Shown here one piece after another: positions 1 through 64,000 of a stretch of DNA of 64,000 nt. Under the pieces are notes generated by a model that saw nothing but the letters and a program-made list of their open reading frames with translations, was not told the origin of the DNA and did no database searches. Each line of letters starts with the position of its first letter. The first letter of the stretch is position 1. A program made the position numbers and the translations under genes. The DNA comes from Gordonia alkanivorans NBRC 16433 (GTDB taxonomy: Bacteria > Actinomycetota > Actinomycetes > Mycobacteriales > Mycobacteriaceae), in contig NZ_BACI01000016.1 of assembly GCF_000225505.1 (NCBI RefSeq), forward strand, positions 62,001 to 126,000, read 5' to 3'.

Positions 1-3000
1 CGAATCCGAGGCTGTTGACGTCGATCAGGTCGCGCTGTTCGCGGATGGTGATCTCGATGCGGTCGGTGATCGCCGGGTCGAGCCGCAGGACGCCGTCCTT
101 GCCGACCTCACGGATCTGTTCGCCGGTGCCGAGATCGACGGCGACCTCGGTCGGGGTGGCCGGGTAGTCGCCCGGCGCAACGAGTTTCACTGATTCGACA
201 CGCTGCTCGGCGGGCAGGTGGACGACCAGGGTCGGCGTGGCGTCGTCGGCCGGCTCTTCGTCGTCCTCGCGATCCTCGGGCTTCTCCTCGTCGGGGATCT
301 GCGGCGCGGTCCACGTGGTGCCGGGGTCGCCGTCGACGGCCGCGGCCGGGCTGCCGCGGGGGTCGGTGACCGGTCGCGGTCCGGTGGCCGTCATGCCGCC
401 CGGTGTGGCGAGCAGTCGGTCGAGTGCGGCGCCGGGACGTGGCCGGAGAACGGCCGACGGGGTGACCGCGGTGTCCTGGGGAACCGACAGGGCGCGGCTG
501 AACACCGACGACGTCTCCGGTGACAGGCCGAGGCCCGGTGCGCAGCGGGTCTTCTCGCGAGCCGGATCGGCGACGCACCAGGCCCGCCCGTTGAGTTCGG
601 AGTACAGCAGCCACTGGGCGACGGTGGTGCCCGCCCCGAGTTCGGGCAGGACGACGCGGTGTCTGATCTGCAGCGGCGTGGAGGTGCGCAGGTTCGACAC
701 CTCCACCTCACCGAGGGCGAACTGGTTTCCGGCGGTGCCGTCCTCGGTGCGCAGGGCGCGGATCTGAATCCAACGGGTCGGGCCGCTCGGGGCGGTCACC
801 GTCGTCGGCTCACCCGGCTCGAGCCCCGACGCCACGGTGCTGCCGGCCTCCGTGGTGATCAGGACGCTGGTCACGTCCGAGCCGAGGGCCTTCGCGGTGG
901 TCAGCGACAACGCGAGATCCGTCTGGGGAGTGGTGAACCCGATCCGCATCCACCGGCCGACAGCCCCTTCGAGTCCGCCGCTGACCCAGGCCGTCTGGGG
1001 GTTGCCGTCGAAGGCCGCGGCGGGGGAGTTCGCCGGCGAGGTCTGTCCCGGTTGCACCGCGTCCGATGCCGAGCCCGACGTCGTGACCTCGATCTCGCCA
1101 CTCCGGTTGTCCAGCAGCCATTCCCCGCGGACGAGCGGCTGATCGTCGACCGGGTAGTCGGCGGCCGCGTTCTGCGTGCGCCGCGGGTCGTCGGCCGACC
1201 GGATGGCGGAGCTGTGGTCGTCGACCCGTCCGAAGTCGGTTTCGCGGTCGCTCGGGGTGTCGGTGACGATGAGTGGGCCGTCGGCGATCCCGGCGCGTCG
1301 GGCATCGGCGTCGAGCAGGACCGGTCCGAGAGGCGGAAGGCCTTGTCGTGCACGTACTTCGGCGAGCGCCGCGATGGCCTCCGGGCCGCCGGCCACGCGC
1401 GGGATGCCGCGCTCGTCGACGAGGAGGGGGCCGGTGCCGTCGAATCCCGTCGCCTCGACCGCATAGATCTGGACGGCGGGCATGGTGGGTCGCAAACCGT
1501 TGTCGCGCATCACGCCCCGGACGCTCGGCGGTCCGACCTGGGGACCGAACTGTGCCACCCGCGTCAAGCCGGGGGAGGTGTCGAGTGCCTGCTGCGCGAG
1601 GAGGGGTCGCGCGGACCGGGAGGTCTCGGGGTCGAGATCTGCGCGCAGCACGACGAAGCCCACGCCCTGCTGGGCGAGGGTCTCGGCCAGGCCGGGTGAC
1701 CCCCGGCCGGCGGCGATCTCGCGTTGCACGGAGTCGAGTGCGCGGATGGCTCCGGGCGGGGTCAGCGGGATGGCGTCGCGCACGGCCCACGGGGCGTCGG
1801 CGAGCGGTTGCAGGGGTTCGTCGCGGGTGAGACCCCACAGCTGATCGGCGAACGGCGCGCCCGGGACGACGAGGGCGCGCGCTGGTGGCGAGTCGTCGGG
1901 GCGAGCGCTGTGTTCGGACAACCAGTCCGCGGTCTGCTTCCAGTGGTTCGGGATCGCGGTGTAGGTACCGGCGGGAGCGAGCTGACCGGTCCAGATGAGC
2001 GACCCGGCGCCGATGACCGCCACCAGCAGCACGATGGCCGCGGCCACCGGGCGGGATCGCTGGGGATGTGCGAAGGCCGAGAGTGTCTCCCGAACGGAGA
2101 CGGTGCCGGGCAACGGGACCCGTGCCAGCAGGTGCGCGACACCGAGTACCAGCGGGATGCGGATGAAGGGTTCGAACTTGTGGATGTTGCGCAGCGGCGC
2201 ACCCGAACCGTCGAGGAACACCCGGATCTGCTCGGCGATCGGCGACCCGAGACCCCCGGCGAAGCCGACACACATGACCACCAGGCCCACGCCCAGGATC
2301 GCCACGAGGCGACCGCGGAACGGCATGTGCCGCATGCACAGACCGGCGAGCCCCGCAGCGGCGATCGTGCCGGTGGCCAGTACCGCGGCCGGTTGGGTGA
2401 CGAGGACCGCGCCGGCGACACGCTCGGTCGAGACGAACGGGGTCCACGAGCTCGCGCCGCGCATGACCTCGGTCAGCGACGTCCACTGCGTCGTGACGCG
2501 GGCGGACTCGATGTAATCCAGGAAGGGCGGGCTGACGCGGGACAAGATGAGCAGCGGGACGATCCACCACGCGCACGCCAGGAACAGGCCCAGGGCGGTC
2601 CAGGCACCGAAGCGCCACCAGCGGCGGTCTCGTGGCCGGTGCAGAAGCCACCACATGGCCGCGACGCCGAGCGCGGCGGCCGTGGCGACCGCGTTCACCG
2701 CACCCATCAGGGCGACGGCAGCCGCTGACCGTGCGGCCTCCCGCCAGAGCGGCCGACCATCGGAGGCAGAGGCGTCGAGCGCCCGGATCACCGGCAGCAG
2801 GACCCAGGGCGCCAGCATCATCGGCAGTGTCTCCGACGAGATCGAGCCGAGGGTGGTGAGGACGCGCGGACTCAGGACGAAGACGACGCCCGCGAAGATC
2901 CGCGACGCCGGTGAGCCCAGTCGCAACGCCTCCGCGACACGCACGATGCCGACGAAGCCGACGGTGAGGAGCAACGCCCACCACAACCGCTGGACGATCC

Positions 3001-3226
3001 AGGGCGGGACCGACAGCAGATCACCGAGGGCGAAGAAGGCGCCGTGCGGGAAGAAGTATCCGTACGCCTGGTTCTGGACCTGCCCCATCGGGGCATTCGG
3101 GGTCCACAGGTGCGCCGCCCGCGCGAGGAACCCGAGCGGGTTCGCCGTCAGGTCGAGCTTGGTGTCGGCGGCGATCTGGCCCGTCGACTGCAGCAGGCAG
3201 ACGATCAGCGCGATCGCGGCAGCCAC
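1..3226 (-). CDS. aftD: Arabinofuranosyltransferase AftD, 3' end beyond window
   Basis: Membrane GT-C glycosyltransferase that adds alpha-(1->3)-linked D-arabinofuranose while arabinogalactan and lipoarabinomannan are built, using decaprenylphosphoryl-arabinose. The N-terminal region contains QSTGQIAADTKLDLTANPL and GQVQNQAYGYFFPHG, which closely match mycobacterial AftD, followed by hydrophobic segments. About 1075 codons are in the window and the family runs to about 1400, so the C-terminus lies past base 1. The visible distal part (around 1-300) is soluble-looking beta-rich sequence after an acidic linker at about 240-300. The start is uncertain. I chose the GTG at 3226, but the frame stays open to 3295, and a CTG near 3283 would give a fuller N-terminus. 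The DUF2613 gene just upstream matches the Rv0236A-aftD arrangement. Confidence 0.88.
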   Translation of the reverse strand, partial: MAAAIALIVCLLQSTGQIAADTKLDLTANPLGFLARAAHLWTPNAPMGQVQNQAYGYFFPHGAFFALGDLLSVPPWIVQRLWWALLLTVGFVGIVRVAEALRLGSPASRIFAGVVFVLSPRVLTTLGSISSETLPMMLAPWVLLPVIRALDASASDGRPLWREAARSAAAVALMGAVNAVATAAALGVAAMWWLLHRPRDRRWWRFGAWTALGLFLACAWWIVPLLILSRVSPPFLDYIESARVTTQWTSLTEVMRGASSWTPFVSTERVAGAVLVTQPAAVLATGTIAAAGLAGLCMRHMPFRGRLVAILGVGLVVMCVGFAGGLGSPIAEQIRVFLDGSGAPLRNIHKFEPFIRIPLVLGVAHLLARVPLPGTVSVRETLSAFAHPQRSRPVAAAIVLLVAVIGAGSLIWTGQLAPAGTYTAIPNHWKQTADWLSEHSARPDDSPPARALVVPGAPFADQLWGLTRDEPLQPLADAPWAVRDAIPLTPPGAIRALDSVQREIAAGRGSPGLAETLAQQGVGFVVLRADLDPETSRSARPLLAQQALDTSPGLTRVAQFGPQVGPPSVRGVMRDNGLRPTMPAVQIYAVEATGFDGTGPLLVDERGIPRVAGGPEAIAALAEVRARQGLPPLGPVLLDADARRAGIADGPLIVTDTPSDRETDFGRVDDHSSAIRSADDPRRTQNAAADYPVDDQPLVRGEWLLDNRSGEIEVTTSGSASDAVQPGQTSPANSPAAAFDGNPQTAWVSGGLEGAVGRWMRIGFTTPQTDLALSLTTAKALGSDVTSVLITTEAGSTVASGLEPGEPTTVTAPSGPTRWIQIRALRTEDGTAGNQFALGEVEVSNLRTSTPLQIRHRVVLPELGAGTTVAQWLLYSELNGRAWCVADPAREKTRCAPGLGLSPETSSVFSRALSVPQDTAVTPSAVLRPRPGAALDRLLATPGGMTATGPRPVTDPRGSPAAAVDGDPGTTWTAPQIPDEEKPEDREDDEEPADDATPTLVVHLPAEQRVESVKLVAPGDYPATPTEVAVDLGTGEQIREVGKDGVLRLDPAITDRIEITIREQRDLIDVNSLGF

Positions 3227-3332
3227 ACCGATCCCACGTGCCGACAGGACACCTGTGGAAGCGGTGGTCGATGTACTACTCAGTTGCTGCTGCCGTCAGA
3301 AGGGCCCCGACGCCGAGCATCGGGGGCGGGCG

Positions 3333-3533
3333 TCAGTTGGTCTCGCCCGCGCCGCCGCGCGATCCGTAGTCGACCGAACCCTGGACGAATCCGCTGTTCG
3401 GATTGATGTTGTTCAGGTCCGTCGACGGGCTGTTCTCGGAGGCGAGGAACCCGCCGAGGAACACCGCGCCGAGTCCCACCAGGATGCCGGCCACTCCGGC
3501 GACGGCGCCGGCCACAAGGCGGTTGTTTGTCAT
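3333..3533 (-). CDS. DUF2613 small membrane protein (Rv0236A-like)
   Basis: A 66-residue protein with one N-terminal hydrophobic segment (residues 6-30, AGAVAGVAGILVGLGAVFLG) followed by a short polar tail, so it is a signal-anchored or secreted microprotein of unknown function. It precedes aftD on the same strand, as in mycobacteria, with about 110 nt to the aftD start. A TAGTTT box at 3541-3546 lies 7 nt upstream of the ATG, so the mRNA is probably leaderless and may run on into aftD. The identity rests on size, topology and neighbourhood. A role in arabinan assembly is only inferred. Confidence 0.8.
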   Translation of the reverse strand: MTNNRLVAGAVAGVAGILVGLGAVFLGGFLASENSPSTDLNNINPNSGFVQGSVDYGSRGGAGETN

Positions 3534-3540
3534 GGCGAAG

Positions 3541-3546
3541 AAACTA
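3541..3546 (-). promoter_or_regulatory. Leaderless -10 box (TAGTTT) of the DUF2613 gene
   Basis: TAGTTT on the minus strand is followed by 7 nt and then the ATG at 3533. No ribosome binding site is present. Confidence 0.5.
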
Positions 3547-3613
3547 CCATCGCGCGGTGTCTCACCTCGGTGTCACCCGCGCATGTCCGGCGGTTCGGGC
3601 ACGGGTTTCGACA

Positions 3614-4336
3614 TCAGCGGCGCGAGCGGACCTTCGCCAGCGTGCGATCCCACAGCAGTTGGGTGCTCAGTTTCAGCACCTCTGGCTTGTGGACGTCGCG
3701 GCTGAGCAGCAGCGTCGACGCCGTGATCGTGCCGGCCGACGCCTTCGACCGGTGGCCGGAGTCCAGATGCGGTTGCGGGTCGTATTCGATGGCGAGCTGG
3801 ATCGCCTCGGCCTTCTTCGTCCCGGCGATCTCGTCGGCGAGCCACAGCGCGAGGTCGATGCCGGCGGAGACACCGGCCGCGGTCACGATGCGTTCGTCGG
3901 GGCCGGCGCGCACGATGCGCTCGTCCGGCACCGCGGTCACGCCGTAGAGGGACAGCGCGGCCAACGACGACCAGTGGGTGGTCGCGCGGAGACCGTCCAG
4001 CAGCCCGGCGGCAGCCAGGACCACCGAGCCGGTGCAGACCGACGTCGTCCATTGCGCGCCCGGGCTGACAGCACGCAGCCAGTCCAGGAGCTTCTCGTCC
4101 TTCGCCGCGCCGAAACACCCCGGGCCGCCGGGGACGAGGATCAGATCGGGTGACGGCGTCTCGTCGAACGAATGCGTCGCACCGATGAGGAGAACACCGG
4201 AATCGGCGACGACCGGTCCGGCCTCGTGCGTGACGAACCGGACCTCCGCGTCGGGAAGCATGCGCAGCACCTCGTAGGGGCCGATGAGGTCGAGGGCGGT
4301 GAACCGCGGGTAGAGGACGATCGCGATCTGCGTCAT
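3614..4336 (-). CDS. DJ-1/PfpI family protein
   Basis: A 240-residue single-domain GATase1-like protein of the DJ-1/PfpI superfamily. The nucleophile elbow is visible as TTSVCTGSVVLAAAGLLDG (Cys near residue 100), preceded by the acidic strand LILVPGGPG. The branch resembles isonitrile-hydratase-like proteins and the sensor half of GlxA regulators, but no AraC domain is attached. Substrate is unknown. It lies 37 nt downstream of a GlxA-type regulator on the same strand and is probably cotranscribed with it, which suggests a shared physiological signal. Confidence 0.78.
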   Translation of the reverse strand: MTQIAIVLYPRFTALDLIGPYEVLRMLPDAEVRFVTHEAGPVVADSGVLLIGATHSFDETPSPDLILVPGGPGCFGAAKDEKLLDWLRAVSPGAQWTTSVCTGSVVLAAAGLLDGLRATTHWSSLAALSLYGVTAVPDERIVRAGPDERIVTAAGVSAGIDLALWLADEIAGTKKAEAIQLAIEYDPQPHLDSGHRSKASAGTITASTLLLSRDVHKPEVLKLSTQLLWDRTLAKVRSRR

Positions 4337-4373
4337 GGGTGTGCCTGTCTGTTCGGTGATGGTGGTGCGGTGG

Positions 4374-5339
4374 TCAGCGAAAGGTCTTGCGATAGTGGTC
4401 GGGGGAGACGCCGAGGCGTCGGATGAACGTGCGGCGCAACGACTCCGAGGAGCCGAATCCGCAGCGCGCGGCGATCACCGGCATGGTGTCGGAGGATTCG
4501 GTCAATGCACGGCGAGCCGCGTCGGTGCGGACCCGCTCGATGTAGTCGCTGGGCGGTTCGCCGGTCTCCTCGGTGAAGACGCGGGAGAAATGGCGAGGAC
4601 TCATCGCGGCTTCCTGCGCGAGGTCGTGAAGCCGGTGGGGCAGTCCGGGTTCGGCCTCGATGCGTTGCTGCGCATCGCGGATCACGTCGCGGCGCGCCCG
4701 TGGCATCCACACCGGCGGAGCGAACTGGCTCTGCCCGCCGGGGCGCCGCATGTAGAGGACCAGCCAGCGGGCGACCAGCTGGGCGAGCTCGGTGCCATGG
4801 TCCTCTTCGACGACGGCGAGGGCGAGGTCGATGCCCGCGGTGACGCCGGCCGACGTCCAGACGTGATCGGAGCTGCGGACGAACAGCGCCTCGGCGTCGA
4901 CCTGCACCGTCGGGTATCGCTCGGCGAGGTGCTCGGCCATGGCCCAGTGCGTCGCCGCGCGCCGGCCGTCGAGGAGACCGGCCTCGGCGGCCAGGAAGGC
5001 GCCGTTGCAGACGCTGATGACGCGCCGCGCCCGGGTGGCCGCCTCCCGAATCCACTCGATGAGTTCGGCGTCGTCGACGGCCCGGTGGACGCCCATGCCG
5101 CCGGGCAGCAGCAGGGTGTCGACGAGTTCGGCGGGGTCTGGCAGTACGTGGGCGACGAACTGCAGTCCGACGCCGGTGTCGATCGGCTGCCCGTGCTGCG
5201 ACACCAACCGCAGGTCATAGGTGACGGGCGACCCCTGATCACGCAGGGCGATCGACGCGGTCGTGAAGACGTCGGCCGGTCCCGTCACGTCGAGCGACTG
5301 CACCCCGGGGAACCCGAGAACCAGCACGGTTCGTGTCAT
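4374..5339 (-). CDS. GlxA-type AraC regulator with DJ-1/PfpI domain
   Basis: A 321-residue regulator. The N-terminal half is a DJ-1/PfpI-like domain (VLVLGFPGVQSLDVTGPADV at the start, elbow VISVCNGAFLAAEAGLLDG). The C-terminal part is an AraC-type double helix-turn-helix (AMSPRHFSRVFTEETG, then RCGFGSSESLRRTFIRRLG). In this family the first domain acts as ligand-sensing and dimerising module. I chose the ATG at 5339, preceded by AGGATGAG, rather than an upstream in-frame codon at 5384. The next gene is a stand-alone DJ-1/PfpI protein, so the pair may respond to the same ligand. The ligand and DNA target cannot be seen. Confidence 0.82.
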   Translation of the reverse strand: MTRTVLVLGFPGVQSLDVTGPADVFTTASIALRDQGSPVTYDLRLVSQHGQPIDTGVGLQFVAHVLPDPAELVDTLLLPGGMGVHRAVDDAELIEWIREAATRARRVISVCNGAFLAAEAGLLDGRRAATHWAMAEHLAERYPTVQVDAEALFVRSSDHVWTSAGVTAGIDLALAVVEEDHGTELAQLVARWLVLYMRRPGGQSQFAPPVWMPRARRDVIRDAQQRIEAEPGLPHRLHDLAQEAAMSPRHFSRVFTEETGEPPSDYIERVRTDAARRALTESSDTMPVIAARCGFGSSESLRRTFIRRLGVSPDHYRKTFR

Positions 5340-5406
5340 GAGCTCATCCTGGCCGACACGGCTCACGTCGTCCAGGTCATGCATCCCACACTTGAGGACA
5401 TCGGGA

Positions 5407-5964
5407 CTAGAGCGTCAGCTCTGGTTCCCGCTCGCACTTGGCCGGGACGATGAACACCGGTCGATGGCAGTGTTTGAGGACGCGTTCGGCGACGCTGGAC
5501 CGCAGCAATGCCTTGAGGCCCGACGCCCCGCGGGTCCCGGTGACGAGCAGATCGACGTCGAGTGCCTCGGCGGCGGCGACGAGAGCGCCCCACACCGTCG
5601 ACTCGACCTCGACGAGCGTGCCCTTCGTCGACAGGCCGCATTCGCGGGCCAGAGCCACGCCGCGTTCGTTGATCTTCGCGGCCTCGTCCTCGAGGGCGCG
5701 GTCGACCCCGGCGTCGAGTTGCGTGTCGACGAACGGCTGCATGCCGCCGGCGAGGGTGGACATCCGGGCGGGTGTCATGCCGCCGGGTTGCCAGGCGGTG
5801 ACGACGACGGCGGATTCGGCGCGCAGGAAGTGTCCGGCATAACGGATCGCACGATCGGCGTTCGGTGAGCCGTCGTAGGCGATCATCAACGTCTGTCCGG
5901 CGCGATTGGCACCGCGACCGCTGGGGGCGGTCGCGGACCCGGCCGAGATGGACCCCACGTCCAT
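5407..5964 (-). CDS. Universal stress protein (UspA family)
   Basis: A 185-residue cytosolic single-domain Usp. It has the beta1 motif LMIAYDGSPNADRAI (about residues 25-40) and the nucleotide-loop region LLVTGTRGASGLKALLRSSV (G-x-R-G-x2-G...GSV type, consistent with ATP binding). The first 25 residues are a low-complexity extension. A TAACCT box 6 nt upstream of the ATG supports this start as leaderless, although an internal ATG at 5886 would give a more typical length. It is divergent from lpqI, with only 29 nt between the two starts. Confidence 0.82.
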   Translation of the reverse strand: MDVGSISAGSATAPSGRGANRAGQTLMIAYDGSPNADRAIRYAGHFLRAESAVVVTAWQPGGMTPARMSTLAGGMQPFVDTQLDAGVDRALEDEAAKINERGVALARECGLSTKGTLVEVESTVWGALVAAAEALDVDLLVTGTRGASGLKALLRSSVAERVLKHCHRPVFIVPAKCEREPELTL

Positions 5965-5970
5965 TTGCTC

Positions 5971-5976
5971 AGGTTA
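5971..5976 (-). promoter_or_regulatory. Leaderless -10 box (TAACCT) of the usp gene
   Basis: TAACCT on the minus strand lies 6 nt before the ATG at 5964, inside the 29-nt gap to the divergent lpqI start. Confidence 0.45.
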
Positions 5977-5993
5977 CATGCCAGACTCGAGCC

Positions 5994-7193
5994 ATGGGCC
6001 CAACTCGACGACCTCGCTGGATTCGGAACGCGCTGACGACTGCGACGGTCGCGGCATTGAGTCTCGGTCTCGCCGCGTGTGATTCGTCGACGCCCGAATC
6101 CGCGCCGCCCACACCGTCCGCGTACGCCTCGCCCTCGGCCTCGCCGTCGTCGGTGTCCGCGACGACCACTCCTGTCGCAAACGCTTGTGGCGCGGAACAA
6201 CTCGCGAAGCTCACGCTGCGGCAGAAGCTGGCCCAGCTGATCGTCGTGGGTGTCACGGGCGCCGGCGACGCGCAGCAGATCGTGGAGGACGAGCAGATCG
6301 GCGGGATCTTCGTCGGGAGCTGGACCGACAAGGCGATCCTGACGAGTGGTGCGGCATCACGGATCTCGCAGAACTCGTCGATCCCGTTGATGGTCACGGT
6401 CGACCAGGAGGGCGGTCGGGTGTCGCGGCTGTCGTCGCTCGGCATCGACCACGCCTCCCCTCGTGAACTCGCACAGACGAAGACGCCCGCGCAGGTGAAG
6501 GAGATCGCCGCCGGCGTCGGCCGTCAGCTCAAGGATCTCGGCGTCACCGTCGACTTCGCACCGGTCGCCGACGTCAGCGACGAGTCGGACAACGAGGTCA
6601 TCGGCGACCGTTCGTTCAGCAACGACCCGGCCGTCGTCACCGAGTACGCGGCCGCCTACGCCGCGGGGCTCGCCGAGGCCGGAATCACGCCGGTGTACAA
6701 GCACTTTCCCGGTCACGGTCACGGCTCGGGCGATTCGCACCTCGGCGTGGTGACCGTGCCGTCGCTCGCCGAACTGCAGACCAGCGACCTCGTACCGTTC
6801 CGCAATCTGCTGCGCGATCCCGGGACCGCCGGCGTCATGGTCGGCCACCTCGTCGTGCCCGGGCTGACCGAGGGACTGCCGGCGTCGATCAGCCGGCCGG
6901 CCATCCAGATGCTGCGCACGGGGGAGGGCTACAGCGGACCGCGCTACAACGGCGTGATCTTCTCCGACGACCTGTCGGGCATGGCGGCGATCAGTCAGCG
7001 CTACCCGATCGAGCAGGCCGTGGAGAAGTTCATCCTCGCCGGCGGCGACGTCGCCCTGTGGCTGTCCACCGACCGCGTCTCGTCGGTGCTCGACAATCTG
7101 GAGGGCGCGGTCAAGCGCGGACGCCTTGCGCCTGCACGCCTCGACGCGAAGGTGATCCGCGTCCTCCGGTCCAAGGGTGTCGTCACCTGCTGA
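5994..7193 (+). CDS. lpqI: Lipoprotein GH3 beta-N-acetylglucosaminidase LpqI
   Basis: A 399-residue glycoside hydrolase family 3 enzyme of the NagZ type. It releases N-acetylglucosamine from muropeptide-derived disaccharides outside the membrane. A signal peptide ends in the lipobox LSLGLAAC, then comes a Ser/Pro/Thr linker, then the catalytic (beta/alpha)8 domain. The NagZ catalytic His-loop motif KHFPGHGHGSGDSH and the nucleophile region GVIFSDDLSGM are both visible. The start at 5994 gives a normal signal peptide; longer in-frame starts would add Arg-rich non-coding sequence. Position between aftD and a TetR gene matches Rv0237. It likely acts in peptidoglycan recycling. Confidence 0.88.
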   Translation: MGPTRRPRWIRNALTTATVAALSLGLAACDSSTPESAPPTPSAYASPSASPSSVSATTTPVANACGAEQLAKLTLRQKLAQLIVVGVTGAGDAQQIVEDEQIGGIFVGSWTDKAILTSGAASRISQNSSIPLMVTVDQEGGRVSRLSSLGIDHASPRELAQTKTPAQVKEIAAGVGRQLKDLGVTVDFAPVADVSDESDNEVIGDRSFSNDPAVVTEYAAAYAAGLAEAGITPVYKHFPGHGHGSGDSHLGVVTVPSLAELQTSDLVPFRNLLRDPGTAGVMVGHLVVPGLTEGLPASISRPAIQMLRTGEGYSGPRYNGVIFSDDLSGMAAISQRYPIEQAVEKFILAGGDVALWLSTDRVSSVLDNLEGAVKRGRLAPARLDAKVIRVLRSKGVVTC

Positions 7194-7224
7194 GTAATCT
7201 GTCCTCAGCAACCCGAGCGAACGT

Positions 7225-7248
7225 TAAACTTACCGCTTGGTAAGTTTA
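7225..7248. promoter_or_regulatory. Perfect 10-bp inverted repeat, TetR operator candidate
   Basis: TAAACTTACC, spacer GCTT, GGTAAGTTTA: a perfect palindrome with a 4-nt spacer, 45 nt upstream of the tetR start. A probable -10 (TATCGT) lies just downstream. Related sites with the same spacing lie at 10288-10303 and 17744-17759. Autoregulation by the adjacent TetR is the simplest reading. Confidence 0.75.
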
Positions 7249-7292
7249 TTGGGTATCGTCGTTCGGACACGACAGCGAGGATGGAGTTGGCC

Positions 7293-7895
7293 ATGTCGGG
7301 CGGAACCAAGCGCCTGCCGCGCGCAGTGCGTGAGCAGCAGATGCTCGACGCCGCCGTGAAGGTGTTCGCGCAGAACGGTTTCCGCGAGACCTCGATGGAT
7401 GCCATCGCGTCCGAGGCGCAGATCTCCAAGCCGATGCTGTACCTGTACTACGGCTCCAAGGAGGAGCTGTTCAGCGCCTGCATCGCCCGTGAGTCCGGAC
7501 TCTTCATCGACGCGATGAGCGTCGGCTTCGACCCGTCACTCACCCAGCGCGAGCAGGCCGTCACCGTCATCCGTGAGTTCCTCCGCTTCGTGCACGAGAA
7601 CCGCGAGTCGTGGCGTGTGCTGTACCGCGTCGCGATCGGGACCGCGAGCTTCGCCGGCATCGTCTCCGACAGTCGCCAGCGCGTGACGGAGATGGTCGCC
7701 GCGCTCATCAAGGCCGGCACCACCGTGGAGACCGCCGGCGACATCGACTTCGAGCTCACCGCCGTCGCCATCGTCGGCGCCTGCGAGGCGGTCGCCGACC
7801 GAATCACCGAGGGTGACGTCGACCTCGAGAAGGCCACCAACATGCTCGTCGGCATCGCCTGGCGCGGCCTGAAGGGTGTCGGTACCGACATCTGA
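7293..7895 (+). CDS. TetR family regulator (Rv0238-like)
   Basis: A 200-residue TetR regulator. The N-terminal helix-turn-helix spans about residues 10-55 (AVKVFAQNGFRETSMDAIA, then ISKPMLYLYYGSKEELF), followed by a helical ligand-binding domain. I chose the ATG at 7293 because GGAG lies 6 nt before it; an ATG at 7281 has no properly spaced site. It sits between lpqI and the htdX-fabG4 operon as Rv0238 does. Matching palindromes before this gene, fabG4/fadA2 and fadE5 suggest it controls acyl-chain metabolism genes, with an acyl-CoA-like effector as a plausible but unproven ligand. Confidence 0.88.
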   Translation: MSGGTKRLPRAVREQQMLDAAVKVFAQNGFRETSMDAIASEAQISKPMLYLYYGSKEELFSACIARESGLFIDAMSVGFDPSLTQREQAVTVIREFLRFVHENRESWRVLYRVAIGTASFAGIVSDSRQRVTEMVAALIKAGTTVETAGDIDFELTAVAIVGACEAVADRITEGDVDLEKATNMLVGIAWRGLKGVGTDI

Positions 7896-7902
7896 GGCTT
7901 GG

Positions 7903-7936
7903 CCCTGAGTAGCGAGCTTGCGAGCGTATCGAAGGG
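7903..7936. repeat. Short palindromic dispersed element, copy 1
   Basis: CCCTGAGTAGCGAGC...TATCGAAGGG, just after the tetR stop codon. It shares the CCTGAG start and TCGAAGG end with elements at 30711 and 51122, though its middle differs. It reads like an intergenic palindromic repeat of actinobacterial chromosomes. Confidence 0.5.
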
Positions 7937-7945
7937 CGCTCACAC

Positions 7946-7988
7946 GATCCGTTCCCGCTCACGCGAATGGGGTGAGCGGGAACGGATC
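7946..7988. terminator. Bidirectional terminator between tetR and htdX
   Basis: Perfect 16-bp stem GATCCGTTCCCGCTCA / TGAGCGGGAACGGATC with an 11-nt loop, between two convergent genes. The flanks can extend the stem to about 7939-7996. Confidence 0.75.
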
Positions 7989-8001
7989 TCGTGAGCGAAA
8001 A

Positions 8002-8889
8002 TCAGCCCTTCCGCGTCGTCGCGGTGAGGTGGGGGAATCCCTTGCGACGGTCGCGGATCGCGATGTCGAAGTTGCCCTCGCCGTCGATGCGGCGGGTGTA
8101 GAGGTTCACCTTGGCGGGCAGCAGGATCGGCTTGCCGAACTTGACGTCGTAGGTGACCGCGCCGGGCAGCTGGGCCTCGACGTTTGCGATTGCCGCTGCG
8201 GCGCTCCACATCCCGTGGGCAATCGCCTTGGGGAAGCCGAAGGCCTTGGCGGTCAGGTTCGCCATGTGGATCGGGTTGCGGTCGCCCGATGCGGCGGCGT
8301 ACTCGCGGATGCGTCCCAGGTCCACGGACAGAACCGAATCCGGCGGCGGCGGGGTCTTCGACTTCGGTTCGGGACCGCGCGGCTCGTCGGACAGGCTGGT
8401 CCGCTGCTGCTTGAGGAACGTCGCCGTCTGCGTCGTCACCAGCTCGGTGCCGACGCTGATCTCGCTGATGACGTCGACGAGGATGCCCTTGCGGTGCTCC
8501 CGCAGGTTCTCCGCGTGGGTCTCGATGGACAGCGGCTCGCCGACCTCGATCGGACGCTTCCGCTCGATCTTGTTCGTCATGTGGACCGAACCGATTGCAC
8601 CGAACGGGAACTCGTCCGACGTCAGCAGCTTCATGACCACCGGGAACTGCAGCACGAACGGGTACGTCACCGGCAGGGTGGCGCCGAAGCGCTGACCGGT
8701 TGCATGGCAGTACGCCTGCAGCGCAGCGGGATCGACGCGGACGCCCTCGAGCCGGTAGTGAGTGTCGGGCAGCGGCGCGTCGGCCGGGACGCGGGCCGGC
8801 TTGCCGACGCCCGGCAGCATCCCGGTGACGGCCTTGCCGTACAGCTCGCCGGTGCCGGGGGCGCCGGGAAGAGTGATCGTCTTACCCAT
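8002..8889 (-). CDS. htdX: 3-hydroxyacyl-thioester dehydratase HtdX
   Basis: A 295-residue MaoC/hotdog-fold (R)-3-hydroxyacyl-thioester dehydratase with two hotdog units. The hydratase motif is in the C-terminal half (AAASGDRNPIHMANLTAKAFGFPKAIAHG shortened here to SGDRNPIHM and the following Gly-rich turn). It converts 3-hydroxyacyl thioesters to trans-2-enoyl thioesters in the reductive or oxidative direction. The ATG at 8889 overlaps the fabG4 stop (TGATG), so the two are translationally coupled: ketoreduction by FabG4 then dehydration by HtdX. Order matches Rv0241c-Rv0242c. Confidence 0.87.
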   Translation of the reverse strand: MGKTITLPGAPGTGELYGKAVTGMLPGVGKPARVPADAPLPDTHYRLEGVRVDPAALQAYCHATGQRFGATLPVTYPFVLQFPVVMKLLTSDEFPFGAIGSVHMTNKIERKRPIEVGEPLSIETHAENLREHRKGILVDVISEISVGTELVTTQTATFLKQQRTSLSDEPRGPEPKSKTPPPPDSVLSVDLGRIREYAAASGDRNPIHMANLTAKAFGFPKAIAHGMWSAAAAIANVEAQLPGAVTYDVKFGKPILLPAKVNLYTRRIDGEGNFDIAIRDRRKGFPHLTATTRKG

Positions 8890-10253
8890 CACGCACCCAG
8901 GAATCCCTGGCCGCAGACGCGGACCACGTTGCCGGTGATGGCGCTGCTCGCCGGGTTGGCGAAGTAGGCGACGGTCTCGGCGACGTCGACGGTCTGGCCG
9001 CCCTGCTGCAGCGAGCTCATCAGGCGACCGGCCTCGCGGGTGGCCAGCGGGATCGCCGCGGTCATCTTGGTCTCGATGAAGCCGGGGGCGACGGCGTTGA
9101 TGGTGATGCCCTTCTCGCCCAGGATCGGCGCGTAGGCGTCGACCAGGCCGATGACACCGGCCTTCGATGCGCCGTAGTTGGTCTGGCCGCGGTTACCGGC
9201 GATCCCGGCGATCGACGAGACGTCGATGACCGCGCCGCCCTCACGGAGCGCACCCTTCTCCAGCAGCTTCTCGACGAGGGTCTGCGGAGCGATGAGGTTC
9301 ACCGCGATGACGGCGTCCCAGCGGGCGTCGTCCATGTTGGCGAGCAATTTGTCGCGGGTGATGCCGGCGTTGTTGACGATGATGTCGATGCCGCCGTGGC
9401 GCTCGAGGGCGTGCTCGGCGAGCTTGTCGCCGGCGTCGGGAGCGGTCACATCCAGCGGGAACGCGGTGCCGCCGACCTTGTTGGCCGTCTCCGACAGCGC
9501 GTCCCCGGCCTGCGGGACGTCGGCGGCGATGACGTGGGCGCCGTCGCGGGCGAGGACCTCGGCGATGGTCGCGCCGATGCCGCGGGCGGCGCCGGTCACC
9601 ACGGCGACCTTGCCCTCCAGCGGACGATCCCAGTCCTTCGGGGCGGTCGCGTCGGCCGAACCGACGCGGATGACCTGTGCGTCGACGAAAGCGGACTTGG
9701 CCGACAGCACGAAGCGTACGGTCGATTCCAGGCCGCTCAGACCGGTCTGGGCGTCCGGCGAGACGTACACGAGCTGGACGGTTGAGCCCTTGAGCAGCTC
9801 CTTGCCGAGCGAGCGGGTGAAGCCCTCGAGGGCCCGCTGTGCGACGCGCTCGGACGGATCGGTCACCAGCTCCGGCGTGGTTCCGATGACCAGGAAGCGC
9901 GCGCACGGCGCGGTTGAGCGCATGGCCGGCTGGAAGAACTCGAACAACTGACGCAGCTCGGCCGGGGAGGTGATGCCGGTGGCGTCGAAGACCAGGCCGC
10001 CGTACTTGTCGGCGCTACGGCCGGTCAGGGCGTTCTGGATGAGGTCGTAATCGTCGCCCGAGAGCATCTCCCGGAGCGGTTCGACGAGGCGCCCCGAGCC
10101 TCCGAGCAGCACCGGACCCGGCAGCGGCGGCTCCGACGGCTTGTACCGCCGCAGGGGCGGCGGGACGGGGAGGCCGGCCTGCTTGGCGATGAAAGCGCCC
10201 GGGCCGGAATGGACGAAGCTCGAGTACAGGCCAGTTGTTCCGTTGGCGGCCAT
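8889..10253 (-). CDS. fabG4: 3-oxoacyl-thioester reductase FabG4 (HMwFabG)
   Basis: 454 residues, the length of mycobacterial FabG4. An N-terminal flavodoxin-like dimerisation domain (about 1-200) precedes an NAD(H)-using SDR domain: [16 protein letters not shown] nucleotide loop, [10 protein letters not shown], catalytic Ser-Tyr-Lys in SSIAG and YGASKAG. It reduces 3-oxoacyl-CoA/ACP. The ATG at 10253 has AGGAG upstream. The gene is divergent from fadA2 across a 90-nt promoter region holding a TTACT-N4-AGTAA palindrome, and is first in an operon with htdX. Confidence 0.9.
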
Positions 10254-10287
10254 GTTGGATCTCCTCTGACTGTCGTTCGACAACGAA

Positions 10288-10303
10288 CTTACTGTTGAGT
10301 AAG
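10288..10303. promoter_or_regulatory. Palindrome in fabG4/fadA2 divergent promoter
   Basis: CTTACT, spacer GTTG, AGTAAG. Same core and spacer length as the site before tetR (7225-7248). It lies between the two divergent starts and can affect both promoters. Confidence 0.65.
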
Positions 10304-10342
10304 AATACGCTATAGATACCGCACACGACCCTGGAGATCGAC

Positions 10343-11656
10343 GTGGCAGAGAACAGCACCACCCCGAAGAAGCCCGAGACCCGCACCGAGCGCCCGGTGG
10401 CGATCCTCGGCGGCAACCGCATTCCGTTTGCCCGCCAGGACAAGGCATATGCCAAGGTCAGCAATCAGGAGATGTTCACCGCCGCTCTCGACGGCCTGGT
10501 GAGTCGCTTCAACCTGCAGGGTGAGCAGCTCGGCATGGTCGCCGGCGGCGCCGTGCTCAAGCACGCCCGTGACTTCAATCTCATCCGCGAATCGGTGCTG
10601 GGCTCGGCCCTGTCGCCCTACACCCCCGCCTTCGACATCCAGCAGGCGTGCGGCACCGGTCTGCAGGCCATCACGACCGTCGCCGACGGCATCGCACGGG
10701 GCCGCTACGACGCCGCGATCGGTGGCGGCGTCGACACCACCTCCGACGCCCCGATCGCCGTGGGCGAGGGCCTGCGTCGCCAGCTGCTCGAGGTCAACCG
10801 CGCCCGCTCCACCAAGGACCAGATCCTCGGCGCCGCGAAGCTGCTCACCAAGCTCGGGATCGAGATCCCGCAGAACGGCGAGCCGCGCACCGGGATGTCG
10901 ATGGGCGAGCACGCCGCCATCACCGCCAAGGAATTCGGCATCAAGCGCGCCGACCAGGACGAGCTCGCCGCACGCAGCCACCAGAACATGGCGGCCGCCT
11001 ACGACGACGGCTTCTTCGACGACCTGATCACCCCGTTCATGGGTCTGACGCGCGACCAGAACCTGCGCGGCGATTCGACCGCGGAGAAGCTCGCCAAGCT
11101 CAAGCCCGTCTTCGGTGTCTCCCTCGGCGACGCGACCATGACCGCGGGCAACTCGACCCCGCTCACCGACGGTGCGTCGACCGTGCTGCTGGGCAGCGAC
11201 GAGTGGGCCGCCGAGCGCGGTCTTCCGGTGCTCGCGTACTTCGTCGACAGCGAGACCGCTGCAGTCGACTACGTGAACGGACCCGACGGCCTGCTCATGG
11301 CCCCGACCTACGCCGTGCCGCGCCTGCTGGCCCGCAACGGTCTCACCCTGCAGGACTTCGACTTCTACGAGATCCACGAGGCGTTCGCGTCGGTGGTGCT
11401 CGCGACGCTGCAGGCGTGGGAGTCCGAGGAGTACTGCAAGGAGCGACTGGGCCTCGACTCGGCGCTCGGACCCATCGACCGGTCCAAGCTCAACGTCAAC
11501 GGCTCCTCGCTCGCCGCGGGTCACCCGTTCGCCGCGACCGGCGGCCGCATCGTCGCGCAGGCGGCGAAGCAGATCAAGGAGAACGGCGGCGGTCGCGCGC
11601 TGATCTCGATCTGTGCCGCCGGCGGCCAGGGCGTCACCGCGATCATCGAGGGCTGA
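10343..11656 (+). CDS. fadA2: Acetyl-CoA acyltransferase (thiolase) FadA2
   Basis: A 437-residue thiolase. The nucleophilic Cys lies in [13 protein letters not shown] (about residue 97). The C-terminal motifs are [12 protein letters not shown] (catalytic His) and [13 protein letters not shown] (second Cys). It cleaves 3-oxoacyl-CoA in beta-oxidation or runs the reverse condensation. The start is GTG with GGAG 7 nt upstream. It is divergent from fabG4-htdX, the arrangement of Rv0243/Rv0242c, and shares the operator-like palindrome. A strong terminator follows. Confidence 0.9.
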
Positions 11657-11691
11657 TCCCTCGTCCGGCACGGTCCGGACCGAGCAGAGGG

Positions 11692-11730
11692 GACGGATCG
11701 AGCGACGAATCGCTCGATCCGTCTCCTTTT
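11692..11730 (+). terminator. Rho-independent terminator after fadA2
   Basis: A 14-bp perfect stem (GACGGATCGAGCGA / TCGCTCGATCCGTC) with a CGAA tetraloop, followed by TCCTTTT. Confidence 0.85.
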
Positions 11731-11817
11731 GGCACCCCGAATGGGGTCCTTCGTCACATGTTTGGACGAAACGTGGCCCCGAACGTGTCATCGGCCGAAA
11801 AGTAGCGTAAACATGAA

Positions 11818-11858
11818 GACAGCTCGGCAGAGCTGTCAGACCCCCGACCCGACAGCTC
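11818..11858 (+). promoter_or_regulatory. Repeated GACAGCTC motif with hairpin, upstream of vanW-like gene
   Basis: GACAGCTC occurs at 11818-11825 and 11851-11858. The first copy forms a perfect 7-bp hairpin with GAGCTGT at 11830-11836 (loop GGCA). It lies just upstream of the TACATT box that seems to drive the leader ORF and vanW-like gene, a position that suits an operator. Nothing identifies the binding protein. Confidence 0.4.
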
Positions 11859-11884
11859 AGCCGGGGCACCTACATTTCTGGGGT

Positions 11885-11932
11885 ATGAGTTCTGCGGCCA
11901 CCACCCCGACTGGCCCAGGTAGTCAGCCGTGA
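11885..11932 (+). CDS. Leader ORF (15 aa) coupled to vanW-like gene
   Basis: ATG at 11885 opens MSSAATTPTGPGSQP and stops with a TGA whose last base is the first base of the vanW-like ATG (TGATG). A TACATT box lies 8 nt before the ATG (11871-11876), so the ORF could be the leaderless first cistron that delivers ribosomes to the next gene, which has no good binding site of its own. Inferred from layout only. Confidence 0.4.
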   Translation: MSSAATTPTGPGSQP

Positions 11933-13629
11933 TGGATGGAGTTGTGACCACGAGCGCCCGGCGAGCACGCCACGCGGTACGCGCTGCGGTCGTCGTCGTC
12001 ATCATTTTGGCGCTCGCCCTCTCCATCGACTTCGTCGCCACCCGCGATCACTCCGCACGCGGAGCCGTCGTCGGCGGGATCTCGGCGGGCAACCGCCACG
12101 CCGCCAAGCTGAACCCCGTCATCGACGAGCTGACCGCCCGCTCCACGCAGCCGGTCGTCCTGCGCACCCCCGAGGGCTCGGCCGAGGTCGCGCCGACCGA
12201 ACTGGGGCTGACCTTCGACGCGGACGCGACCCGCGCACGTCTTCTCGAACAGCCGCGCAACCCGCTCACGCGCTTCCTGTCGCTCTTCGGTCGTGACCTC
12301 GACGTCGAGCCCGTCGTGACGATCGATCCCGCCGCCATGAACAAGGCCCTCGACGCCCACCGCAGGTCGCTGGAGAAGGCCGCGGTCGAGGGTGGAGTCC
12401 ACTACGACGGCGCCACGCCGGTCGGCGACGAGCCGGCACCGGGTGAGCGCGTCGCCCGCCAGGCCGCCGCCGTCGTGCTCGTCGACCACTGGCTCGACGG
12501 CACGCCGATCGACATGCCGATGGAACCGTTCTCGCCGACCGTGACCTCGGAGGTCGTCGCCGCCACCGTGGCCGGCCCCGCCGACCGCGCGACGTCGGGG
12601 TCGGTGAAGCTCATCGACCGGCGCAAGCGCACGGTCGAGGTTCCGGCAGGCGACATCGGGGCGATGCTGACCTTCGTGCCCGACGGAAAGGGCGGTCTCA
12701 CCCCGCACGTCGACGTCAAGAAAGCGCGCGAGTCTCTCGGCCCCGATCTCGATCCGTCCCAACGCCCCGCCGTCAGTGCGACATTCAGCCTCGCCAGTGG
12801 CCGCCCGACCGTCGTGCCCGCGATCACCGGTTCGAAGATCAACTGGGACAAGACACTTCAGGCGCTCGCCACGACGGCGACCGCAGCCGGTGGCAACCGT
12901 ACCGCCGATGTCGTCTACGACGATGTCGACCCCAAGCTCACCACCGACGCCGCCCGCAAACTCGGTGTGCGCGAACTGATCAGCGAGTACACCACCGACG
13001 GCTTCTCGAGTGCCTCCGGTGAGAACATCCGCCTCGTCGCGGCCGAGGTCGACGGCGCGTTGGTCCTGCCCGGCAAGGTCTTCTCGCTCAACGGCCACAC
13101 GGGTCCGCGAGGCACGGCCGAGGGTTACGTCGACTCGACGATCATCAACAACGGCCGCGCCGCGACGGCCGTCGGCGGCGGCATCTCCCAGTTCGCGACC
13201 ACCCTCTACAACGCCGCGTACTTCGCGGGTCTCGAGGACGTCGACCACACCGAGCACGCGTATTACATCTCGCGCTATCCGGAGGCCCGGGAGGCCACCG
13301 TCTTCGAAGGCGCCATCGACCTGAAGTTCCGCAACAACACCCGGCACGGGGTGCTCATCGAGACCGGTTGGTCGCCGTCCGCGGTGACCGTGAGGTTGTG
13401 GGGCACCAAGGCATTCGAGGTCGAGTCGATCACCGGCGAGCGGACCGACCCCACCGAACCGGAACGGATCAAGCTCCCCAAGGGCGACGACTGCATTGCG
13501 AGCAGCGGCAGCAAGGGCTTCACGACGTCGAACACGCGGATCATCCGCGACGCGAGGACCGGCCGTGAGATCAACCGGTACACCCGCACCGTGCGGTACG
13601 CACCCGAGCCGAACGTGAAGTGCGTGTAG
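11932..13629 (+). CDS. VanW family membrane-anchored protein
   Basis: A 565-residue protein with one N-terminal transmembrane anchor (residues 16-37), then an extracytoplasmic region with peptidoglycan-binding-4-like repeats, then the VanW domain (about 330-480) with FSLNGHTGPRGTAEGY and GGGISQFATTLYNAAYFAG. VanW domains occur in Gram-positive envelope proteins; the biochemical role is not established, though cell-wall binding is likely. The start could be GTG 11929, ATG 11932 or GTG 11944; I favour ATG 11932 because it overlaps a leader ORF stop. Confidence 0.8.
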   Translation: MDGVVTTSARRARHAVRAAVVVVIILALALSIDFVATRDHSARGAVVGGISAGNRHAAKLNPVIDELTARSTQPVVLRTPEGSAEVAPTELGLTFDADATRARLLEQPRNPLTRFLSLFGRDLDVEPVVTIDPAAMNKALDAHRRSLEKAAVEGGVHYDGATPVGDEPAPGERVARQAAAVVLVDHWLDGTPIDMPMEPFSPTVTSEVVAATVAGPADRATSGSVKLIDRRKRTVEVPAGDIGAMLTFVPDGKGGLTPHVDVKKARESLGPDLDPSQRPAVSATFSLASGRPTVVPAITGSKINWDKTLQALATTATAAGGNRTADVVYDDVDPKLTTDAARKLGVRELISEYTTDGFSSASGENIRLVAAEVDGALVLPGKVFSLNGHTGPRGTAEGYVDSTIINNGRAATAVGGGISQFATTLYNAAYFAGLEDVDHTEHAYYISRYPEAREATVFEGAIDLKFRNNTRHGVLIETGWSPSAVTVRLWGTKAFEVESITGERTDPTEPERIKLPKGDDCIASSGSKGFTTSNTRIIRDARTGREINRYTRTVRYAPEPNVKCV

Positions 13630-13661
13630 ACCGATCGGAGTGTTTCGCGCGGGGTCTTTAC

Positions 13662-13679
13662 CGAGCGATAGAACGCTCG
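13662..13679. repeat. Inverted repeat upstream of SDR gene
   Basis: CGAGCG-ATAGAA-CGCTCG lies immediately before the TAGGCT -10 box of the SDR gene, so it overlaps the -35 region. It could be an operator or just a weak terminator of the vanW-like gene; there is no T-run. Confidence 0.35.
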
Positions 13680-13680
13680 A

Positions 13681-13686
13681 TAGGCT
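13681..13686 (+). promoter_or_regulatory. Leaderless -10 box (TAGGCT) of SDR gene
   Basis: TAGGCT is followed by 7 nt and then the GTG start at 13694, which fixes that start. Confidence 0.5.
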
Positions 13687-13693
13687 CCGAGTC

Positions 13694-14473
13694 GTGGATA
13701 TCAATGGAGCTAGTGCAATCGTCACGGGTGGGGCGTCGGGGATCGGCGCAGCTGCGGCTCGCCAGCTGGCGGCCAAGGGTGCGAAGGTCGTCGTCGCCGA
13801 CCTGAACGCCGACAAGGGGGAGGAGCTTGCCAAGGAGATCGGCGGTGTCTTCGTCAGCGTCGACGTCACCTCGACCGAACAGATCGAAGCCGCCATCAAC
13901 GCGGCCACCGAACTCGGCCCGCTGCGTGCCCTGGTCAACTCGGCCGGCATCGGCTGGGCACAGCGCACCATCGGCCGCGACGGGGAGTTCGGTTCGGCGC
14001 ACAACCTGGACGCCTACAAGAAGGTCATCGCGATCAACCTGATCGGCACCTTCGACTTCATCCGTCTCGCCGCCACCGCGATGAGCCGCAACGAGCCGCT
14101 CGACGCCCACGGCGAGCGCGGCGCGATCGTCAACATGGCCAGCGTCGCCGCCTTCGACGGCCAGATCGGTCAGGCGTCGTACTCCTCGTCCAAGGGCGGC
14201 GTCGTCGGCATGACCCTGCCGGTCGCGCGTGACCTGGCGGCGGTCGGCATCCGCGTCAACACCATCGCCCCCGGCCTGATCGACACCCCGATCTACGGCG
14301 AGGGCGAGGCCGCCGAGGCGTTCAAGGCGAAGCTGGGCGAGTCGGTCCTGTTCCCGCACCGTCTGGGCGCTCCCGACGAGCTGGCCTCGATGGTCGTCGA
14401 GCTGGTCACCAACAGCTACATGAACGCTGAAGTGATCCGCGTCGACGGCGGCATCCGGATGCCTCCGAAGTAG
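13694..14473 (+). CDS. SDR family 3-hydroxyacyl-CoA dehydrogenase (HSD10-like)
   Basis: A 259-residue short-chain dehydrogenase. The NAD loop is [15 protein letters not shown], then NSAGIG, then catalytic Ser ([14 protein letters not shown]) and Tyr-x3-Lys (YSSSKGG), then the [12 protein letters not shown] loop. Sequence style matches type II 3-hydroxyacyl-CoA dehydrogenase/HSD17B10-like enzymes, which oxidise short 3-hydroxyacyl-CoA with NAD+. That fits the surrounding beta-oxidation genes. The GTG start at 13694 is supported by a -10 box 7 nt upstream. Exact substrate is uncertain. Confidence 0.82.
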
Positions 14474-14496
14474 TCACCAGCACACATCACCACTCG

Positions 14497-14530
14497 CCGA
14501 ACCCACTGCCCCGCGGGGTGGTGGGTTCGG
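14497..14530. terminator. Bidirectional terminator, SDR / alcohol dehydrogenase
   Basis: Stem CCGAACCCAC / GTGGGTTCGG with an inner CCCCGCGGGG palindrome, between two convergent genes. Confidence 0.7.
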
Positions 14531-14545
14531 CCGTTCGTGGGTTAC

Positions 14546-15601
14546 TCAGGCCTGTAGGACCACCTTGAGTGCCTTGGTCTCCGCGGCCCGGCCGAAGACG
14601 TCGTAGGCCTCCATGATGTCGCCGAGGGCGAAACGGTGGCTGATGAACAGGTCGGGGTCGATCCGACGCTGCGCGACCAGCTTGAGCAGGACGCCGAGCG
14701 TGTCGGTGTTCACCAGGCCCATCGAGACGTTGATGTTGGAGATCCACAGATCCTGGAGAGCGAACTCCACCGGGGCGCCGTGCACGCCGACGTTGGCGAC
14801 ATGACCCGCGGGCCGGACGACATCCAGACACATCTGGAAGGTCTGCGGGATGCCCACCGCCTCGATCGCGACGTCGACGCCGAGCCCGTCCGTCATCGCG
14901 AGGACCTGGTCCTTCCAATCGGCATCCGACGACACGACGCCGTCGGTCGCGCCGAAGGACTTGGCCTGCTCGATGCGGTTGGGGTCGATGTCGATCGCGA
15001 TCACGCGGCTCGGTCCGTAGAGTCCCGACGTCGCGATCGTCGCGAGACCCACCGGTCCGGCTCCGACGACGGCCACCACGTCACCGGGTTTGACGTTGCC
15101 GTAACGGATACCGATCTCATGCCCGGTCGGCAGGATGTCGCTGAGGACGACGCCCTGCTCGGGCGTGACGCCCGACGGCAGTTTGTAGACCGAGGTCTCG
15201 GCGTAGGGGACTCGTACGAGCTCGGCCTGGGTGCCGTCGATGAGGTGTCCGAAGATCCAGCCGATACCCGACGCCCCCTCGTCACCGAGGCAGTGTGAGT
15301 GCACTCCCTGCTTACAGAAGTCGCACTTGCCGCAGGCCGATATGCACGACAGGATCACCTGGTCGCCGACTGCGAGAGTGGTTACCGCAGGGCCGATCTC
15401 GGTGATCGTCCCGACGCCCTCGTGGCCGAGGATTCGCCCCTTCTCGACCGCGGGGACATCACCTTTGAGGATGTGCAGATCGGTGCCGCAGATGGTGGTG
15501 GCGTCCATCTTCACGATGACGTCGGTGGGTTGGAGGATCTTGGGATCGGGTACGTCGTCCCAGCTCTTCTTGCCCGGTCCGTGAAAGACGAGTGCCTTCA
15601 T
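14546..15601 (-). CDS. Zinc-dependent alcohol dehydrogenase family protein
   Basis: A 351-residue medium-chain dehydrogenase. Catalytic zinc ligands are in TTICGTDLHILKG and GHEGVG. The four structural-zinc cysteines are in ISACGKCDFCKQGVHSHC. The Rossmann loop is VVGAGPVGLA. It oxidises an alcohol or reduces an aldehyde with NAD(P)(H); the branch is the threonine/formaldehyde-dehydrogenase-like group, substrate unknown. The ATG follows GGGAGAG. It stands alone between two strong terminators. Confidence 0.83.
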   Translation of the reverse strand: MKALVFHGPGKKSWDDVPDPKILQPTDVIVKMDATTICGTDLHILKGDVPAVEKGRILGHEGVGTITEIGPAVTTLAVGDQVILSCISACGKCDFCKQGVHSHCLGDEGASGIGWIFGHLIDGTQAELVRVPYAETSVYKLPSGVTPEQGVVLSDILPTGHEIGIRYGNVKPGDVVAVVGAGPVGLATIATSGLYGPSRVIAIDIDPNRIEQAKSFGATDGVVSSDADWKDQVLAMTDGLGVDVAIEAVGIPQTFQMCLDVVRPAGHVANVGVHGAPVEFALQDLWISNINVSMGLVNTDTLGVLLKLVAQRRIDPDLFISHRFALGDIMEAYDVFGRAAETKALKVVLQA

Positions 15602-15726
15602 GGCTCTCCCTCGAGTTGTCCCCGACTGCCTGTGGTTCCCTTCCCGAGGCTAGGAAACATCGACGGGACTCGCCCGGAGCATCTCGTATTGAGATGCGAC
15701 CGCAACCGGAAACCCACCACAGATCA

Positions 15727-15760
15727 GTAAACCCACCGCCTCGCAAGGCGGTGGGTTTAC
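15727..15760. terminator. Bidirectional terminator after fadE5
   Basis: Perfect 14-bp stem GTAAACCCACCGCC / GGCGGTGGGTTTAC with loop TCGCAA; the T/A-rich stem ends allow action on both strands. It lies 22 nt past the fadE5 stop codon. Confidence 0.8.
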
Positions 15761-15781
15761 CGATCAAGGGTGGGTGTGCTG

Positions 15782-17617
15782 TCAGAAGGCCGCTTCGTCG
15801 AGCTCCATGATGTCGTTGTCGACGTTCTCGACGGTGACACGGACGGCGGTGAGAAGCGGCAGCATGTTCTTGGCGAAGAAGCTCGCCACGGCGACCTTGC
15901 CCTCGTAGAAGGCCTTGTCGCTGTCCGATGCGCCGTTGTCGAGTGCGGCGAGGGCGATCTCGGCCTGGCGCAGGAGCAGCCAGCCGATCATCAGGTCGCC
16001 GACGGACATCAGGAAGCGGACCGAACCGAGGCCGACCTTGTACAGCTCGGCCGAGTTCTCCTGGGCGGCCATGAGGCTGCCGGTCAGGGAGGCGGCCATT
16101 GCCTGCACGTCTTCGAGGGCGGTCTTCAGCAGGGCGCGCTCGGACTTCAGGCGACCGTTGCCGGCCTCGGAGTCGATGAAGCTCTGGATCTGGCCGGCGA
16201 CGTGTGCCAGCGCCTGGCCCTTGTCGCGGATGATCTTGCGGAAGAAGAAGTCCTGCGCCTGGATGGCAGTGGTGCCCTCGTAGAGCGAGTCGATCTTCGA
16301 GTCACGGATGTACTGCTCGATCGGGTAGTCCTGCAGGAAGCCGGAACCACCGAGGGTCTGCAGGGACTCGTGGCCGAGGGTGCCGTAGGCGCGCTCGGAA
16401 CCGACACCCTTGACGATCGGGAGCAGCAGATCGTTGACGCGAGCGGCCATCTCGGCGTCGGCGCCGGAGACGATCTTCGCGGCGGCGACGTCCTGGTGCG
16501 ACGCGGTGTAGAGGTAGACCGCACGCAGGCCCTCGGCGTAGGCCTTCTGGGTCATGAGCGAACGACGCACGTCCGGGTGGTGGGTGATCGACACGCGCGG
16601 TGCGGCCTTGTCGGTCATCTGGGTCATGTCGGCACCCTGGATGCGCTCCTTGGCGTACTCGAGCGCGTTCAGGTAGCCGGTCGACAGGGTCGAGATGGCC
16701 TTGGTGCCCACCATCATTCGAGCGTGCTCGATGACCTCGAACATCTGGGCGATGCCCTTGTGGACCTCGCCGACGAGCCAGCCCTTGGCGGGGATGCCGT
16801 GCTGACCGAAGGTGACCTCACAGGTGGCCGACGCCTTGATGCCCATCTTGTGCTCGACGTTGGTGACGAAGACGCCGTTGCGCTCGCCGAGTTCACCGGT
16901 CTCGAAGTCGAAGTGGAACTTCGGCACGAAGAACAGCGACAGGCCCTTGGTGCCCGGGCCGGCGCCCTCGGGGCGGGCGAGCACCAGGTGGAAGATGTTC
17001 TCGGTCATGTCCTGGTCGGCCGAGGTGATGAAGCGCTTCACACCGTCGATGTGCCAGGAGCCGTCCTCCTGCTGGGTGGCCTTGGTGCGGCCGGCGCCCA
17101 CGTCCGAACCGGCGTCCGGCTCGGTGAGGACCATGGTGGCGCCCCAGCCGCGCTCGGCGCAGATGGTGGCCCACTTCTTCTGCTCGTCGGTGCCGTTGTT
17201 GTAGAAGATCTCGGAGAACCCGGCGCCGGCGGCGTACATGAACACCGGCGGGTTGGCGCCGAGGATCATCTCGCCGATGGCCCAGTACAGCGAACGCGGG
17301 GCGGGGAGGCCGCCGAGCTCCTCATGGATGCCGATCTTGTCCCAGCCGCCTTCGATGAGGGCGTTGTAGGACTTCTTGAAGCTCTCCGGGATGGTGACAC
17401 TGTGGGTCTCCGGGTCGAAGACCGGCGGGTTGCGGTCGGCGTCGACGAAGGATTCGGCGATGGGGCCCTCGGCGAGTGCCTTGACCTCGCGGAGCATGTC
17501 GACGGCGGTCTCGTGGTCGAGATCGCCGAAGTCGCCCGACTCCAGCACCTTGTCGAGCTCGAACAGCTCGAACAGGTTGAACTGCAGGTCGCGCATGTTG
17601 CTCTTGTAATGGCCCAT
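15782..17617 (-). CDS. fadE5: Acyl-CoA dehydrogenase FadE5
   Basis: A 611-residue FAD-dependent acyl-CoA dehydrogenase, the length of mycobacterial FadE5, catalysing the first step of fatty-acid beta-oxidation over a broad chain range. The N-terminus [16 protein letters not shown] matches the family. [13 protein letters not shown] is the FAD-binding strand, and the catalytic Glu is in [16 protein letters not shown]. The ATG at 17617 has AAGGAATT upstream and was preferred over an in-frame codon at 17689. A TTACT-N4-GGTAA palindrome downstream of a TATATT box lies upstream, linking it to the tetR/fabG4/fadA2 sites. Confidence 0.92.
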
Positions 17618-17743
17618 GGTGAATTCCTTCTCTGGTGTGGCCGTATGCGTGATGACGGTGTTGTCTTCCAGGTCCCGGTCCGACCCCACTCGGTTGAAGT
17701 GGGTACCGGCCGGGCGTGGTGTAGCTGTCTCGGTTCGAGCTAA

Positions 17744-17759
17744 GTTACTCGCCGGTAAC
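17744..17759. promoter_or_regulatory. Palindrome in fadE5 promoter
   Basis: GTTACT, spacer CGCC, GGTAAC. The core TTACT-N4-GGTAA matches the sites at 7225 and 10288. It lies directly downstream of a minus-strand TATATT box (17764-17769), where a bound repressor would block initiation. Confidence 0.6.
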
Positions 17760-17891
17760 CCTCAATATAGACCCATATCGCCAGGGGATCAATCGCCGTT
17801 TATGTGATCTCCTCCGCCGGCAGGACGGACTAAGTCCCACGACAATTCCGACAACCGCTGCAGGTGAGGGCCGGATGCGGTCCAATCGGAC

Positions 17892-18440
17892 ATGCGCACA
17901 CGACGCGGGACCAGAATTCGGATCATGATCTTCGTGGCAGCGGTCGTCGCTGTCGGACTGGCACCGATGGTGAGCGCCGCTCCGGCGCACGCCGCCGATC
18001 CCGCGTGGAACGGGGTGTACTCGCTCAAGCGGTTCGCGGCGTCGAAGACGGGCACCAGCCTCGCGGCGAGGCAGGCGGAGCCGGACTTCTCCGACGACTA
18101 CACCTTCACGACCTCATGCGACGGCGGTACGTGCGTGGCGACGGTGATCGACGGGCCGAAACCCGCGAACCCGACGCTCCCGCAACCGCCTCGCTACACC
18201 TGGGAGGCGGGATCGTGGGTGCACCGCTACGACTGGCAATGGGATTGCTGGCAGGGCGCGGGGGTGCCCAAGGTGTGGCGACCGGCGACGTCGGTCGCCA
18301 CGTACGCCCCACAGGGCGACGGCACGCTGAAAGGCGTGTGGCGAACCACGATCGACGGCGGGCCCTGCGACGGGACGGTGGTCATGAACGTCGCCGCGTA
18401 TCCGGTGACTCCGCCGGCTCCCGGCTGGAACCTGTCGTGA
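17892..18440 (+). CDS. Exported protein of unknown function
   Basis: A 182-residue protein with a Sec signal peptide (residues 1-34, ending in ...AAPAHAAD). The mature part is Trp/Tyr-rich and carries four cysteines (TTSCDGGTC, DWQWDCWQG, GGPCDG), so two disulfides are likely. I do not recognise a catalytic motif; similar small exported proteins are common in mycobacteria and gordoniae. It is convergent with the endonuclease IV gene, only 8 nt apart. Confidence 0.7.
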   Translation: MRTRRGTRIRIMIFVAAVVAVGLAPMVSAAPAHAADPAWNGVYSLKRFAASKTGTSLAARQAEPDFSDDYTFTTSCDGGTCVATVIDGPKPANPTLPQPPRYTWEAGSWVHRYDWQWDCWQGAGVPKVWRPATSVATYAPQGDGTLKGVWRTTIDGGPCDGTVVMNVAAYPVTPPAPGWNLS

Positions 18441-18448
18441 CAGACGCC

Positions 18449-19219
18449 CTACAGCGCTGAGCGCAGGTACTCGAGGTCTTCGGGGATGCCCTCGGCGGGT
18501 GTCTCCAGGATCACCGGTGCGTCGGCGGCCTTGGCCACGGCGGCGAGTATCTCGGGGTCGATCTGACCCGACGCCAGGTTGGCGTGACGGTCGCGGCCGG
18601 AGTCGAACTCGTCGCGAGAGTTGTTGAGGTGCACCAGGTCGATGCGTCCGGTGATCTCCTTGACGCGCTCGACCAGTCCGACGAGATCCTCCCCGCCGGC
18701 CCAGGCGTGGCAGGTGTCGAGACAGAAGCCGGCCTGCTCGAAGTCGCCGACTGCTTCCCACAGCCGGTCGATGGACTCGAGGGTGCGTGCCATCGCGTGG
18801 TCGCCGCCGGCGGTGTTCTCGATCAGGATCGGCACCCCGAAGCCGCCCTTGTCGACCTGGCGGTCGAAGAGCTTGCGCCAGTTGGCGAATCCCTCGGCCG
18901 ACGCCTCGCCGTCACGCAGATGACCACCGTGTACGACGAGGCCGAAGGCGCCGAGTTCGGCGGCCGCGGCGGCCTGCTGTTCGACGGCCTTGCGCGACGG
19001 CATGCGCAGCCGGTTGTTCAGGCTCGCGACGTTGATCTGATAGCTGGAGTGCACGACGACGTCGATGTCGGATTCGCGGATCGCGGCCGCATGAGGATTC
19101 GGTTGCGGCTTCTTCCAGCTCTGCGGATCGGTGACGAACATCTGGAAGACGTCGATGCCGAGTTCGGCGGCGGTGACCAGTGGGTCGGTGTCCTCGCGAA
19201 GGTGTGCTCCGATGCGCAT
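18449..19219 (-). CDS. nfo: Deoxyribonuclease IV (AP endonuclease)
   Basis: A 256-residue TIM-barrel endonuclease IV that cuts the backbone 5' of abasic sites in base-excision repair. Metal-site segments are visible: RIGAHL at the N-terminus, VVHGGHL, ILIENTAGG, CLDTCHAWAGG, LVHLNNSRDEFDSGRDRHANL (given in part), and the C-terminal ILETPAEG. The ATG at 19219 is preceded by TATCGT at 6 nt, so the mRNA is probably leaderless. Confidence 0.88.
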   Translation of the reverse strand: MRIGAHLREDTDPLVTAAELGIDVFQMFVTDPQSWKKPQPNPHAAAIRESDIDVVVHSSYQINVASLNNRLRMPSRKAVEQQAAAAAELGAFGLVVHGGHLRDGEASAEGFANWRKLFDRQVDKGGFGVPILIENTAGGDHAMARTLESIDRLWEAVGDFEQAGFCLDTCHAWAGGEDLVGLVERVKEITGRIDLVHLNNSRDEFDSGRDRHANLASGQIDPEILAAVAKAADAPVILETPAEGIPEDLEYLRSAL

Positions 19220-19225
19220 GGGTCA

Positions 19226-19231
19226 ACGATA
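19226..19231 (-). promoter_or_regulatory. Leaderless -10 box (TATCGT) of nfo
   Basis: Minus-strand TATCGT lies 6 nt before the ATG at 19219. Confidence 0.45.
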
Positions 19232-19289
19232 GTGGCCGCCTCCGGGCGGCACCGCCGATGCCCGGGGTCGGCTCGCTCGGCGCGTCGGG

Positions 19290-19505
19290 TCACTCGCCAG
19301 GCGCCGGCTCCGTCTCGATCGTGATCGGCACACCGGCTGCGATCAGCAGACGGCAGGGGGCCGCGCTGTCGTGATACAGATTCAGCCACTCATGGCCGCG
19401 GGTCCCGTCGGAGTACACCGCATCGAGGGTGCGATTCAGTCGAGCCTCCGCCTCCTTGGTGATGATGTAGCGCTGGTCGCCGTAGCGCAGGTAGCGATTG
19501 GGCAC
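19290..19505 (-). CDS. Small hypothetical protein (71 aa)
   Basis: A 71-residue soluble protein starting at a GTG with a strong GAGGAGG site 6 nt upstream, which decides the start. It begins PNRYLRYGDQRYIITKEAEA and has many charged residues. No signal peptide or membrane segment and no family I recognise. The strong ribosome binding site and normal third-position GC suggest it is real. Confidence 0.6.
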   Translation of the reverse strand: MPNRYLRYGDQRYIITKEAEARLNRTLDAVYSDGTRGHEWLNLYHDSAAPCRLLIAAGVPITIETEPAPGE

Positions 19506-19735
19506 CGAGACCTCCTCTGGGATGGGGCATTGCAGGTCTTCAGTGTGATCCACGACACGCCCAGTGGACGTGAATCCGTCGAAACGGGTCGTCGGCGCGG
19601 GTGATCACGGTGGTCGCGACGACCAGCCCGCACGTGCTGTGCAGCGGTGGCTCACCAATCGGACATGGCCACTACACTGACGGCAGGTTACGAGCGTGGG
19701 TGCCCTGAGGGGCGTGACGGGCGGGATTGTGTCGG

Positions 19736-21031
19736 GTGAGTGTTGACGAGTCGGTGGGCTTCCCGCGGCCGGGTAAGTCCTCGGAGCGCGGTGAGGGCCA
19801 GGAGCCTGATGACACGACCTCGGCGGAGGTGACGCTGTCGAAGTCTGACCGGTCGAGCGCAGGATCAGACGTCGACCCGCCCGAGATGGCGCCGGTCTTC
19901 GACGACCTGGCCGCTGCCGCCGAGATGGAAGCCCACCCGGAGAACCGTCGCGACCTGACCATGGTCCGGCGCATCGCGGTCACGGCTTGGTTCCTGGTGA
20001 TGGCAGTGCACATCTACCTCGAGGGTCTGGCGTGGGACCGCACGCGGCTCATCATCCTGCTCTGCCTCGGACTGGCTGCGGCGAGCATCGGGCGCCGCAA
20101 GTTCATCACGATCATCCTCGACTGGGCGCCGTTCGCGCTGATCCTGATCCTCTACGACTGGACGCGCAACATCGCCCAGATCGTCGGCATGCCGACTCAC
20201 TGGCACCTGGCGATCGATTTCGACAAATGGCTCATGGGTGGCGACATCACCCCGACCGCGTGGCTGCAGGAGCAGCTCAAGCAGGCGAGTCCTCCGTGGT
20301 GGGAGGTCATCGTCAGCATCGTCTACATGTCGTACTTCATCGTCCCGTACGCGGTGGCGGCCTGGCTGTGGCTCAAGGACCGCACGGCCTGGCGCCGTTA
20401 CGCGGCCTGCTTCGTGGCGACCACATTTCTCGCGCTGGTCGGCTACACCCTCGTCCCCGGCGCACCGCCGTGGGCGGCGGCGCGGTGCACCGCGGTCGAG
20501 GTGCAGGACTACCCCCGCGATCCGATCTGCATGTACTCGACGGAGGCCGACGATCAGGGAGGTCTCCTCGGACCCCTGGACAATGCGTACCCCGACGCCG
20601 AGCCGTACGTCGAGCGGATCTCCGCGCGTGGCTGGAACTACCTGAACATCAGCATGGCGTCGCAGCTCGTCACGCTCGGACAGGGCAAGTCCAATCTCGT
20701 CGCCGCCATCCCGTCCCTGCATGCCGGTCTCACCATGTTGCTGGCACTCTTCATGTGGCCACGGGTCAAGGCGCTCGGAAAAACGCTCTTCATGGGCTAC
20801 GCGCTCGCGATGGCCTTCGCCCTCATCTACACCGCCGAGCACTACATCTTCGACATCCTGCTCGGGTGGGGTCTCGCCGCGGGCGTGATCGCGGCGTACC
20901 GGATCATCGACCGGAAGTACCTGATCCCGCGGCAGAAGCGTCTGGCCGCCGAGGCGGAAGCCGAAGCCGCCGAGGTCGAATCCGACAGCGAGGACCCGGA
21001 CGCGGAGAAGGTCTCGACGCCCGCGTCATGA
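19736..21031 (+). CDS. PAP2 / AUR1-like membrane phosphatase
   Basis: A 431-residue polytopic protein of the PAP2 phosphatase / inositol-phosphotransferase-like group. The N-terminal 75 residues are cytosolic and charged; then come about six transmembrane helices. The catalytic motifs are AAIPSLHAGLT (PSLHA, motif C2) and YTAEHYIFDILLGW (H-x3-D, motif C3). The C-terminal tail is highly acidic and Ala-rich. The family cleaves or transfers lipid-linked phosphates, here probably in envelope lipid metabolism. The start is GTG 19736; a TTG at 19727 is also in frame. Confidence 0.78.
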   Translation: MSVDESVGFPRPGKSSERGEGQEPDDTTSAEVTLSKSDRSSAGSDVDPPEMAPVFDDLAAAAEMEAHPENRRDLTMVRRIAVTAWFLVMAVHIYLEGLAWDRTRLIILLCLGLAAASIGRRKFITIILDWAPFALILILYDWTRNIAQIVGMPTHWHLAIDFDKWLMGGDITPTAWLQEQLKQASPPWWEVIVSIVYMSYFIVPYAVAAWLWLKDRTAWRRYAACFVATTFLALVGYTLVPGAPPWAAARCTAVEVQDYPRDPICMYSTEADDQGGLLGPLDNAYPDAEPYVERISARGWNYLNISMASQLVTLGQGKSNLVAAIPSLHAGLTMLLALFMWPRVKALGKTLFMGYALAMAFALIYTAEHYIFDILLGWGLAAGVIAAYRIIDRKYLIPRQKRLAAEAEAEAAEVESDSEDPDAEKVSTPAS

Positions 21032-21037
21032 CCTCGC

Positions 21038-21043
21038 TAGCCT
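21038..21043 (+). promoter_or_regulatory. Leaderless -10 box (TAGCCT), DUF6153-like gene
   Basis: TAGCCT lies 7 nt before the GTG at 21051, 7 nt past the end of the PAP2 gene. Confidence 0.45.
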
Positions 21044-21050
21044 GGGAGAG

Positions 21051-21479
21051 GTGAGCCGGCCTGGGCCCCGGGCCGCCATCTGGTTCCGGGGGCTGATAGT
21101 TCCTCTCGCGCTCGCGGTGATGCTCATGCACACCGTGATCGCGGGTCCGGCCACGGCGTCCAGCCATCCCGACGCCCACTTCGACCCTGCCGGTCACCAC
21201 TCGCCGTCGACGGGTTCGGCGATGACACCAGCCGCAGTGATGGGCGAACACCCGGCGATGTCCGGTGAGGACTGCGGCGACCATGACCACGCGTGTGTGT
21301 TCACCCGCGCCGCCGGCATCGACATCCCGCCCGTGGTCCTCGTACTACTGATCTGGGCATTCCTGTCCTTGTCGGTGGCCGGGCTGTACCGTCCGGCTCG
21401 CCGGGGCATCGTCGTCCTGGGGCGTCCGCCCCCGTGGGCGATCCGAACCCACCTGCAGTTGCAGGTGGTCCGCTGCTGA
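21051..21479 (+). CDS. His-rich membrane protein (DUF6153-like)
   Basis: A 142-residue protein with an N-terminal hydrophobic segment (about 14-33), an extracytoplasmic loop rich in His, Met and two Cys (HPDAHFDPAGHH, MSGEDCGDHDHACVF), a second transmembrane helix (about 91-112) and a short cytosolic tail. The composition suits metal binding, probably copper. It precedes a DUF305 lipoprotein on the same strand with a 71-nt gap, which supports a shared metal-related role. The family name is a tentative assignment. Confidence 0.65.
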   Translation: MSRPGPRAAIWFRGLIVPLALAVMLMHTVIAGPATASSHPDAHFDPAGHHSPSTGSAMTPAAVMGEHPAMSGEDCGDHDHACVFTRAAGIDIPPVVLVLLIWAFLSLSVAGLYRPARRGIVVLGRPPPWAIRTHLQLQVVRC

Positions 21480-21550
21480 GGAGACGTCTGCGGACCTTTC
21501 GGGTCCGCCATGTCGTCGTATCCGAAAACCCTCAGCAGCAAGGAAATCCA

Positions 21551-22237
21551 ATGTCTGTACAGCACAATGCCAATATTCGACGCCGCGTTGCGGTCGGAAC
21601 CGCCGTCGGCGCCGCGCTCGCCCTGGCCCTCGCCGGGTGTTCATCCGACGAGTCGCCTTCCGGAACCACCACCGCAGACCGCCCCGCGACCTCGTCCCCG
21701 GCGGACGCGTCTGCGCCGGGCCAGTCGCCCGCCGCGAAGCACAACGACGCGGACGTCGAGTTCACCACCGAGATGATCCCCCACCACCGGCAGGCGGTGA
21801 TGATGGCCGACCTCGTCGAAGGCCGGACGCAGAACCGCGAACTGATCACTCTCGCCGACACCATCGAGGACGCACAGGACGACGAGATCGACCAGATGAC
21901 AGCGCGTTTGAAGTCGTGGGGGGTGCCGGTGGCCGGACACATGGACGACGACGGGGACATGGGCCACGGGAACATGGGCCACGGGAACATGGGTCACGGG
22001 GACATGCCGGGAATGATGTCCGCCGAGCAGATGGCGGCGCTCCGTCAGGCCAGCGGTGGCGAGTTCGACCGACTGTGGCTCGAGGGCATGATCCGGCACC
22101 ACGAGGGTGCCATCGCGATGGCCGACGAGGTGCTGGCCAACGGTACCGACCCGGCGACCAGAGCCCTTGCCACACAGGTCACGACGACGCAGCAGGCCGA
22201 GATCGACCAGATGCGGGCGATGCTGGGCCAGAACTGA
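21551..22237 (+). CDS. DUF305 lipoprotein
   Basis: A 228-residue lipoprotein: signal peptide with lipobox ALALAGC, a Ser/Thr/Pro linker, then a DUF305 domain with paired helical motifs MIPHHRQAVMMAD and MIRHHEGAIAMADE. Between them is a Met/His tandem repeat (MGHGNMGHGNMGHGDM, about residues 137-152). DUF305 proteins are ferritin-like four-helix proteins often found with copper-handling genes. The ATG at 21551 gives a correct signal peptide. A strong hairpin terminator follows. Confidence 0.85.
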   Translation: MSVQHNANIRRRVAVGTAVGAALALALAGCSSDESPSGTTTADRPATSSPADASAPGQSPAAKHNDADVEFTTEMIPHHRQAVMMADLVEGRTQNRELITLADTIEDAQDDEIDQMTARLKSWGVPVAGHMDDDGDMGHGNMGHGNMGHGDMPGMMSAEQMAALRQASGGEFDRLWLEGMIRHHEGAIAMADEVLANGTDPATRALATQVTTTQQAEIDQMRAMLGQN

Positions 22238-22252
22238 CGGCATGAAAGCGAG

Positions 22253-22289
22253 GTGGGGCGGTTCGGAGGAGATCTCCGAACCGCCCCAC
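22253..22289. terminator. Bidirectional terminator, DUF305 / DUF4185
   Basis: A 16-bp perfect stem GTGGGGCGGTTCGGAG / CTCCGAACCGCCCCAC with a 5-nt loop between convergent genes. Confidence 0.85.
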
Positions 22290-22301
22290 ATCTCTCGAGC
22301 G

Positions 22302-23363
22302 TCATCGCTTGAGCGGCAACCTCATCAGGTAGACCTGGTAGCCGATCGAGATCGAGTACGTGAAGTACAGGGTGCTGCCCTTCGACCACGGGTGGATGTA
22401 CGGCGCATAGCCGGTGTACGGGTCGGCGGACGGCGCCACGAGCTCACCCGAAGTCCACGGACCCCAGGGCTTGTCGGCGGTCCGGAGGGTCACGCCGATG
22501 TCCTGGCTGGCCAGCGAGATGTACTTGCCGAGATAGTCGTTCCACGCGACAGACATCTCGCCGGTCGGCGCGCCCATCACCGGGGTGGCGGCGCCGGGGT
22601 TGTTGCGGACCCAGCGGCCGTAGGAGAAGTAGTCCCACTTGCCGAGGTTCTCGATGTCCTTCTCGTCGACCCGGGCCAGGTACACGCCGCCCCAGCGGCC
22701 GTCGGGGGTGCCGTAGTGGTAGACGGTCTTGCCGACCTTCAGGAAGGCGCCCATCTGGAACTTCTTGTTGCCACCGCCGTTGGGGCGGAAGGCGTCGAGC
22801 GCACGCCAGTTCTCGCCGTTGTCGTCGGACACCACCAGGCCCGACCAGTTGGTCGTCCAGATGCCCGGCGAATCCCACCGTTTGACCGACATGACGGTCA
22901 TGTACTGCTTGCCGTTGGCGGCGACACCCGCGGTCGGGATGATGGTGACCTCGCGACGGACGTTCGGCTTCAGTAGACGCTTGGCGTGCCCGGGACGGCC
23001 GGCGTGCGAGGTGAACGTCATGCCGTCGGCCAGGTTGCGGTCGGTGCTGCGCAACAGGACGTTGGACCGCCAGTAGTACAGCTCGCCGTACAGCAGTGAC
23101 CAGCCGTTGAACGACTGGGTGTCGCCGAAGGCGGTGAGAATCTCGCCACGTCCGTTGTCCCACATGACGCCCAGATCGGTGCCCACGATGTTGTGGCGGC
23201 CGACGGTGTCGTTCATGGCGAACGGGCCGGTGAGGCGGTTGACGATGGTCGCCGGGCCCGCGGCGTTCGTGGCCTGCGCCGGCGAGGCCAGCGTGGACGT
23301 CAGGGCAAGCGCGAGGGTCGAGACGACGAGACCCAGGAGAAGCCGATGAAGGCGTCGTGTCAT
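22302..23363 (-). CDS. Exported DUF4185 protein, possible D-arabinanase
   Basis: A 353-residue secreted protein with a signal peptide (residues 1-31, ending ASPAQA). The rest is a five-bladed beta-propeller-like DUF4185 domain: VGTDLGVMWDNGRGEILTAF near the N-terminus, SGLVVSDDNGENW, and a C-terminal SKGSTLYFTYSI. DUF4185 members include endo-D-arabinanases (GH183) acting on mycobacterial arabinan, so an arabinan-remodelling role is plausible; DUF4185 is broad, however, and the activity is not shown. I chose ATG 23363 because TATGGT lies 7 nt before it; an ATG at 23375 is alternative. Confidence 0.75.
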   Translation of the reverse strand: MTRRLHRLLLGLVVSTLALALTSTLASPAQATNAAGPATIVNRLTGPFAMNDTVGRHNIVGTDLGVMWDNGRGEILTAFGDTQSFNGWSLLYGELYYWRSNVLLRSTDRNLADGMTFTSHAGRPGHAKRLLKPNVRREVTIIPTAGVAANGKQYMTVMSVKRWDSPGIWTTNWSGLVVSDDNGENWRALDAFRPNGGGNKKFQMGAFLKVGKTVYHYGTPDGRWGGVYLARVDEKDIENLGKWDYFSYGRWVRNNPGAATPVMGAPTGEMSVAWNDYLGKYISLASQDIGVTLRTADKPWGPWTSGELVAPSADPYTGYAPYIHPWSKGSTLYFTYSISIGYQVYLMRLPLKR

Positions 23364-23432
23364 GGGCGTGACCATATCAAGACCTGAGAGCCCTGTGGGA
23401 AGTAATTTGCCTGGTTAAATACAGGTTCTTCC

Positions 23433-24299
23433 TCATGCTTCGCGGTAGCGCTCGGAGGTGTCCACAGTGGTGAAGTCGATCTGGGCGGCGGCGTTGTTGA
23501 CCGCCGTGACGAGCGCCGTCCCGAACATGCCGTCGGCGTCGTAGAGACCGGCGTTGCTGACCGAGACCCCGTCGTCCTCGATGTGGATGTCCGCCTCGAC
23601 ACCGATCCGCTCACCGTGGGGCAGGCGGCTCAGCGCAACGGTGAGATCGCAGTTGATGAAGCCGATCCCGGTACTACCCCAGTTCGAGATGAGGCTCGCC
23701 GACTCGGCGCTGACCACCGCACGCTGGAACGGCGTCGGCTCCTCGCCCGGCACGATCGGGGCCGCGCGGGTCCAGATCCGCTTGCGGTGACCGTTCTGGT
23801 GACCCGACATGTCCCGCTGCCACTCGCCGAGGCCGCCGTCCGGCGCGTCGGAGGCGAATCGCGGTGCGAGGTCATCGCCGGTGGTCGCCGGCGGATGAAA
23901 GGTGACCATCTCCGGCGGCCGGTGCCACCGCTCACCCGGAGGGTTGGTCGACGTTCGCAGGAACACCGTCGTCCCGCGTGCCACCACCACCTCGTCGGCG
24001 CCGTCGGGATGCTGGACGATTTCCACGTCGACGACGCGGATTCGCCCGCCGGAACGGATGAGCCGCGTCCGGGTCGAGGTGAGAACGTCTCGGGCGGCCT
24101 TGAACAGATCGATCGTGCACCGGGCGGGCAGGAACTCTTCCGTGCCGAATTCCACCTCGACCGCCCGAGCGGCGAGCGCGCACACCGCCGGACCGTTGAG
24201 GGTTCCCGGGGCCCAGAGACTCGCGGCGAAGGTGGTCGGGCGGTACCTGATCTCGCCGGACGGGTCGCCGGCCCTCTCGAAGAACGCGATGGAGGTCAT
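23433..24299 (-). CDS. Thioesterase-like (double hotdog) protein
   Basis: A 288-residue protein of the acyl-CoA thioesterase-like superfamily with two hotdog halves. It includes LWAPGTLNGPAVCALAARA at the N-terminus (the long-helix region) and a C-terminal half ending in a strand-rich segment with GVSVSNAGLYDADGMFGTA. Typically such proteins hydrolyse acyl-CoA; catalytic residues cannot be confirmed by eye. The start at ATG 24299 was chosen because the upstream in-frame GTG at 24338 would place an operator-like palindrome inside the gene. Confidence 0.7.
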   Translation of the reverse strand: MTSIAFFERAGDPSGEIRYRPTTFAASLWAPGTLNGPAVCALAARAVEVEFGTEEFLPARCTIDLFKAARDVLTSTRTRLIRSGGRIRVVDVEIVQHPDGADEVVVARGTTVFLRTSTNPPGERWHRPPEMVTFHPPATTGDDLAPRFASDAPDGGLGEWQRDMSGHQNGHRKRIWTRAAPIVPGEEPTPFQRAVVSAESASLISNWGSTGIGFINCDLTVALSRLPHGERIGVEADIHIEDDGVSVSNAGLYDADGMFGTALVTAVNNAAAQIDFTTVDTSERYREA

Positions 24300-24301
24300 T
24301 C

Positions 24302-24326
24302 GATACTTACTACCGGTACGAGTATC
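24302..24326. promoter_or_regulatory. Operator-like palindrome at thioesterase start
   Basis: GATACT at 24302-24307 and AGTATC at 24321-24326 flank a central TACCGGTA palindrome. It sits directly before the ATG at 24299, over the expected -10 and +1 region of a near-leaderless transcript. Confidence 0.45.
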
Positions 24327-24376
24327 AGTTTGTGCCACGGGCCCTCAAGGACAGCGTGTCACGGCCCTCCGGGCGA

Positions 24377-24382
24377 TAACCT
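24377..24382 (+). promoter_or_regulatory. Leaderless -10 box (TAACCT) of hdeD-like gene
   Basis: TAACCT lies 6 nt before the ATG at 24389. Confidence 0.45.
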
Positions 24383-24388
24383 TCGACC

Positions 24389-24970
24389 ATGACTTTCGCG
24401 ACGGCGTACACGAAGCATTTCCCTGATGAACTGATCGGCGCCGTCCGGACGGCCCTGATCATCACCTCGATCGTCGGCATCGTGCTCGGCATCGTTGCCA
24501 TCATCTGGCCCGGCCCGACCATCGTCGTGGTCGCGATCCTGTTCGCGATCTCGCTGATCATCGCCGGCATCTTCCGCATCTACCAGGCCTTCGCGGCGTC
24601 GTTCCTGAGTACGGGCGTCCGTGCCCTGCTCGGTGTGGTCGGCGTGATCGTGCTGCTCGCGGGCATCATCGCGCTCTTCAGCCCCGGTGACGCGGTCTGG
24701 CTGCTCGCGGTCTTCATCGGCATCGGCTGGATCTTCCAGGGCGTCGCCGACCTCTACGGCGCGGTCACCAAGTCCGGCCACAGCCCGACCTGGTTCCTGA
24801 TCCTCTCCGGCATCATCTCGGTGATCGCCGGCATCGTGATGATCATCCTGCCGGTCTTCTCGCTCCAGGTCCTGGCCTGGGTCGGCGGCATCATGCTTGT
24901 CGCACTGTCCATCGCGACGCTGCTGACGCTCCCGAAGAAGGTCGAGGCCCCGGCCGAGCCCGCGGTCTGA
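24389..24970 (+). CDS. HdeD family (DUF308) membrane protein
   Basis: A 193-residue protein with six hydrophobic helices arranged as three helix pairs typical of HdeD/DUF308 (for example ITSIVGIVLGIVAIIWPG and ILSGIISVIAGIVMIILPV). HdeD of E. coli is linked to acid resistance at high density; the actinobacterial members have no proven role. The transcript is probably leaderless (TAACCT 6 nt upstream). It converges on the Pls-type synthetase, 15 nt away. Confidence 0.82.
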   Translation: MTFATAYTKHFPDELIGAVRTALIITSIVGIVLGIVAIIWPGPTIVVVAILFAISLIIAGIFRIYQAFAASFLSTGVRALLGVVGVIVLLAGIIALFSPGDAVWLLAVFIGIGWIFQGVADLYGAVTKSGHSPTWFLILSGIISVIAGIVMIILPVFSLQVLAWVGGIMLVALSIATLLTLPKKVEAPAEPAV

Positions 24971-24977
24971 CCGCAGC

Positions 24978-24995
24978 GGCGAGACCTATCTCGCC
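24978..24995. terminator. Short hairpin overlapping Pls gene stop
   Basis: GGCGAGA-CCTA-TCTCGCC, a 7-bp stem between convergent genes; it contains the stop codon of the synthetase gene. No T-run, so only a weak terminator. Confidence 0.4.
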
Positions 24996-27900
24996 GTCGG
25001 CCATGGGGCGATGGGGTTGCCCTGCCAGCGGGTGTGCGCGGGTACGACGTCGCCGCGCATGACCAGCGATGCCGGTCCGACCGTTGCCGATTCGCCCAGC
25101 CCCGACGCCGGGAGCGCGACGCAGTGCGGCCCCAACGTCGCGCCGGCGTCGAGGGTGACACGGTCGATGGCCATGACGCGGTCGTGGAACAGATGGGTCT
25201 GGACGACGCAGCCGCGCTGGACGGTCGCGCCGTCGCCGAGGCTGACGAGGTCGGCCTCGGGGAGCCAGTAGGTCTCGCACCACACGCCACGTCCGATGCG
25301 GGCGCCGAGCAGGCGCAGCCACAGGTTGAGGATCGGTGTCCCGGTGGCGGCGTTGGCGAACCACGGTGCGGCCACGGTCTCGACGAAGGCGTCGGACAGT
25401 TCGTTGCGCCAGACGAAGGAGCTCCACAGCGGGTGCTCGCTGACGGTGATGCGGCCGACGACAAGCCATTTCGCGGCGGCCGCGGTGCCACACGCGACGG
25501 CGCCGACCCCGAGCAGCAGTAGTCCGCTGACCAGCGCGGTGACGCCGTAGTGCACGTGGACGGCGACGTACTGCAATGCGATCAGCATGCCGACGCCGAG
25601 CCCGAAGGACACCATCACCGGGATGAGGCGGAGGGTCTCGATGACCGAACGTGCCACCTTCAGCTTCGTCGGCGGATCGAAGGTGCGGGAGGTGTCGGTC
25701 TCGGCGGCGGTGCGGCGCAGGCGGACCGGGGGACTGCCGAGCCAGCTCGACCCCGACTTCGCTCGGTTCGGCGTCGCCGACAGCACGGCGACCAGGCCGT
25801 TCTTGGGCACCTTGCGGCCCGGGCCGGTCATCCCCGAATTGCCGAGGAACGAGCGTTTGCCGATCTTCGCCTCGTCGATGTGCAACCAGCCGCCCCCGAG
25901 CTCGTACGACGCGACCATCGTGTCGTCGGCGAGGAAGGCGCCGTCGCCGATGGTGGTGAAGCGCGGCAGCACCAGTGCCGTCGAGATCTCGGTGCCCTTG
26001 CCGACCTTGGCACCCAACACGCGGAACCAGACCGGCGTGAGCAGGCTCGCGTAGAGCGGGAACAGGTAGGTGCGGGCGGCGTCGAGGAGGCGTTCGGTCA
26101 GCCAGACCTGCCAGCCGACGCGTGACCGCACCGGGTGGTAGCCGGTGCTCAGGCCCAGGGATGCCAGCCGCACCAGCACCGCGGTGATCGCGGCGAAGAC
26201 GGCCAGACTGGTGAGGGTCGCCGCCGGCAGGAGGATCACGGCGCGGATCGCGACGTCGCGCAACCGGTCGGCGGAGAGGGCCCACAGGCCGATGACGGCG
26301 AGTCCCGCGGCCAGTGAGATCAGCGGGATCGCGGCCAGCACCAGCGACGACAACCCGTATATCGGCACCCAGGCGCGGGCGCGTGGCGGCCGATGATCGG
26401 GCCATGGGTGCATGGCCTTGCCGACCTTGACCGCGGGTGAACCGGCCCAGTGCTGGCGCGCCTTCACCCGGCCGAACACCGCCGACCCGGGTGCGACGAC
26501 GGCGTCGCGTCCGACGACGGCCCCCGGCATGAGCGTCGAGCGCGCACCGATCGACGCCCCGCGCTTGATGGCGATCTCCCCGATGTGGACCACATCGCCG
26601 TCGATCCACCAGCCGGCGAGGTCGACCTCCGGCTCCACCGACGCGCCCTCACCGACCGTCAGCAGACCGGTGACCGGCGGGATCGTATGCAGGTCGACGT
26701 CGCCACCGATCCGCGCCCCGAGTGCCCGGGCGAGGTAGATCATCCACGGCGCACCGGACAGGTTCGCCGCGCCGCTCGCGTCGAGGAGCCGTTCGGCCAC
26801 CCACAGACGCACATGCACGTTGCCGCCGCGCGGGTACACACCCGGTGTGACCCCGGCGAGGAGCAGGCGGGAGCCCAACGCCGCGATGCACATCCGGCCG
26901 GGCGGGGTGATGAAGAGCAGGAAGGCCGCGAGCAGGACCCACCAGTTCACCTCGACCAGCCACGGGACCGAACGATCCAGCCGGTCGGCCACGACGGCGC
27001 CCAGGTTGTTCACCACGCCGAGCCAGGTCGCCCACTGCAGACCGGTCAGGGTAGTCAGCGGAACGGTCAGCGCGAGCTGGGCGAGACCCGTCGCGCGTGG
27101 CGTGGGTGCGACATCGCGTTCGACGATGCTGGTCGCCGGTCGGCGCGCGTCGAGCATCTCCGCCATCGATCCCAGTCGCGGATGGTCGTAGAGGTCGGCC
27201 ACCGAGATGTCGGGGTGGCGCCCACGGATCGCGGTCACCAGCTGCGCGGCCGCGAGCGAACCACCGCCCTCCGCGAAGAAGTCCACGTCGGGATGGGTGA
27301 TCCGGATGCCGAGCACATCGGTCCACAACTGGGCCAGCCACAGCTCGGTCTCGCCGAGTTCGACGTCGTCATCCACTGGTCTGCTGCTGCCCGGCAGAGG
27401 CCAGGGCAGCGCATCACGATCAACCTTTCCCGAAGTGCGCGTGGGCAGTTCGTCGACGACGGCGAGGGTTGGGACCATCGCGGCGGGCAGATGGCGGGTG
27501 AGCTCGGCGTGTGCTGCCGAAGCGTCGAAGTCGGGGTCGGTGGAGACCAGATAGCCGACGAGCAGGCTGTTGCCCGCCGCCGACTTGCGGACTGCGGCGG
27601 CAGCTCCGCTCACGCCGGGCAGATTCTGCAGGGCGTTGTCGATCTCGCCGAGTTCTATGCGTCGACCGCCGACCTTCACCTGGTCGTCGGCGCGGCCCAT
27701 GAAGATCAGGCCCGCGGGGTCGAGCCGCACGAGATCTCCGCTGCGATAGGCGCGTTCCCAGCCCAGGGCCGGCATCGGTGCGTACTTCTCGGCGTCCTTG
27801 GCCGGGTCGAGGTAGCGGGCCAGGCCGACGCCGCCGATGACCAACTCGCCGACCTCGCCCTCGGCGACGGGGTTGCCGTCCGCGTCGACGACCGCGAGAT

Positions 27901-28873
27901 CCCAACCCTGCAAGGGCAATCCGATGCGCACCGGCCCGGGGCCGCCCAGTGGGGCGGCGCAGGCGACGACCGTCGCCTCGGTGGGGCCGTAGGTGTTCCA
28001 GACCTCGCGACCGGGTACGGCGAGGCGGTCGGCGAGTTCCGGCGGGCAGGCCTCGCCGCCGAAGATCAACAGCCGCACGGCTTCCAGGGCCTCCGGTGGC
28101 CACAGCGAGGCCAGGGTCGGCACGGTGGAGACGACGGTGATGTCGCGGGCCACCAGCCACGGCCCCAGGTCCATGCCGCTGCGCACCAGCGATCGGGGCG
28201 CCGGGACGAGGCAGGCGCCGTTGCGCCAGGCCAGCCACATCTCCTCGCACGAGGCGTCGAAGGCGACCGAGAGCCCGGCCAGGACCCGGTCACCGGGTCC
28301 GATCGGCTCGTCGGGGAGGAACATGTGTGCCTCGGCGTCGACGAAGGCTGCCGCATTGCGGTGCGTGACCGCCACGCCCTTCGGCGTTCCCGTGGAGCCC
28401 GAGGTGAAGATGATCCACGCGTCGTCGGCAGGGGTCGGCCGTGCCGGGGCCGTGCTCGTCCCGGCGGCGGGTTTCGTCGGGCGAGGGCCGTCGGCGTCGA
28501 CGATCGCATCGACACCGGCCTCGCCGAAGACGAGTTCGGCGCGCTCATCGGGGTCGTCGGCGTCGACGGGGACGTAGGCGGCGCCGGCGTAGAGGGTGGC
28601 CAGGATGGCGACGTAGAGGTCACGCGACCCGGAGGGCATCCGGATGCCGACGCGGCTGCCGTGTCCGACGCCGACCTCGGCGAAACGCGCGACGGTGCGG
28701 CGGATCAGGGCCAGCAGCTGGCCGTAGGTGAGGGTGACGTCGCCGTCGTCGATCGCGGGCGCATCGGGGTGCGCACGCGCGGTCGCGGTGAGGACATCGC
28801 ACAGGGTTCGCGGATCGCCTGCCTGCGCGGACCGCAGGAACTGCGGAAGGATCTGTACCTGCGTCACGGCCAC
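24986..28873 (-). CDS. Pls/PosA-type non-ribosomal peptide synthetase
   Basis: A 1295-residue one-module synthetase. The adenylation domain spans about 25-495: A3 IIFTSGSTGTPKG at 154-166, A4 FDASCEEMW with the amino-group Asp, A5 TYGPTEATV, A8 YRSGDLVRLD, A10 Lys in TSGKVDRDAL. The carrier domain (about 505-575) has the phosphopantetheine Ser in FFAEGGGSLAAAQL. There is no condensation or thioesterase domain. Instead the C-terminal 650 residues hold about six transmembrane helices alternating with left-handed beta-helix (hexapeptide) segments, the layout of epsilon-poly-lysine synthetase (Pls). It probably makes an isopeptide-linked homopolymer or aminoacylated product at the membrane; the monomer is unknown. 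A -10 box TATATT is at 28893-28898. Confidence 0.85.
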   Translation of the reverse strand: MAVTQVQILPQFLRSAQAGDPRTLCDVLTATARAHPDAPAIDDGDVTLTYGQLLALIRRTVARFAEVGVGHGSRVGIRMPSGSRDLYVAILATLYAGAAYVPVDADDPDERAELVFGEAGVDAIVDADGPRPTKPAAGTSTAPARPTPADDAWIIFTSGSTGTPKGVAVTHRNAAAFVDAEAHMFLPDEPIGPGDRVLAGLSVAFDASCEEMWLAWRNGACLVPAPRSLVRSGMDLGPWLVARDITVVSTVPTLASLWPPEALEAVRLLIFGGEACPPELADRLAVPGREVWNTYGPTEATVVACAAPLGGPGPVRIGLPLQGWDLAVVDADGNPVAEGEVGELVIGGVGLARYLDPAKDAEKYAPMPALGWERAYRSGDLVRLDPAGLIFMGRADDQVKVGGRRIELGEIDNALQNLPGVSGAAAAVRKSAAGNSLLVGYLVSTDPDFDASAAHAELTRHLPAAMVPTLAVVDELPTRTSGKVDRDALPWPLPGSSRPVDDDVELGETELWLAQLWTDVLGIRITHPDVDFFAEGGGSLAAAQLVTAIRGRHPDISVADLYDHPRLGSMAEMLDARRPATSIVERDVAPTPRATGLAQLALTVPLTTLTGLQWATWLGVVNNLGAVVADRLDRSVPWLVEVNWWVLLAAFLLFITPPGRMCIAALGSRLLLAGVTPGVYPRGGNVHVRLWVAERLLDASGAANLSGAPWMIYLARALGARIGGDVDLHTIPPVTGLLTVGEGASVEPEVDLAGWWIDGDVVHIGEIAIKRGASIGARSTLMPGAVVGRDAVVAPGSAVFGRVKARQHWAGSPAVKVGKAMHPWPDHRPPRARAWVPIYGLSSLVLAAIPLISLAAGLAVIGLWALSADRLRDVAIRAVILLPAATLTSLAVFAAITAVLVRLASLGLSTGYHPVRSRVGWQVWLTERLLDAARTYLFPLYASLLTPVWFRVLGAKVGKGTEISTALVLPRFTTIGDGAFLADDTMVASYELGGGWLHIDEAKIGKRSFLGNSGMTGPGRKVPKNGLVAVLSATPNRAKSGSSWLGSPPVRLRRTAAETDTSRTFDPPTKLKVARSVIETLRLIPVMVSFGLGVGMLIALQYVAVHVHYGVTALVSGLLLLGVGAVACGTAAAAKWLVVGRITVSEHPLWSSFVWRNELSDAFVETVAAPWFANAATGTPILNLWLRLLGARIGRGVWCETYWLPEADLVSLGDGATVQRGCVVQTHLFHDRVMAIDRVTLDAGATLGPHCVALPASGLGESATVGPASLVMRGDVVPAHTRWQGNPIAPWPTAR

Positions 28874-29010
28874 CGTCTTGTCACGAGTTCGAGAATATAG
28901 CGGACCCAGGTGGCCGGCAGGCCAAGGCTTGGTGAATGTTTTTGCTCGGCGTTTACCGGTTATACGGAGGCGCCGAGGGTGTAGCTTCGGCTCAGACCAG
29001 GAGGAGTCCC

Positions 29011-29985
29011 ATGCCCATCGTTCACCACCGGCGGCCGAGCCTCCTGTCGTATCCCCTCTGGTTCGGCTCCCGCGTGTTCCTGAAGCCGCTGCTCACGCTG
29101 TGGCCGATCAACAAGGCGGGCATGGCCGGACTGTTCCTCATCGACCGGGTCGTCGCCGTGGGGCCCAAGCCCCGGGGGGTGGTCCGTGAACAGCTGACCC
29201 TCGCCGGGCGCTCGACGGAGCTGGCGATGCCGGCCGGCCCGTCACGCCGCGACAGCGACACGGCGATGCTGTACCTCCACGGTGGTGCCTTCGTCGTCTG
29301 CGGTATCGGCACCCATCGCTCGATCGCCGCGCGGCTGGCCCGGGCCTGCGAGGTCCCGGTCTTCTCGCTCGAGTACCGGCAGCTGCCGGAGGCCGGGGTG
29401 GGCGCGTCGGTGGCCGACGCCGTCGCCGCCTACGCCGAGCTCATCAACGAACGCCACTATCGACGGGTCATCGTCGCCGGCGACTCGGCCGGCGGGTTCC
29501 TGGCGGCGAAGGTCGTGGAGGCCGCCGTCGAACGCGGACTCCCCGCCCCGGCCGCACTCGTCGGCTTTTCCCCGCTGCTCGACGTCGACCTGGGCACCAA
29601 CCCGGACCGGTCCAGCCGCTCCGACGCCTACATTCCGAAGTCGAAGATGGCGAAGCTGGCACCGCAGTTCGATCGCGGTCCTGTGCCTCTGACCGGGGTG
29701 CGCCGTATCGCCGACCTCGACCCGGTCGAGTTCCCGCCGACGGTCATGGTCACCGCAGAGGGGGAGATGCTCGAACCGGACGTCATCGGCCTGATCGAGA
29801 TTCTCGACGAGGCCGGGGTCGAGGCCCTCGCCCACAGTTACGCTTGGCAGGTACACGCGTTCCCGGTGCTCGCCTCGCATCACCCGGAGACGATCCACGC
29901 GATCGAGGCGACCGCGGCCTTCGCGAAAGAGGCGATACGAGAGGGCAAGAGCGCTGACGACCGAGAGGACCAACGGGCCGGCTGA
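29011..29985 (+). CDS. Alpha/beta hydrolase (HSL-type esterase)
   Basis: A 324-residue esterase of the hormone-sensitive-lipase family. The oxyanion motif is LYLHGGAFVVCG, the nucleophile elbow is VIVAGDSAGGFLA (GDSAG), and the acid and His lie in the C-terminal part (VHAFPVLASHHP). Such enzymes cut short-chain esters or acyl-glycerols. The start at 29011 is decided by AGGAGGAG 4 nt upstream. It is divergent from the Pls-type gene across a 137-nt promoter region, and directly followed by a DUF202 gene 4 nt later. Confidence 0.83.
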   Translation: MPIVHHRRPSLLSYPLWFGSRVFLKPLLTLWPINKAGMAGLFLIDRVVAVGPKPRGVVREQLTLAGRSTELAMPAGPSRRDSDTAMLYLHGGAFVVCGIGTHRSIAARLARACEVPVFSLEYRQLPEAGVGASVADAVAAYAELINERHYRRVIVAGDSAGGFLAAKVVEAAVERGLPAPAALVGFSPLLDVDLGTNPDRSSRSDAYIPKSKMAKLAPQFDRGPVPLTGVRRIADLDPVEFPPTVMVTAEGEMLEPDVIGLIEILDEAGVEALAHSYAWQVHAFPVLASHHPETIHAIEATAAFAKEAIREGKSADDREDQRAG

Positions 29986-29989
29986 CGGA

Positions 29990-30364
29990 GTGGGCGCCGG
30001 ACCCGGCGAGGGCGCGACGCCGACCCCCGCGCCACCCGGAGCGATCGACGCGCGCTTCACCCTCGCCGCCGAACGCACACTCCTCGCGTGGGTTCGCACC
30101 GCCCTCGGGTTCATGGCCGCCGGGATGGCGATCGTCTACCTGGCCCCGGACATCGACAATCCGGTCCTCGAACTGATCCTGGGGCTCATCCTGGTCGCTC
30201 TGGGCTGCTCCCTGGCGGTGATCGGTGCGTGGCGCTGGCGTCGAACGATGCGCGTCCTCCAGCGCGGTGGGCAGATGCCGGGCCCGGCCCAGATCCTGTT
30301 CGTCGTCACTGCGATAGTGGTGGTGGCCATCCTGATCGCGGTCGTCGTCGTAATCCAGACGTGA
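29990..30364 (+). CDS. DUF202 membrane protein
   Basis: A 124-residue protein with a short Pro/Ala-rich N-terminus, the DUF202 signature RFTLAAERTLLAWVRTALGF (about residues 21-40), and three transmembrane helices. Function of DUF202/YidH proteins is unknown. The GTG start is 4 nt after the esterase stop, so the genes are cotranscribed. Confidence 0.78.
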   Translation: MGAGPGEGATPTPAPPGAIDARFTLAAERTLLAWVRTALGFMAAGMAIVYLAPDIDNPVLELILGLILVALGCSLAVIGAWRWRRTMRVLQRGGQMPGPAQILFVVTAIVVVAILIAVVVVIQT

Positions 30365-30411
30365 TCGGGTCCAGACCTGATCGCCAGCAACCGTTCTATC
30401 CAGGAGTTCCC

Positions 30412-30693
30412 GTGAGTACCGGCCCCGACTTCTCCCGCGGCGCGCAGACGCTGTCGACGACGATGACCAGCATCGGAGCGGCCATCCTCATCGTCTGCAT
30501 CGGCTGGCTGACCGTCGGCTGGTGGCAGGACGGCCGCTGGTTCTGGGTGGCCGTCGGCATCGCCGTCATCGTGGTCAACATCGTGCTGATCGGCATGCAG
30601 CTGCGCCGCCGCCTGAGCAAGCGCGTCAACGATCCCCGGAAACCCCGCCGCCCGCTGATCGACACCTTCGACGACCTCGAAGACGAGCAGTGA
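30412..30693 (+). CDS. Small two-helix membrane protein (93 aa)
   Basis: Begins at GTG 30412 with CAGGAG upstream. Two transmembrane helices (about residues 17-35 and 42-62) are followed by a basic stretch and an acidic end (DTFDDLEDEQ). No known family recognised. Third gene of the esterase / DUF202 group, so probably one transcription unit. Confidence 0.65.
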   Translation: MSTGPDFSRGAQTLSTTMTSIGAAILIVCIGWLTVGWWQDGRWFWVAVGIAVIVVNIVLIGMQLRRRLSKRVNDPRKPRRPLIDTFDDLEDEQ

Positions 30694-30710
30694 GCCCTGC
30701 GTCCCCTGTC

Positions 30711-30755
30711 GCCTGAGGTGCGAGGAGCGCAGCGACGAGCCTCGAAGGCCTAGGC
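30711..30755. repeat. Short palindromic dispersed element, copy 2
   Basis: GCCTGAGGTGCGAGGAGCGC...CCTCGAAGGCC lies between convergent genes and nearly duplicates the element at 51122 (about three differences in 40 bases). It overlaps the last codons of the ABC exporter gene and may double as a terminator. Confidence 0.65.
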
Positions 30756-32669
30756 GCTCAGCGTGCCGTCGTCGTCCTCGTCCCCACCGTCGGCGAACTG
30801 CGTGCGGTAGAGCTCGGCGTAGCGACCGTTTCGTGCGAGGAGCGTCGGATGATCGCCGCGTTCGACGACGCGTCCCGCTTCGAGCACCACGATCTGATCG
30901 GCCGCGCGGATCGTCGAGAGCCGGTGCGCGATCACGATCGAGGTACGACCTTCGAGGGCCTCGCCCAAGGCCTCCTGAACTGCCGCCTCCGAGGTCGAAT
31001 CCAAGTGTGCGGTCGCCTCGTCGAGGATCACCACCGACGGCTGTGCCAGCAGCAGGCGTGCGATCGTCATCCGCTGACGCTCACCGCCGGAGAGCCGGTA
31101 GCCGCGTTCGCCGACGATGGTGTCGAGTCCGTCGGGCAACGATGCCACGAGCTCCTCGAGGCGTGCTCGGCGCAGCGCGTCCCAGATCTCCTCATCGGAC
31201 GTGTCGGGTCGTGCGAGAACGAGATTGGCGCGGATGGTGTCGTGGAAGAGGTGGCCGTCCTGGGTGACCAGGCCGACCGTACGATGAACCGACGCGATCT
31301 GCAGGTCACGGATGTCGACGCCGGCGAGCTGGACCGAGCCCTCGTCGACGTCGTACAGCCTCGTGGCGAGACTCGCGATGGTCGACTTGCCGGCACCCGA
31401 ACTGCCCACGAGCGCCACCATGCTCCCCGCGGGAACATCGAGGTCCACGTGGTGCAGGACGGTCTGTCCGGCCCGGTTGTCCAGCTGCGCAACCTCTTCC
31501 AGCGACGCCAGCGAGACCTTGTCGGCCGACGGGTAGGCGAAGGAGACGTCGTCGAAGCGCACCGACACCGGCACCGGCCGGCCGCTCTCGGTGCCGGGCA
31601 CCGGGCGAGCGTCCGGGGCGTCGACGATCAGCGGTGTCAGGTCGAGGACCTCGAAGACGCGCTCGAAACTCACCAGCGCGCTCATGATCTCGACGCGGGC
31701 GTTCGCCAGGGCGGTGAGCGGCGCGTACATCCGGGTCAGCAGCAGTGCGAGGGACACGACCGCGCCCGCCGACAGATGTTCGTGCACGGCGAGCCATCCG
31801 CCGAGCCCGTAGACCAGTGCGAGCGCGAGTGCCGACACGAGAGTCAGAGCGGTGAAGAAGTAGGCCTGCAGCATGGCGCGCCGGACGCCGATGTCGCGCA
31901 CGCGATCTGCGCGGTCGGCGAACTCGCGGGATTCCAGGTCGGGCCGTCCGAACAGCTTGACCAGGGTGGCACCGGGAGCGGAGAACCGCTCGGTCATCTG
32001 CGTCGACATGCGCGCGTTGTGCTCGGCTGCTTCACGTGACAGGGCAGCCATCCGGCCTCCCATCCGACGTGCCGGGATCACGAACACCGGGAGCAGCGCC
32101 AGGGCGAGAATCGTGATCTGCCAACTGATGTAGATCATCACGCCCAGAGTCAGGGTGAGCGTCACGATGTTCGACACGACACCGGAGAGGGTGTCGCTGA
32201 AGGCGCGCTGGGCGCCGATCACGTCGTTGTTGAGCCGGCTCACGAGCGCGCCGGTCCGGGTTCGGGTGAAGAAGGCGACCGGCATGCGCTGGACATGGTC
32301 GAAGACCGCGCGCCGCAGGTCGAGGATGAGACCCTCGCCGATGTTCGACGACAACCAGCGGACGCCGATCCCGGCCGCCGCCTCGGCCACCGCGATCAGT
32401 GCGATCGCCACCGCGAGCCCGACGATCATCGACTCGGCCCCGTTGTCGGTGATGAGGTTGACGACGCGTCCGGCGAGGAGCGGGGTCACCACGGTGAGGA
32501 CCGCGGTGAACACCGACAGCACCAGGAACAGCGCGATCCGCCGTCGGTGGGGGCTCGCGAAGCCGCCGATCCGACGCAGCGTCGCGCGCCGATCCCCGCG
32601 CAACCGCTTACCGTCCGGCGAGGTCGACGACTTGTACATCATGTCCCAGGCGACCGACTCCATGCTCAT
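30750..32669 (-). CDS. ABC exporter, fused permease-ATPase
   Basis: A 639-residue half-transporter. The N-terminal six-helix type-1 exporter domain covers about 45-330. The ATPase domain covers about 370-600: Walker A LVGSSGAGKSTIAS, Q-loop LVTQDGHLFHD, signature LSGGERQRM, Walker B VVILDEATAHLD and switch His in VIAHRLST. It likely works as a homodimer exporting a lipophilic compound or drug; substrate unknown. The ATG at 32669 is 7 nt after a TACCCT box. A SoxR-type palindrome lies between this box and a TTGGAC -35, suggesting redox-responsive control. An upstream TTG (32708) would include this promoter and is rejected. Confidence 0.85.
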   Translation of the reverse strand: MSMESVAWDMMYKSSTSPDGKRLRGDRRATLRRIGGFASPHRRRIALFLVLSVFTAVLTVVTPLLAGRVVNLITDNGAESMIVGLAVAIALIAVAEAAAGIGVRWLSSNIGEGLILDLRRAVFDHVQRMPVAFFTRTRTGALVSRLNNDVIGAQRAFSDTLSGVVSNIVTLTLTLGVMIYISWQITILALALLPVFVIPARRMGGRMAALSREAAEHNARMSTQMTERFSAPGATLVKLFGRPDLESREFADRADRVRDIGVRRAMLQAYFFTALTLVSALALALVYGLGGWLAVHEHLSAGAVVSLALLLTRMYAPLTALANARVEIMSALVSFERVFEVLDLTPLIVDAPDARPVPGTESGRPVPVSVRFDDVSFAYPSADKVSLASLEEVAQLDNRAGQTVLHHVDLDVPAGSMVALVGSSGAGKSTIASLATRLYDVDEGSVQLAGVDIRDLQIASVHRTVGLVTQDGHLFHDTIRANLVLARPDTSDEEIWDALRRARLEELVASLPDGLDTIVGERGYRLSGGERQRMTIARLLLAQPSVVILDEATAHLDSTSEAAVQEALGEALEGRTSIVIAHRLSTIRAADQIVVLEAGRVVERGDHPTLLARNGRYAELYRTQFADGGDEDDDGTLSA

Positions 32670-32676
32670 GTCGCCC

Positions 32677-32708
32677 AGGGTAGAACTTAAAGTTGACTTG
32701 AGGTCCAA
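32677..32708 (-). promoter_or_regulatory. SoxR/MerR-type promoter of the ABC exporter
   Basis: Minus strand: -35 TTGGAC (32708-32703) and -10 TACCCT (32682-32677), with a 20-nt spacer that is unusually long, as in MerR-activated promoters. The spacer region holds ACCTCAAGTCAACTTTAAGT (32704-32685), which matches the SoxR consensus ACCTCAAGTTAACTTGAGGT at 17 of 20 positions. The -10 is 7 nt from the ATG. Confidence 0.6.
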
Positions 32709-32852
32709 TCCGGGGGGTGGGCGCCCGGGTCGGACGGGAAGAGTCGCACTCTCACCGATGCTCTAGGTTGGTAATCGAGGTCATAACAGCGATCACGATC
32801 AGCGGATCGACCAGGGAAAGGTCGGCACGGCCGACGGTTAGGGGCGAGGCTC

Positions 32853-33863
32853 ATGGCAGAACTCAAGCTCGGTTTCAAGGCGTCGGCGGAGCAGTTCGAT
32901 CCGCGCGAGCTGGTGGAGATCGCGGTCGCGGCCGAAGAGCACGGGCTGGATTCGGTCGCGGTGAGTGACCACTTCCAGCCGTGGCGGCACAACGGCGGCC
33001 ACGCTCCCTTCTCGCTCGCGTGGATGGCGGCCGTCGGCGAGCGCACCAAGCGCGTCCAGATCGGCACGTCGGTCATGACCCCGACCTTCCGTTACAACCC
33101 CGCCGTCATCGCCCAGGCCTTCGCGTCGATGGGCTGTATGTACCCGGGCCGCATCATGCTCGGCGTCGGCACCGGCGAGGCGCTCAACGAGTACGCCACC
33201 GGGTTCCAGGGGGAGTGGCCCGAGTTCAAAGAGCGCTTCGCCCGCCTGCGCGAGTCGATCAAGCTCATGCGTGAACTGTGGACCGGCGAAGAGGTCAACT
33301 TCGACGGCGAGTACTACCACACGCAGGGCGCGTACATGTATGACGTTCCGGAACAACCGATCCCGGTGTACGTCGCCGCCGGCGGGCCGGTCGTCGCACG
33401 ATATGCGGGACGCGCCGGCGACGGCTTCATCTGCACCTCCGGCAAGGGCGCCGAGCTCTACACCGAGAAGCTGCTGCCGGCGGTGAAGGAAGGCGCGGAG
33501 AAGGCCGAACGCGACTTCGACGCCATCGACAAGATGATCGAGATCAAGATCTCCTACGATCCGGATCCCGAGCTGGCGCTGGAGAACACGCGCTTCTGGG
33601 CTCCGCTGTCGCTGACCCCCGAGCAGAAGCACAGCGTCAACAGCTCCACCGAGATGGAACGTCTCGCCGACGAGTTGCCCATCGAGCAGGTCGCCAAGCG
33701 GTGGATCGTCGCCTCCGATCCCGACGAAGCCGTCGAGAAGGTCAAGTTCTACACCGACGCCGGACTCAACCACCTCGTCTTCCACGCGCCGGGGCACGAT
33801 CAGCGTCGCTTCCTGGAGAACTTCCAGCGCGATCTGGAACCGCGCCTGCGCAAGCTGGGCTAG
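32853..33863 (+). CDS. fgd1: F420-dependent glucose-6-phosphate dehydrogenase
   Basis: 336 residues, identical in length to the mycobacterial enzyme. It oxidises glucose-6-phosphate to 6-phosphogluconolactone and reduces coenzyme F420 to F420H2, feeding F420-dependent reductases. Luciferase-like TIM barrel. Active-site residues are in place: His40 and Trp44 in VSDHFQPW, and Glu109 in GVGTGEA. GGGGCGAGG precedes the ATG. It faces the divergent ABC exporter gene. In M. tuberculosis fgd1 adjoins pta-ackA; here four genes are inserted between them. Confidence 0.95.
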
Positions 33864-33868
33864 CCGGG

Positions 33869-33913
33869 TTTCGTAGCAATAGTGCGCGCTATGGCCGCAC
33901 TATTGCTACGAAA
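33869..33913. terminator. Bidirectional terminator, fgd1 / lysR
   Basis: Perfect 18-bp stem TTTCGTAGCAATAGTGCG / CGCACTATTGCTACGAAA, 9-nt loop. T-runs at stem ends act for both strands. The stem includes the stop codon and last codons of the LysR gene. Confidence 0.85.
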
Positions 33914-34805
33914 TCGACTGCAGCACAGCGGCGTCGAGGAGTTCGAGTACACGCCGGACCGGCGGGAGGTCGTGTGCGCTCTGGCGCACGCGCACCCGGA
34001 TCGCGCGGGTGGGTGTGGGATCGACGATGGGGATCGCCACCACCCCCGCGGGCAGGTCGGTGAGCGCGAGTTGCGGTACCACCGTGAGGCCGACGCCGGC
34101 GGCGACGAAGCGGATCGCCGTCGGGTAATCCTGTGTCTCGATGCTGAAGTCGGGCACGAAGCCGACGGACGTGCACGCGCTGAGGAGCGCCTGCCGGCAC
34201 GGGCCGCGCGCGACGTCGTTGTCGACCCAGGGCGCCTGGGAAAGCTCGCGCAGGGTCACCGACTCGTGTGCTGCCCACGTCGAATCATTCGGCACCACAG
34301 CGTGATACGGATCTGAGGTCAGCGGCCGGCTGATGAGCCCGGGGGCGTCGAGGGCGGGTCGCTCGGTGTCCTCGACGTAGATCTCCACGTCCGGCGACGC
34401 GGTGGACGGCGAGACGAGCTCGATGAGTCGCAGGTCTAGGCGTAGGCCGGGGAACTCCCGCGAGATCGTGGCCACGATCGGTGGAATCCAGGCGGCGCCG
34501 GCGGATGCGAAGTAGTTCATCCGCAACTGCCCGAGCCGCCCGTCGCGCAGTTCGGAGATCAGCCCGTCCACCCGGGACAGTTCCTCGAACACCGCCTCGG
34601 ATTCGGCGGCGAGGATGGTGCCGGCCTCCGTGGGCACGATGCCGCGCCCGTCCCGTTCCACCAGGGTCAATCCGGTCTCGCGCTGAAGGGCGGCGATGTG
34701 CTGGCTCACCGCCGACGGTGTGTAACCCAGGGCGTTGGCGGCCCCGCCGATGGAACGCTCGCCGATGACCGAGCGCAGAACCCGAAGCCGGTGGACGTCG
34801 ACCAT
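33906..34805 (-). CDS. LysR family regulator
   Basis: A 299-residue LysR-type regulator: N-terminal winged helix (about 1-60, IGGAANALGYTPSAVSQHIAALQ) and a periplasmic-binding-like effector domain. The ATG at 34805 is preceded by TATCGT at 7 nt, so leaderless initiation decides the start. It is divergent from an EamA transporter with an 83-nt gap, the classical layout in which a LysR protein controls itself and its neighbour. Confidence 0.85.
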   Translation of the reverse strand: MVDVHRLRVLRSVIGERSIGGAANALGYTPSAVSQHIAALQRETGLTLVERDGRGIVPTEAGTILAAESEAVFEELSRVDGLISELRDGRLGQLRMNYFASAGAAWIPPIVATISREFPGLRLDLRLIELVSPSTASPDVEIYVEDTERPALDAPGLISRPLTSDPYHAVVPNDSTWAAHESVTLRELSQAPWVDNDVARGPCRQALLSACTSVGFVPDFSIETQDYPTAIRFVAAGVGLTVVPQLALTDLPAGVVAIPIVDPTPTRAIRVRVRQSAHDLPPVRRVLELLDAAVLQSIS

Positions 34806-34812
34806 GAACATG

Positions 34813-34818
34813 ACGATA
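34813..34818 (-). promoter_or_regulatory. Leaderless -10 box (TATCGT) of lysR
   Basis: Minus-strand TATCGT is 7 nt before the ATG at 34805. Confidence 0.45.
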
Positions 34819-34888
34819 CAGCCAGACTTAACAAATCGATAGAAACTTTCACTTGTCCTGAAGTGGCTCATGCCGGACGCTGAATGAC

Positions 34889-35947
34889 ATGACCCCGCGC
34901 CCCTCGTCTCCTGCAGTTCTCGGCGTCTCCCTCCCGGCTCTGGCTGCCCTCGTCACCGTCGTGCTGTGGGCGTCGGCGTTCGTGGGCATCCGGGCGTTGG
35001 GCGAGTCCTTCTCGCCAGGTGCGATGGCGTTCCTGCGATTGCTCGCGGCGGTCCTCCCGCTGACGGTCATCGTGCTGGCGGTGCGACTGCGCCGACGCAG
35101 TGTCGTCGGCGACGACCGTCCGGTCACCGCGCGTTTCCCGCGCGGGCGTCCGTTGATGCTGGTCATCGCGTATGGCGTCGCGTGGTTCGCCGGCTACACC
35201 ATCCTGCTGAACTGGGCCGAGCAGCACCTCGACGCCGGGACCGCGGCGTTGCTGGTGAACCTGGCCCCGATCCTGGTCGCGGTCGCGGCCGGGCTGTTCT
35301 TCGGCGAAGGGTTCGCGCGGCATCTGGTGATCGGCATGACCATCGCGTTCGCCGGTGTCGTGCTGATCGCCACGGGCGGATCCGCCACCACCGACGCACA
35401 CGCCGACTGGCTCGGAGTGCTCCTCGGGATCGCTGCCGCGGTGCTCTATGCGGCGGGCGTCCTCATCCAGAAGTCTGCACTCCGCACGGTCGACGCGCTG
35501 ACCGCCACGTGGCTCGGCGCGCTCGCGGGTCTGGTCGCGACGCTCCCGTTCGCGCCGACCGCGGTCACCGAACTCGCGCGTGCCGACGCGTCTGCGATCG
35601 CCGCGGTGATCTATCTCGGCGTCGGACCCACTGCGATCGCCTTCTCGACGTGGGCATATGCCCTGGCGCGCACCGACGCCGGTGCCATGGCCGCGACGAC
35701 TCTGGTGGTCCCCGCGATCGTCATCGTGATGTCCTGGGCACTTCTCGACGAACTGCCGACCGGCGTCGGGATCGTCGGCGGCGTGCTCTGCATCGGCGGG
35801 GTGGCGATCGCTCGTCGGTTGTTTCCGCGCACCCGCAGGGGCGGCCGCGTCGACGCCGCTCGTTCTCACCCGGTGATCGACGAGGCGGCCGGTGCGGACC
35901 TCGAGACGGAATCCCGTGTCGCGGATAGAAGCGCGACTTCCACGTAG
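34889..35947 (+). CDS. EamA/DMT family transporter
   Basis: A 352-residue protein with ten transmembrane helices in two EamA repeats (about 12-145 and 165-305), with ASAFVGIRALGESFSPG and LVNLAPILVAVAAGLFFGE characteristic of the first repeat. These carriers export amino acids or other small metabolites. The C-terminal 40 residues are hydrophilic. Divergent LysR gene suggests substrate-responsive control. Substrate not predictable. Confidence 0.83.
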   Translation: MTPRPSSPAVLGVSLPALAALVTVVLWASAFVGIRALGESFSPGAMAFLRLLAAVLPLTVIVLAVRLRRRSVVGDDRPVTARFPRGRPLMLVIAYGVAWFAGYTILLNWAEQHLDAGTAALLVNLAPILVAVAAGLFFGEGFARHLVIGMTIAFAGVVLIATGGSATTDAHADWLGVLLGIAAAVLYAAGVLIQKSALRTVDALTATWLGALAGLVATLPFAPTAVTELARADASAIAAVIYLGVGPTAIAFSTWAYALARTDAGAMAATTLVVPAIVIVMSWALLDELPTGVGIVGGVLCIGGVAIARRLFPRTRRGGRVDAARSHPVIDEAAGADLETESRVADRSATST

Positions 35948-36019
35948 CGCTACCGATGCGAAGTGGCGACTCTTCTTCGACAACCGCGACCAGGTCGGCC
36001 ACGCCCCACCCCGATTCGA

Positions 36020-36025
36020 TAGATT
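36020..36025 (+). promoter_or_regulatory. Leaderless -10 box (TAGATT) of tetR gene
   Basis: TAGATT is 6 nt before the ATG at 36032. Confidence 0.45.
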
Positions 36026-36031
36026 TTTCGC

Positions 36032-36589
36032 ATGGATCGTGACCGCATGGTGGATGTCGGAGTGGGACTCGTCTCCCGCTTCGGCGCCAAGACGTTGAGT
36101 CTGACGTCCGTGGCGCGTCACGCAGGTGTCGCCCGGGCCACCGCTTACCGCATGTTCGGCGGGCGGAATGCGCTGGTCGCGGCGATCGTCGACCGCGAGG
36201 TGTCACTGCTGCGCGTGAAGCTGCGGGAGTGGTCGGCCTCCGCGCCCGACGCCGCGGGCAAGGTCCGCGCGCAGGTCGTGAACGTGTTGCCCTACATCCG
36301 TGAGCACGAGGCGCTGCAGTACGTGCTGCGCAAGGAGCCCGAGGAGATCGTGCGGGCGCTCGTAGCGACGAGCGATTCCTCTGGTTCCACCCTCATCCAC
36401 CAGATCGTCGACCAGACGCTGCCCGATCTCGATCCGCTGATCCAGGACCAGCTCGTCCCGGACCCGCGTGGGGCCGCGGAGTTCCTGGTACGGACGATCT
36501 ACTCGTTGATGCTCATCCCGGACAGTTCGCTCACCGACGAGCAGATCGCCGATCTCGTCGTGCGGGCGGTCGTCAAGAACGAGGAGTGA
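36032..36589 (+). CDS. TetR family regulator
   Basis: A 185-residue TetR protein; the helix-turn-helix (about 20-50) reads TLSLTSVARHAGVARATAYRM, followed by an all-helical effector domain. The ATG is 6 nt after TAGATT. The FAD-oxidase gene begins 7 nt past the stop, so the two form an operon and the regulator probably controls that enzyme. No clear palindrome is seen at the start site. Confidence 0.82.
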   Translation: MDRDRMVDVGVGLVSRFGAKTLSLTSVARHAGVARATAYRMFGGRNALVAAIVDREVSLLRVKLREWSASAPDAAGKVRAQVVNVLPYIREHEALQYVLRKEPEEIVRALVATSDSSGSTLIHQIVDQTLPDLDPLIQDQLVPDPRGAAEFLVRTIYSLMLIPDSSLTDEQIADLVVRAVVKNEE

Positions 36590-36596
36590 TCGCACG

Positions 36597-38207
36597 ATGA
36601 CCGGGAAACAGGGGTCCACCGCGGACGAGACCGCGATCCCGGTCGTCGACATGCGCCGGCCGCGTTGGGGCGACCCGGCGCGCGTCACCGAGCTACCCGC
36701 CGCCGCGGCCGCGCTGGCCGGCGACGCCACCGAGGATCGCGGTGTCGCCCCCGAGGCGGTCACCCCGCCCGCGCAGACCGTGCCGTCGGCAGTGCGTGCC
36801 GATCTCGAAGCCCTCGTCGGCACCGAGCACGTCGTCGGCTCCGACGACGCACGCATCCAGCACACCCGGGGCTACTCGACGCCCGATCTGCTGCGGCTGC
36901 GCATCGGCGACGCCTCGGACGCTCCGGACCTGGTGGTCTATCCCGCCGATCACGACGAGGTCGTGCGGATCCTGCAGATCTGCGCCGCTGCGAAGGTCGC
37001 GGTCGTGCCGTTCACCGGCGGGACCTCGGTCGTGGGCGGGCTCGCCCCCGACCGTGCCGGGTTCGACGGTGTCGTCAGCCTCGACCTCCGCCGCCTCGAC
37101 CGTCTCGTCGAGATCGACGAGATCTCTCGTGTCGCCACCCTCGAGGCCGGGCTTCGCGGGAGCGCCGCCGAAGCACTTCTGCGTGAGCGGGGATGGACAC
37201 TCGGACACTTCCCGCAGTCCTACGAGGGCGCCGGGATCGGCGGCTACGCGGCGACCCGGTCGGCGGGGCAGTCGTCGGCCGGCTACGGACGCTTCGACGA
37301 GATGGTCGAGGGACTCGTGCTCGCCACCCCGCGTGGCACCGTCGAACTCGGGACTGCACCCCGGTCGGCGGCCGGACCCGACCTCCGCCAGCTGATTCTC
37401 GGCTCCGAGGGCGCCTTCGGTGTCATCACCAGCGTCCGGCTGCGCGTCCGTCCCGCCCCGACGACCCGGATCTTCGACGGCTGGCGGTTCGCCTCCTTCG
37501 CCGACGGCGCCGCCGCGTTGCGTCGCCTCGCCCAGGACGGCCCGCTGCCCACCGTCATCCGCCTGTCCGACGAGGTCGAGACCGCGATCAATCTCGCCGA
37601 TCCTGCACAGCTCGGCGGTGAGTCGACGGGATGTCTCGTCGTCACCGGATACGAGGGCGAAGAGCGCGAGGTGCTCCGACGCCGCGACGCCGCGTCGGAG
37701 GTGCTCGTCGGCGCCGGTGGCACGGCACTCGGGGCCGGCCCCGGAGAGTCTTGGCGCACAGGACGTTTCGCCGGACCCTACCTACGCGATCCGCTGCTCG
37801 ACGCCGGTGTGCTCGTCGAGACCCTGGAGACCGCCACCTATTGGTCGAAGCTCCACGAGCTGCGGGCCTCGGTCACCGCCGCGATCACGGATACGCTGAC
37901 CGCTTCGGGTACTCCGCCGCTCGTGATGTGTCACATCAGCCACGTCTACTCTTCCGGTGCCTCGCTGTACTTCACCGTGGTCGCGCCGTTCGGCGCCGAC
38001 CCGATCGCGGAGTGGGCGGCGGCGAAAACCGCGGCGAACGCCGCGATCCGGGCCACCGGCGCGAGCATCACCCACCATCACGCCATCGGCCGCGACCACC
38101 GCGACGCCTACCACGACGAGATCGGTCCGCTGGCGCTCGAGGCTCTGCGGGCGGTGAAGGCGACCGTCGATCCCGACGGCGTCTGCAATCCCGGCATCCT
38201 GATCTGA
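36597..38207 (+). CDS. FAD-linked oxidase, AgpS-like
   Basis: A 536-residue VAO/PCMH-fold flavoenzyme resembling alkyldihydroxyacetonephosphate synthase and Rv3107c. The FAD-binding domain (about 85-270) has VVPFTGGTSVVGGL and the Gly-rich SYEGAGIGGYAATRSAGQSS. The C-terminal cap has LYFTVVAPFG, then THHHAIGRDHRDAYHDEIG, the His-rich active-site loop of this family, and ends DPDGVCNPGIL. AGPS exchanges an acyl for an alkyl chain on DHAP, making ether lipids; actinobacterial homologues may instead oxidise hydroxy acids. Partner is the TetR gene upstream. Confidence 0.75.
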   Translation: MTGKQGSTADETAIPVVDMRRPRWGDPARVTELPAAAAALAGDATEDRGVAPEAVTPPAQTVPSAVRADLEALVGTEHVVGSDDARIQHTRGYSTPDLLRLRIGDASDAPDLVVYPADHDEVVRILQICAAAKVAVVPFTGGTSVVGGLAPDRAGFDGVVSLDLRRLDRLVEIDEISRVATLEAGLRGSAAEALLRERGWTLGHFPQSYEGAGIGGYAATRSAGQSSAGYGRFDEMVEGLVLATPRGTVELGTAPRSAAGPDLRQLILGSEGAFGVITSVRLRVRPAPTTRIFDGWRFASFADGAAALRRLAQDGPLPTVIRLSDEVETAINLADPAQLGGESTGCLVVTGYEGEEREVLRRRDAASEVLVGAGGTALGAGPGESWRTGRFAGPYLRDPLLDAGVLVETLETATYWSKLHELRASVTAAITDTLTASGTPPLVMCHISHVYSSGASLYFTVVAPFGADPIAEWAAAKTAANAAIRATGASITHHHAIGRDHRDAYHDEIGPLALEALRAVKATVDPDGVCNPGILI

Positions 38208-38222
38208 ACCCCGGGGCGCCAC

Positions 38223-38228
38223 TATGCT
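38223..38228 (+). promoter_or_regulatory. Leaderless -10 box (TATGCT) of pta
   Basis: TATGCT is 7 nt before the ATG at 38236 and selects it over an in-frame ATG at 38224. Confidence 0.5.
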
Positions 38229-38235
38229 GGGGCGC

Positions 38236-40400
38236 ATGGCCACCGACGCTGCCGTTACCGACCCCGCCGCTGGAGATCGAACCGCAAGGGATGGAGGTGC
38301 TGCGGGCGAGTCGACGACCAGCATCTATCTCGCGTCGGCGGAGGGGGAGACCGGGAAATCCGTCGTGGCGCTGGGCCTGCTGGCACTGCTCGCGGCGACC
38401 GGCGGCCGGGTCGGCGTCTTCCGCCCGATCATCCGTGCCAACGGCGACAAGCGGGACCCGTTGCTCGACCTCCTGATCGACTACGACTCGGTGGACGTGC
38501 CCTACGAGGACTGCCTGGGCGTGACCTACGAGGAGGTTCACGAGGATCCCGACGCCGCGATCGGCGAGATCGTCGCCCGATTCCATGCGCTGGCAACGCA
38601 CTGCGACCGCGTCGTGATCGTCGGGTCGGACTACACCGACGTCGGAACCCCGTCGGAGCTGAGCTTCAATGCCCGCATCGCTGCCAACCTGTCGGCCCCG
38701 ATGGTGATCGCGCTGAAGGCCGACGACCGGTCTCCCGCCGAGATCGCCGATCTCGCCGCGGGGTTGGTGTCCGAGGTCGGCGCGGCCCATGCCACGCCGA
38801 TTGCGATTGTCGCGAACCGCTGCGACCCGGACCGGCTCGACGAGATCCGGACGACGCTGCGCCGCACCGGGGTACCGAGTCTGTGTCTGCCCGAGGAGCC
38901 GATCCTGTTCGCGCCCACCATGGCCGAACTCAAAGAGGCGCTCGGCGCCACCATGTACAGCGGTGACGAGGAACTCCTCGACCACGAGGCCTTGCGGGTG
39001 ATGGTGGGCGGCATGACCGTCGAACACATCCTGGAACGCCTCACCGACGGCACGGTCGTGATCACCCCTGCCGACCGCTCCGACGTCCTCCTGGCCCTCG
39101 TGAATGCCAATACGGCGCACGGATTCCCGAGACTGTCGGGCATCATCCTCAACGGTGGACTCAAACCGCACCCGATGATCGAGGCGCTGGTGAGCGGGCT
39201 CAAGCCGACGCTGCCGATCATCAGTTGCCCGCACGGCACCTACGACACCGCGCGGACCGCGGCCCACACCCGGGGCCGGCTCAACGCCGGATCGGCCCGC
39301 AAGATCGAGGCGGCGCTGTCGCTGATGGAGACCTACGTCGATCCCGACGTCGTCATGCGCAACCTCAACGTCGACGTCCCGTCGGTCGTCACCCCGCAGA
39401 TGTTCGAGTACCGGCTGATCTCCCGGGCGCGGGCACAGCGCAAGCACATCGTGCTGCCCGAGGGCGGCGACGATCGCATCCTGCGGGCGGCGAGCAGGCT
39501 CCTCCGTCGCGGCGTCGCCGACCTCACACTGCTCGGCGACCCGGAAGCCGTGCAGGCGAGGGCGATCGAACTCGGCCTCGACCTCTCGGAGGCCACCGTC
39601 ATCAACCCGGTCACCTCGGAGTACCTGGACGAGTTCGCCCGGATCTACACCGACCTTCGCAAGCACAAGGGCATGGATCTGGAACGCGCACAGGAGAAGA
39701 TGCTCGACGTCTCCTACTTCGGCACCATGATGGTGCACACCGGGCGCGCCGACGGGATGGTGTCGGGAGCGGCTCACACGACCGCCCACACCATCCGACC
39801 GGCCTTCGAGATCATCAAGACCAAGCCGGGCGTCTCCACGGTGTCGAGCGTGTTCTTCATGTGCCTGGCGGACACGGTGCTCGCCTACGGTGACTGCGCG
39901 ATCGTCCCCGATCCCACGGACGAACAGCTCGCCGACATCGCCATCTCGTCGGCGGAGACGTCGGCGGCGTTCGGCATCGACCCGCGCGTGGCGCTGCTGT
40001 CGTACTCCACCGGGACGTCCGGATCGGGTGTCGACGTCGAAAAGGTCAAGACCGCAACAGAACTCGTTCGGAAGCGCGCTCCCGAGCTGCTCGTCGAGGG
40101 GCCGATCCAATACGACGCGGCGGTCGAACCGTCGGTCGCGGCGACCAAGATGCCCGGCTCCCCGGTCGCCGGTCGGGCGACCGTGCTGATCTTCCCGGAT
40201 CTCAACACCGGCAACAACACCTACAAGGCGGTGCAGCGCAGCGCCGGTGCCGTCGCGATCGGTCCGGTCCTGCAGGGCCTGAACAAGCCGATCAACGACC
40301 TGAGCCGTGGCGCGCTGGTGTCCGACATCGTGAACACGGTCGCCATCACCGCGATCCAGGCGCAGCAGGTCGACGCCGACACGGTCGCCGGAGACTCGCG

Positions 40401-40404
<4 letters not shown>
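38236..40404 (+). CDS. pta: Phosphate acetyltransferase
   Basis: A 722-residue long-form Pta. The N-terminal third is a P-loop/BioD-like regulatory domain ([19 protein letters not shown]), the middle is a DRTGG domain, and the catalytic PTA_PTB domain is C-terminal (from about 400; [16 protein letters not shown] near the end). It interconverts acetyl-CoA and acetyl phosphate. The stop overlaps the ackA start by 4 nt, so the acetate-activation pair is coupled, as in Rv0408-Rv0409. Confidence 0.93.
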
Positions 40405-45266
<4,862 letters not shown>

Positions 45267-45270
<4 letters not shown>

Positions 45271-46712
45271 CGGTACTCCCGTATTCGGGGGACGAGTCCG
45301 CCGACGATCGCGACGGCGGCGAGGACCGCGAGCAGGAGTATCCCGGTCCCGGTGAAGCCGAGTACGCGCTGAGCGGTGTTGATGTCGTCGCGGAACGACG
45401 TTCGCGCGGTGGTGATCGCGTCGACGAGTGCACTGTCCACGGCTGTATACGCGCGGGCCGAGCTGTTCAGCCCGTCCCCGACGGTGAGTTGCCGGGCGCG
45501 GTCGAAGTTGCCGGTCTGGATGTACCGCCGGACGCCGGCATCGGTGCGTCTCCACTCCGCCAGCGCCGAGCTCACCGTGTCGAGCTGCTCCGCCGACACC
45601 GATCCGGTCTCCTTGGATGTGCGGACGTCGTCGACGATGCCGCCGATCTTGGCGGTCGTCGCGGCGAAGGTGCGTTCCAGCCCACCCTGATCGCCGCGGC
45701 GGATGAGGGACAGGGTCTCGGCCGATCGCGCCTGCTGGGTCAGGATGCGCGCGGCGGTGAGTTCGCGGAGCGGGTCGGCGCCGTCGGTCCGGGCGTTGCT
45801 GGTCGCGGCGACCGACATCAGGCCGGACGCGAGCAGCCACACCGTCCCCAGGAAGAGCGCGCCGATCGCGGCGACCAGTCCGATGTTGAATCGGCGGCGG
45901 GTCCTGCGTGCCAGGTAGCGGGACGTCAGCACCATGGCCGTGAGCAGCAGCAGCAGGGGGATGTAGACCGTCCACGGCGGGCGGGTCAGCGAATGCTGCG
46001 GATCGGCGATCGCCATCGAACGTCGCTCGTAGAGGCGCTGGGCGGCCGGCAGGATCTTGTCCTGCATCAACGACGACGCCTGGCCCAGGTACGCCGACCC
46101 GACTGGATTGCCCAACCGGTTGTTGGTACGGGCCGTCTCGATGAGCCCGCTGTAGACCGGGATCGACGTCGACAGGGTGTCGAGGTCCGACGACAGGGCC
46201 CGCTCGGTGGCGTCCTCCGTCATCCCCGGTCCCGGTTCGCTCGAGGTTCCGGTCGCGAGAATCAACGACGACGCTGCCGTCGCCAGCGCGTCGGAGTAGC
46301 GTTGCCGCAGCTCCGGCGTCTCCAGGCCGCCCGAGATGAACGCGGCGTTCGCGGACGCGTCGGCGATCGACAGGGAGCTGTAGAGAACCTGCGCGGCCTC
46401 GGCGAGCGGTTCGGTGCGATCGATCAGGCGCTGCAGGGTCTGGGTGCGGTCTTCGAGCACGGTCGAGGCGTACAGGCCGGTGGTCACGCAGCCGAGGAAG
46501 AGGATGACGCAGATGATGATCAGCTTGCCCGGCGTGGTGACCGAGTAATGCCGCAGCGTTTGGAACGGTGACTGCGCACGCTCGCGGGCCGTGGCGACGA
46601 GCTCTCGACGATCGGCGAGGACCTGGCGGATCGGCGGCGACGACTGGGCGGGACGGATCATGCGACCGCCACGGGTGAGTGCCGTCCGCACGGAGGACGC
46701 ATCGCCGGTCAC
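45267..46712 (-). CDS. glnX: Transmembrane sensor GlnX
   Basis: A 481-residue membrane protein equivalent to Rv0412c. Four hydrophobic segments (about 63-83, 250-270, 285-305 and 455-475) enclose two extracytoplasmic helical sensor domains, the layout of chemoreceptor-type sensors. It is thought to pass GlnH ligand status to cytosolic PknG. First gene of glnX-glnH-pknG with overlapping reading frames. The GTG start at 46712 has AAGGGG upstream at a long distance; a GTG/ATG further in (46661) is possible. Confidence 0.88.
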
Positions 46713-46987
46713 CTAGCTGATCCCCTTCTCGAACGCTGGATCGTCTCCGGTGTGGCCGCTCGGTCGCCGGTCCCCGTTCCGGCTCCCGCGACCTGTAAGA
46801 AGAAATGACTCATCAGGGTCATCGCTCACCGGGTCGTGCGTGTTTCAGCCTATGCCATCGGGGAGGGTTCCTCCGGGCATCGCCGTCGCCACGCCGACGG
46901 GTTCGTGATCGCCCTGGCAGGTCGCGCGTGTCTCACTTACGGTGGAGGAAATCCGGCGATCGGCTCGTCGGGCGGCAAGGAGGCGTG

Positions 46988-47470
46988 GTGCGCGGAGACG
47001 GCGACGGCTGGCTGATCGATCCCGACGGTTCACGGTATTGGGGTGTTCACGGCGCGGCGGGTCTGCTGCTCCGGGCGCCGCTGACCGACGGCGCGACCGG
47101 CGTTCTGCTCCAGCATCGCGCCGCGTGGTCGCACCAGGGCGGCACCTGGGCCCTGCCCGGCGGTGCGCGCGACTCCCACGAGGGCGCCATCGACACCGCG
47201 ATGCGGGAAGCCGAGGAGGAAGCCGGCATCGACAGCGCCGACCTGCGTGTCGTCGCCGCCGTCGTCACTCACGAGTCACCGGGCGGCTGGACCTACACGA
47301 CGGTCATCGCCGAGACCGATGCGCCGGTCCGCACGGTCGCCAACTTCGAGTCGACGGAACTGCGCTGGGTCGAAGAACAGCACGTCGATCAACTCCCGCT
47401 GCATCCGGCGTTCGGCCGGGCCTGGCCCACCCTGCGCGAGCGGATCGCCGCACTCGACCCGCAGGGTTAG
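46988..47470 (+). CDS. mutT3: NUDIX hydrolase MutT3
   Basis: A 160-residue NUDIX hydrolase with a complete box, G-x5-E-x7-REAEEEAGI in GGARDSHEGAIDTAMREAEE. Rv0413-type proteins sanitise oxidised nucleotides (8-oxo-dGTP and related). AAGGAGG precedes two adjacent GTG codons; the second (46988) has the better spacing, while longer in-frame starts add non-coding-like Arg-rich sequence. Its stop overlaps that of the next, convergent gene by 3 nt. The 275 nt upstream to glnX show no other gene. Confidence 0.82.
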   Translation: MRGDGDGWLIDPDGSRYWGVHGAAGLLLRAPLTDGATGVLLQHRAAWSHQGGTWALPGGARDSHEGAIDTAMREAEEEAGIDSADLRVVAAVVTHESPGGWTYTTVIAETDAPVRTVANFESTELRWVEEQHVDQLPLHPAFGRAWPTLRERIAALDPQG

Positions 47471-47964
47471 GGGCTGAGCAGCCGGTTGGCGCCGGAGATC
47501 AGCGCGGCGATGTTCGCCTCGTCCCCGGTCCTGCCCTCGCCGAAGGCCCACGCCTGCCGACCGTTGTTCTCACACAGCAGGAACGTGGCGATCGCCCCGT
47601 CGACCTCGCGCTGGTGCAGCCGCAGGATCTGAACGGGTGCGCCGAGGTCGTACAGGATCGACGTCATCGCGCCGAGCGGTCCGGCGGCGACAGCGCTGCA
47701 CGACATGAGGCGATCGGCGATCGCGATGGTCGCGCGGCATTCGACGAGGTCCTGCCGCGCCGGTGCGACCGACCACGATCCGAGCCGGATGGCTCCGTTG
47801 CCCGCGTACTCGTCGGTGAAGTGTTGCCAGCTCATCCCGATGGCCTCCTCGCGCATACCCGCGGGCAGCGGACGGCCGAAGTGTTCGGTGATGGGATCTC
47901 CCGACGGCGCGGTCGTGTGCCTGTGTCGTGAGAAGGATGGGTGAGGCAGATGAAGAAGGTGCAT
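47467..47964 (-). CDS. Stand-alone LeuA allosteric-domain protein
   Basis: A 165-residue protein resembling only the C-terminal regulatory/dimerisation domain of alpha-isopropylmalate synthase. GPLGAMTSILYDLGAPVQIL and EANIAALISGANRLL align with the leucine-binding fold end of LeuA, and AGMREEAIGMSWQHFTDEYA resembles the linker segment. The catalytic HMGL barrel is absent. It could bind leucine as a sensor, or pair with LeuA. N-terminus is uncertain: residues 1-20 from ATG 47964 are His-rich (seven His) with rare codons and no ribosome site. Preceded by an attenuator-like leader. Confidence 0.65.
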   Translation of the reverse strand: MHLLHLPHPSFSRHRHTTAPSGDPITEHFGRPLPAGMREEAIGMSWQHFTDEYAGNGAIRLGSWSVAPARQDLVECRATIAIADRLMSCSAVAAGPLGAMTSILYDLGAPVQILRLHQREVDGAIATFLLCENNGRQAWAFGEGRTGDEANIAALISGANRLLSP

Positions 47965-48011
47965 CTCGAAAGCCGATTTCGGTCGAAGAACGGATGACCG
48001 ACAAGAGCGTG

Positions 48012-48060
48012 CAACCGACCCGCAGCGGGGGGTCGGTCAGAATCAGACCCCGCTGCGGCG
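48012..48060 (-). promoter_or_regulatory. Attenuator-like leader with alternative hairpins
   Basis: On the minus strand CCGCAGCGGGG can pair with CCCCGCTGCGG 11 bp away, or the latter part can fold alone as ACCGACCC...GGGTCGGT. The two folds exclude each other. They lie between the leader ORF (48043-48090) and the LeuA-domain gene. Confidence 0.5.
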
Positions 48061-48090
48061 GGTTACGAGCGCGCTCTTGATGCACATCAT
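48043..48090 (-). CDS. Leader peptide ORF (15 aa)
   Basis: Leaderless ORF: minus-strand TAGCCT box at 48105-48100, 9 nt, then ATG ATG. It encodes MMCIKSALVTRRSGV and stops within the first pairing strand of the alternative hairpins, so ribosome stalling here would change the fold. It carries one Cys, and its TRR resembles actinobacterial short regulatory leader peptides, but no residue run points to a specific amino acid. Confidence 0.5.
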   Translation of the reverse strand: MMCIKSALVTRRSGV

Positions 48091-48185
48091 GATCGGTCCA
48101 GGCTAGACCGCGGTGTCCGGATCAGGCAAACGGATTCCGCCTCGGCAGTCCACTCTGACAACCGACCCTGAGGACCACCCCTGGG

Positions 48186-48857
48186 CTACCACCGGCCGAG
48201 GAGGTCGGCGGCCGCGGCAGCGGGATCGGTGGCGGCGGTGATCGCCCGCACCACGACGATCCGGCGGGCACCTGCGGCGGTCACCTCCGGCACCCGCGGG
48301 GCGTCGATGCCGCCGATGGCGAACCACGGCTTGCCGGGCGCGGCGCCGGCGGTCGTCGTCACCAGGTCGAGGCCGGCAGCACTGCGACCAGGCTTGGTGG
48401 GCGTGGTCCAGCACGGGCCGACGCAGAAGTAGTCGACGTCGGGGTCGGCGGTTGCGGCCGCGGCCTGCTCGCGGTCGTGGGTGGACGCCCCGATGATCGT
48501 GTCGGGGCCGACGATCCGGCGCGCCACCTCCGGCGGCAGGTCGCCCTGTCCGACGTGGAGGACGTCGGCGCCCGAGAGAGCGGCGATGTCCGCGCGGTCG
48601 TTGACCGCCAGCAACGCGCCATGGGCGTCGACGACGCCCCGCAGCGCGGCGAGGATCTCGAGCTCCTCACGGGCCTCGAGCGTGCCGAACTTCTTCTCGC
48701 CCGCCGACCCCTTGTCGCGTAGCTGCACGATGTCGACGCCGCCGGCGAGGGCGGAGCCGACGAAGTCGAGCAGGTCGCCGCGCTCGCGTCGCGCGTCGGT
48801 GCACAGATAGAGCCGGGCGGAATCAAGGCGGCGGCGCGATTCGGAAGCAGTCGTCAC
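48186..48857 (-). CDS. thiE: Thiamine-phosphate synthase
   Basis: A 223-residue TIM-barrel enzyme that joins HMP-PP and the thiazole phosphate into thiamine phosphate. [10 protein letters not shown] is the pyrophosphate/HMP-binding strand; also [26 protein letters not shown] and [11 protein letters not shown], then IGGID. It is divergent from thiO across the riboswitch region. The GTG at 48857 is chosen because TAGCCT lies 7 nt before it; thus thiE is leaderless and outside TPP riboswitch control. Confidence 0.92.
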
Positions 48858-48864
48858 GGCGACC

Positions 48865-48870
48865 AGGCTA
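48865..48870 (-). promoter_or_regulatory. Leaderless -10 box (TAGCCT) of thiE
   Basis: Minus-strand TAGCCT, 7 nt before the GTG at 48857. Confidence 0.5.
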
Positions 48871-48908
48871 GCCCTGCGTCGACCGGCCGGGCGTAGGGTG
48901 GACCGCGA

Positions 48909-49000
48909 GAACACACGGGAGCCCGGGCAGGCGGGCTGAGAGTGCGGACCCCTCCGCAGACCGTCGAACCTGATCCGGGTCATTCCGGCGAAGGAAGGTG
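48909..49000 (+). promoter_or_regulatory. TPP riboswitch (THI element)
   Basis: The conserved cores are present: GGCTGAGAGTGCGGACC at 48934-48950 and GAACCTGATCCGGGTCATTC at 48966-48985, ending GCGAAGGAAG. It lies directly before thiO and the last G-rich segment is also the thiO ribosome site, so TPP binding should sequester it and reduce thiO-thiS-thiG translation. Confidence 0.95.
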
Positions 49001-49007
49001 ATCTGGC

Positions 49008-50068
49008 TTGAGCAACACCCCAGCACGACTCGACCGTGCGCTCACCGTCGTCGGCGGTGGCGTGATCGGTCTGACCTGTGCGCTCGCCGCCGCCGACGCC
49101 GGCTGGCAGGTGTTCGTCGTCGACGCCGGTCACGACGAGCGGGCCTCATGGGTTGCGGGCGGGATGCTCGGCTCGCTGGGCGAGGGACATCCGGGGGAGG
49201 AGGCCGCGCTCGCGCTGTCGGTCGAATCGGTGCGGCGCTGGCCGACGCTGGTGAAGCGGCTCGACGACCCCGCGATCGTGACGGCCACCGACTCCCTGTT
49301 CGTCGCCGGTTCGGCAGCCGACGCCGAGTACCTGCGCCATCTCGCCGATTTCGTCTGGGCCAATCAGCCGCGCACCGACGCCACGCTCAGCACGGTGACG
49401 GGTCGTGAGATCCGTTCCCTGGAGCCGTCGTTGAGTTCGCGGCTCGTCGGCGGCTACCGGGCGGTCGGGGAGTGGTCGATCGACAACCGACGGCTGCTGG
49501 CGACCCTGCGCAGCGCCGGGGCCGCGGTCGGGGTGCGGTTCATGGATGCACGGGTGGAGAGCCTCGCCGACGTCCGCGAACAGGCCGGCCCGCGAGATCA
49601 GATCCTCCTCGCCGCCGGACTCGCCACGGCGGCACTGCTTCCCGAGGTGCCCCTCCACGCGGCCAAGGGGGAGATCCTCCGCTTGCGTCGGACACGGTGG
49701 TCGGTTCCGCCGCCCGGGCACGTGGTCCGGGCCCGGCTCCACGGCCGGGCGGTCTACCTGGTCCCGCGCGAGGACGGGATCGTGGTCGGCGCAACGCAAT
49801 ACGAGGCCGGTGACTTCGGCGACCGCACTCCGCAGGCAGGTGGCGTCGCCGATCTGCTCGCCGACGCGATCGAGGTCATGCCGGGACTGCGCACCTACGA
49901 ACTGACCGAGGCGGGCGCCGGACTACGGCCGTGCACCGCCGACGGACTGCCGATCGTGGAGCGGATCGACGACCGTACAGTGGTCGCGACCGGCCACGGC
50001 CGCAACGGCATCGTTCTCGCACCGGGCACGGCGGACAGGGTGCTCGGGATTCTGGAAGGAGCATCCGC

Positions 50069-50072
<4 letters not shown>
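49008..50072 (+). CDS. thiO: Glycine oxidase ThiO
   Basis: A 354-residue FAD-dependent amino-acid oxidase that makes dehydroglycine from glycine for thiazole synthesis. The N-terminal dinucleotide loop is [20 protein letters not shown]; the substrate side has GGMLGSLGE; the C-terminal FAD signature is [15 protein letters not shown] and [11 protein letters not shown]. It starts at TTG 49008 with GAAGG in the riboswitch tail. First gene of thiO-thiS-thiG, 4-nt overlap with thiS. Confidence 0.92.
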
Positions 50073-51083
<1,011 letters not shown>

Positions 51084-51121
51084 TCCCACGCAACTGCCTG
51101 CTGCCCGACCCGCCCTTTGCT

Positions 51122-51162
51122 GCCTGAGGTGCGGGGAGCGCAAGCGACGAGCCTCGAGGGCC
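51122..51162. repeat. Short palindromic dispersed element, copy 3
   Basis: GCCTGAGGTGCGGGGAGCGC...CCTCGAGGGCC, 38 nt after thiG, almost identical to 30711-30750. Confidence 0.65.
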
Positions 51163-51202
51163 CGGTGTGTCGCAACCACCCGGCGCACCCCCGGTCGGCG
51201 GC

Positions 51203-51208
51203 TATGGT
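51203..51208 (+). promoter_or_regulatory. Leaderless -10 box (TATGGT), ABC ATPase gene
   Basis: TATGGT lies 6 nt before GTG 51215. Confidence 0.4.
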
Positions 51209-51214
51209 CGACTC

Positions 51215-52183
51215 GTGTTGCGGGTAACGAATCTGACGAAGGACTTCGGGAGTCAGCGCGCGGTCGACAACCTCACCTTCGAGGTGGGGCCGGGGCGGGT
51301 CACCGGCTTCCTGGGGCCCAACGGTGCTGGTAAGTCGACGACGATGCGCATGATGCTCGGACTCGACCGTCCGACGTCGGGGACCGCGACCATCGACGAC
51401 GTGCCGTACTGCGATCTCGACCATCCGCTGCGCCAGGTCGGTGCGCTGCTCGACGCACACTGGGTCCACCCCAATCGGAGTGCGCGTTCGCATCTGCGTT
51501 GGCTCGCCGCGAGCAATCGGATTCCGAAGTCCCGGGTGGACGAGGTGCTCGAGATCGTCGGCCTGGCGTCGGTGGCCCGGAAGCGTGCCGGTGGGTTCTC
51601 GCTCGGTATGTCGCAGCGGCTCGGACTCGCGGGTGCGCTGCTCGGCGACCCGCACACCCTGTTGTTCGACGAACCGGTCAACGGGCTCGATCCCGAGGGC
51701 ATCGTGTGGATTCGGGGCTTCATGCGGCAGTTGGCCGCCGAAGGCCGCACCGTACTCGTCTCCAGCCATCTGCTGACCGAGATGTCGCTGACGGCAGACC
51801 ATCTCGTCGTCATCGGTCGTGGGCGTCTCATCGCCGACTGCTCGGTCGGTGAGTTCACCGGCCGGGCCCGGCAATCGGTGCGGGTGCGCGGACCCGAACT
51901 CGAGAAGCTGCACACCGCACTGGCGAAGGCCGGCCTCGCGCCGGCGCCCGGTGCACCCGACGCCCACGGGCGGCCGGTGATGCGGGTACCCGACACGACG
52001 ACCGACCGCGTCGGGGACATCGCCGCCGCGGCCGGCGTGACGCTGCACGAGCTCGCCGCCGAATCGGCCTCGCTGGAGGAGGTGTTCATGTCTATGACCG
52101 CCCACGCCGTCGACTATCACGGTGGCGACGGCTTCCGGTCCGTCGAATCCGGTCCGGGCACCCCGGAAGGGAGCCGGCGATGA
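51215..52183 (+). CDS. ABC transporter ATP-binding protein
   Basis: A 322-residue ATPase: Walker A GFLGPNGAGKSTTMRMML, ABC signature FSLGMSQRLGLAGALLG, Walker B TLLFDEPVNGLDPEG, switch His in SSHLLTE, plus a C-terminal regulatory region. The signature has LGMSQ in place of LSGGQ, as is usual in the DrrA/bacitracin-type group. It pairs with the permease that follows with a 4-nt overlap. Probably drug or antimicrobial-peptide efflux. The start at 51215 is inferred from the -10 box; a GTG at 51167 is also in frame. Confidence 0.83.
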   Translation: MLRVTNLTKDFGSQRAVDNLTFEVGPGRVTGFLGPNGAGKSTTMRMMLGLDRPTSGTATIDDVPYCDLDHPLRQVGALLDAHWVHPNRSARSHLRWLAASNRIPKSRVDEVLEIVGLASVARKRAGGFSLGMSQRLGLAGALLGDPHTLLFDEPVNGLDPEGIVWIRGFMRQLAAEGRTVLVSSHLLTEMSLTADHLVVIGRGRLIADCSVGEFTGRARQSVRVRGPELEKLHTALAKAGLAPAPGAPDAHGRPVMRVPDTTTDRVGDIAAAAGVTLHELAAESASLEEVFMSMTAHAVDYHGGDGFRSVESGPGTPEGSRR

Positions 52184-52938
52184 TCGGCCAGGCGCTCGCG
52201 GCGGTTGACGCCGAACGCATCAAGCTGTCGAGCACCCGTGCCCCGTACTGGTGCCTCGCGATGGTGGTCCTGTTCGGCATCGGCGTTGCGGTCCTGCTCG
52301 GTTGGCTGCTGTCGGGCGGTTACGCCGACTCGGCGTCGGTAGACACCCGGACCATCGACTACCTGGTCGGCGTCAACCAGTTCGGGGCCGCGGTCTTCGC
52401 GATCATGGCCGTCCTGGGCGTGACCACCGAATACCGGTTCGGCACCATCCGGCCGACCTTCGCCGCAGTAGCCCGACGGCCCCTCGTGATCCTCGCGAAG
52501 ACCGTCGTGTTCGGTGGACTCACCTTCGTGGTGGCCGCGATCGTGGGGCTCCTCGGTGTCGTTCTGGGGCAGGCGCTCACCGGTAACGGCATCGCGCTCG
52601 GTGGTCCGGACACGATACGACAGCTCTGGGGCACGCCGGTTTTCGCGATGCTGTGCGCACTGATCGGGCTCTCGGTGGGTGCTCTCGTACGGCATTCCGC
52701 CGGAGCGGTGGCGATCGTGCTGGGATGGATGTTCGCGCTCGAACGCATCCTGTCGGTGCTCCCGCGTATCGGCGAGAACATCACGCCGTTCCTGCCGTTC
52801 CTCAACGGCTGGAACTTCTTGTCCGGCGGCGACCCCACCTTCCACTGGAACGCCTACGGCTCTTTGGCGTACTTCGCGGTGGTCACCGCGATCCTCTTGA
52901 CGATCGCAATTGTCGTGACCAGTGCCCGGGATGCGTAG
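52180..52938 (+). CDS. ABC transporter permease
   Basis: A 252-residue ABC-2-type permease with six hydrophobic helices (about 26-46, 65-85, 105-130, 145-165, 170-190 and 225-248) and the EYRFGTIRPTFAAVARR cytosolic loop common in this group. Its ATG overlaps the ATPase gene stop (ATGA), so the complex subunits are coupled. Substrate unknown. Confidence 0.83.
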   Translation: MIGQALAAVDAERIKLSSTRAPYWCLAMVVLFGIGVAVLLGWLLSGGYADSASVDTRTIDYLVGVNQFGAAVFAIMAVLGVTTEYRFGTIRPTFAAVARRPLVILAKTVVFGGLTFVVAAIVGLLGVVLGQALTGNGIALGGPDTIRQLWGTPVFAMLCALIGLSVGALVRHSAGAVAIVLGWMFALERILSVLPRIGENITPFLPFLNGWNFLSGGDPTFHWNAYGSLAYFAVVTAILLTIAIVVTSARDA

Positions 52939-53054
52939 TTTGCGGATCTGCTCATACGTCCTGTGACCCGGAACGGCCGCCGAGAGAGGTGCGATTCGGC
53001 GGCCGAATGACGATTGACGATCCTTCGCGCAGCCCGCCGAAGGCCGCCGCGGAC

Positions 53055-53060
53055 TAAAAT
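53055..53060 (+). promoter_or_regulatory. -10 box (TAAAAT) of LuxR-type gene
   Basis: TAAAAT is 8 nt before the ATG at 53069, consistent with a leaderless transcript. Confidence 0.45.
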
Positions 53061-53068
53061 TCAGTGGT

Positions 53069-55708
53069 ATGTCCACAAATTGGCCGATGGTCGAGCGTGA
53101 GCGTGAGTTCCGCACGATCCTCGCCGCACTCAGTGGAAAGACGAACGGATGCGGGGTCGTGCTCACCGGCGATTCGGGGGTGGGCAAGACGACCCTCGCC
53201 CGGCATGTCACCGCCGAACTGCCGACCGGCGTGCGCTGGGTGGCCGGGACCGAGTCGGCACGATCGATTCCGTTGGGGGTCTTCGCCCACCTGGTCGGTC
53301 CGGCGACGTCGAGCGATCCGGTCACTTATCTGGCGGCCGCCCGGGAATCTCTGCTCGCCGACGGTGATGTCGTCATCGGAGTCGACGACGCGCATCTGCT
53401 CGACGAGTTGTCGGCCACCCTGCTTCATCAGCTCGCGATCGACCGTGCGGTGCACATCGTGGCGACCGTCCGGAGCGGGGAGGCGGTGCCGGACGCCGTC
53501 ACCTCCCTGTGGAAGGACAATCACCTCACCCGGATCACGCTGTCGCCGTTCACCAAAGAGCAGAGCGTCGAGCTGATCGAATCCGTCCTCGGTGGGCAGC
53601 TCGAAGAGCATTCGGCCTCCCTGATGTGGGAGGCATCGGGTGGAAACGCCCTGTTCCTGCGGCATCTCGTGGACGGCGCCCGCCAAGCGAACACCTTGCG
53701 ACAGGTCAACGGGGTCTGGCAGTTGCGCGGCCGCGCGGCCATCACCTCCGAACTCGCATCGCTGCTCGAGGGGCGGATCGAACAACTCGATGCGTCGGTC
53801 CTCAGCGCGCTCAAGTACCTGAGCCTGTGTGAACCGCTCGACATCGACGTGCTCGCCGAACTCGCCGGCGAGGAGGCCGTGGAGGAGGCCGAGATCGCCG
53901 GCCTCGTCCGCATCACGCGCGACGGCCGCCGGTTGAATGTCGCCTTCCACCACCCGCTGTTCGGCGAGGTGATCCGCCGCAGACTCGGGATGGTGTCGTC
54001 CCGACGACTCCGCGGCAACCTCGTCGAGGCGCTGCGATCCCGCCCCACCGACACGCCCGCCGAGCGGATCAGGCTCGCCGACCTCGCGATCGAGAGCGAC
54101 GTCGAGATCGATCTGTCGCTCGTTCGCACCGCGGCGAGCGACGCCCTCAAACTCGCGCAGACCTCACTCGGTGAACGGTTCGCGCGGGCGGCCCTCGTCG
54201 AGGGCGCCGGGGTCGACGTCGCCGAACTGCTCGCACGCGCCCGGATGTGGCAGGGCCATCCCGACGAGGCCGAGGAGATCCTGTCGCGGTTCTCCCCGGA
54301 CGATCTGGACGAGGCGCAACTCCTGCTCTGGGGGAATCTGCGGATCGGCAACGCGTTCTGGGCCCTGGGCGACGCCGACCGTGCCGGTGAGATCCTGCAG
54401 ATGCTGCGCAAGCGGGACATGCAGCCCGCGCTCGTGCCCATCGTCACCGGCATCGCCTCGGCCTGCGCGCTGTTCGAGAACCGGATCGGTGAGGCGATCA
54501 CGTTGTCGGACAGTGTCTTCGCCGAGAAGCGCAAACTTCCGTGGGCGATCGAGTGGGCCGTGTTCGGTGGTTCTCTCGCGCGAGCAGTCGCAGGCCGCGG
54601 GAACGAGGTGGAGGCCCTGGCCGCGCACTCGCGTGAGGTGGAGGTCGACGGACTCCTCCGGTTCCCGACGGGTTTCGGCGAGATCCTCGCCCTCACGCTG
54701 ACCGGCCGGCTCGACGACGCGGACACTGCCGCCGGGCGCTTCCTGACGGCCGCCCAGACCGCGCAGTACCTGGGTTGGGCCATGTCGGAGATTCTCGTTG
54801 CCGCCGTGGAACTCTCGCGCGGCGCATGCGTCTCGGTGACCCGGCGGATGGAGCAGACCCTCGCCACCCTCGACAGCGGTGAGTTCTCGGAGTCCTGGAA
54901 CTTCCCGGCCCACATCTTCTTGATCCAGGCACTGAGTGCACTCGGTCAGGTCGACCGTGCCGCCGAGGTGCTGGAGAAGGCGAGGGCCCGGTACGGCAGG
55001 CACGTCGCGATCTTCGGTCCGATGCTGGCCATTGCGCAGGCCTGGCAGTCGGCGGCCGCCGGCACCATCACGCCGGCCGTCGCGCTTCTCCGTCGAACCG
55101 CCGAAGAGACAAGGGAGACAGAACAACTTGCCATCGAGGCGGAGGCGCTGCACTCGGCGGCCAGGTTCGGTGACGCCACCGTCGCCCAGCGACTCACCGA
55201 ACTCGCCGGACTCGTCGACGGCCCACTGGCACCGCTGTACGCCCGGCACGCCATCGCGCTCGCTGCCGGTGACGCCGTCGAACTCGACCTGTGCTCAGCC
55301 GATTTCGAGTCACTGGGCGTTCGGTTGTCGGCGGCCGACGCCGCCGCGCAGGCGAGTGTGCTGCATGATTCGGCGGGCAGCAGGTCGGCGACCGTTGCCT
55401 CGGCGGCGGTGGCCAACCGACTCGCCTCGGAATGCGGCGGTCTGCGCACGCCCGCGCTCATCACCGCCGCACAACCGCTCCCGTTGACCTCACGTGAACG
55501 CGAGGTCGCGAATCTCGTTGCGGCAGGCCTGTCCAACAAGGAGATCGCGGAGCGGCTCACCGTTTCGGTGCGCACCGTCGAGGGGCACATCTACCGTGCG
55601 TCCACCAAACTCGACGTCACCGACCGTGAGGGCATCGCCAAGCTGTTGCTCAAGGACGGTGATCGCGCTCCAGGCACTCGATCACCTCTTCGTCGTCGAT
55701 CTGACTGA
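53069..55708 (+). CDS. Large LuxR-type (LAL-like) ATPase regulator
   Basis: An 879-residue regulator. The N-terminal AAA/STAND ATPase has Walker A LTGDSGVGKTTLARHV (about 32-47) and Walker B VVIGVDDAHLLDEL. A long helical, TPR-like middle follows, then a C-terminal LuxR helix-turn-helix (LTSREREVANLVAAGLSNKE, SVRTVEGHIYRAS; about 803-855). These regulators (LAL group) sense inducers such as sugars or stress ligands and activate nearby genes. It could control the ABC pair upstream, but nothing proves it. The 3' end overlaps the convergent phosphoribosyltransferase gene by 59 nt. Confidence 0.85.
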   Translation: MSTNWPMVEREREFRTILAALSGKTNGCGVVLTGDSGVGKTTLARHVTAELPTGVRWVAGTESARSIPLGVFAHLVGPATSSDPVTYLAAARESLLADGDVVIGVDDAHLLDELSATLLHQLAIDRAVHIVATVRSGEAVPDAVTSLWKDNHLTRITLSPFTKEQSVELIESVLGGQLEEHSASLMWEASGGNALFLRHLVDGARQANTLRQVNGVWQLRGRAAITSELASLLEGRIEQLDASVLSALKYLSLCEPLDIDVLAELAGEEAVEEAEIAGLVRITRDGRRLNVAFHHPLFGEVIRRRLGMVSSRRLRGNLVEALRSRPTDTPAERIRLADLAIESDVEIDLSLVRTAASDALKLAQTSLGERFARAALVEGAGVDVAELLARARMWQGHPDEAEEILSRFSPDDLDEAQLLLWGNLRIGNAFWALGDADRAGEILQMLRKRDMQPALVPIVTGIASACALFENRIGEAITLSDSVFAEKRKLPWAIEWAVFGGSLARAVAGRGNEVEALAAHSREVEVDGLLRFPTGFGEILALTLTGRLDDADTAAGRFLTAAQTAQYLGWAMSEILVAAVELSRGACVSVTRRMEQTLATLDSGEFSESWNFPAHIFLIQALSALGQVDRAAEVLEKARARYGRHVAIFGPMLAIAQAWQSAAAGTITPAVALLRRTAEETRETEQLAIEAEALHSAARFGDATVAQRLTELAGLVDGPLAPLYARHAIALAAGDAVELDLCSADFESLGVRLSAADAAAQASVLHDSAGSRSATVASAAVANRLASECGGLRTPALITAAQPLPLTSREREVANLVAAGLSNKEIAERLTVSVRTVEGHIYRASTKLDVTDREGIAKLLLKDGDRAPGTRSPLRRRSD

Positions 55709-56318
55709 AGTCGTCGTAGGAGAGTCCGACCGCCTCGAACGGTTCCGGGGTGGTCAGTACGACGACGTCGTCGACGCCCCGATCGATGAGGCGGCCGACC
55801 GAATCCGACGGTGCCGTGGGTACGGCCACGATCAACCGTGCGGCACCGGCGGCATCCATCGCGTCGATGGCCACCGCCATCGTCGAGTCGGTGGCGAGAC
55901 CGTCGTCGACCAACACCACGACCCGGTCCTCGACCTCGACCGGTGGCCGTCCGCCGCGATAGAGCTCCTCGCGGTTGTGCAGGATGCGACGTTCCCGGTC
56001 GGCTACCGCGTCGAACTCGGCACGCGAGACGCCCAACCGGCGGGGTATGTCGTCGTTGACCACGAGATGGCCGGCGGTCAGGGCGCCCATCGCGAACTCC
56101 TCGTGTCCCGGTGCGCCGATCTTGCGTACGACGAGGGCGTCGAGGTCGCCGCCCGTCGCATCGGCGACCTCACGGGCCACGGGCACCCCGCCGCGCGCCA
56201 GGCCGATGACCACCGGCCTGGCCCCGTGGGTGTCCTCCCGGGACCGCAGGACCTCCGCGACCCGGGCGCCGAGGGCACGTCCCGCCGCGATTCGGTCGGG
56301 GAAGACGCGGCCGGACAT
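55650..56318 (-). CDS. Phosphoribosyltransferase-domain protein
   Basis: A 222-residue type-I PRTase-like protein. The PRPP-loop motif is VVVLVDDGLATDSTMAVAI, with a hood segment VVIGLARGGVPVAREVA at the N-terminus. This group (often stand-alone in actinobacteria, sometimes fused to dienelactone hydrolase) has no firmly known nucleobase substrate. Starts at ATG 56318; the stop lies inside the 3' end of the LuxR-type gene. Confidence 0.8.
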   Translation of the reverse strand: MSGRVFPDRIAAGRALGARVAEVLRSREDTHGARPVVIGLARGGVPVAREVADATGGDLDALVVRKIGAPGHEEFAMGALTAGHLVVNDDIPRRLGVSRAEFDAVADRERRILHNREELYRGGRPPVEVEDRVVVLVDDGLATDSTMAVAIDAMDAAGAARLIVAVPTAPSDSVGRLIDRGVDDVVVLTTPEPFEAVGLSYDDFSQIDDEEVIECLERDHRP

Positions 56319-56329
56319 GTCGGGTGTCC

Positions 56330-56791
56330 TCAGAGGTGCACCGCGGGACCGACCTCGAGCTTGAAGCTCGGCAGATCGGCCAGTCCGATGGTGGCCTCGT
56401 AGGTGCGGTCGTAACCGGTGGCGCTGATGCGCCAGCCGTCCTCGGTCCGGCGGTAGGTGTCCTCGTAGAAGGCGGCTCCGATCAGCATGAACGAGAACTC
56501 GGCGACGATCACGCGGTCCTGCAGATACCAACGGCCGCGGGCGGTGTCGCCGGAGACCTCGATCTCGGGGTGGTTCACGCGGTGCTCGGTGATGACCGCC
56601 GGACCGACGTTGGCCTCCATGTACCCCACGAGCTCGTCCCGGTTGGCGAAGGACAGGCTCGCACCGTAGTTGCCGGTCACATCCTCGGTGAGCGTCGACG
56701 CGAACGTCTTCCAGTCCTTGGTGTCGAGTGCCCTCAGGTAGCGGTACTTGAGGTTCTCGATCTCGCGGACGTCTTCGTTGTGATTGCTCAC
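56330..56791 (-). CDS. SnoaL-like (NTF2 fold) protein
   Basis: A 153-residue protein with the NTF2-like cone fold; ENLKYRYLRALDTKDWKTFA begins the first helix region and the end has WRISATGYDRTYEA. The family holds small-molecule isomerases, dehydratases and hydrolases. The GTG start (GAGGC upstream) overlaps the upstream SCO6745-family gene by 4 nt (GTGA), so both are coupled and may act on the same compound. Confidence 0.78.
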   Translation of the reverse strand: MSNHNEDVREIENLKYRYLRALDTKDWKTFASTLTEDVTGNYGASLSFANRDELVGYMEANVGPAVITEHRVNHPEIEVSGDTARGRWYLQDRVIVAEFSFMLIGAAFYEDTYRRTEDGWRISATGYDRTYEATIGLADLPSFKLEVGPAVHL

Positions 56792-57654
56792 TTGCGCCTC
56801 GTTCCGGGCAGGACGCCGGCATCGAGCACGGCCTTCACGATCGGACGGGTCCGTTCGAGCAACTCGGAGTTGCCCGACCACAGCGACTCGCCCGCGGCGT
56901 CGGTGGTCGCCTCGATGTCGTCGTACACCGCGGCACCCTGTGCCGTGAGTCGATGGCCGTCCTCGGTCCGTTCGGCCAGGCCCGCCTCCGCCAGTCGGTC
57001 GATGCTGTCCTCCCAGTCCTGTTCGGTGTAGCCACGCGTGAGCAGCACGACGCGCTTGCCCATGACCTTGCGTTTGACCGTCGGGCCGGGCAGCTGGGCC
57101 TCGTGGAAGACCGCCGCATCGAAGCCGTTGAGTCCGTGCAGGACGAGGGCGGCGATGTGGTTGTCGCCCCGCCACTCCCGCAGTACAGCGGTCGCCTGCC
57201 ACAACCTCAGGCGCGGTGTCTCCGGGATCGGCGCCGACGCCCACGCCGCAGCGAGGGGACGACCGCCGAGCGGAAGGTCCGCGGCGAGCCGGGTGTACCC
57301 GGAGGCGAGTTCGTCGAGGAGGGCGTCGTCGGCGGAATCGCCGAGGATCTGCCGCAGGGAGTCATCCAGCATCGCGTTGCGACGTTCGTGGACTCGGTCG
57401 AGGCCTGCGTCGACCGCGGCGTGCCAGGACTTGGCGACCAGGTCGGGGTTGAAGTTGTAGAACGCGGCGGAGACGACCGGGGCGGCGCAGGGGCCGAGGG
57501 GAGCTCCGCGTGCGCCCACGTAGAAGGCGTGGCCGTCGAGACCGGTGTCCTCTTGTGCGGGGCCGAGTCCCGGGTTGAAGTACGCGAGAATGTGGAAGGG
57601 CTCGAGGGTCTCGTAGGCGAGGCGGGAGAGCGACGTGGTCGCTGTGGGCGTCAT
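56788..57654 (-). CDS. SCO6745 family protein
   Basis: A 288-residue soluble helical protein of the actinobacterial SCO6745-like family: ETLEPFHILAYFNPG at the N-terminus and a MarR-like wHTH fold in the C-terminal half (DWEDSIDRLAEAGLAERTED). Function unknown. The ATG at 57654 is preceded by GAAGGTGGGG and chosen over a further upstream start at 57693. Overlaps the next gene. Confidence 0.75.
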   Translation of the reverse strand: MTPTATTSLSRLAYETLEPFHILAYFNPGLGPAQEDTGLDGHAFYVGARGAPLGPCAAPVVSAAFYNFNPDLVAKSWHAAVDAGLDRVHERRNAMLDDSLRQILGDSADDALLDELASGYTRLAADLPLGGRPLAAAWASAPIPETPRLRLWQATAVLREWRGDNHIAALVLHGLNGFDAAVFHEAQLPGPTVKRKVMGKRVVLLTRGYTEQDWEDSIDRLAEAGLAERTEDGHRLTAQGAAVYDDIEATTDAAGESLWSGNSELLERTRPIVKAVLDAGVLPGTRRK

Positions 57655-57717
57655 CACCCCACCTTCTCCACCGGCGGAACGGGTGTCAACCACTTTCGCG
57701 GCGATGGACGCTCGCGA

Positions 57718-58833
57718 TCAGTTGTGCCGCGAGTCCCGGCTGCCGACGGATCGATCGCCGGACGCGGAGCCGTCCGGACGCAACCCTGCGTCGTCGTCGC
57801 GCGAGTCGGGATCACCCGGTCCACTTCGGAACTCCGCCTCGAAGGCCTCCGCCTCGAACGCGCCGGGTTCGGACTTCTCTGGGTCGGAATACTCCGGCTC
57901 CTCGCGGCCGCGACGCCAGCCGCCCTTCATCGGCGGAGCCTCACCGAGGTGGTCGGGGTCGACCGAGCCGTACCACGCCACCAGCACGGCACCGATGACG
58001 GCGCCGACGAAGCCGAGGATCGCAAGCCAGCCGAGTCCGGGCTTGGCCGTGTCCTCGAGGAACACCACACCCACCAGGCTGGGTCCGGCGGTCTCGCCGA
58101 CCACCAGCACGGCGGTGACGCCGTTGACCGCGCCGAGCTGGAGCGCGACGGTCTGGATGTAGAAGCCGACCGCGCCCGCTGCGGCGATGGTCCACGCCGC
58201 CGGGTCGGTCAGGAACGCAACGGGATCGAACGGCTGGACGCCGTCGAGGATGCGGACCGAGATGGCGATGATGCCGAACAACAGACCCGCGGCGGCGCCG
58301 CCGACGATGGCGCCGGCGGCCGAACCGAGGTTGTAGACGGCGACGAGCGCGAAGGCGCACAGCGCGACGGTGGCGAGGAACAGACCCCAGTGGAAACCGA
58401 CCTCTTCGCCGCCGCCGGTGTGATGCGACGAGGAGACACCGAGCAGGCACAGCGACATGACGACGAGCCAGATGGCGACCCATTCGCGGGTGTGCAGGGC
58501 GATGTTGAGGATGATCGTGCCGAGGAGTGCGGTGACGACGAGGTTCGCCGACACGATGGTCTGCGACAGGAAGAGCGGGAGGAACCGCGCGGCGAGTGCC
58601 CCGCCGGCGAAGCCGAAGACGACCATCGTGGTGCCGAGGATGAAGGCGGGATCGACGAAGGTCGACATCGTCGAGGAGATGGTGGGAGCACCCGTCTCGG
58701 TGGTGATGCCCTTACCCTCTTCGGCGGCTGCCGCGGCGACACGACGCGCGCCGAGCGCGCGGAGCACCGTCGACATCCCGTAGGCGACAGCGGCAAGGCA
58801 TGCGGCGATGACGCCGACCACGAACAGTTGCAT
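57718..58833 (-). CDS. DMT-like integral membrane protein
   Basis: A 371-residue protein with nine or ten hydrophobic helices (first at about 3-22, last at about 270-290), with the layout of DMT-superfamily transporters found in mycobacteria. The C-terminal 80 residues are a charged, unstructured tail with a small repeat (AFEAEAFEAEF). Substrate is unknown. The ATG is decided by GGAGGAGG 3 nt upstream. It faces the divergent ATP-grasp gene across 232 nt with no further gene. Confidence 0.75.
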   Translation of the reverse strand: MQLFVVGVIAACLAAVAYGMSTVLRALGARRVAAAAAEEGKGITTETGAPTISSTMSTFVDPAFILGTTMVVFGFAGGALAARFLPLFLSQTIVSANLVVTALLGTIILNIALHTREWVAIWLVVMSLCLLGVSSSHHTGGGEEVGFHWGLFLATVALCAFALVAVYNLGSAAGAIVGGAAAGLLFGIIAISVRILDGVQPFDPVAFLTDPAAWTIAAAGAVGFYIQTVALQLGAVNGVTAVLVVGETAGPSLVGVVFLEDTAKPGLGWLAILGFVGAVIGAVLVAWYGSVDPDHLGEAPPMKGGWRRGREEPEYSDPEKSEPGAFEAEAFEAEFRSGPGDPDSRDDDAGLRPDGSASGDRSVGSRDSRHN

Positions 58834-59052
58834 GCCTCCTCCAACTCGGTCCGGAACCCCCGGGTTCTCGAGGTCATCCGGTCCGTCGCCCAATCCGACT
58901 GCCTGCCACCACAGGCTCGACCGGCACAACAGCCCGGTCGTGCGGAAACTAACAGGACGAACCGACAGATAGATACCGAATATTCCCGTAGTGTCCGATT
59001 CCATTCAACAGGCGTAGGGCCGACGCGGCGCGTCAGGGTCCGGAGTACCCCC

Positions 59053-59058
59053 TAGACT
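59053..59058 (+). promoter_or_regulatory. Leaderless -10 box (TAGACT), ATP-grasp gene
   Basis: TAGACT is 7 nt before GTG 59066. Confidence 0.5.
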
Positions 59059-59065
59059 CTGTCGG

Positions 59066-60250
59066 GTGGACAGCGCCGGACGAGCTCATGTACTGATCAC
59101 CTCCGGTCGGTCGTTCCTCTCCCTGGAACTCGCACGACTCATGGCTGCGGGTGGCCATCGCGTGACGACCGTCGACTCTATTCCCGTCGCCATCAGCAGA
59201 TTCTCCAACGCGGTAGGCGAATTCCACCGTGTTCCGCCGCCGAAGTTCGAGCCCCTCGAATACTGTCGTGCCCTCGCCCGGATCGTCGAGGAGAACGACG
59301 TCGACATGGTGATCCCGGTGCACGAGGAAACCGACATCATCGCGATGCTCGCCGAACTGTTCCCGCCGACGTGTCGGCTCTTCCTCTCCGACTTCGACAT
59401 CGAGAACCGGCTGCACCACAAGTACGAATTCCAGGAACTGCTCGTCGAACTCGGAATCCCCACCCGCACATTCGCGTGGGTCGCCGGCCCCGAGGACGCG
59501 GGTTCACTCGACTTCGACAAGCCCTTCGCGCTCAAGCGGTGTTACTCGCGCGGTTCGCAGAAGGTGCACAAGGTGCAGCCGGGGGACCCGCTCACCTGGC
59601 TCGAGCACGACGAACAGAACCCGTGGGTTGCACAGGAATGGGTCTCGGGCGACAAGTACTGCACCTACTCGGTGTGCCACGAGGGCCGGATCTACGCGCA
59701 CGCCACCTATCCGGTCGACTACGCCATCGACGGCAGCTCATGCCTGAACTTCCGGTCCGTCGACCACCCGCGCATCCAGGCGTGGGTCGCCGACATCGTC
59801 GAGCGCGTCAACTTCACCGGGCAGATCGGCTTCGACTTCATCGAGGACGGACCGGACGAGGACCTGTTCTGCATCGAGTGCAATCCGCGCGCGACGAGCG
59901 GCATCATGATGTTCTCTCCGGAGGACGGCGTAGACCGCGCCTTCCTCGGCACCTCCGACCCCGACACCGAGATCATCACTCCCGCACCCGGTGTCGACAA
60001 GATGATCGGTGTCGGCATGATGCTCTACGGATGGCGTGCGCCCTCTCGCAACGGCCGGTCGTTCCGTCAGTTCGCACGCGACTTCCGCGGCGCGTCGGAT
60101 GTGATCACCCGGTCCGGCGACCAGAAGCCGGCGGTCCTGCTCCCGTTCGCCTACGCGGGCATCCTCCGCAGCTGTCTGAAGTACCGGGTCGGGCTCGCCG
60201 AGGGGTTCATGCACGACCACGAGTGGGACGGTCTGCGGATCAGCCTCTGA
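59066..60250 (+). CDS. ATP-grasp domain protein
   Basis: A 394-residue ATP-grasp ligase-like protein. N-terminal Rossmann-like domain (HVLITSGRSFLSLELARLMA), then the ATP-grasp fold: KPFALKRCYSRGSQKV (Lys and flexible loop), AQEWVSGDKYCTYSV, and metal-binding FCIECNPRATSGIMMFS (E-x-N-PR). The family forms acyl-phosphate-dependent C-N bonds; substrate unknown. A carbamoyl-phosphate-synthase-like subtype is closest by eye. GTG start fixed by a leaderless -10 box. It precedes a small secreted peptide gene on the same strand. Confidence 0.8.
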   Translation: MDSAGRAHVLITSGRSFLSLELARLMAAGGHRVTTVDSIPVAISRFSNAVGEFHRVPPPKFEPLEYCRALARIVEENDVDMVIPVHEETDIIAMLAELFPPTCRLFLSDFDIENRLHHKYEFQELLVELGIPTRTFAWVAGPEDAGSLDFDKPFALKRCYSRGSQKVHKVQPGDPLTWLEHDEQNPWVAQEWVSGDKYCTYSVCHEGRIYAHATYPVDYAIDGSSCLNFRSVDHPRIQAWVADIVERVNFTGQIGFDFIEDGPDEDLFCIECNPRATSGIMMFSPEDGVDRAFLGTSDPDTEIITPAPGVDKMIGVGMMLYGWRAPSRNGRSFRQFARDFRGASDVITRSGDQKPAVLLPFAYAGILRSCLKYRVGLAEGFMHDHEWDGLRISL

Positions 60251-60402
60251 GCCCGGTCCACGGACCGGTTCCACCCGTGTCCCCCAGATGTGCGACACGA
60301 TCTCCGGCCCTGTCGGCGTAGACTCGAAACCTAGCACCACCTGCGGCGATGGGTCACGTGAGCGGGTTCGGTGCGGGGGAAACGTGCTCGAGGGGGCTCG
60401 CT

Positions 60403-60591
60403 ATGTACACATCCAAGATCACTCGTCGTCTGACTGTCGGGATCACGACTGTCGCCGCGGCCGGCGCACTCGCACTCGCCGGTGCGCCCACCGCCGCAGC
60501 GGCGCCGGTCGAGGCGCAACCCGTCGTGGGGTCCGTGGCGCTCTGCTTCGGAGTCCCGCTGGGTTCGCTGTCGTTCAACATCTGCATCTGA
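60403..60591 (+). CDS. Small secreted peptide with C-terminal Cys loop
   Basis: A 62-residue product with a Sec signal peptide (about 1-34, ending TAAAA) and a short mature part of about 28 residues ending LCFGVPLGSLSFNICI, with two Cys 12 apart that could form a disulfide loop. The start is decided by GAGGGGG upstream of ATG 60403. It has its own upstream TAGACT box and a downstream hairpin, so it is a free-standing gene. Function unknown; possible short secreted factor. Confidence 0.65.
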   Translation: MYTSKITRRLTVGITTVAAAGALALAGAPTAAAAPVEAQPVVGSVALCFGVPLGSLSFNICI

Positions 60592-60605
60592 CGGCACGAC
60601 TCTCC

Positions 60606-60633
60606 CGTCCCGGGGCCGATGGTCCCCGGGACG
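60606..60633. terminator. Hairpin terminator after small secreted peptide
   Basis: A 10-bp perfect stem CGTCCCGGGG / CCCCGGGACG, loop 8 nt, 14 nt past the stop; no T-run. Confidence 0.6.
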
Positions 60634-60689
60634 TGACAATTCCGTGCCGCTGACGCGCGGAAGTCCTGCTCGGGCAGTGATTCCGCACG

Positions 60690-60695
60690 TACGAT
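60690..60695 (+). promoter_or_regulatory. Leaderless -10 box (TACGAT) of MFS gene
   Basis: TACGAT is 6 nt before the ATG at 60702. Confidence 0.4.
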
Positions 60696-60701
60696 TCACC
60701 G

Positions 60702-62282
60702 ATGACGTCGACGACGCCCGAGGGTGACACCGGTACGGCACCGGCACGCGCGCGTGCGATCCTCGTCGCGCTGATCCTCGTCGCGGGCGTGGCCAACATC
60801 AACCTCGCGGTGGCCAACGTCGCGCTGCCCGACATCGGCAAGGATCTCGACGCCAGTTCGACGCAGCTGAACCTCATCGCGGTCGGGTACTCGCTGGGTC
60901 TCGCGGCGTCGGTGCTGTACTTCGGTGCGCTGGGAGATCGCCACGGCCGCAAGCGGATGCTCGTGTTCGGCATGGCTCTGTCGATCCCGGCGTCGCTCGT
61001 GGCCGGCTTCGCGCCGAACGTCGAGGTCTTGTTCGGTGCCCGTCTGGTCGGCGGCATCGCGGCCGGCCTGGCCTTCCCGACGACCCTCGCGGTGATCACC
61101 GCGCTGTGGTCGGGTCCCAAACGCACCCGGGCGATCGCCGCCTGGTCGGCGTTCGGCGGAGCGATCTCCGCTCTCGGACCGGTGATGTCGGGTGGTCTGC
61201 TGGAGGTGTTCGACTGGCATTCGGTGTTCCTGGTGACCCTGCCGCTGGCGGTCCTCGCGCTGGCGGCGGCATGGAGGCTGGTGCCCGACGACACCGGCGA
61301 CGAGGCGGCGGTCGTCGACAACCTCGGCGGCATCGTCTCGATCGTGATGGTCGGGGCGCTGGTCCTCGCCATCAATTTCGCCCCCAACAGCGATCAGCGG
61401 CTGCAGGTCTACATCCTCGCCGCGATCGCGATCGTCGCCGGTGCCGGATTCGTGTGGCGGCAACTGCGCGTGCGTGTTCCGCTCTTCGACCTCCGCATCG
61501 CATCCCGACGCACCTTCTGGGTCGCGGCGCTCGGCGGGCTCATCGTCTTCGGCACGCTCATGGGCGCGATGTTCATCGGCCAGCAGTACATGCAGAACGT
61601 GCTCGGCTACTCGACTCTCGCCGCGGGCGCGACGATCCTGCCCGCCGCCGGCGCGATGGTCGTCGTCGCACCGCGGTCGGCCAAACTCGTGCAGAGCATG
61701 GGATCACGGTTCACCCTGCTGTCCGGGTACGCCTTCATCGTGCTCGGGCTGGTGTTCGCGATGCTCACCTGGGATCAACACGCCCACTTCTGGCACGTCG
61801 GGCTCGTCTACGTCCTCGTCGGCATCGGCGTGGGCCTGGCCGGCACCCCGGCGTCGCAGTCGCTCACCGGATCGGTGCCCGTCCAGCGGGCGGGCATGGC
61901 GTCGAGCATGTCGGATCTGCAGCGCGACCTCGGCGGAGCCATCCTGCAGTCGACGCTCGGCGCGATCCTGACGGCCGGTTACGCCAACCAGTTGCGGGAG
62001 ACGATCGCGAACTCCCCGCAGGCGGATCAGGTCACCGACCAGACCGAGGCGGCGCTCACCAAGTCCTTCTCGAGCGCCGAGGTGCTCGCCGAGCGGTATC
62101 CGCAGTACGCCGATCAGATCATCGGCGCCGCCCGGGACGCCTTCGTGCACGGGGACAACCGCGCCTACGGTGCCGCCGCGGCGATCGTGCTGGTGGGCGC
62201 CGCCATCGTCTTCTTCTTCTATCCGGATCACGACGGCGAGCGCGCGGCCATGGCCGAGTACGCGGAGCAGCGCAGTCTCTGA
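60702..62282 (+). CDS. MFS transporter, DHA2-type (14 helices)
   Basis: A 526-residue drug:H+ antiporter-type exporter with about fourteen helices. The motif A loop GALGDRHGRKRML follows helix 2, and motif C (GPVMSGGLLEV) lies in helix 5. The C-terminal region has a cytosolic or extracytoplasmic segment (about 430-490) before the last helix. DHA2 family members export hydrophobic drugs or native metabolites. It has its own leaderless promoter. Substrate unknown. Confidence 0.85.
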   Translation: MTSTTPEGDTGTAPARARAILVALILVAGVANINLAVANVALPDIGKDLDASSTQLNLIAVGYSLGLAASVLYFGALGDRHGRKRMLVFGMALSIPASLVAGFAPNVEVLFGARLVGGIAAGLAFPTTLAVITALWSGPKRTRAIAAWSAFGGAISALGPVMSGGLLEVFDWHSVFLVTLPLAVLALAAAWRLVPDDTGDEAAVVDNLGGIVSIVMVGALVLAINFAPNSDQRLQVYILAAIAIVAGAGFVWRQLRVRVPLFDLRIASRRTFWVAALGGLIVFGTLMGAMFIGQQYMQNVLGYSTLAAGATILPAAGAMVVVAPRSAKLVQSMGSRFTLLSGYAFIVLGLVFAMLTWDQHAHFWHVGLVYVLVGIGVGLAGTPASQSLTGSVPVQRAGMASSMSDLQRDLGGAILQSTLGAILTAGYANQLRETIANSPQADQVTDQTEAALTKSFSSAEVLAERYPQYADQIIGAARDAFVHGDNRAYGAAAAIVLVGAAIVFFFYPDHDGERAAMAEYAEQRSL

Positions 62283-62347
62283 GGTCGCTCTCGGCCGGCG
62301 CGGGAAAAACGAATGGAAAGTGAGCACGCACGTGTTCTCATTGAGTC

Positions 62348-63610
62348 ATGGAGCGGATACCCACTGATCTGGTGAACGCCGACCTGGCCGTACAGCGATA
62401 CGGGGAGGCCGGACGAGTCTGGCTCGACCAGATGTGGCTCGCCGATCCCCTCGCCGACGCGGTGGCGGCCGACTCGCATCCGGGCGGGTCCACGACCACC
62501 GTGCTCCGGAGAGCGCTCGCCCACGGGATCGGATCGCTCGACGAGTCCACCGAGTCGATGCGGGCGCTGTTCGCTTTTCTCGACGACGAGCCGGACTGGG
62601 TCGACCACGATCGGATGGCCCGGGCCGCGGACGCGCTCATCGTCAACACCGCGCCGCTCGGCATCGTGCTGGGCGCGGCTTCGCTGGTGCGCGGCGCGGG
62701 AAACACGATCGCCGCCAAACCCCTTGCGATCACCGGACGCTATGTGTCGCAGCCGGCGATGCGGTCGGTGGAGGTGGGGGAGTGGCTGAGTCAGGTCATC
62801 ACCCCGGGCGGGATGCGACGCGACGGAGACGGTTTCGCCTACACCGTGCGCGTCCGCATGATCCACGCGCACGTCCGGCAGATGCTGTGGAAGCGCGGCG
62901 ACTGGAACGAAAATGCTTGGGGTGTACCGATTCCGCAGCCGTACATGGCGTTCACGATCGCCGAGTTCGGCCACATCGCGATCGACGCGATGCACACCCT
63001 CGGGGTCCGGTTCACCGACCGTGAGCTCGAGGACATCTACCACCTCTGGCGTTACGTCGGCCATGTCGTCGGGATGAGTCCCGAACTCGGCCCGACGTGC
63101 GAGGCCGATCATGTCCGCATCGAAGAGCTGTACCGCCTGACGTCACCGGGACCCGGGCCCGACGATCACGACTTCGTGGTCGCGCTCACCGAGGACTACC
63201 TCGTCCCTGAGCTCGCCAACGTACTGCCCGGCCCGCGCATCCTGCGAGATCGATTGGCCACCAACCTCATGTACGGGTTGCAGCGGGTGTTCATCGGCGA
63301 TGACGACGCCGATGCCCTGGGCATGCCGGACGGGAAGATCAAGCACCTTCTCGGCCGGGTCGGTCCGTCCCTCGCGCTGGCCGGCTCGGCACAGCGTCTG
63401 GGCGGCTCACGGCGCGCTCGTGCACGGATCGAGAAGGCCTACCGCGTGCGCGATGCCGAGATGGCCCGGATGCGCGACGACTACCGGGTCACCCATGGTC
63501 TGGTCGATGCGGCCGCGAACTCCGCATCGTCGGGCCAGCCGCCGGTTGCCGGGCCGACCGCTCAGCCGCCGAATGCGCTTGCGGCGGTGACGTCCTCGGT
63601 CAGGCAGTAG
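62348..63610 (+). CDS. DUF2236 oxygenase-like protein (MpaB/Lcp family)
   Basis: A 420-residue protein with the MpaB/rubber-oxygenase (DUF2236) fold. The RMIHAHVRQML segment corresponds to the family's haem-ligand helix and DWNENAWGVPIPQ follows it. Latex-clearing proteins of gordoniae belong to the same superfamily, but this copy has no obvious Tat signal, so it is probably cytosolic with another substrate. The C-terminus overlaps the convergent LppU-like gene by 49 nt. Confidence 0.75.
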   Translation: MERIPTDLVNADLAVQRYGEAGRVWLDQMWLADPLADAVAADSHPGGSTTTVLRRALAHGIGSLDESTESMRALFAFLDDEPDWVDHDRMARAADALIVNTAPLGIVLGAASLVRGAGNTIAAKPLAITGRYVSQPAMRSVEVGEWLSQVITPGGMRRDGDGFAYTVRVRMIHAHVRQMLWKRGDWNENAWGVPIPQPYMAFTIAEFGHIAIDAMHTLGVRFTDRELEDIYHLWRYVGHVVGMSPELGPTCEADHVRIEELYRLTSPGPGPDDHDFVVALTEDYLVPELANVLPGPRILRDRLATNLMYGLQRVFIGDDDADALGMPDGKIKHLLGRVGPSLALAGSAQRLGGSRRARARIEKAYRVRDAEMARMRDDYRVTHGLVDAAANSASSGQPPVAGPTAQPPNALAAVTSSVRQ

Positions 63611-64000
63611 CCGATCGAGGTGGGCTGTGTGAAGGTCCACTTCGTCTGGTCATCGGGGCAGCCGATCGATCCGTCGCCGCGGCTGACAGTCTTGGCGATG
63701 ACCGTGTTGTCCACCGGGGATGCGCCGCATTCGACCTCGCGGTAGTCGGCGAGCTTTCCGCCGTTGAGCGGGATCTGATAGCAGGTGTCGGTCGCGAAGT
63801 TCGGTGTCATGCACAGTTTCTGGTCTCCGCCGGAGAAGGTGAGGGTCGAGGTGTAGTCGGCGGTGCATTCCGCGTCGGACGCCACCTTGTCGGCGGCGAA
63901 GAAGGTGAGGCCCTCGGTGCCCTCGCAGTCCTCCTTGGTGGCCTCCACCTTGCCCTCGCCGGCCTCGTCACCGATCTGCAGGCACTCGCCGACGTCGATG
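63562..64000 (-). CDS. LppU-like exported protein, 5' end beyond window
   Basis: Only the C-terminal 145 codons are in the window; the start lies past base 64000. The visible part begins DVGECLQIGDEAGEGKV and has eight Cys in spaced pairs (for example KEDCEG, DAECTAD, KLCMTPN, DTCYQI, VECGASP, IGCPDDQ, YCLTED). This is typical of the LppU/SCO3897-type extracytoplasmic domain. Full-length members are anchored by a lipobox or a transmembrane helix, which cannot be seen here. Function unknown. Confidence 0.7.
   Translation of the reverse strand, partial: IDVGECLQIGDEAGEGKVEATKEDCEGTEGLTFFAADKVASDAECTADYTSTLTFSGGDQKLCMTPNFATDTCYQIPLNGGKLADYREVECGASPVDNTVIAKTVSRGDGSIGCPDDQTKWTFTQPTSIGYCLTEDVTAASAFGG

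Follow-up and report, generated by a model that had tools for sequence, protein, structure and literature searches.

The window, a 64-kb stretch of the Gordonia alkanivorans genome, carries a gene for a TetR-family regulator close to genes of fatty-acid beta-oxidation, and a palindrome of the form TTACY-N4-RGTAA lies at three of their promoters (Table 1). The gene identities given in an earlier note on this DNA held up, with models matching FabG4 and FadA2, a MaoC domain, acyl-CoA dehydrogenase models and a TetR_N domain all found; the names HtdX and FadE5 are ones that we assume from gene position. Two placements had to be refined. Alignment with relatives puts the conserved start of the regulator (MSGGTKR) probably at 7293 and not at 7281, and the conserved start of fadE5 (MGHYKS) lies at 17617, so that the palindrome is upstream of this gene, as claimed, but at a distance of about 134 bp.

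Table 1. Genes, palindromes and candidate promoter elements in the window
Feature	Position	Strand	Remarks
Operator at tetR promoter	7225..7248 (core 7230-7243)	.	10-bp inverted repeat, 4-nt spacer; 10/10 bp pair
TetR-family regulator, FdmR (Rv0238) ortholog by sequence	7281..7895	+	TetR_N PF00440
HtdX-type MaoC-domain dehydratase	8002..8892	-	PF01575; second gene of fabG4 unit
fabG4-type 3-oxoacyl reductase	8889..10253	-	NF006110 PRK08261, 682.8 bits (cut-off 410)
Candidate -35 hexamer of fadA2 (TCGACA)	10277..10282	+	putative function
Candidate -10 hexamer of fabG4 (TAAGTT)	10286..10291	-	overlaps left half-site
Operator between fabG4 and fadA2	10288..10303 (core 10289-10302)	.	6/6 bp pair
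Candidate -10 hexamer of fadA2 (TAAGAA)	10300..10305	+	overlaps right half-site
fadA2-type acetyl-CoA acyltransferase	10343..11656	+	NF006740 PRK09268, 769.6 bits (cut-off 539)
fadE5-type acyl-CoA dehydrogenase	15782..17617	-	acyl-CoA dehydrogenase models, scores under curated cut-offs
Operator upstream of fadE5	17744..17759 (core 17745-17758)	.	5/6 bp pair

The window has three copies of the exact core TTACYNNNNRGTAA, all at the positions reported previously, and no others, and the description of the first site as a perfect 10-bp inverted repeat was also correct. Dinucleotide shuffles of the window (n = 100) contained 0.01 exact cores on average, and none reached three. When up to two mismatches were allowed, 12 matches were found against 6.3 expected, a count reached by 2 of the 100 shuffles, showing that strong information comes from the exact core only. 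Across the whole G. alkanivorans genome we found eight exact sites and none with a reversed-pattern control. The target set of three promoters proposed earlier thus stands but is too small: four of the five exact sites outside the window lie at acyl-CoA dehydrogenase or electron transfer flavoprotein (ETF) genes, which adds two more acyl-CoA dehydrogenase genes and etfB as targets, and one lies at a phosphatase gene (L003). As no relative of the latter was found beside an exact site in three other Gordonia genomes, we dropped it as a conserved target. Genomes of other genera also have exact sites next to a gene for an EtfD-like protein and next to one for a DUF4442 protein.

Sites with at most one mismatch numbered 53 in the genome against 36 in the control (45 versus 36 for the single-mismatch class alone), arguing that they are mostly noise unless conserved elsewhere. 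We therefore rejected them as a class and kept as candidates those whose orthologs bear exact sites in other genomes, namely the EtfD-like gene (L181), the DUF4442 gene (L185), an enoyl-CoA hydratase (L177), an AMP-binding FadD (L187) and an ABC ATPase (L191). Malate synthase (L176), a FabH-like gene (L194) and a MarR gene (L178) were discarded because the compared genomes showed no orthologous exact site. Neither was one found for a second enoyl-CoA hydratase (L186); its 25% match, L120, belongs to the ortholog of L177.

Conservation was assessed in 80 named loci, the best 80 of 557 relatives and hence biased to near kin. They contain 161 exact sites (164 with those of the window) and no reversed-control site. 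All but one of the 161 lie at the tetR, fabG4/fadA2 or fadE5 promoter, and the remaining one is upstream of fadE5 in a locus too short for the assignment rule. The exact site is present at the tetR promoter in 74/80 loci, in the fabG4/fadA2 intergenic region in 73/73 evaluable loci and at the fadE5 promoter in 13/18 evaluable loci, or 18/18 with one mismatch allowed. Absence from orthologous promoters, which the earlier note had singled out as the result that would speak against its proposal, was looked for, and conservation was found instead. Similarly, fadE5 orthologs of 75 to 100% identity adjoin exact sites in most genomes compared, and in a close Gordonia genome (G117) all seven exact sites, in six loci, fall at six conserved promoters. 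At the family level, 110 genomes outside genera g3, g5 and g8 have 1239 forward against 155 reversed sites, with the forward count higher in 109 of them. The possibility that the three matches reflect chance or composition, for which one might invoke the private look of the phosphatase site among the eight in the genome, is refuted by this conservation, in particular the 73/73 fabG4/fadA2 regions, next to the shuffle mean and the empty reversed control; we give it practically no weight. As a point against the regulon proposal, a sizeable share of exact sites elsewhere lies away from relatives of the Gordonia targets, in 5/11 loci of Mycobacterium fragae, 10/21 of Rhodococcus qingshengii and 7/15 of Tsukamurella ocularis.

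The earlier note had called the regulator an Rv0238-type TetR, and this is supported by the presence of one ortholog per genome, of 48 to 56% identity, in 31/31 Mycobacterium genomes (identities from the 30 loci in the list plus one additional entry). Rv0238 is FdmR, whose primary study is reportedly that of Dong et al. (PNAS, 2021) in Mycobacterium marinum and M. tuberculosis. The Gordonia gene encodes a TetR-family helix-turn-helix (HTH) protein beside htdX-fabG4/fadA2-fadE5, and at the sequence level operators lie at fatty-acid degradation genes including fadE5. In 73/80 loci, fabG4 and fadA2 are divergent genes close to each other and no more than 10 kb from tetR. The motif ISKPMLYLY is found in the recognition helix in 80/80 loci, as expected if the operator is invariant. 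By orthology, then, the window regulator is the Gordonia counterpart of mycobacterial FdmR, a regulator of a kind already known. In mycobacteria, FdmR has been described as a repressor that responds to long-chain acyl-CoA and acts on genes of fatty-acid degradation (PMC12403877), and it is reported to regulate fadE5 along with other fatty-acid catabolism genes (PMC9262360). The two systems resemble each other in that the reported target fadE5 has an operator upstream in Gordonia, and in that M. fragae groups fdmR with htdX, fabG4, fadA2 and fadE5 (L107) as in the window. They differ in the self-operator, which is intact in Gordonia and in 26/29 loci outside Mycobacterium but exact in just 3/30 Mycobacterium loci and mostly degenerate there. 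Judging from these sites, autorepression should not be extended to Mycobacterium. A broad literature search for FdmR outside mycobacteria gave no FdmR paper among the matches listed, from which we make no claim of unpublished status.

Other TetR proteins were excluded as the identity of the regulator by their scores, all under the cut-offs: 79.7 bits against 330 for FasR (NF053731, the closest curated family model), 26.8 against 280 for KstR (NF033703) and 33.6 against 224.9 for the mycofactocin regulator MftR (TIGR03968). The KstR motif, of the AAC-NN-GTT type, is also unlike TTACY-N4-RGTAA. KstR is comparable in being a TetR repressor of lipid degradation in mycobacteria, with a reported lipid/cholesterol regulon (PMC1995591). 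FasR, described in PMC7382501 as an activator of fas-acpS responsive to long acyl-CoA, shares its type of ligand with FdmR but activates fatty-acid synthesis, whereas FdmR is reported to repress degradation, and the recognition helices differ (VSKPVLYQHF in FasR, ISKPMLYLYY in FdmR). Among solved structures, PDB 3F1B matches the regulator with 227.9 bits over residues 5-199, followed by 6o6p (FasR) with 55.8 bits. The alignment indicates that 3F1B, generically named TetR-like transcriptional regulator and presumably from Rhodococcus jostii RHA1, is very probably the structure of an FdmR ortholog. A literature search returned a single paper containing both strings 3F1B and TetR, which was unrelated.

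At fabG4/fadA2, a hexamer with at least 4/6 matches to TTGACA is located at -12 from the operator in 66/74 loci and at -13 in the other 8/74. The candidate -10 hexamer of fabG4 fits TANNNT in 74/74, a count tied to the extension of the operator itself, and that of fadA2 does so in 42/74, the window copy being without the final T. From these hexamers, the single operator looks to be inside two overlapping, mirror-image candidate promoters. Such overlap of half-sites with -10 elements suits occlusion at fabG4 and fadA2; at tetR and fadE5, the overlap of the right half-site is not independent evidence because the extended palindrome alone produces it. A different output, in which the FdmR operators activate or have no effect at some promoters and do not bring about repression in Gordonia, is very unlikely. 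The operators were placed against candidate hexamers, and the related FasR is an activator (PMC7382501), which would leave room for it, but the overlap at fabG4 and fadA2 argues against it, as does the description of FdmR as a repressor (PMC12403877).

We thus propose with considerable confidence that the palindromes are the operators of the FdmR ortholog, which would repress a beta-oxidation set until long-chain acyl-CoA is present. This analysis shows where the sites lie, that they are conserved, which genes they accompany and that the regulator is an FdmR ortholog; repressor action, the fadE5 target and the long-chain acyl-CoA effector come from published work on mycobacteria; for Gordonia itself, DNA binding, the response to the effector and the geometry of the promoters are what we infer. 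Bound as a dimer to TTACY-N4-RGTAA, the TetR would sit over the -10 region and shut off transcription of tetR itself, of fadE5 and of the two divergent units, fabG4-htdX and fadA2; elsewhere in the genome, etfB and the other two acyl-CoA dehydrogenase genes are marked by the same sites. After the cell imports and activates fatty acids, the regulator would bind long-chain acyl-CoA and leave the DNA, and beta-oxidation would be induced together with its electron acceptors.

The presence of FdmR was examined in 61 of the 121 counted genomes. The search detected none in two genus g8 genomes. Operators are still present there at fadE5, at a fadE, at etfB and at the EtfD-like gene, so that a different protein is probably able to recognise sites of this type. 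The best matches in these genomes scored 266.3 and 280.8 bits on the FasR model, below its cut-off of 330. Two g8 TetR proteins with local HTH similarity (L245, L246) and a further two (L249, L250) gave no match at E<=1, and L248 gave a 26% match; the FdmR recognition helix was not seen in the alignments of these five loci, and none contains a site. Taken further, these genomes might mean that the main reader is another TetR, such as FasR or a local paralog, with FdmR one of several users of the operator type. An exact site in M. fragae (L122) that has a monooxygenase-like gene on one side and another TetR gene on the other would fit, as would the response of FasR to long acyl-CoA (PMC7382501). 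Nevertheless we regard this as improbable, given the different recognition helices and the site at the fdmR promoter in 26/29 loci of FdmR-bearing genera outside Mycobacterium. Genus g3 also speaks against it: sites are not enriched (9 forward versus 23 reversed), an FdmR search in three genomes gave nothing beyond 25-27% matches, and the best match in one genome is a weak FasR-like TetR.

We tentatively raise a broader idea, which we think somewhat less likely to be right than wrong, that the operator code outlives its regulator. Throughout the family, TTACY-N4-RGTAA would mark a fixed core of fatty-acid oxidation (fadE5, etfB, the EtfD-like gene, a second fadE, and fabG4/fadA2 where present), with the g8 sites taken over by a non-orthologous regulator. 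The fabG4/fadA2 operator would be locked in place because each half doubles as the -10 element of one of two fully overlapping, mirror-image promoters, one dimer switching both.

Gordonia and its relatives are relevant to the degradation of hydrocarbons, rubber and lipids. The analysis points to a generically named solved structure, 3F1B, as a probable FdmR, and it raises two puzzles, namely which protein reads the operators in genomes without detected FdmR and why the self-operator decayed in Mycobacterium. It also extends the FdmR regulon beyond mycobacteria, to Gordonia and related bacteria, provides a concrete genome-wide list of putative targets for FdmR-type operators, and places acyl-CoA dehydrogenases under the same type of operator as their electron acceptors.

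An exact search of the 64-kb window found TTACYNNNNRGTAA once each in the promoters of tetR, fabG4/fadA2 and fadE5, with no further copy and a shuffled-sequence mean of 0.01. The three palindromes described in the earlier note were thus confirmed, as was the perfect 10-bp inverted repeat at the first of them. The note had noticed no copies elsewhere, which held for the exact motif within the window; genome-wide we found five more exact sites. The whole genome contained 8 exact sites and none of the reversed control (the motif read backwards, counted as background); allowing one mismatch left a smaller excess, 53 versus 36.

Operator sites and other features, with the genes that they adjoin
Feature	Position	Paired arms	Context
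Operator, tetR (self-site)	7230-7243	10/10	window
Operator, fabG4/fadA2	10289-10302	6/6	window
Operator, fadE5	17745-17758	5/6	window
VanW-domain protein gene	11929-13629		window, between fadA2 and fadE5
L001 site			own genome, 10 bp from acyl-CoA dehydrogenase gene start
L002 site			own genome, upstream of etfB (ETF domain), etfA next after etfB
L003 site			own genome, upstream of Y_phosphatase3 gene
L004 + L005 site pair			own genome, 23 bp apart, upstream of second acyl-CoA dehydrogenase gene
L069 site	46		sole exact site outside promoter rules; upstream of fadE5, locus incomplete
L134 site	1501-1514		M. fragae, exact, isocitrate lyase 199 bp downstream
L122 site	1501-1514		M. fragae, exact, flanked by a different TetR gene and a monooxygenase-like gene
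Gene in L244 (genome G017)	2502-4181		similar-looking gene at the VanW position (by eye)

The search near orthologues bore out the proposed sites. The loci of the best 80 of 557 relatives of the TetR, the closest being from Gordonia namibiensis (99% identity), held 161 exact sites (164 with the window's three) and no reversed-control site. The exact site was present at the tetR promoter in 74/80 of these loci, in the fabG4/fadA2 gap in all 73 with both gene starts (7 left out), and upstream of fadE5 in 13 of the 18 with 300 bp of upstream sequence (62 left out). Among the six tetR-promoter misses, inspection by eye shows a site with one mismatch in L066 and in L085, L060 has htdX immediately before tetR, and L107 and L110 are from Mycobacterium/Mycolicibacterium. 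All 18 evaluable fadE5 loci have a site within one mismatch, frequently a pair approximately 27 bp apart. For comparison, we drew 4000 random 300-nt stretches from these loci: 20 had a one-mismatch match without an exact one, and another 129 included an exact match, in line with their overlap with real sites. One locus on a contig labelled Kitasatospora arboriphila (L056) carries an entire Williamsia-like tetR-htdX-fabG4/fadA2 block, 70-84% identical to Gordonia, and looks like a wrong label or assembly.

Exact sites were found in 3/3 other Gordonia genomes at tetR, fabG4/fadA2, fadE5 and both acyl-CoA dehydrogenase promoters, in 2/3 at etfB and in 0/3 at the phosphatase promoter. In Gordonia genome G117, all seven exact sites (6 loci) lie at the tetR, fabG4/fadA2, fadE5, two acyl-CoA dehydrogenase and etfB promoters. 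In two further Gordonia genomes, 3/10 (G038) and 5/12 (G008) site loci have no neighbor matching any of 20 query genes taken from Gordonia; for one more G038 locus, the sole match is a 25% ABC paralog.

Regulators of this kind are known, and the literature consulted did not tie this one to the genome. It has TetR_N and TetR C-terminal domains, and its best curated model, FasR, a related activator-type TetR, scores 79.7 bits, well under the cut-off. A single match (48-56%) exists in 31/31 Mycobacterium genomes, and the stretch ISKPMLYLY is identical in all of the best 80 of 557 loci. The closest solved structure to window 7281-7892 is PDB 3F1B (227.9 bits), followed by FasR 6o6p (55.8 bits); 3F1B, titled only "TetR-like transcriptional regulator", very probably represents an ortholog of FdmR. 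In the cited papers, Rv0238 is FdmR, a repressor that responds to long-chain acyl-CoA and acts on genes of fatty-acid degradation and modification (PMC12403877), is a key regulator of fadE5 (PMC9262360), steers fatty acids off catabolism (PMC10501769), controls lipid chain length in M. marinum (PMC10701892), and is one of five TetR regulators common to all mycobacteria analyzed, M. leprae included (PMC4482099). We consider the regulon of the earlier note, in which this TetR would repress itself and a beta-oxidation set with an acyl-CoA as inducer, real and very probably correctly interpreted.

We then scored approximately 3 kb around exact sites in Mycobacterium fragae (12 sites), Rhodococcus qingshengii (21), Tsukamurella ocularis (16) and G019 (9), a genome of another genus, for neighbors related to the 20 query genes. 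All four genomes have exact sites at fabG4/fadA2, etfB, the L004-type fadE, a DUF4442 gene, and a gene for a protein with only 4Fe-4S domains in Pfam, which we take to be EtfD-like. The latter is 41% identical in Mycobacterium. Exact sites occur at fadE5 and at tetR in 3/4 genomes each, Mycobacterium being the exception for tetR, and the L001-type fadE is a target in Gordonia alone among the genera compared. A tuberculosis passage is cited alongside the EtfD-like gene (PMC8593149). In the genome of the window, the sites at the EtfD-like gene (two, adjoining) and at the DUF4442 gene each carry one mismatch and none is exact, so we infer the membership of both genes there from the relatives. The DUF4442 gene lies near the ribosomal-protein genes rpsJ/rplC (own-genome locus L185); its exact sites in all four other-genus genomes (L131, L141, L121 and L171) suggest a role of its product in acyl-CoA metabolism. 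Loci adjoining none of the query genes made up 5/11 in M. fragae, 10/21 in R. qingshengii, 7/15 in T. ocularis and 2/9 in G019; by eye, some are other lipid genes and others are not. With the isocitrate lyase site of M. fragae, a link between the operators and the glyoxylate shunt is possible from sequence; a one-mismatch site also adjoins the malate synthase gene in our own genome (L176). The M. fragae site beside a different TetR gene (L122) raises the possibility that this kind of operator also serves other TetRs. Operator pairs with starts 15 bp apart lie upstream of the EtfD-like gene, exact in genus g8 (L201, L206) and with one mismatch in each site in Gordonia (L181), and upstream of Tsukamurella fadE5 (L158); this arrangement may reflect the binding of two adjacent dimers.

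Across 121 family genomes, exact sites numbered 1268 versus 191 reversed. With genera g3, g5 and g8 excluded, the remaining 110 genomes had 1239 versus 155, forward exceeding reversed in 109. The counts were 9 versus 23 in g3 (7 genomes), 10 versus 12 in g5 (2) and 10 versus 1 in g8 (2). A search for FdmR in 61/121 genomes (threshold 1e-20) matched in 54; the match in G004 (g5), at 28%, is FasR-like by score, leaving 53 FdmR-bearing genomes, and the best hits in the three g3 genomes searched were at 25-27%. By genus, therefore, the sites accompany the regulator, g8 excepted. In the two g8 genomes, G007 and G037 (L199-L208, L239, L240), 9/10 sites lie at fadE5, etfB, the EtfD-like gene and a fadE, and the search found no FdmR; the best hits (24-25%) score as FasR at 266-281 bits, below the 330-bit cut-off. 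G007 is 99% complete and G037 95%, making the absence in G037 less than certain. These operators without FdmR do not fit simply.

Nor does the decay of the self-site in Mycobacterium. The exact self-site is present in 26/29 further non-Mycobacterium loci and in 3/30 Mycobacterium loci (L209-L238; 10/30 within one mismatch), where the left half TTACYCT is often kept and the right half degraded. M. fragae retains the fabG4/fadA2 site.

The geometry of that promoter was compared in 74 sequences, window included. A TTGACA-like hexamer, a score reached by 2.2% of hexamers elsewhere in the flanks, lies at -12 (66/74) or -13 (8/74) from the operator, 17 or 18 bp ahead of the right half-site's TAAG (fadA2 side). 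On the opposite strand the left half-site makes TAAGTT in 74/74, preceded at 17 bp by a TTGACA-like hexamer in 38/74. From its sequence, this reads as two putative face-to-face promoters that would overlap completely, with the operator as shared spacer. However, the fadA2-side TANNNT form occurs in just 42/74, the window's fabG4 -35 is poor (2/6 by eye), and the -10 letters double as the operator's extension. The putative mirror-image promoter, the self-site decay in Mycobacterium and the g8 operators without FdmR are the features of this regulon worth following.
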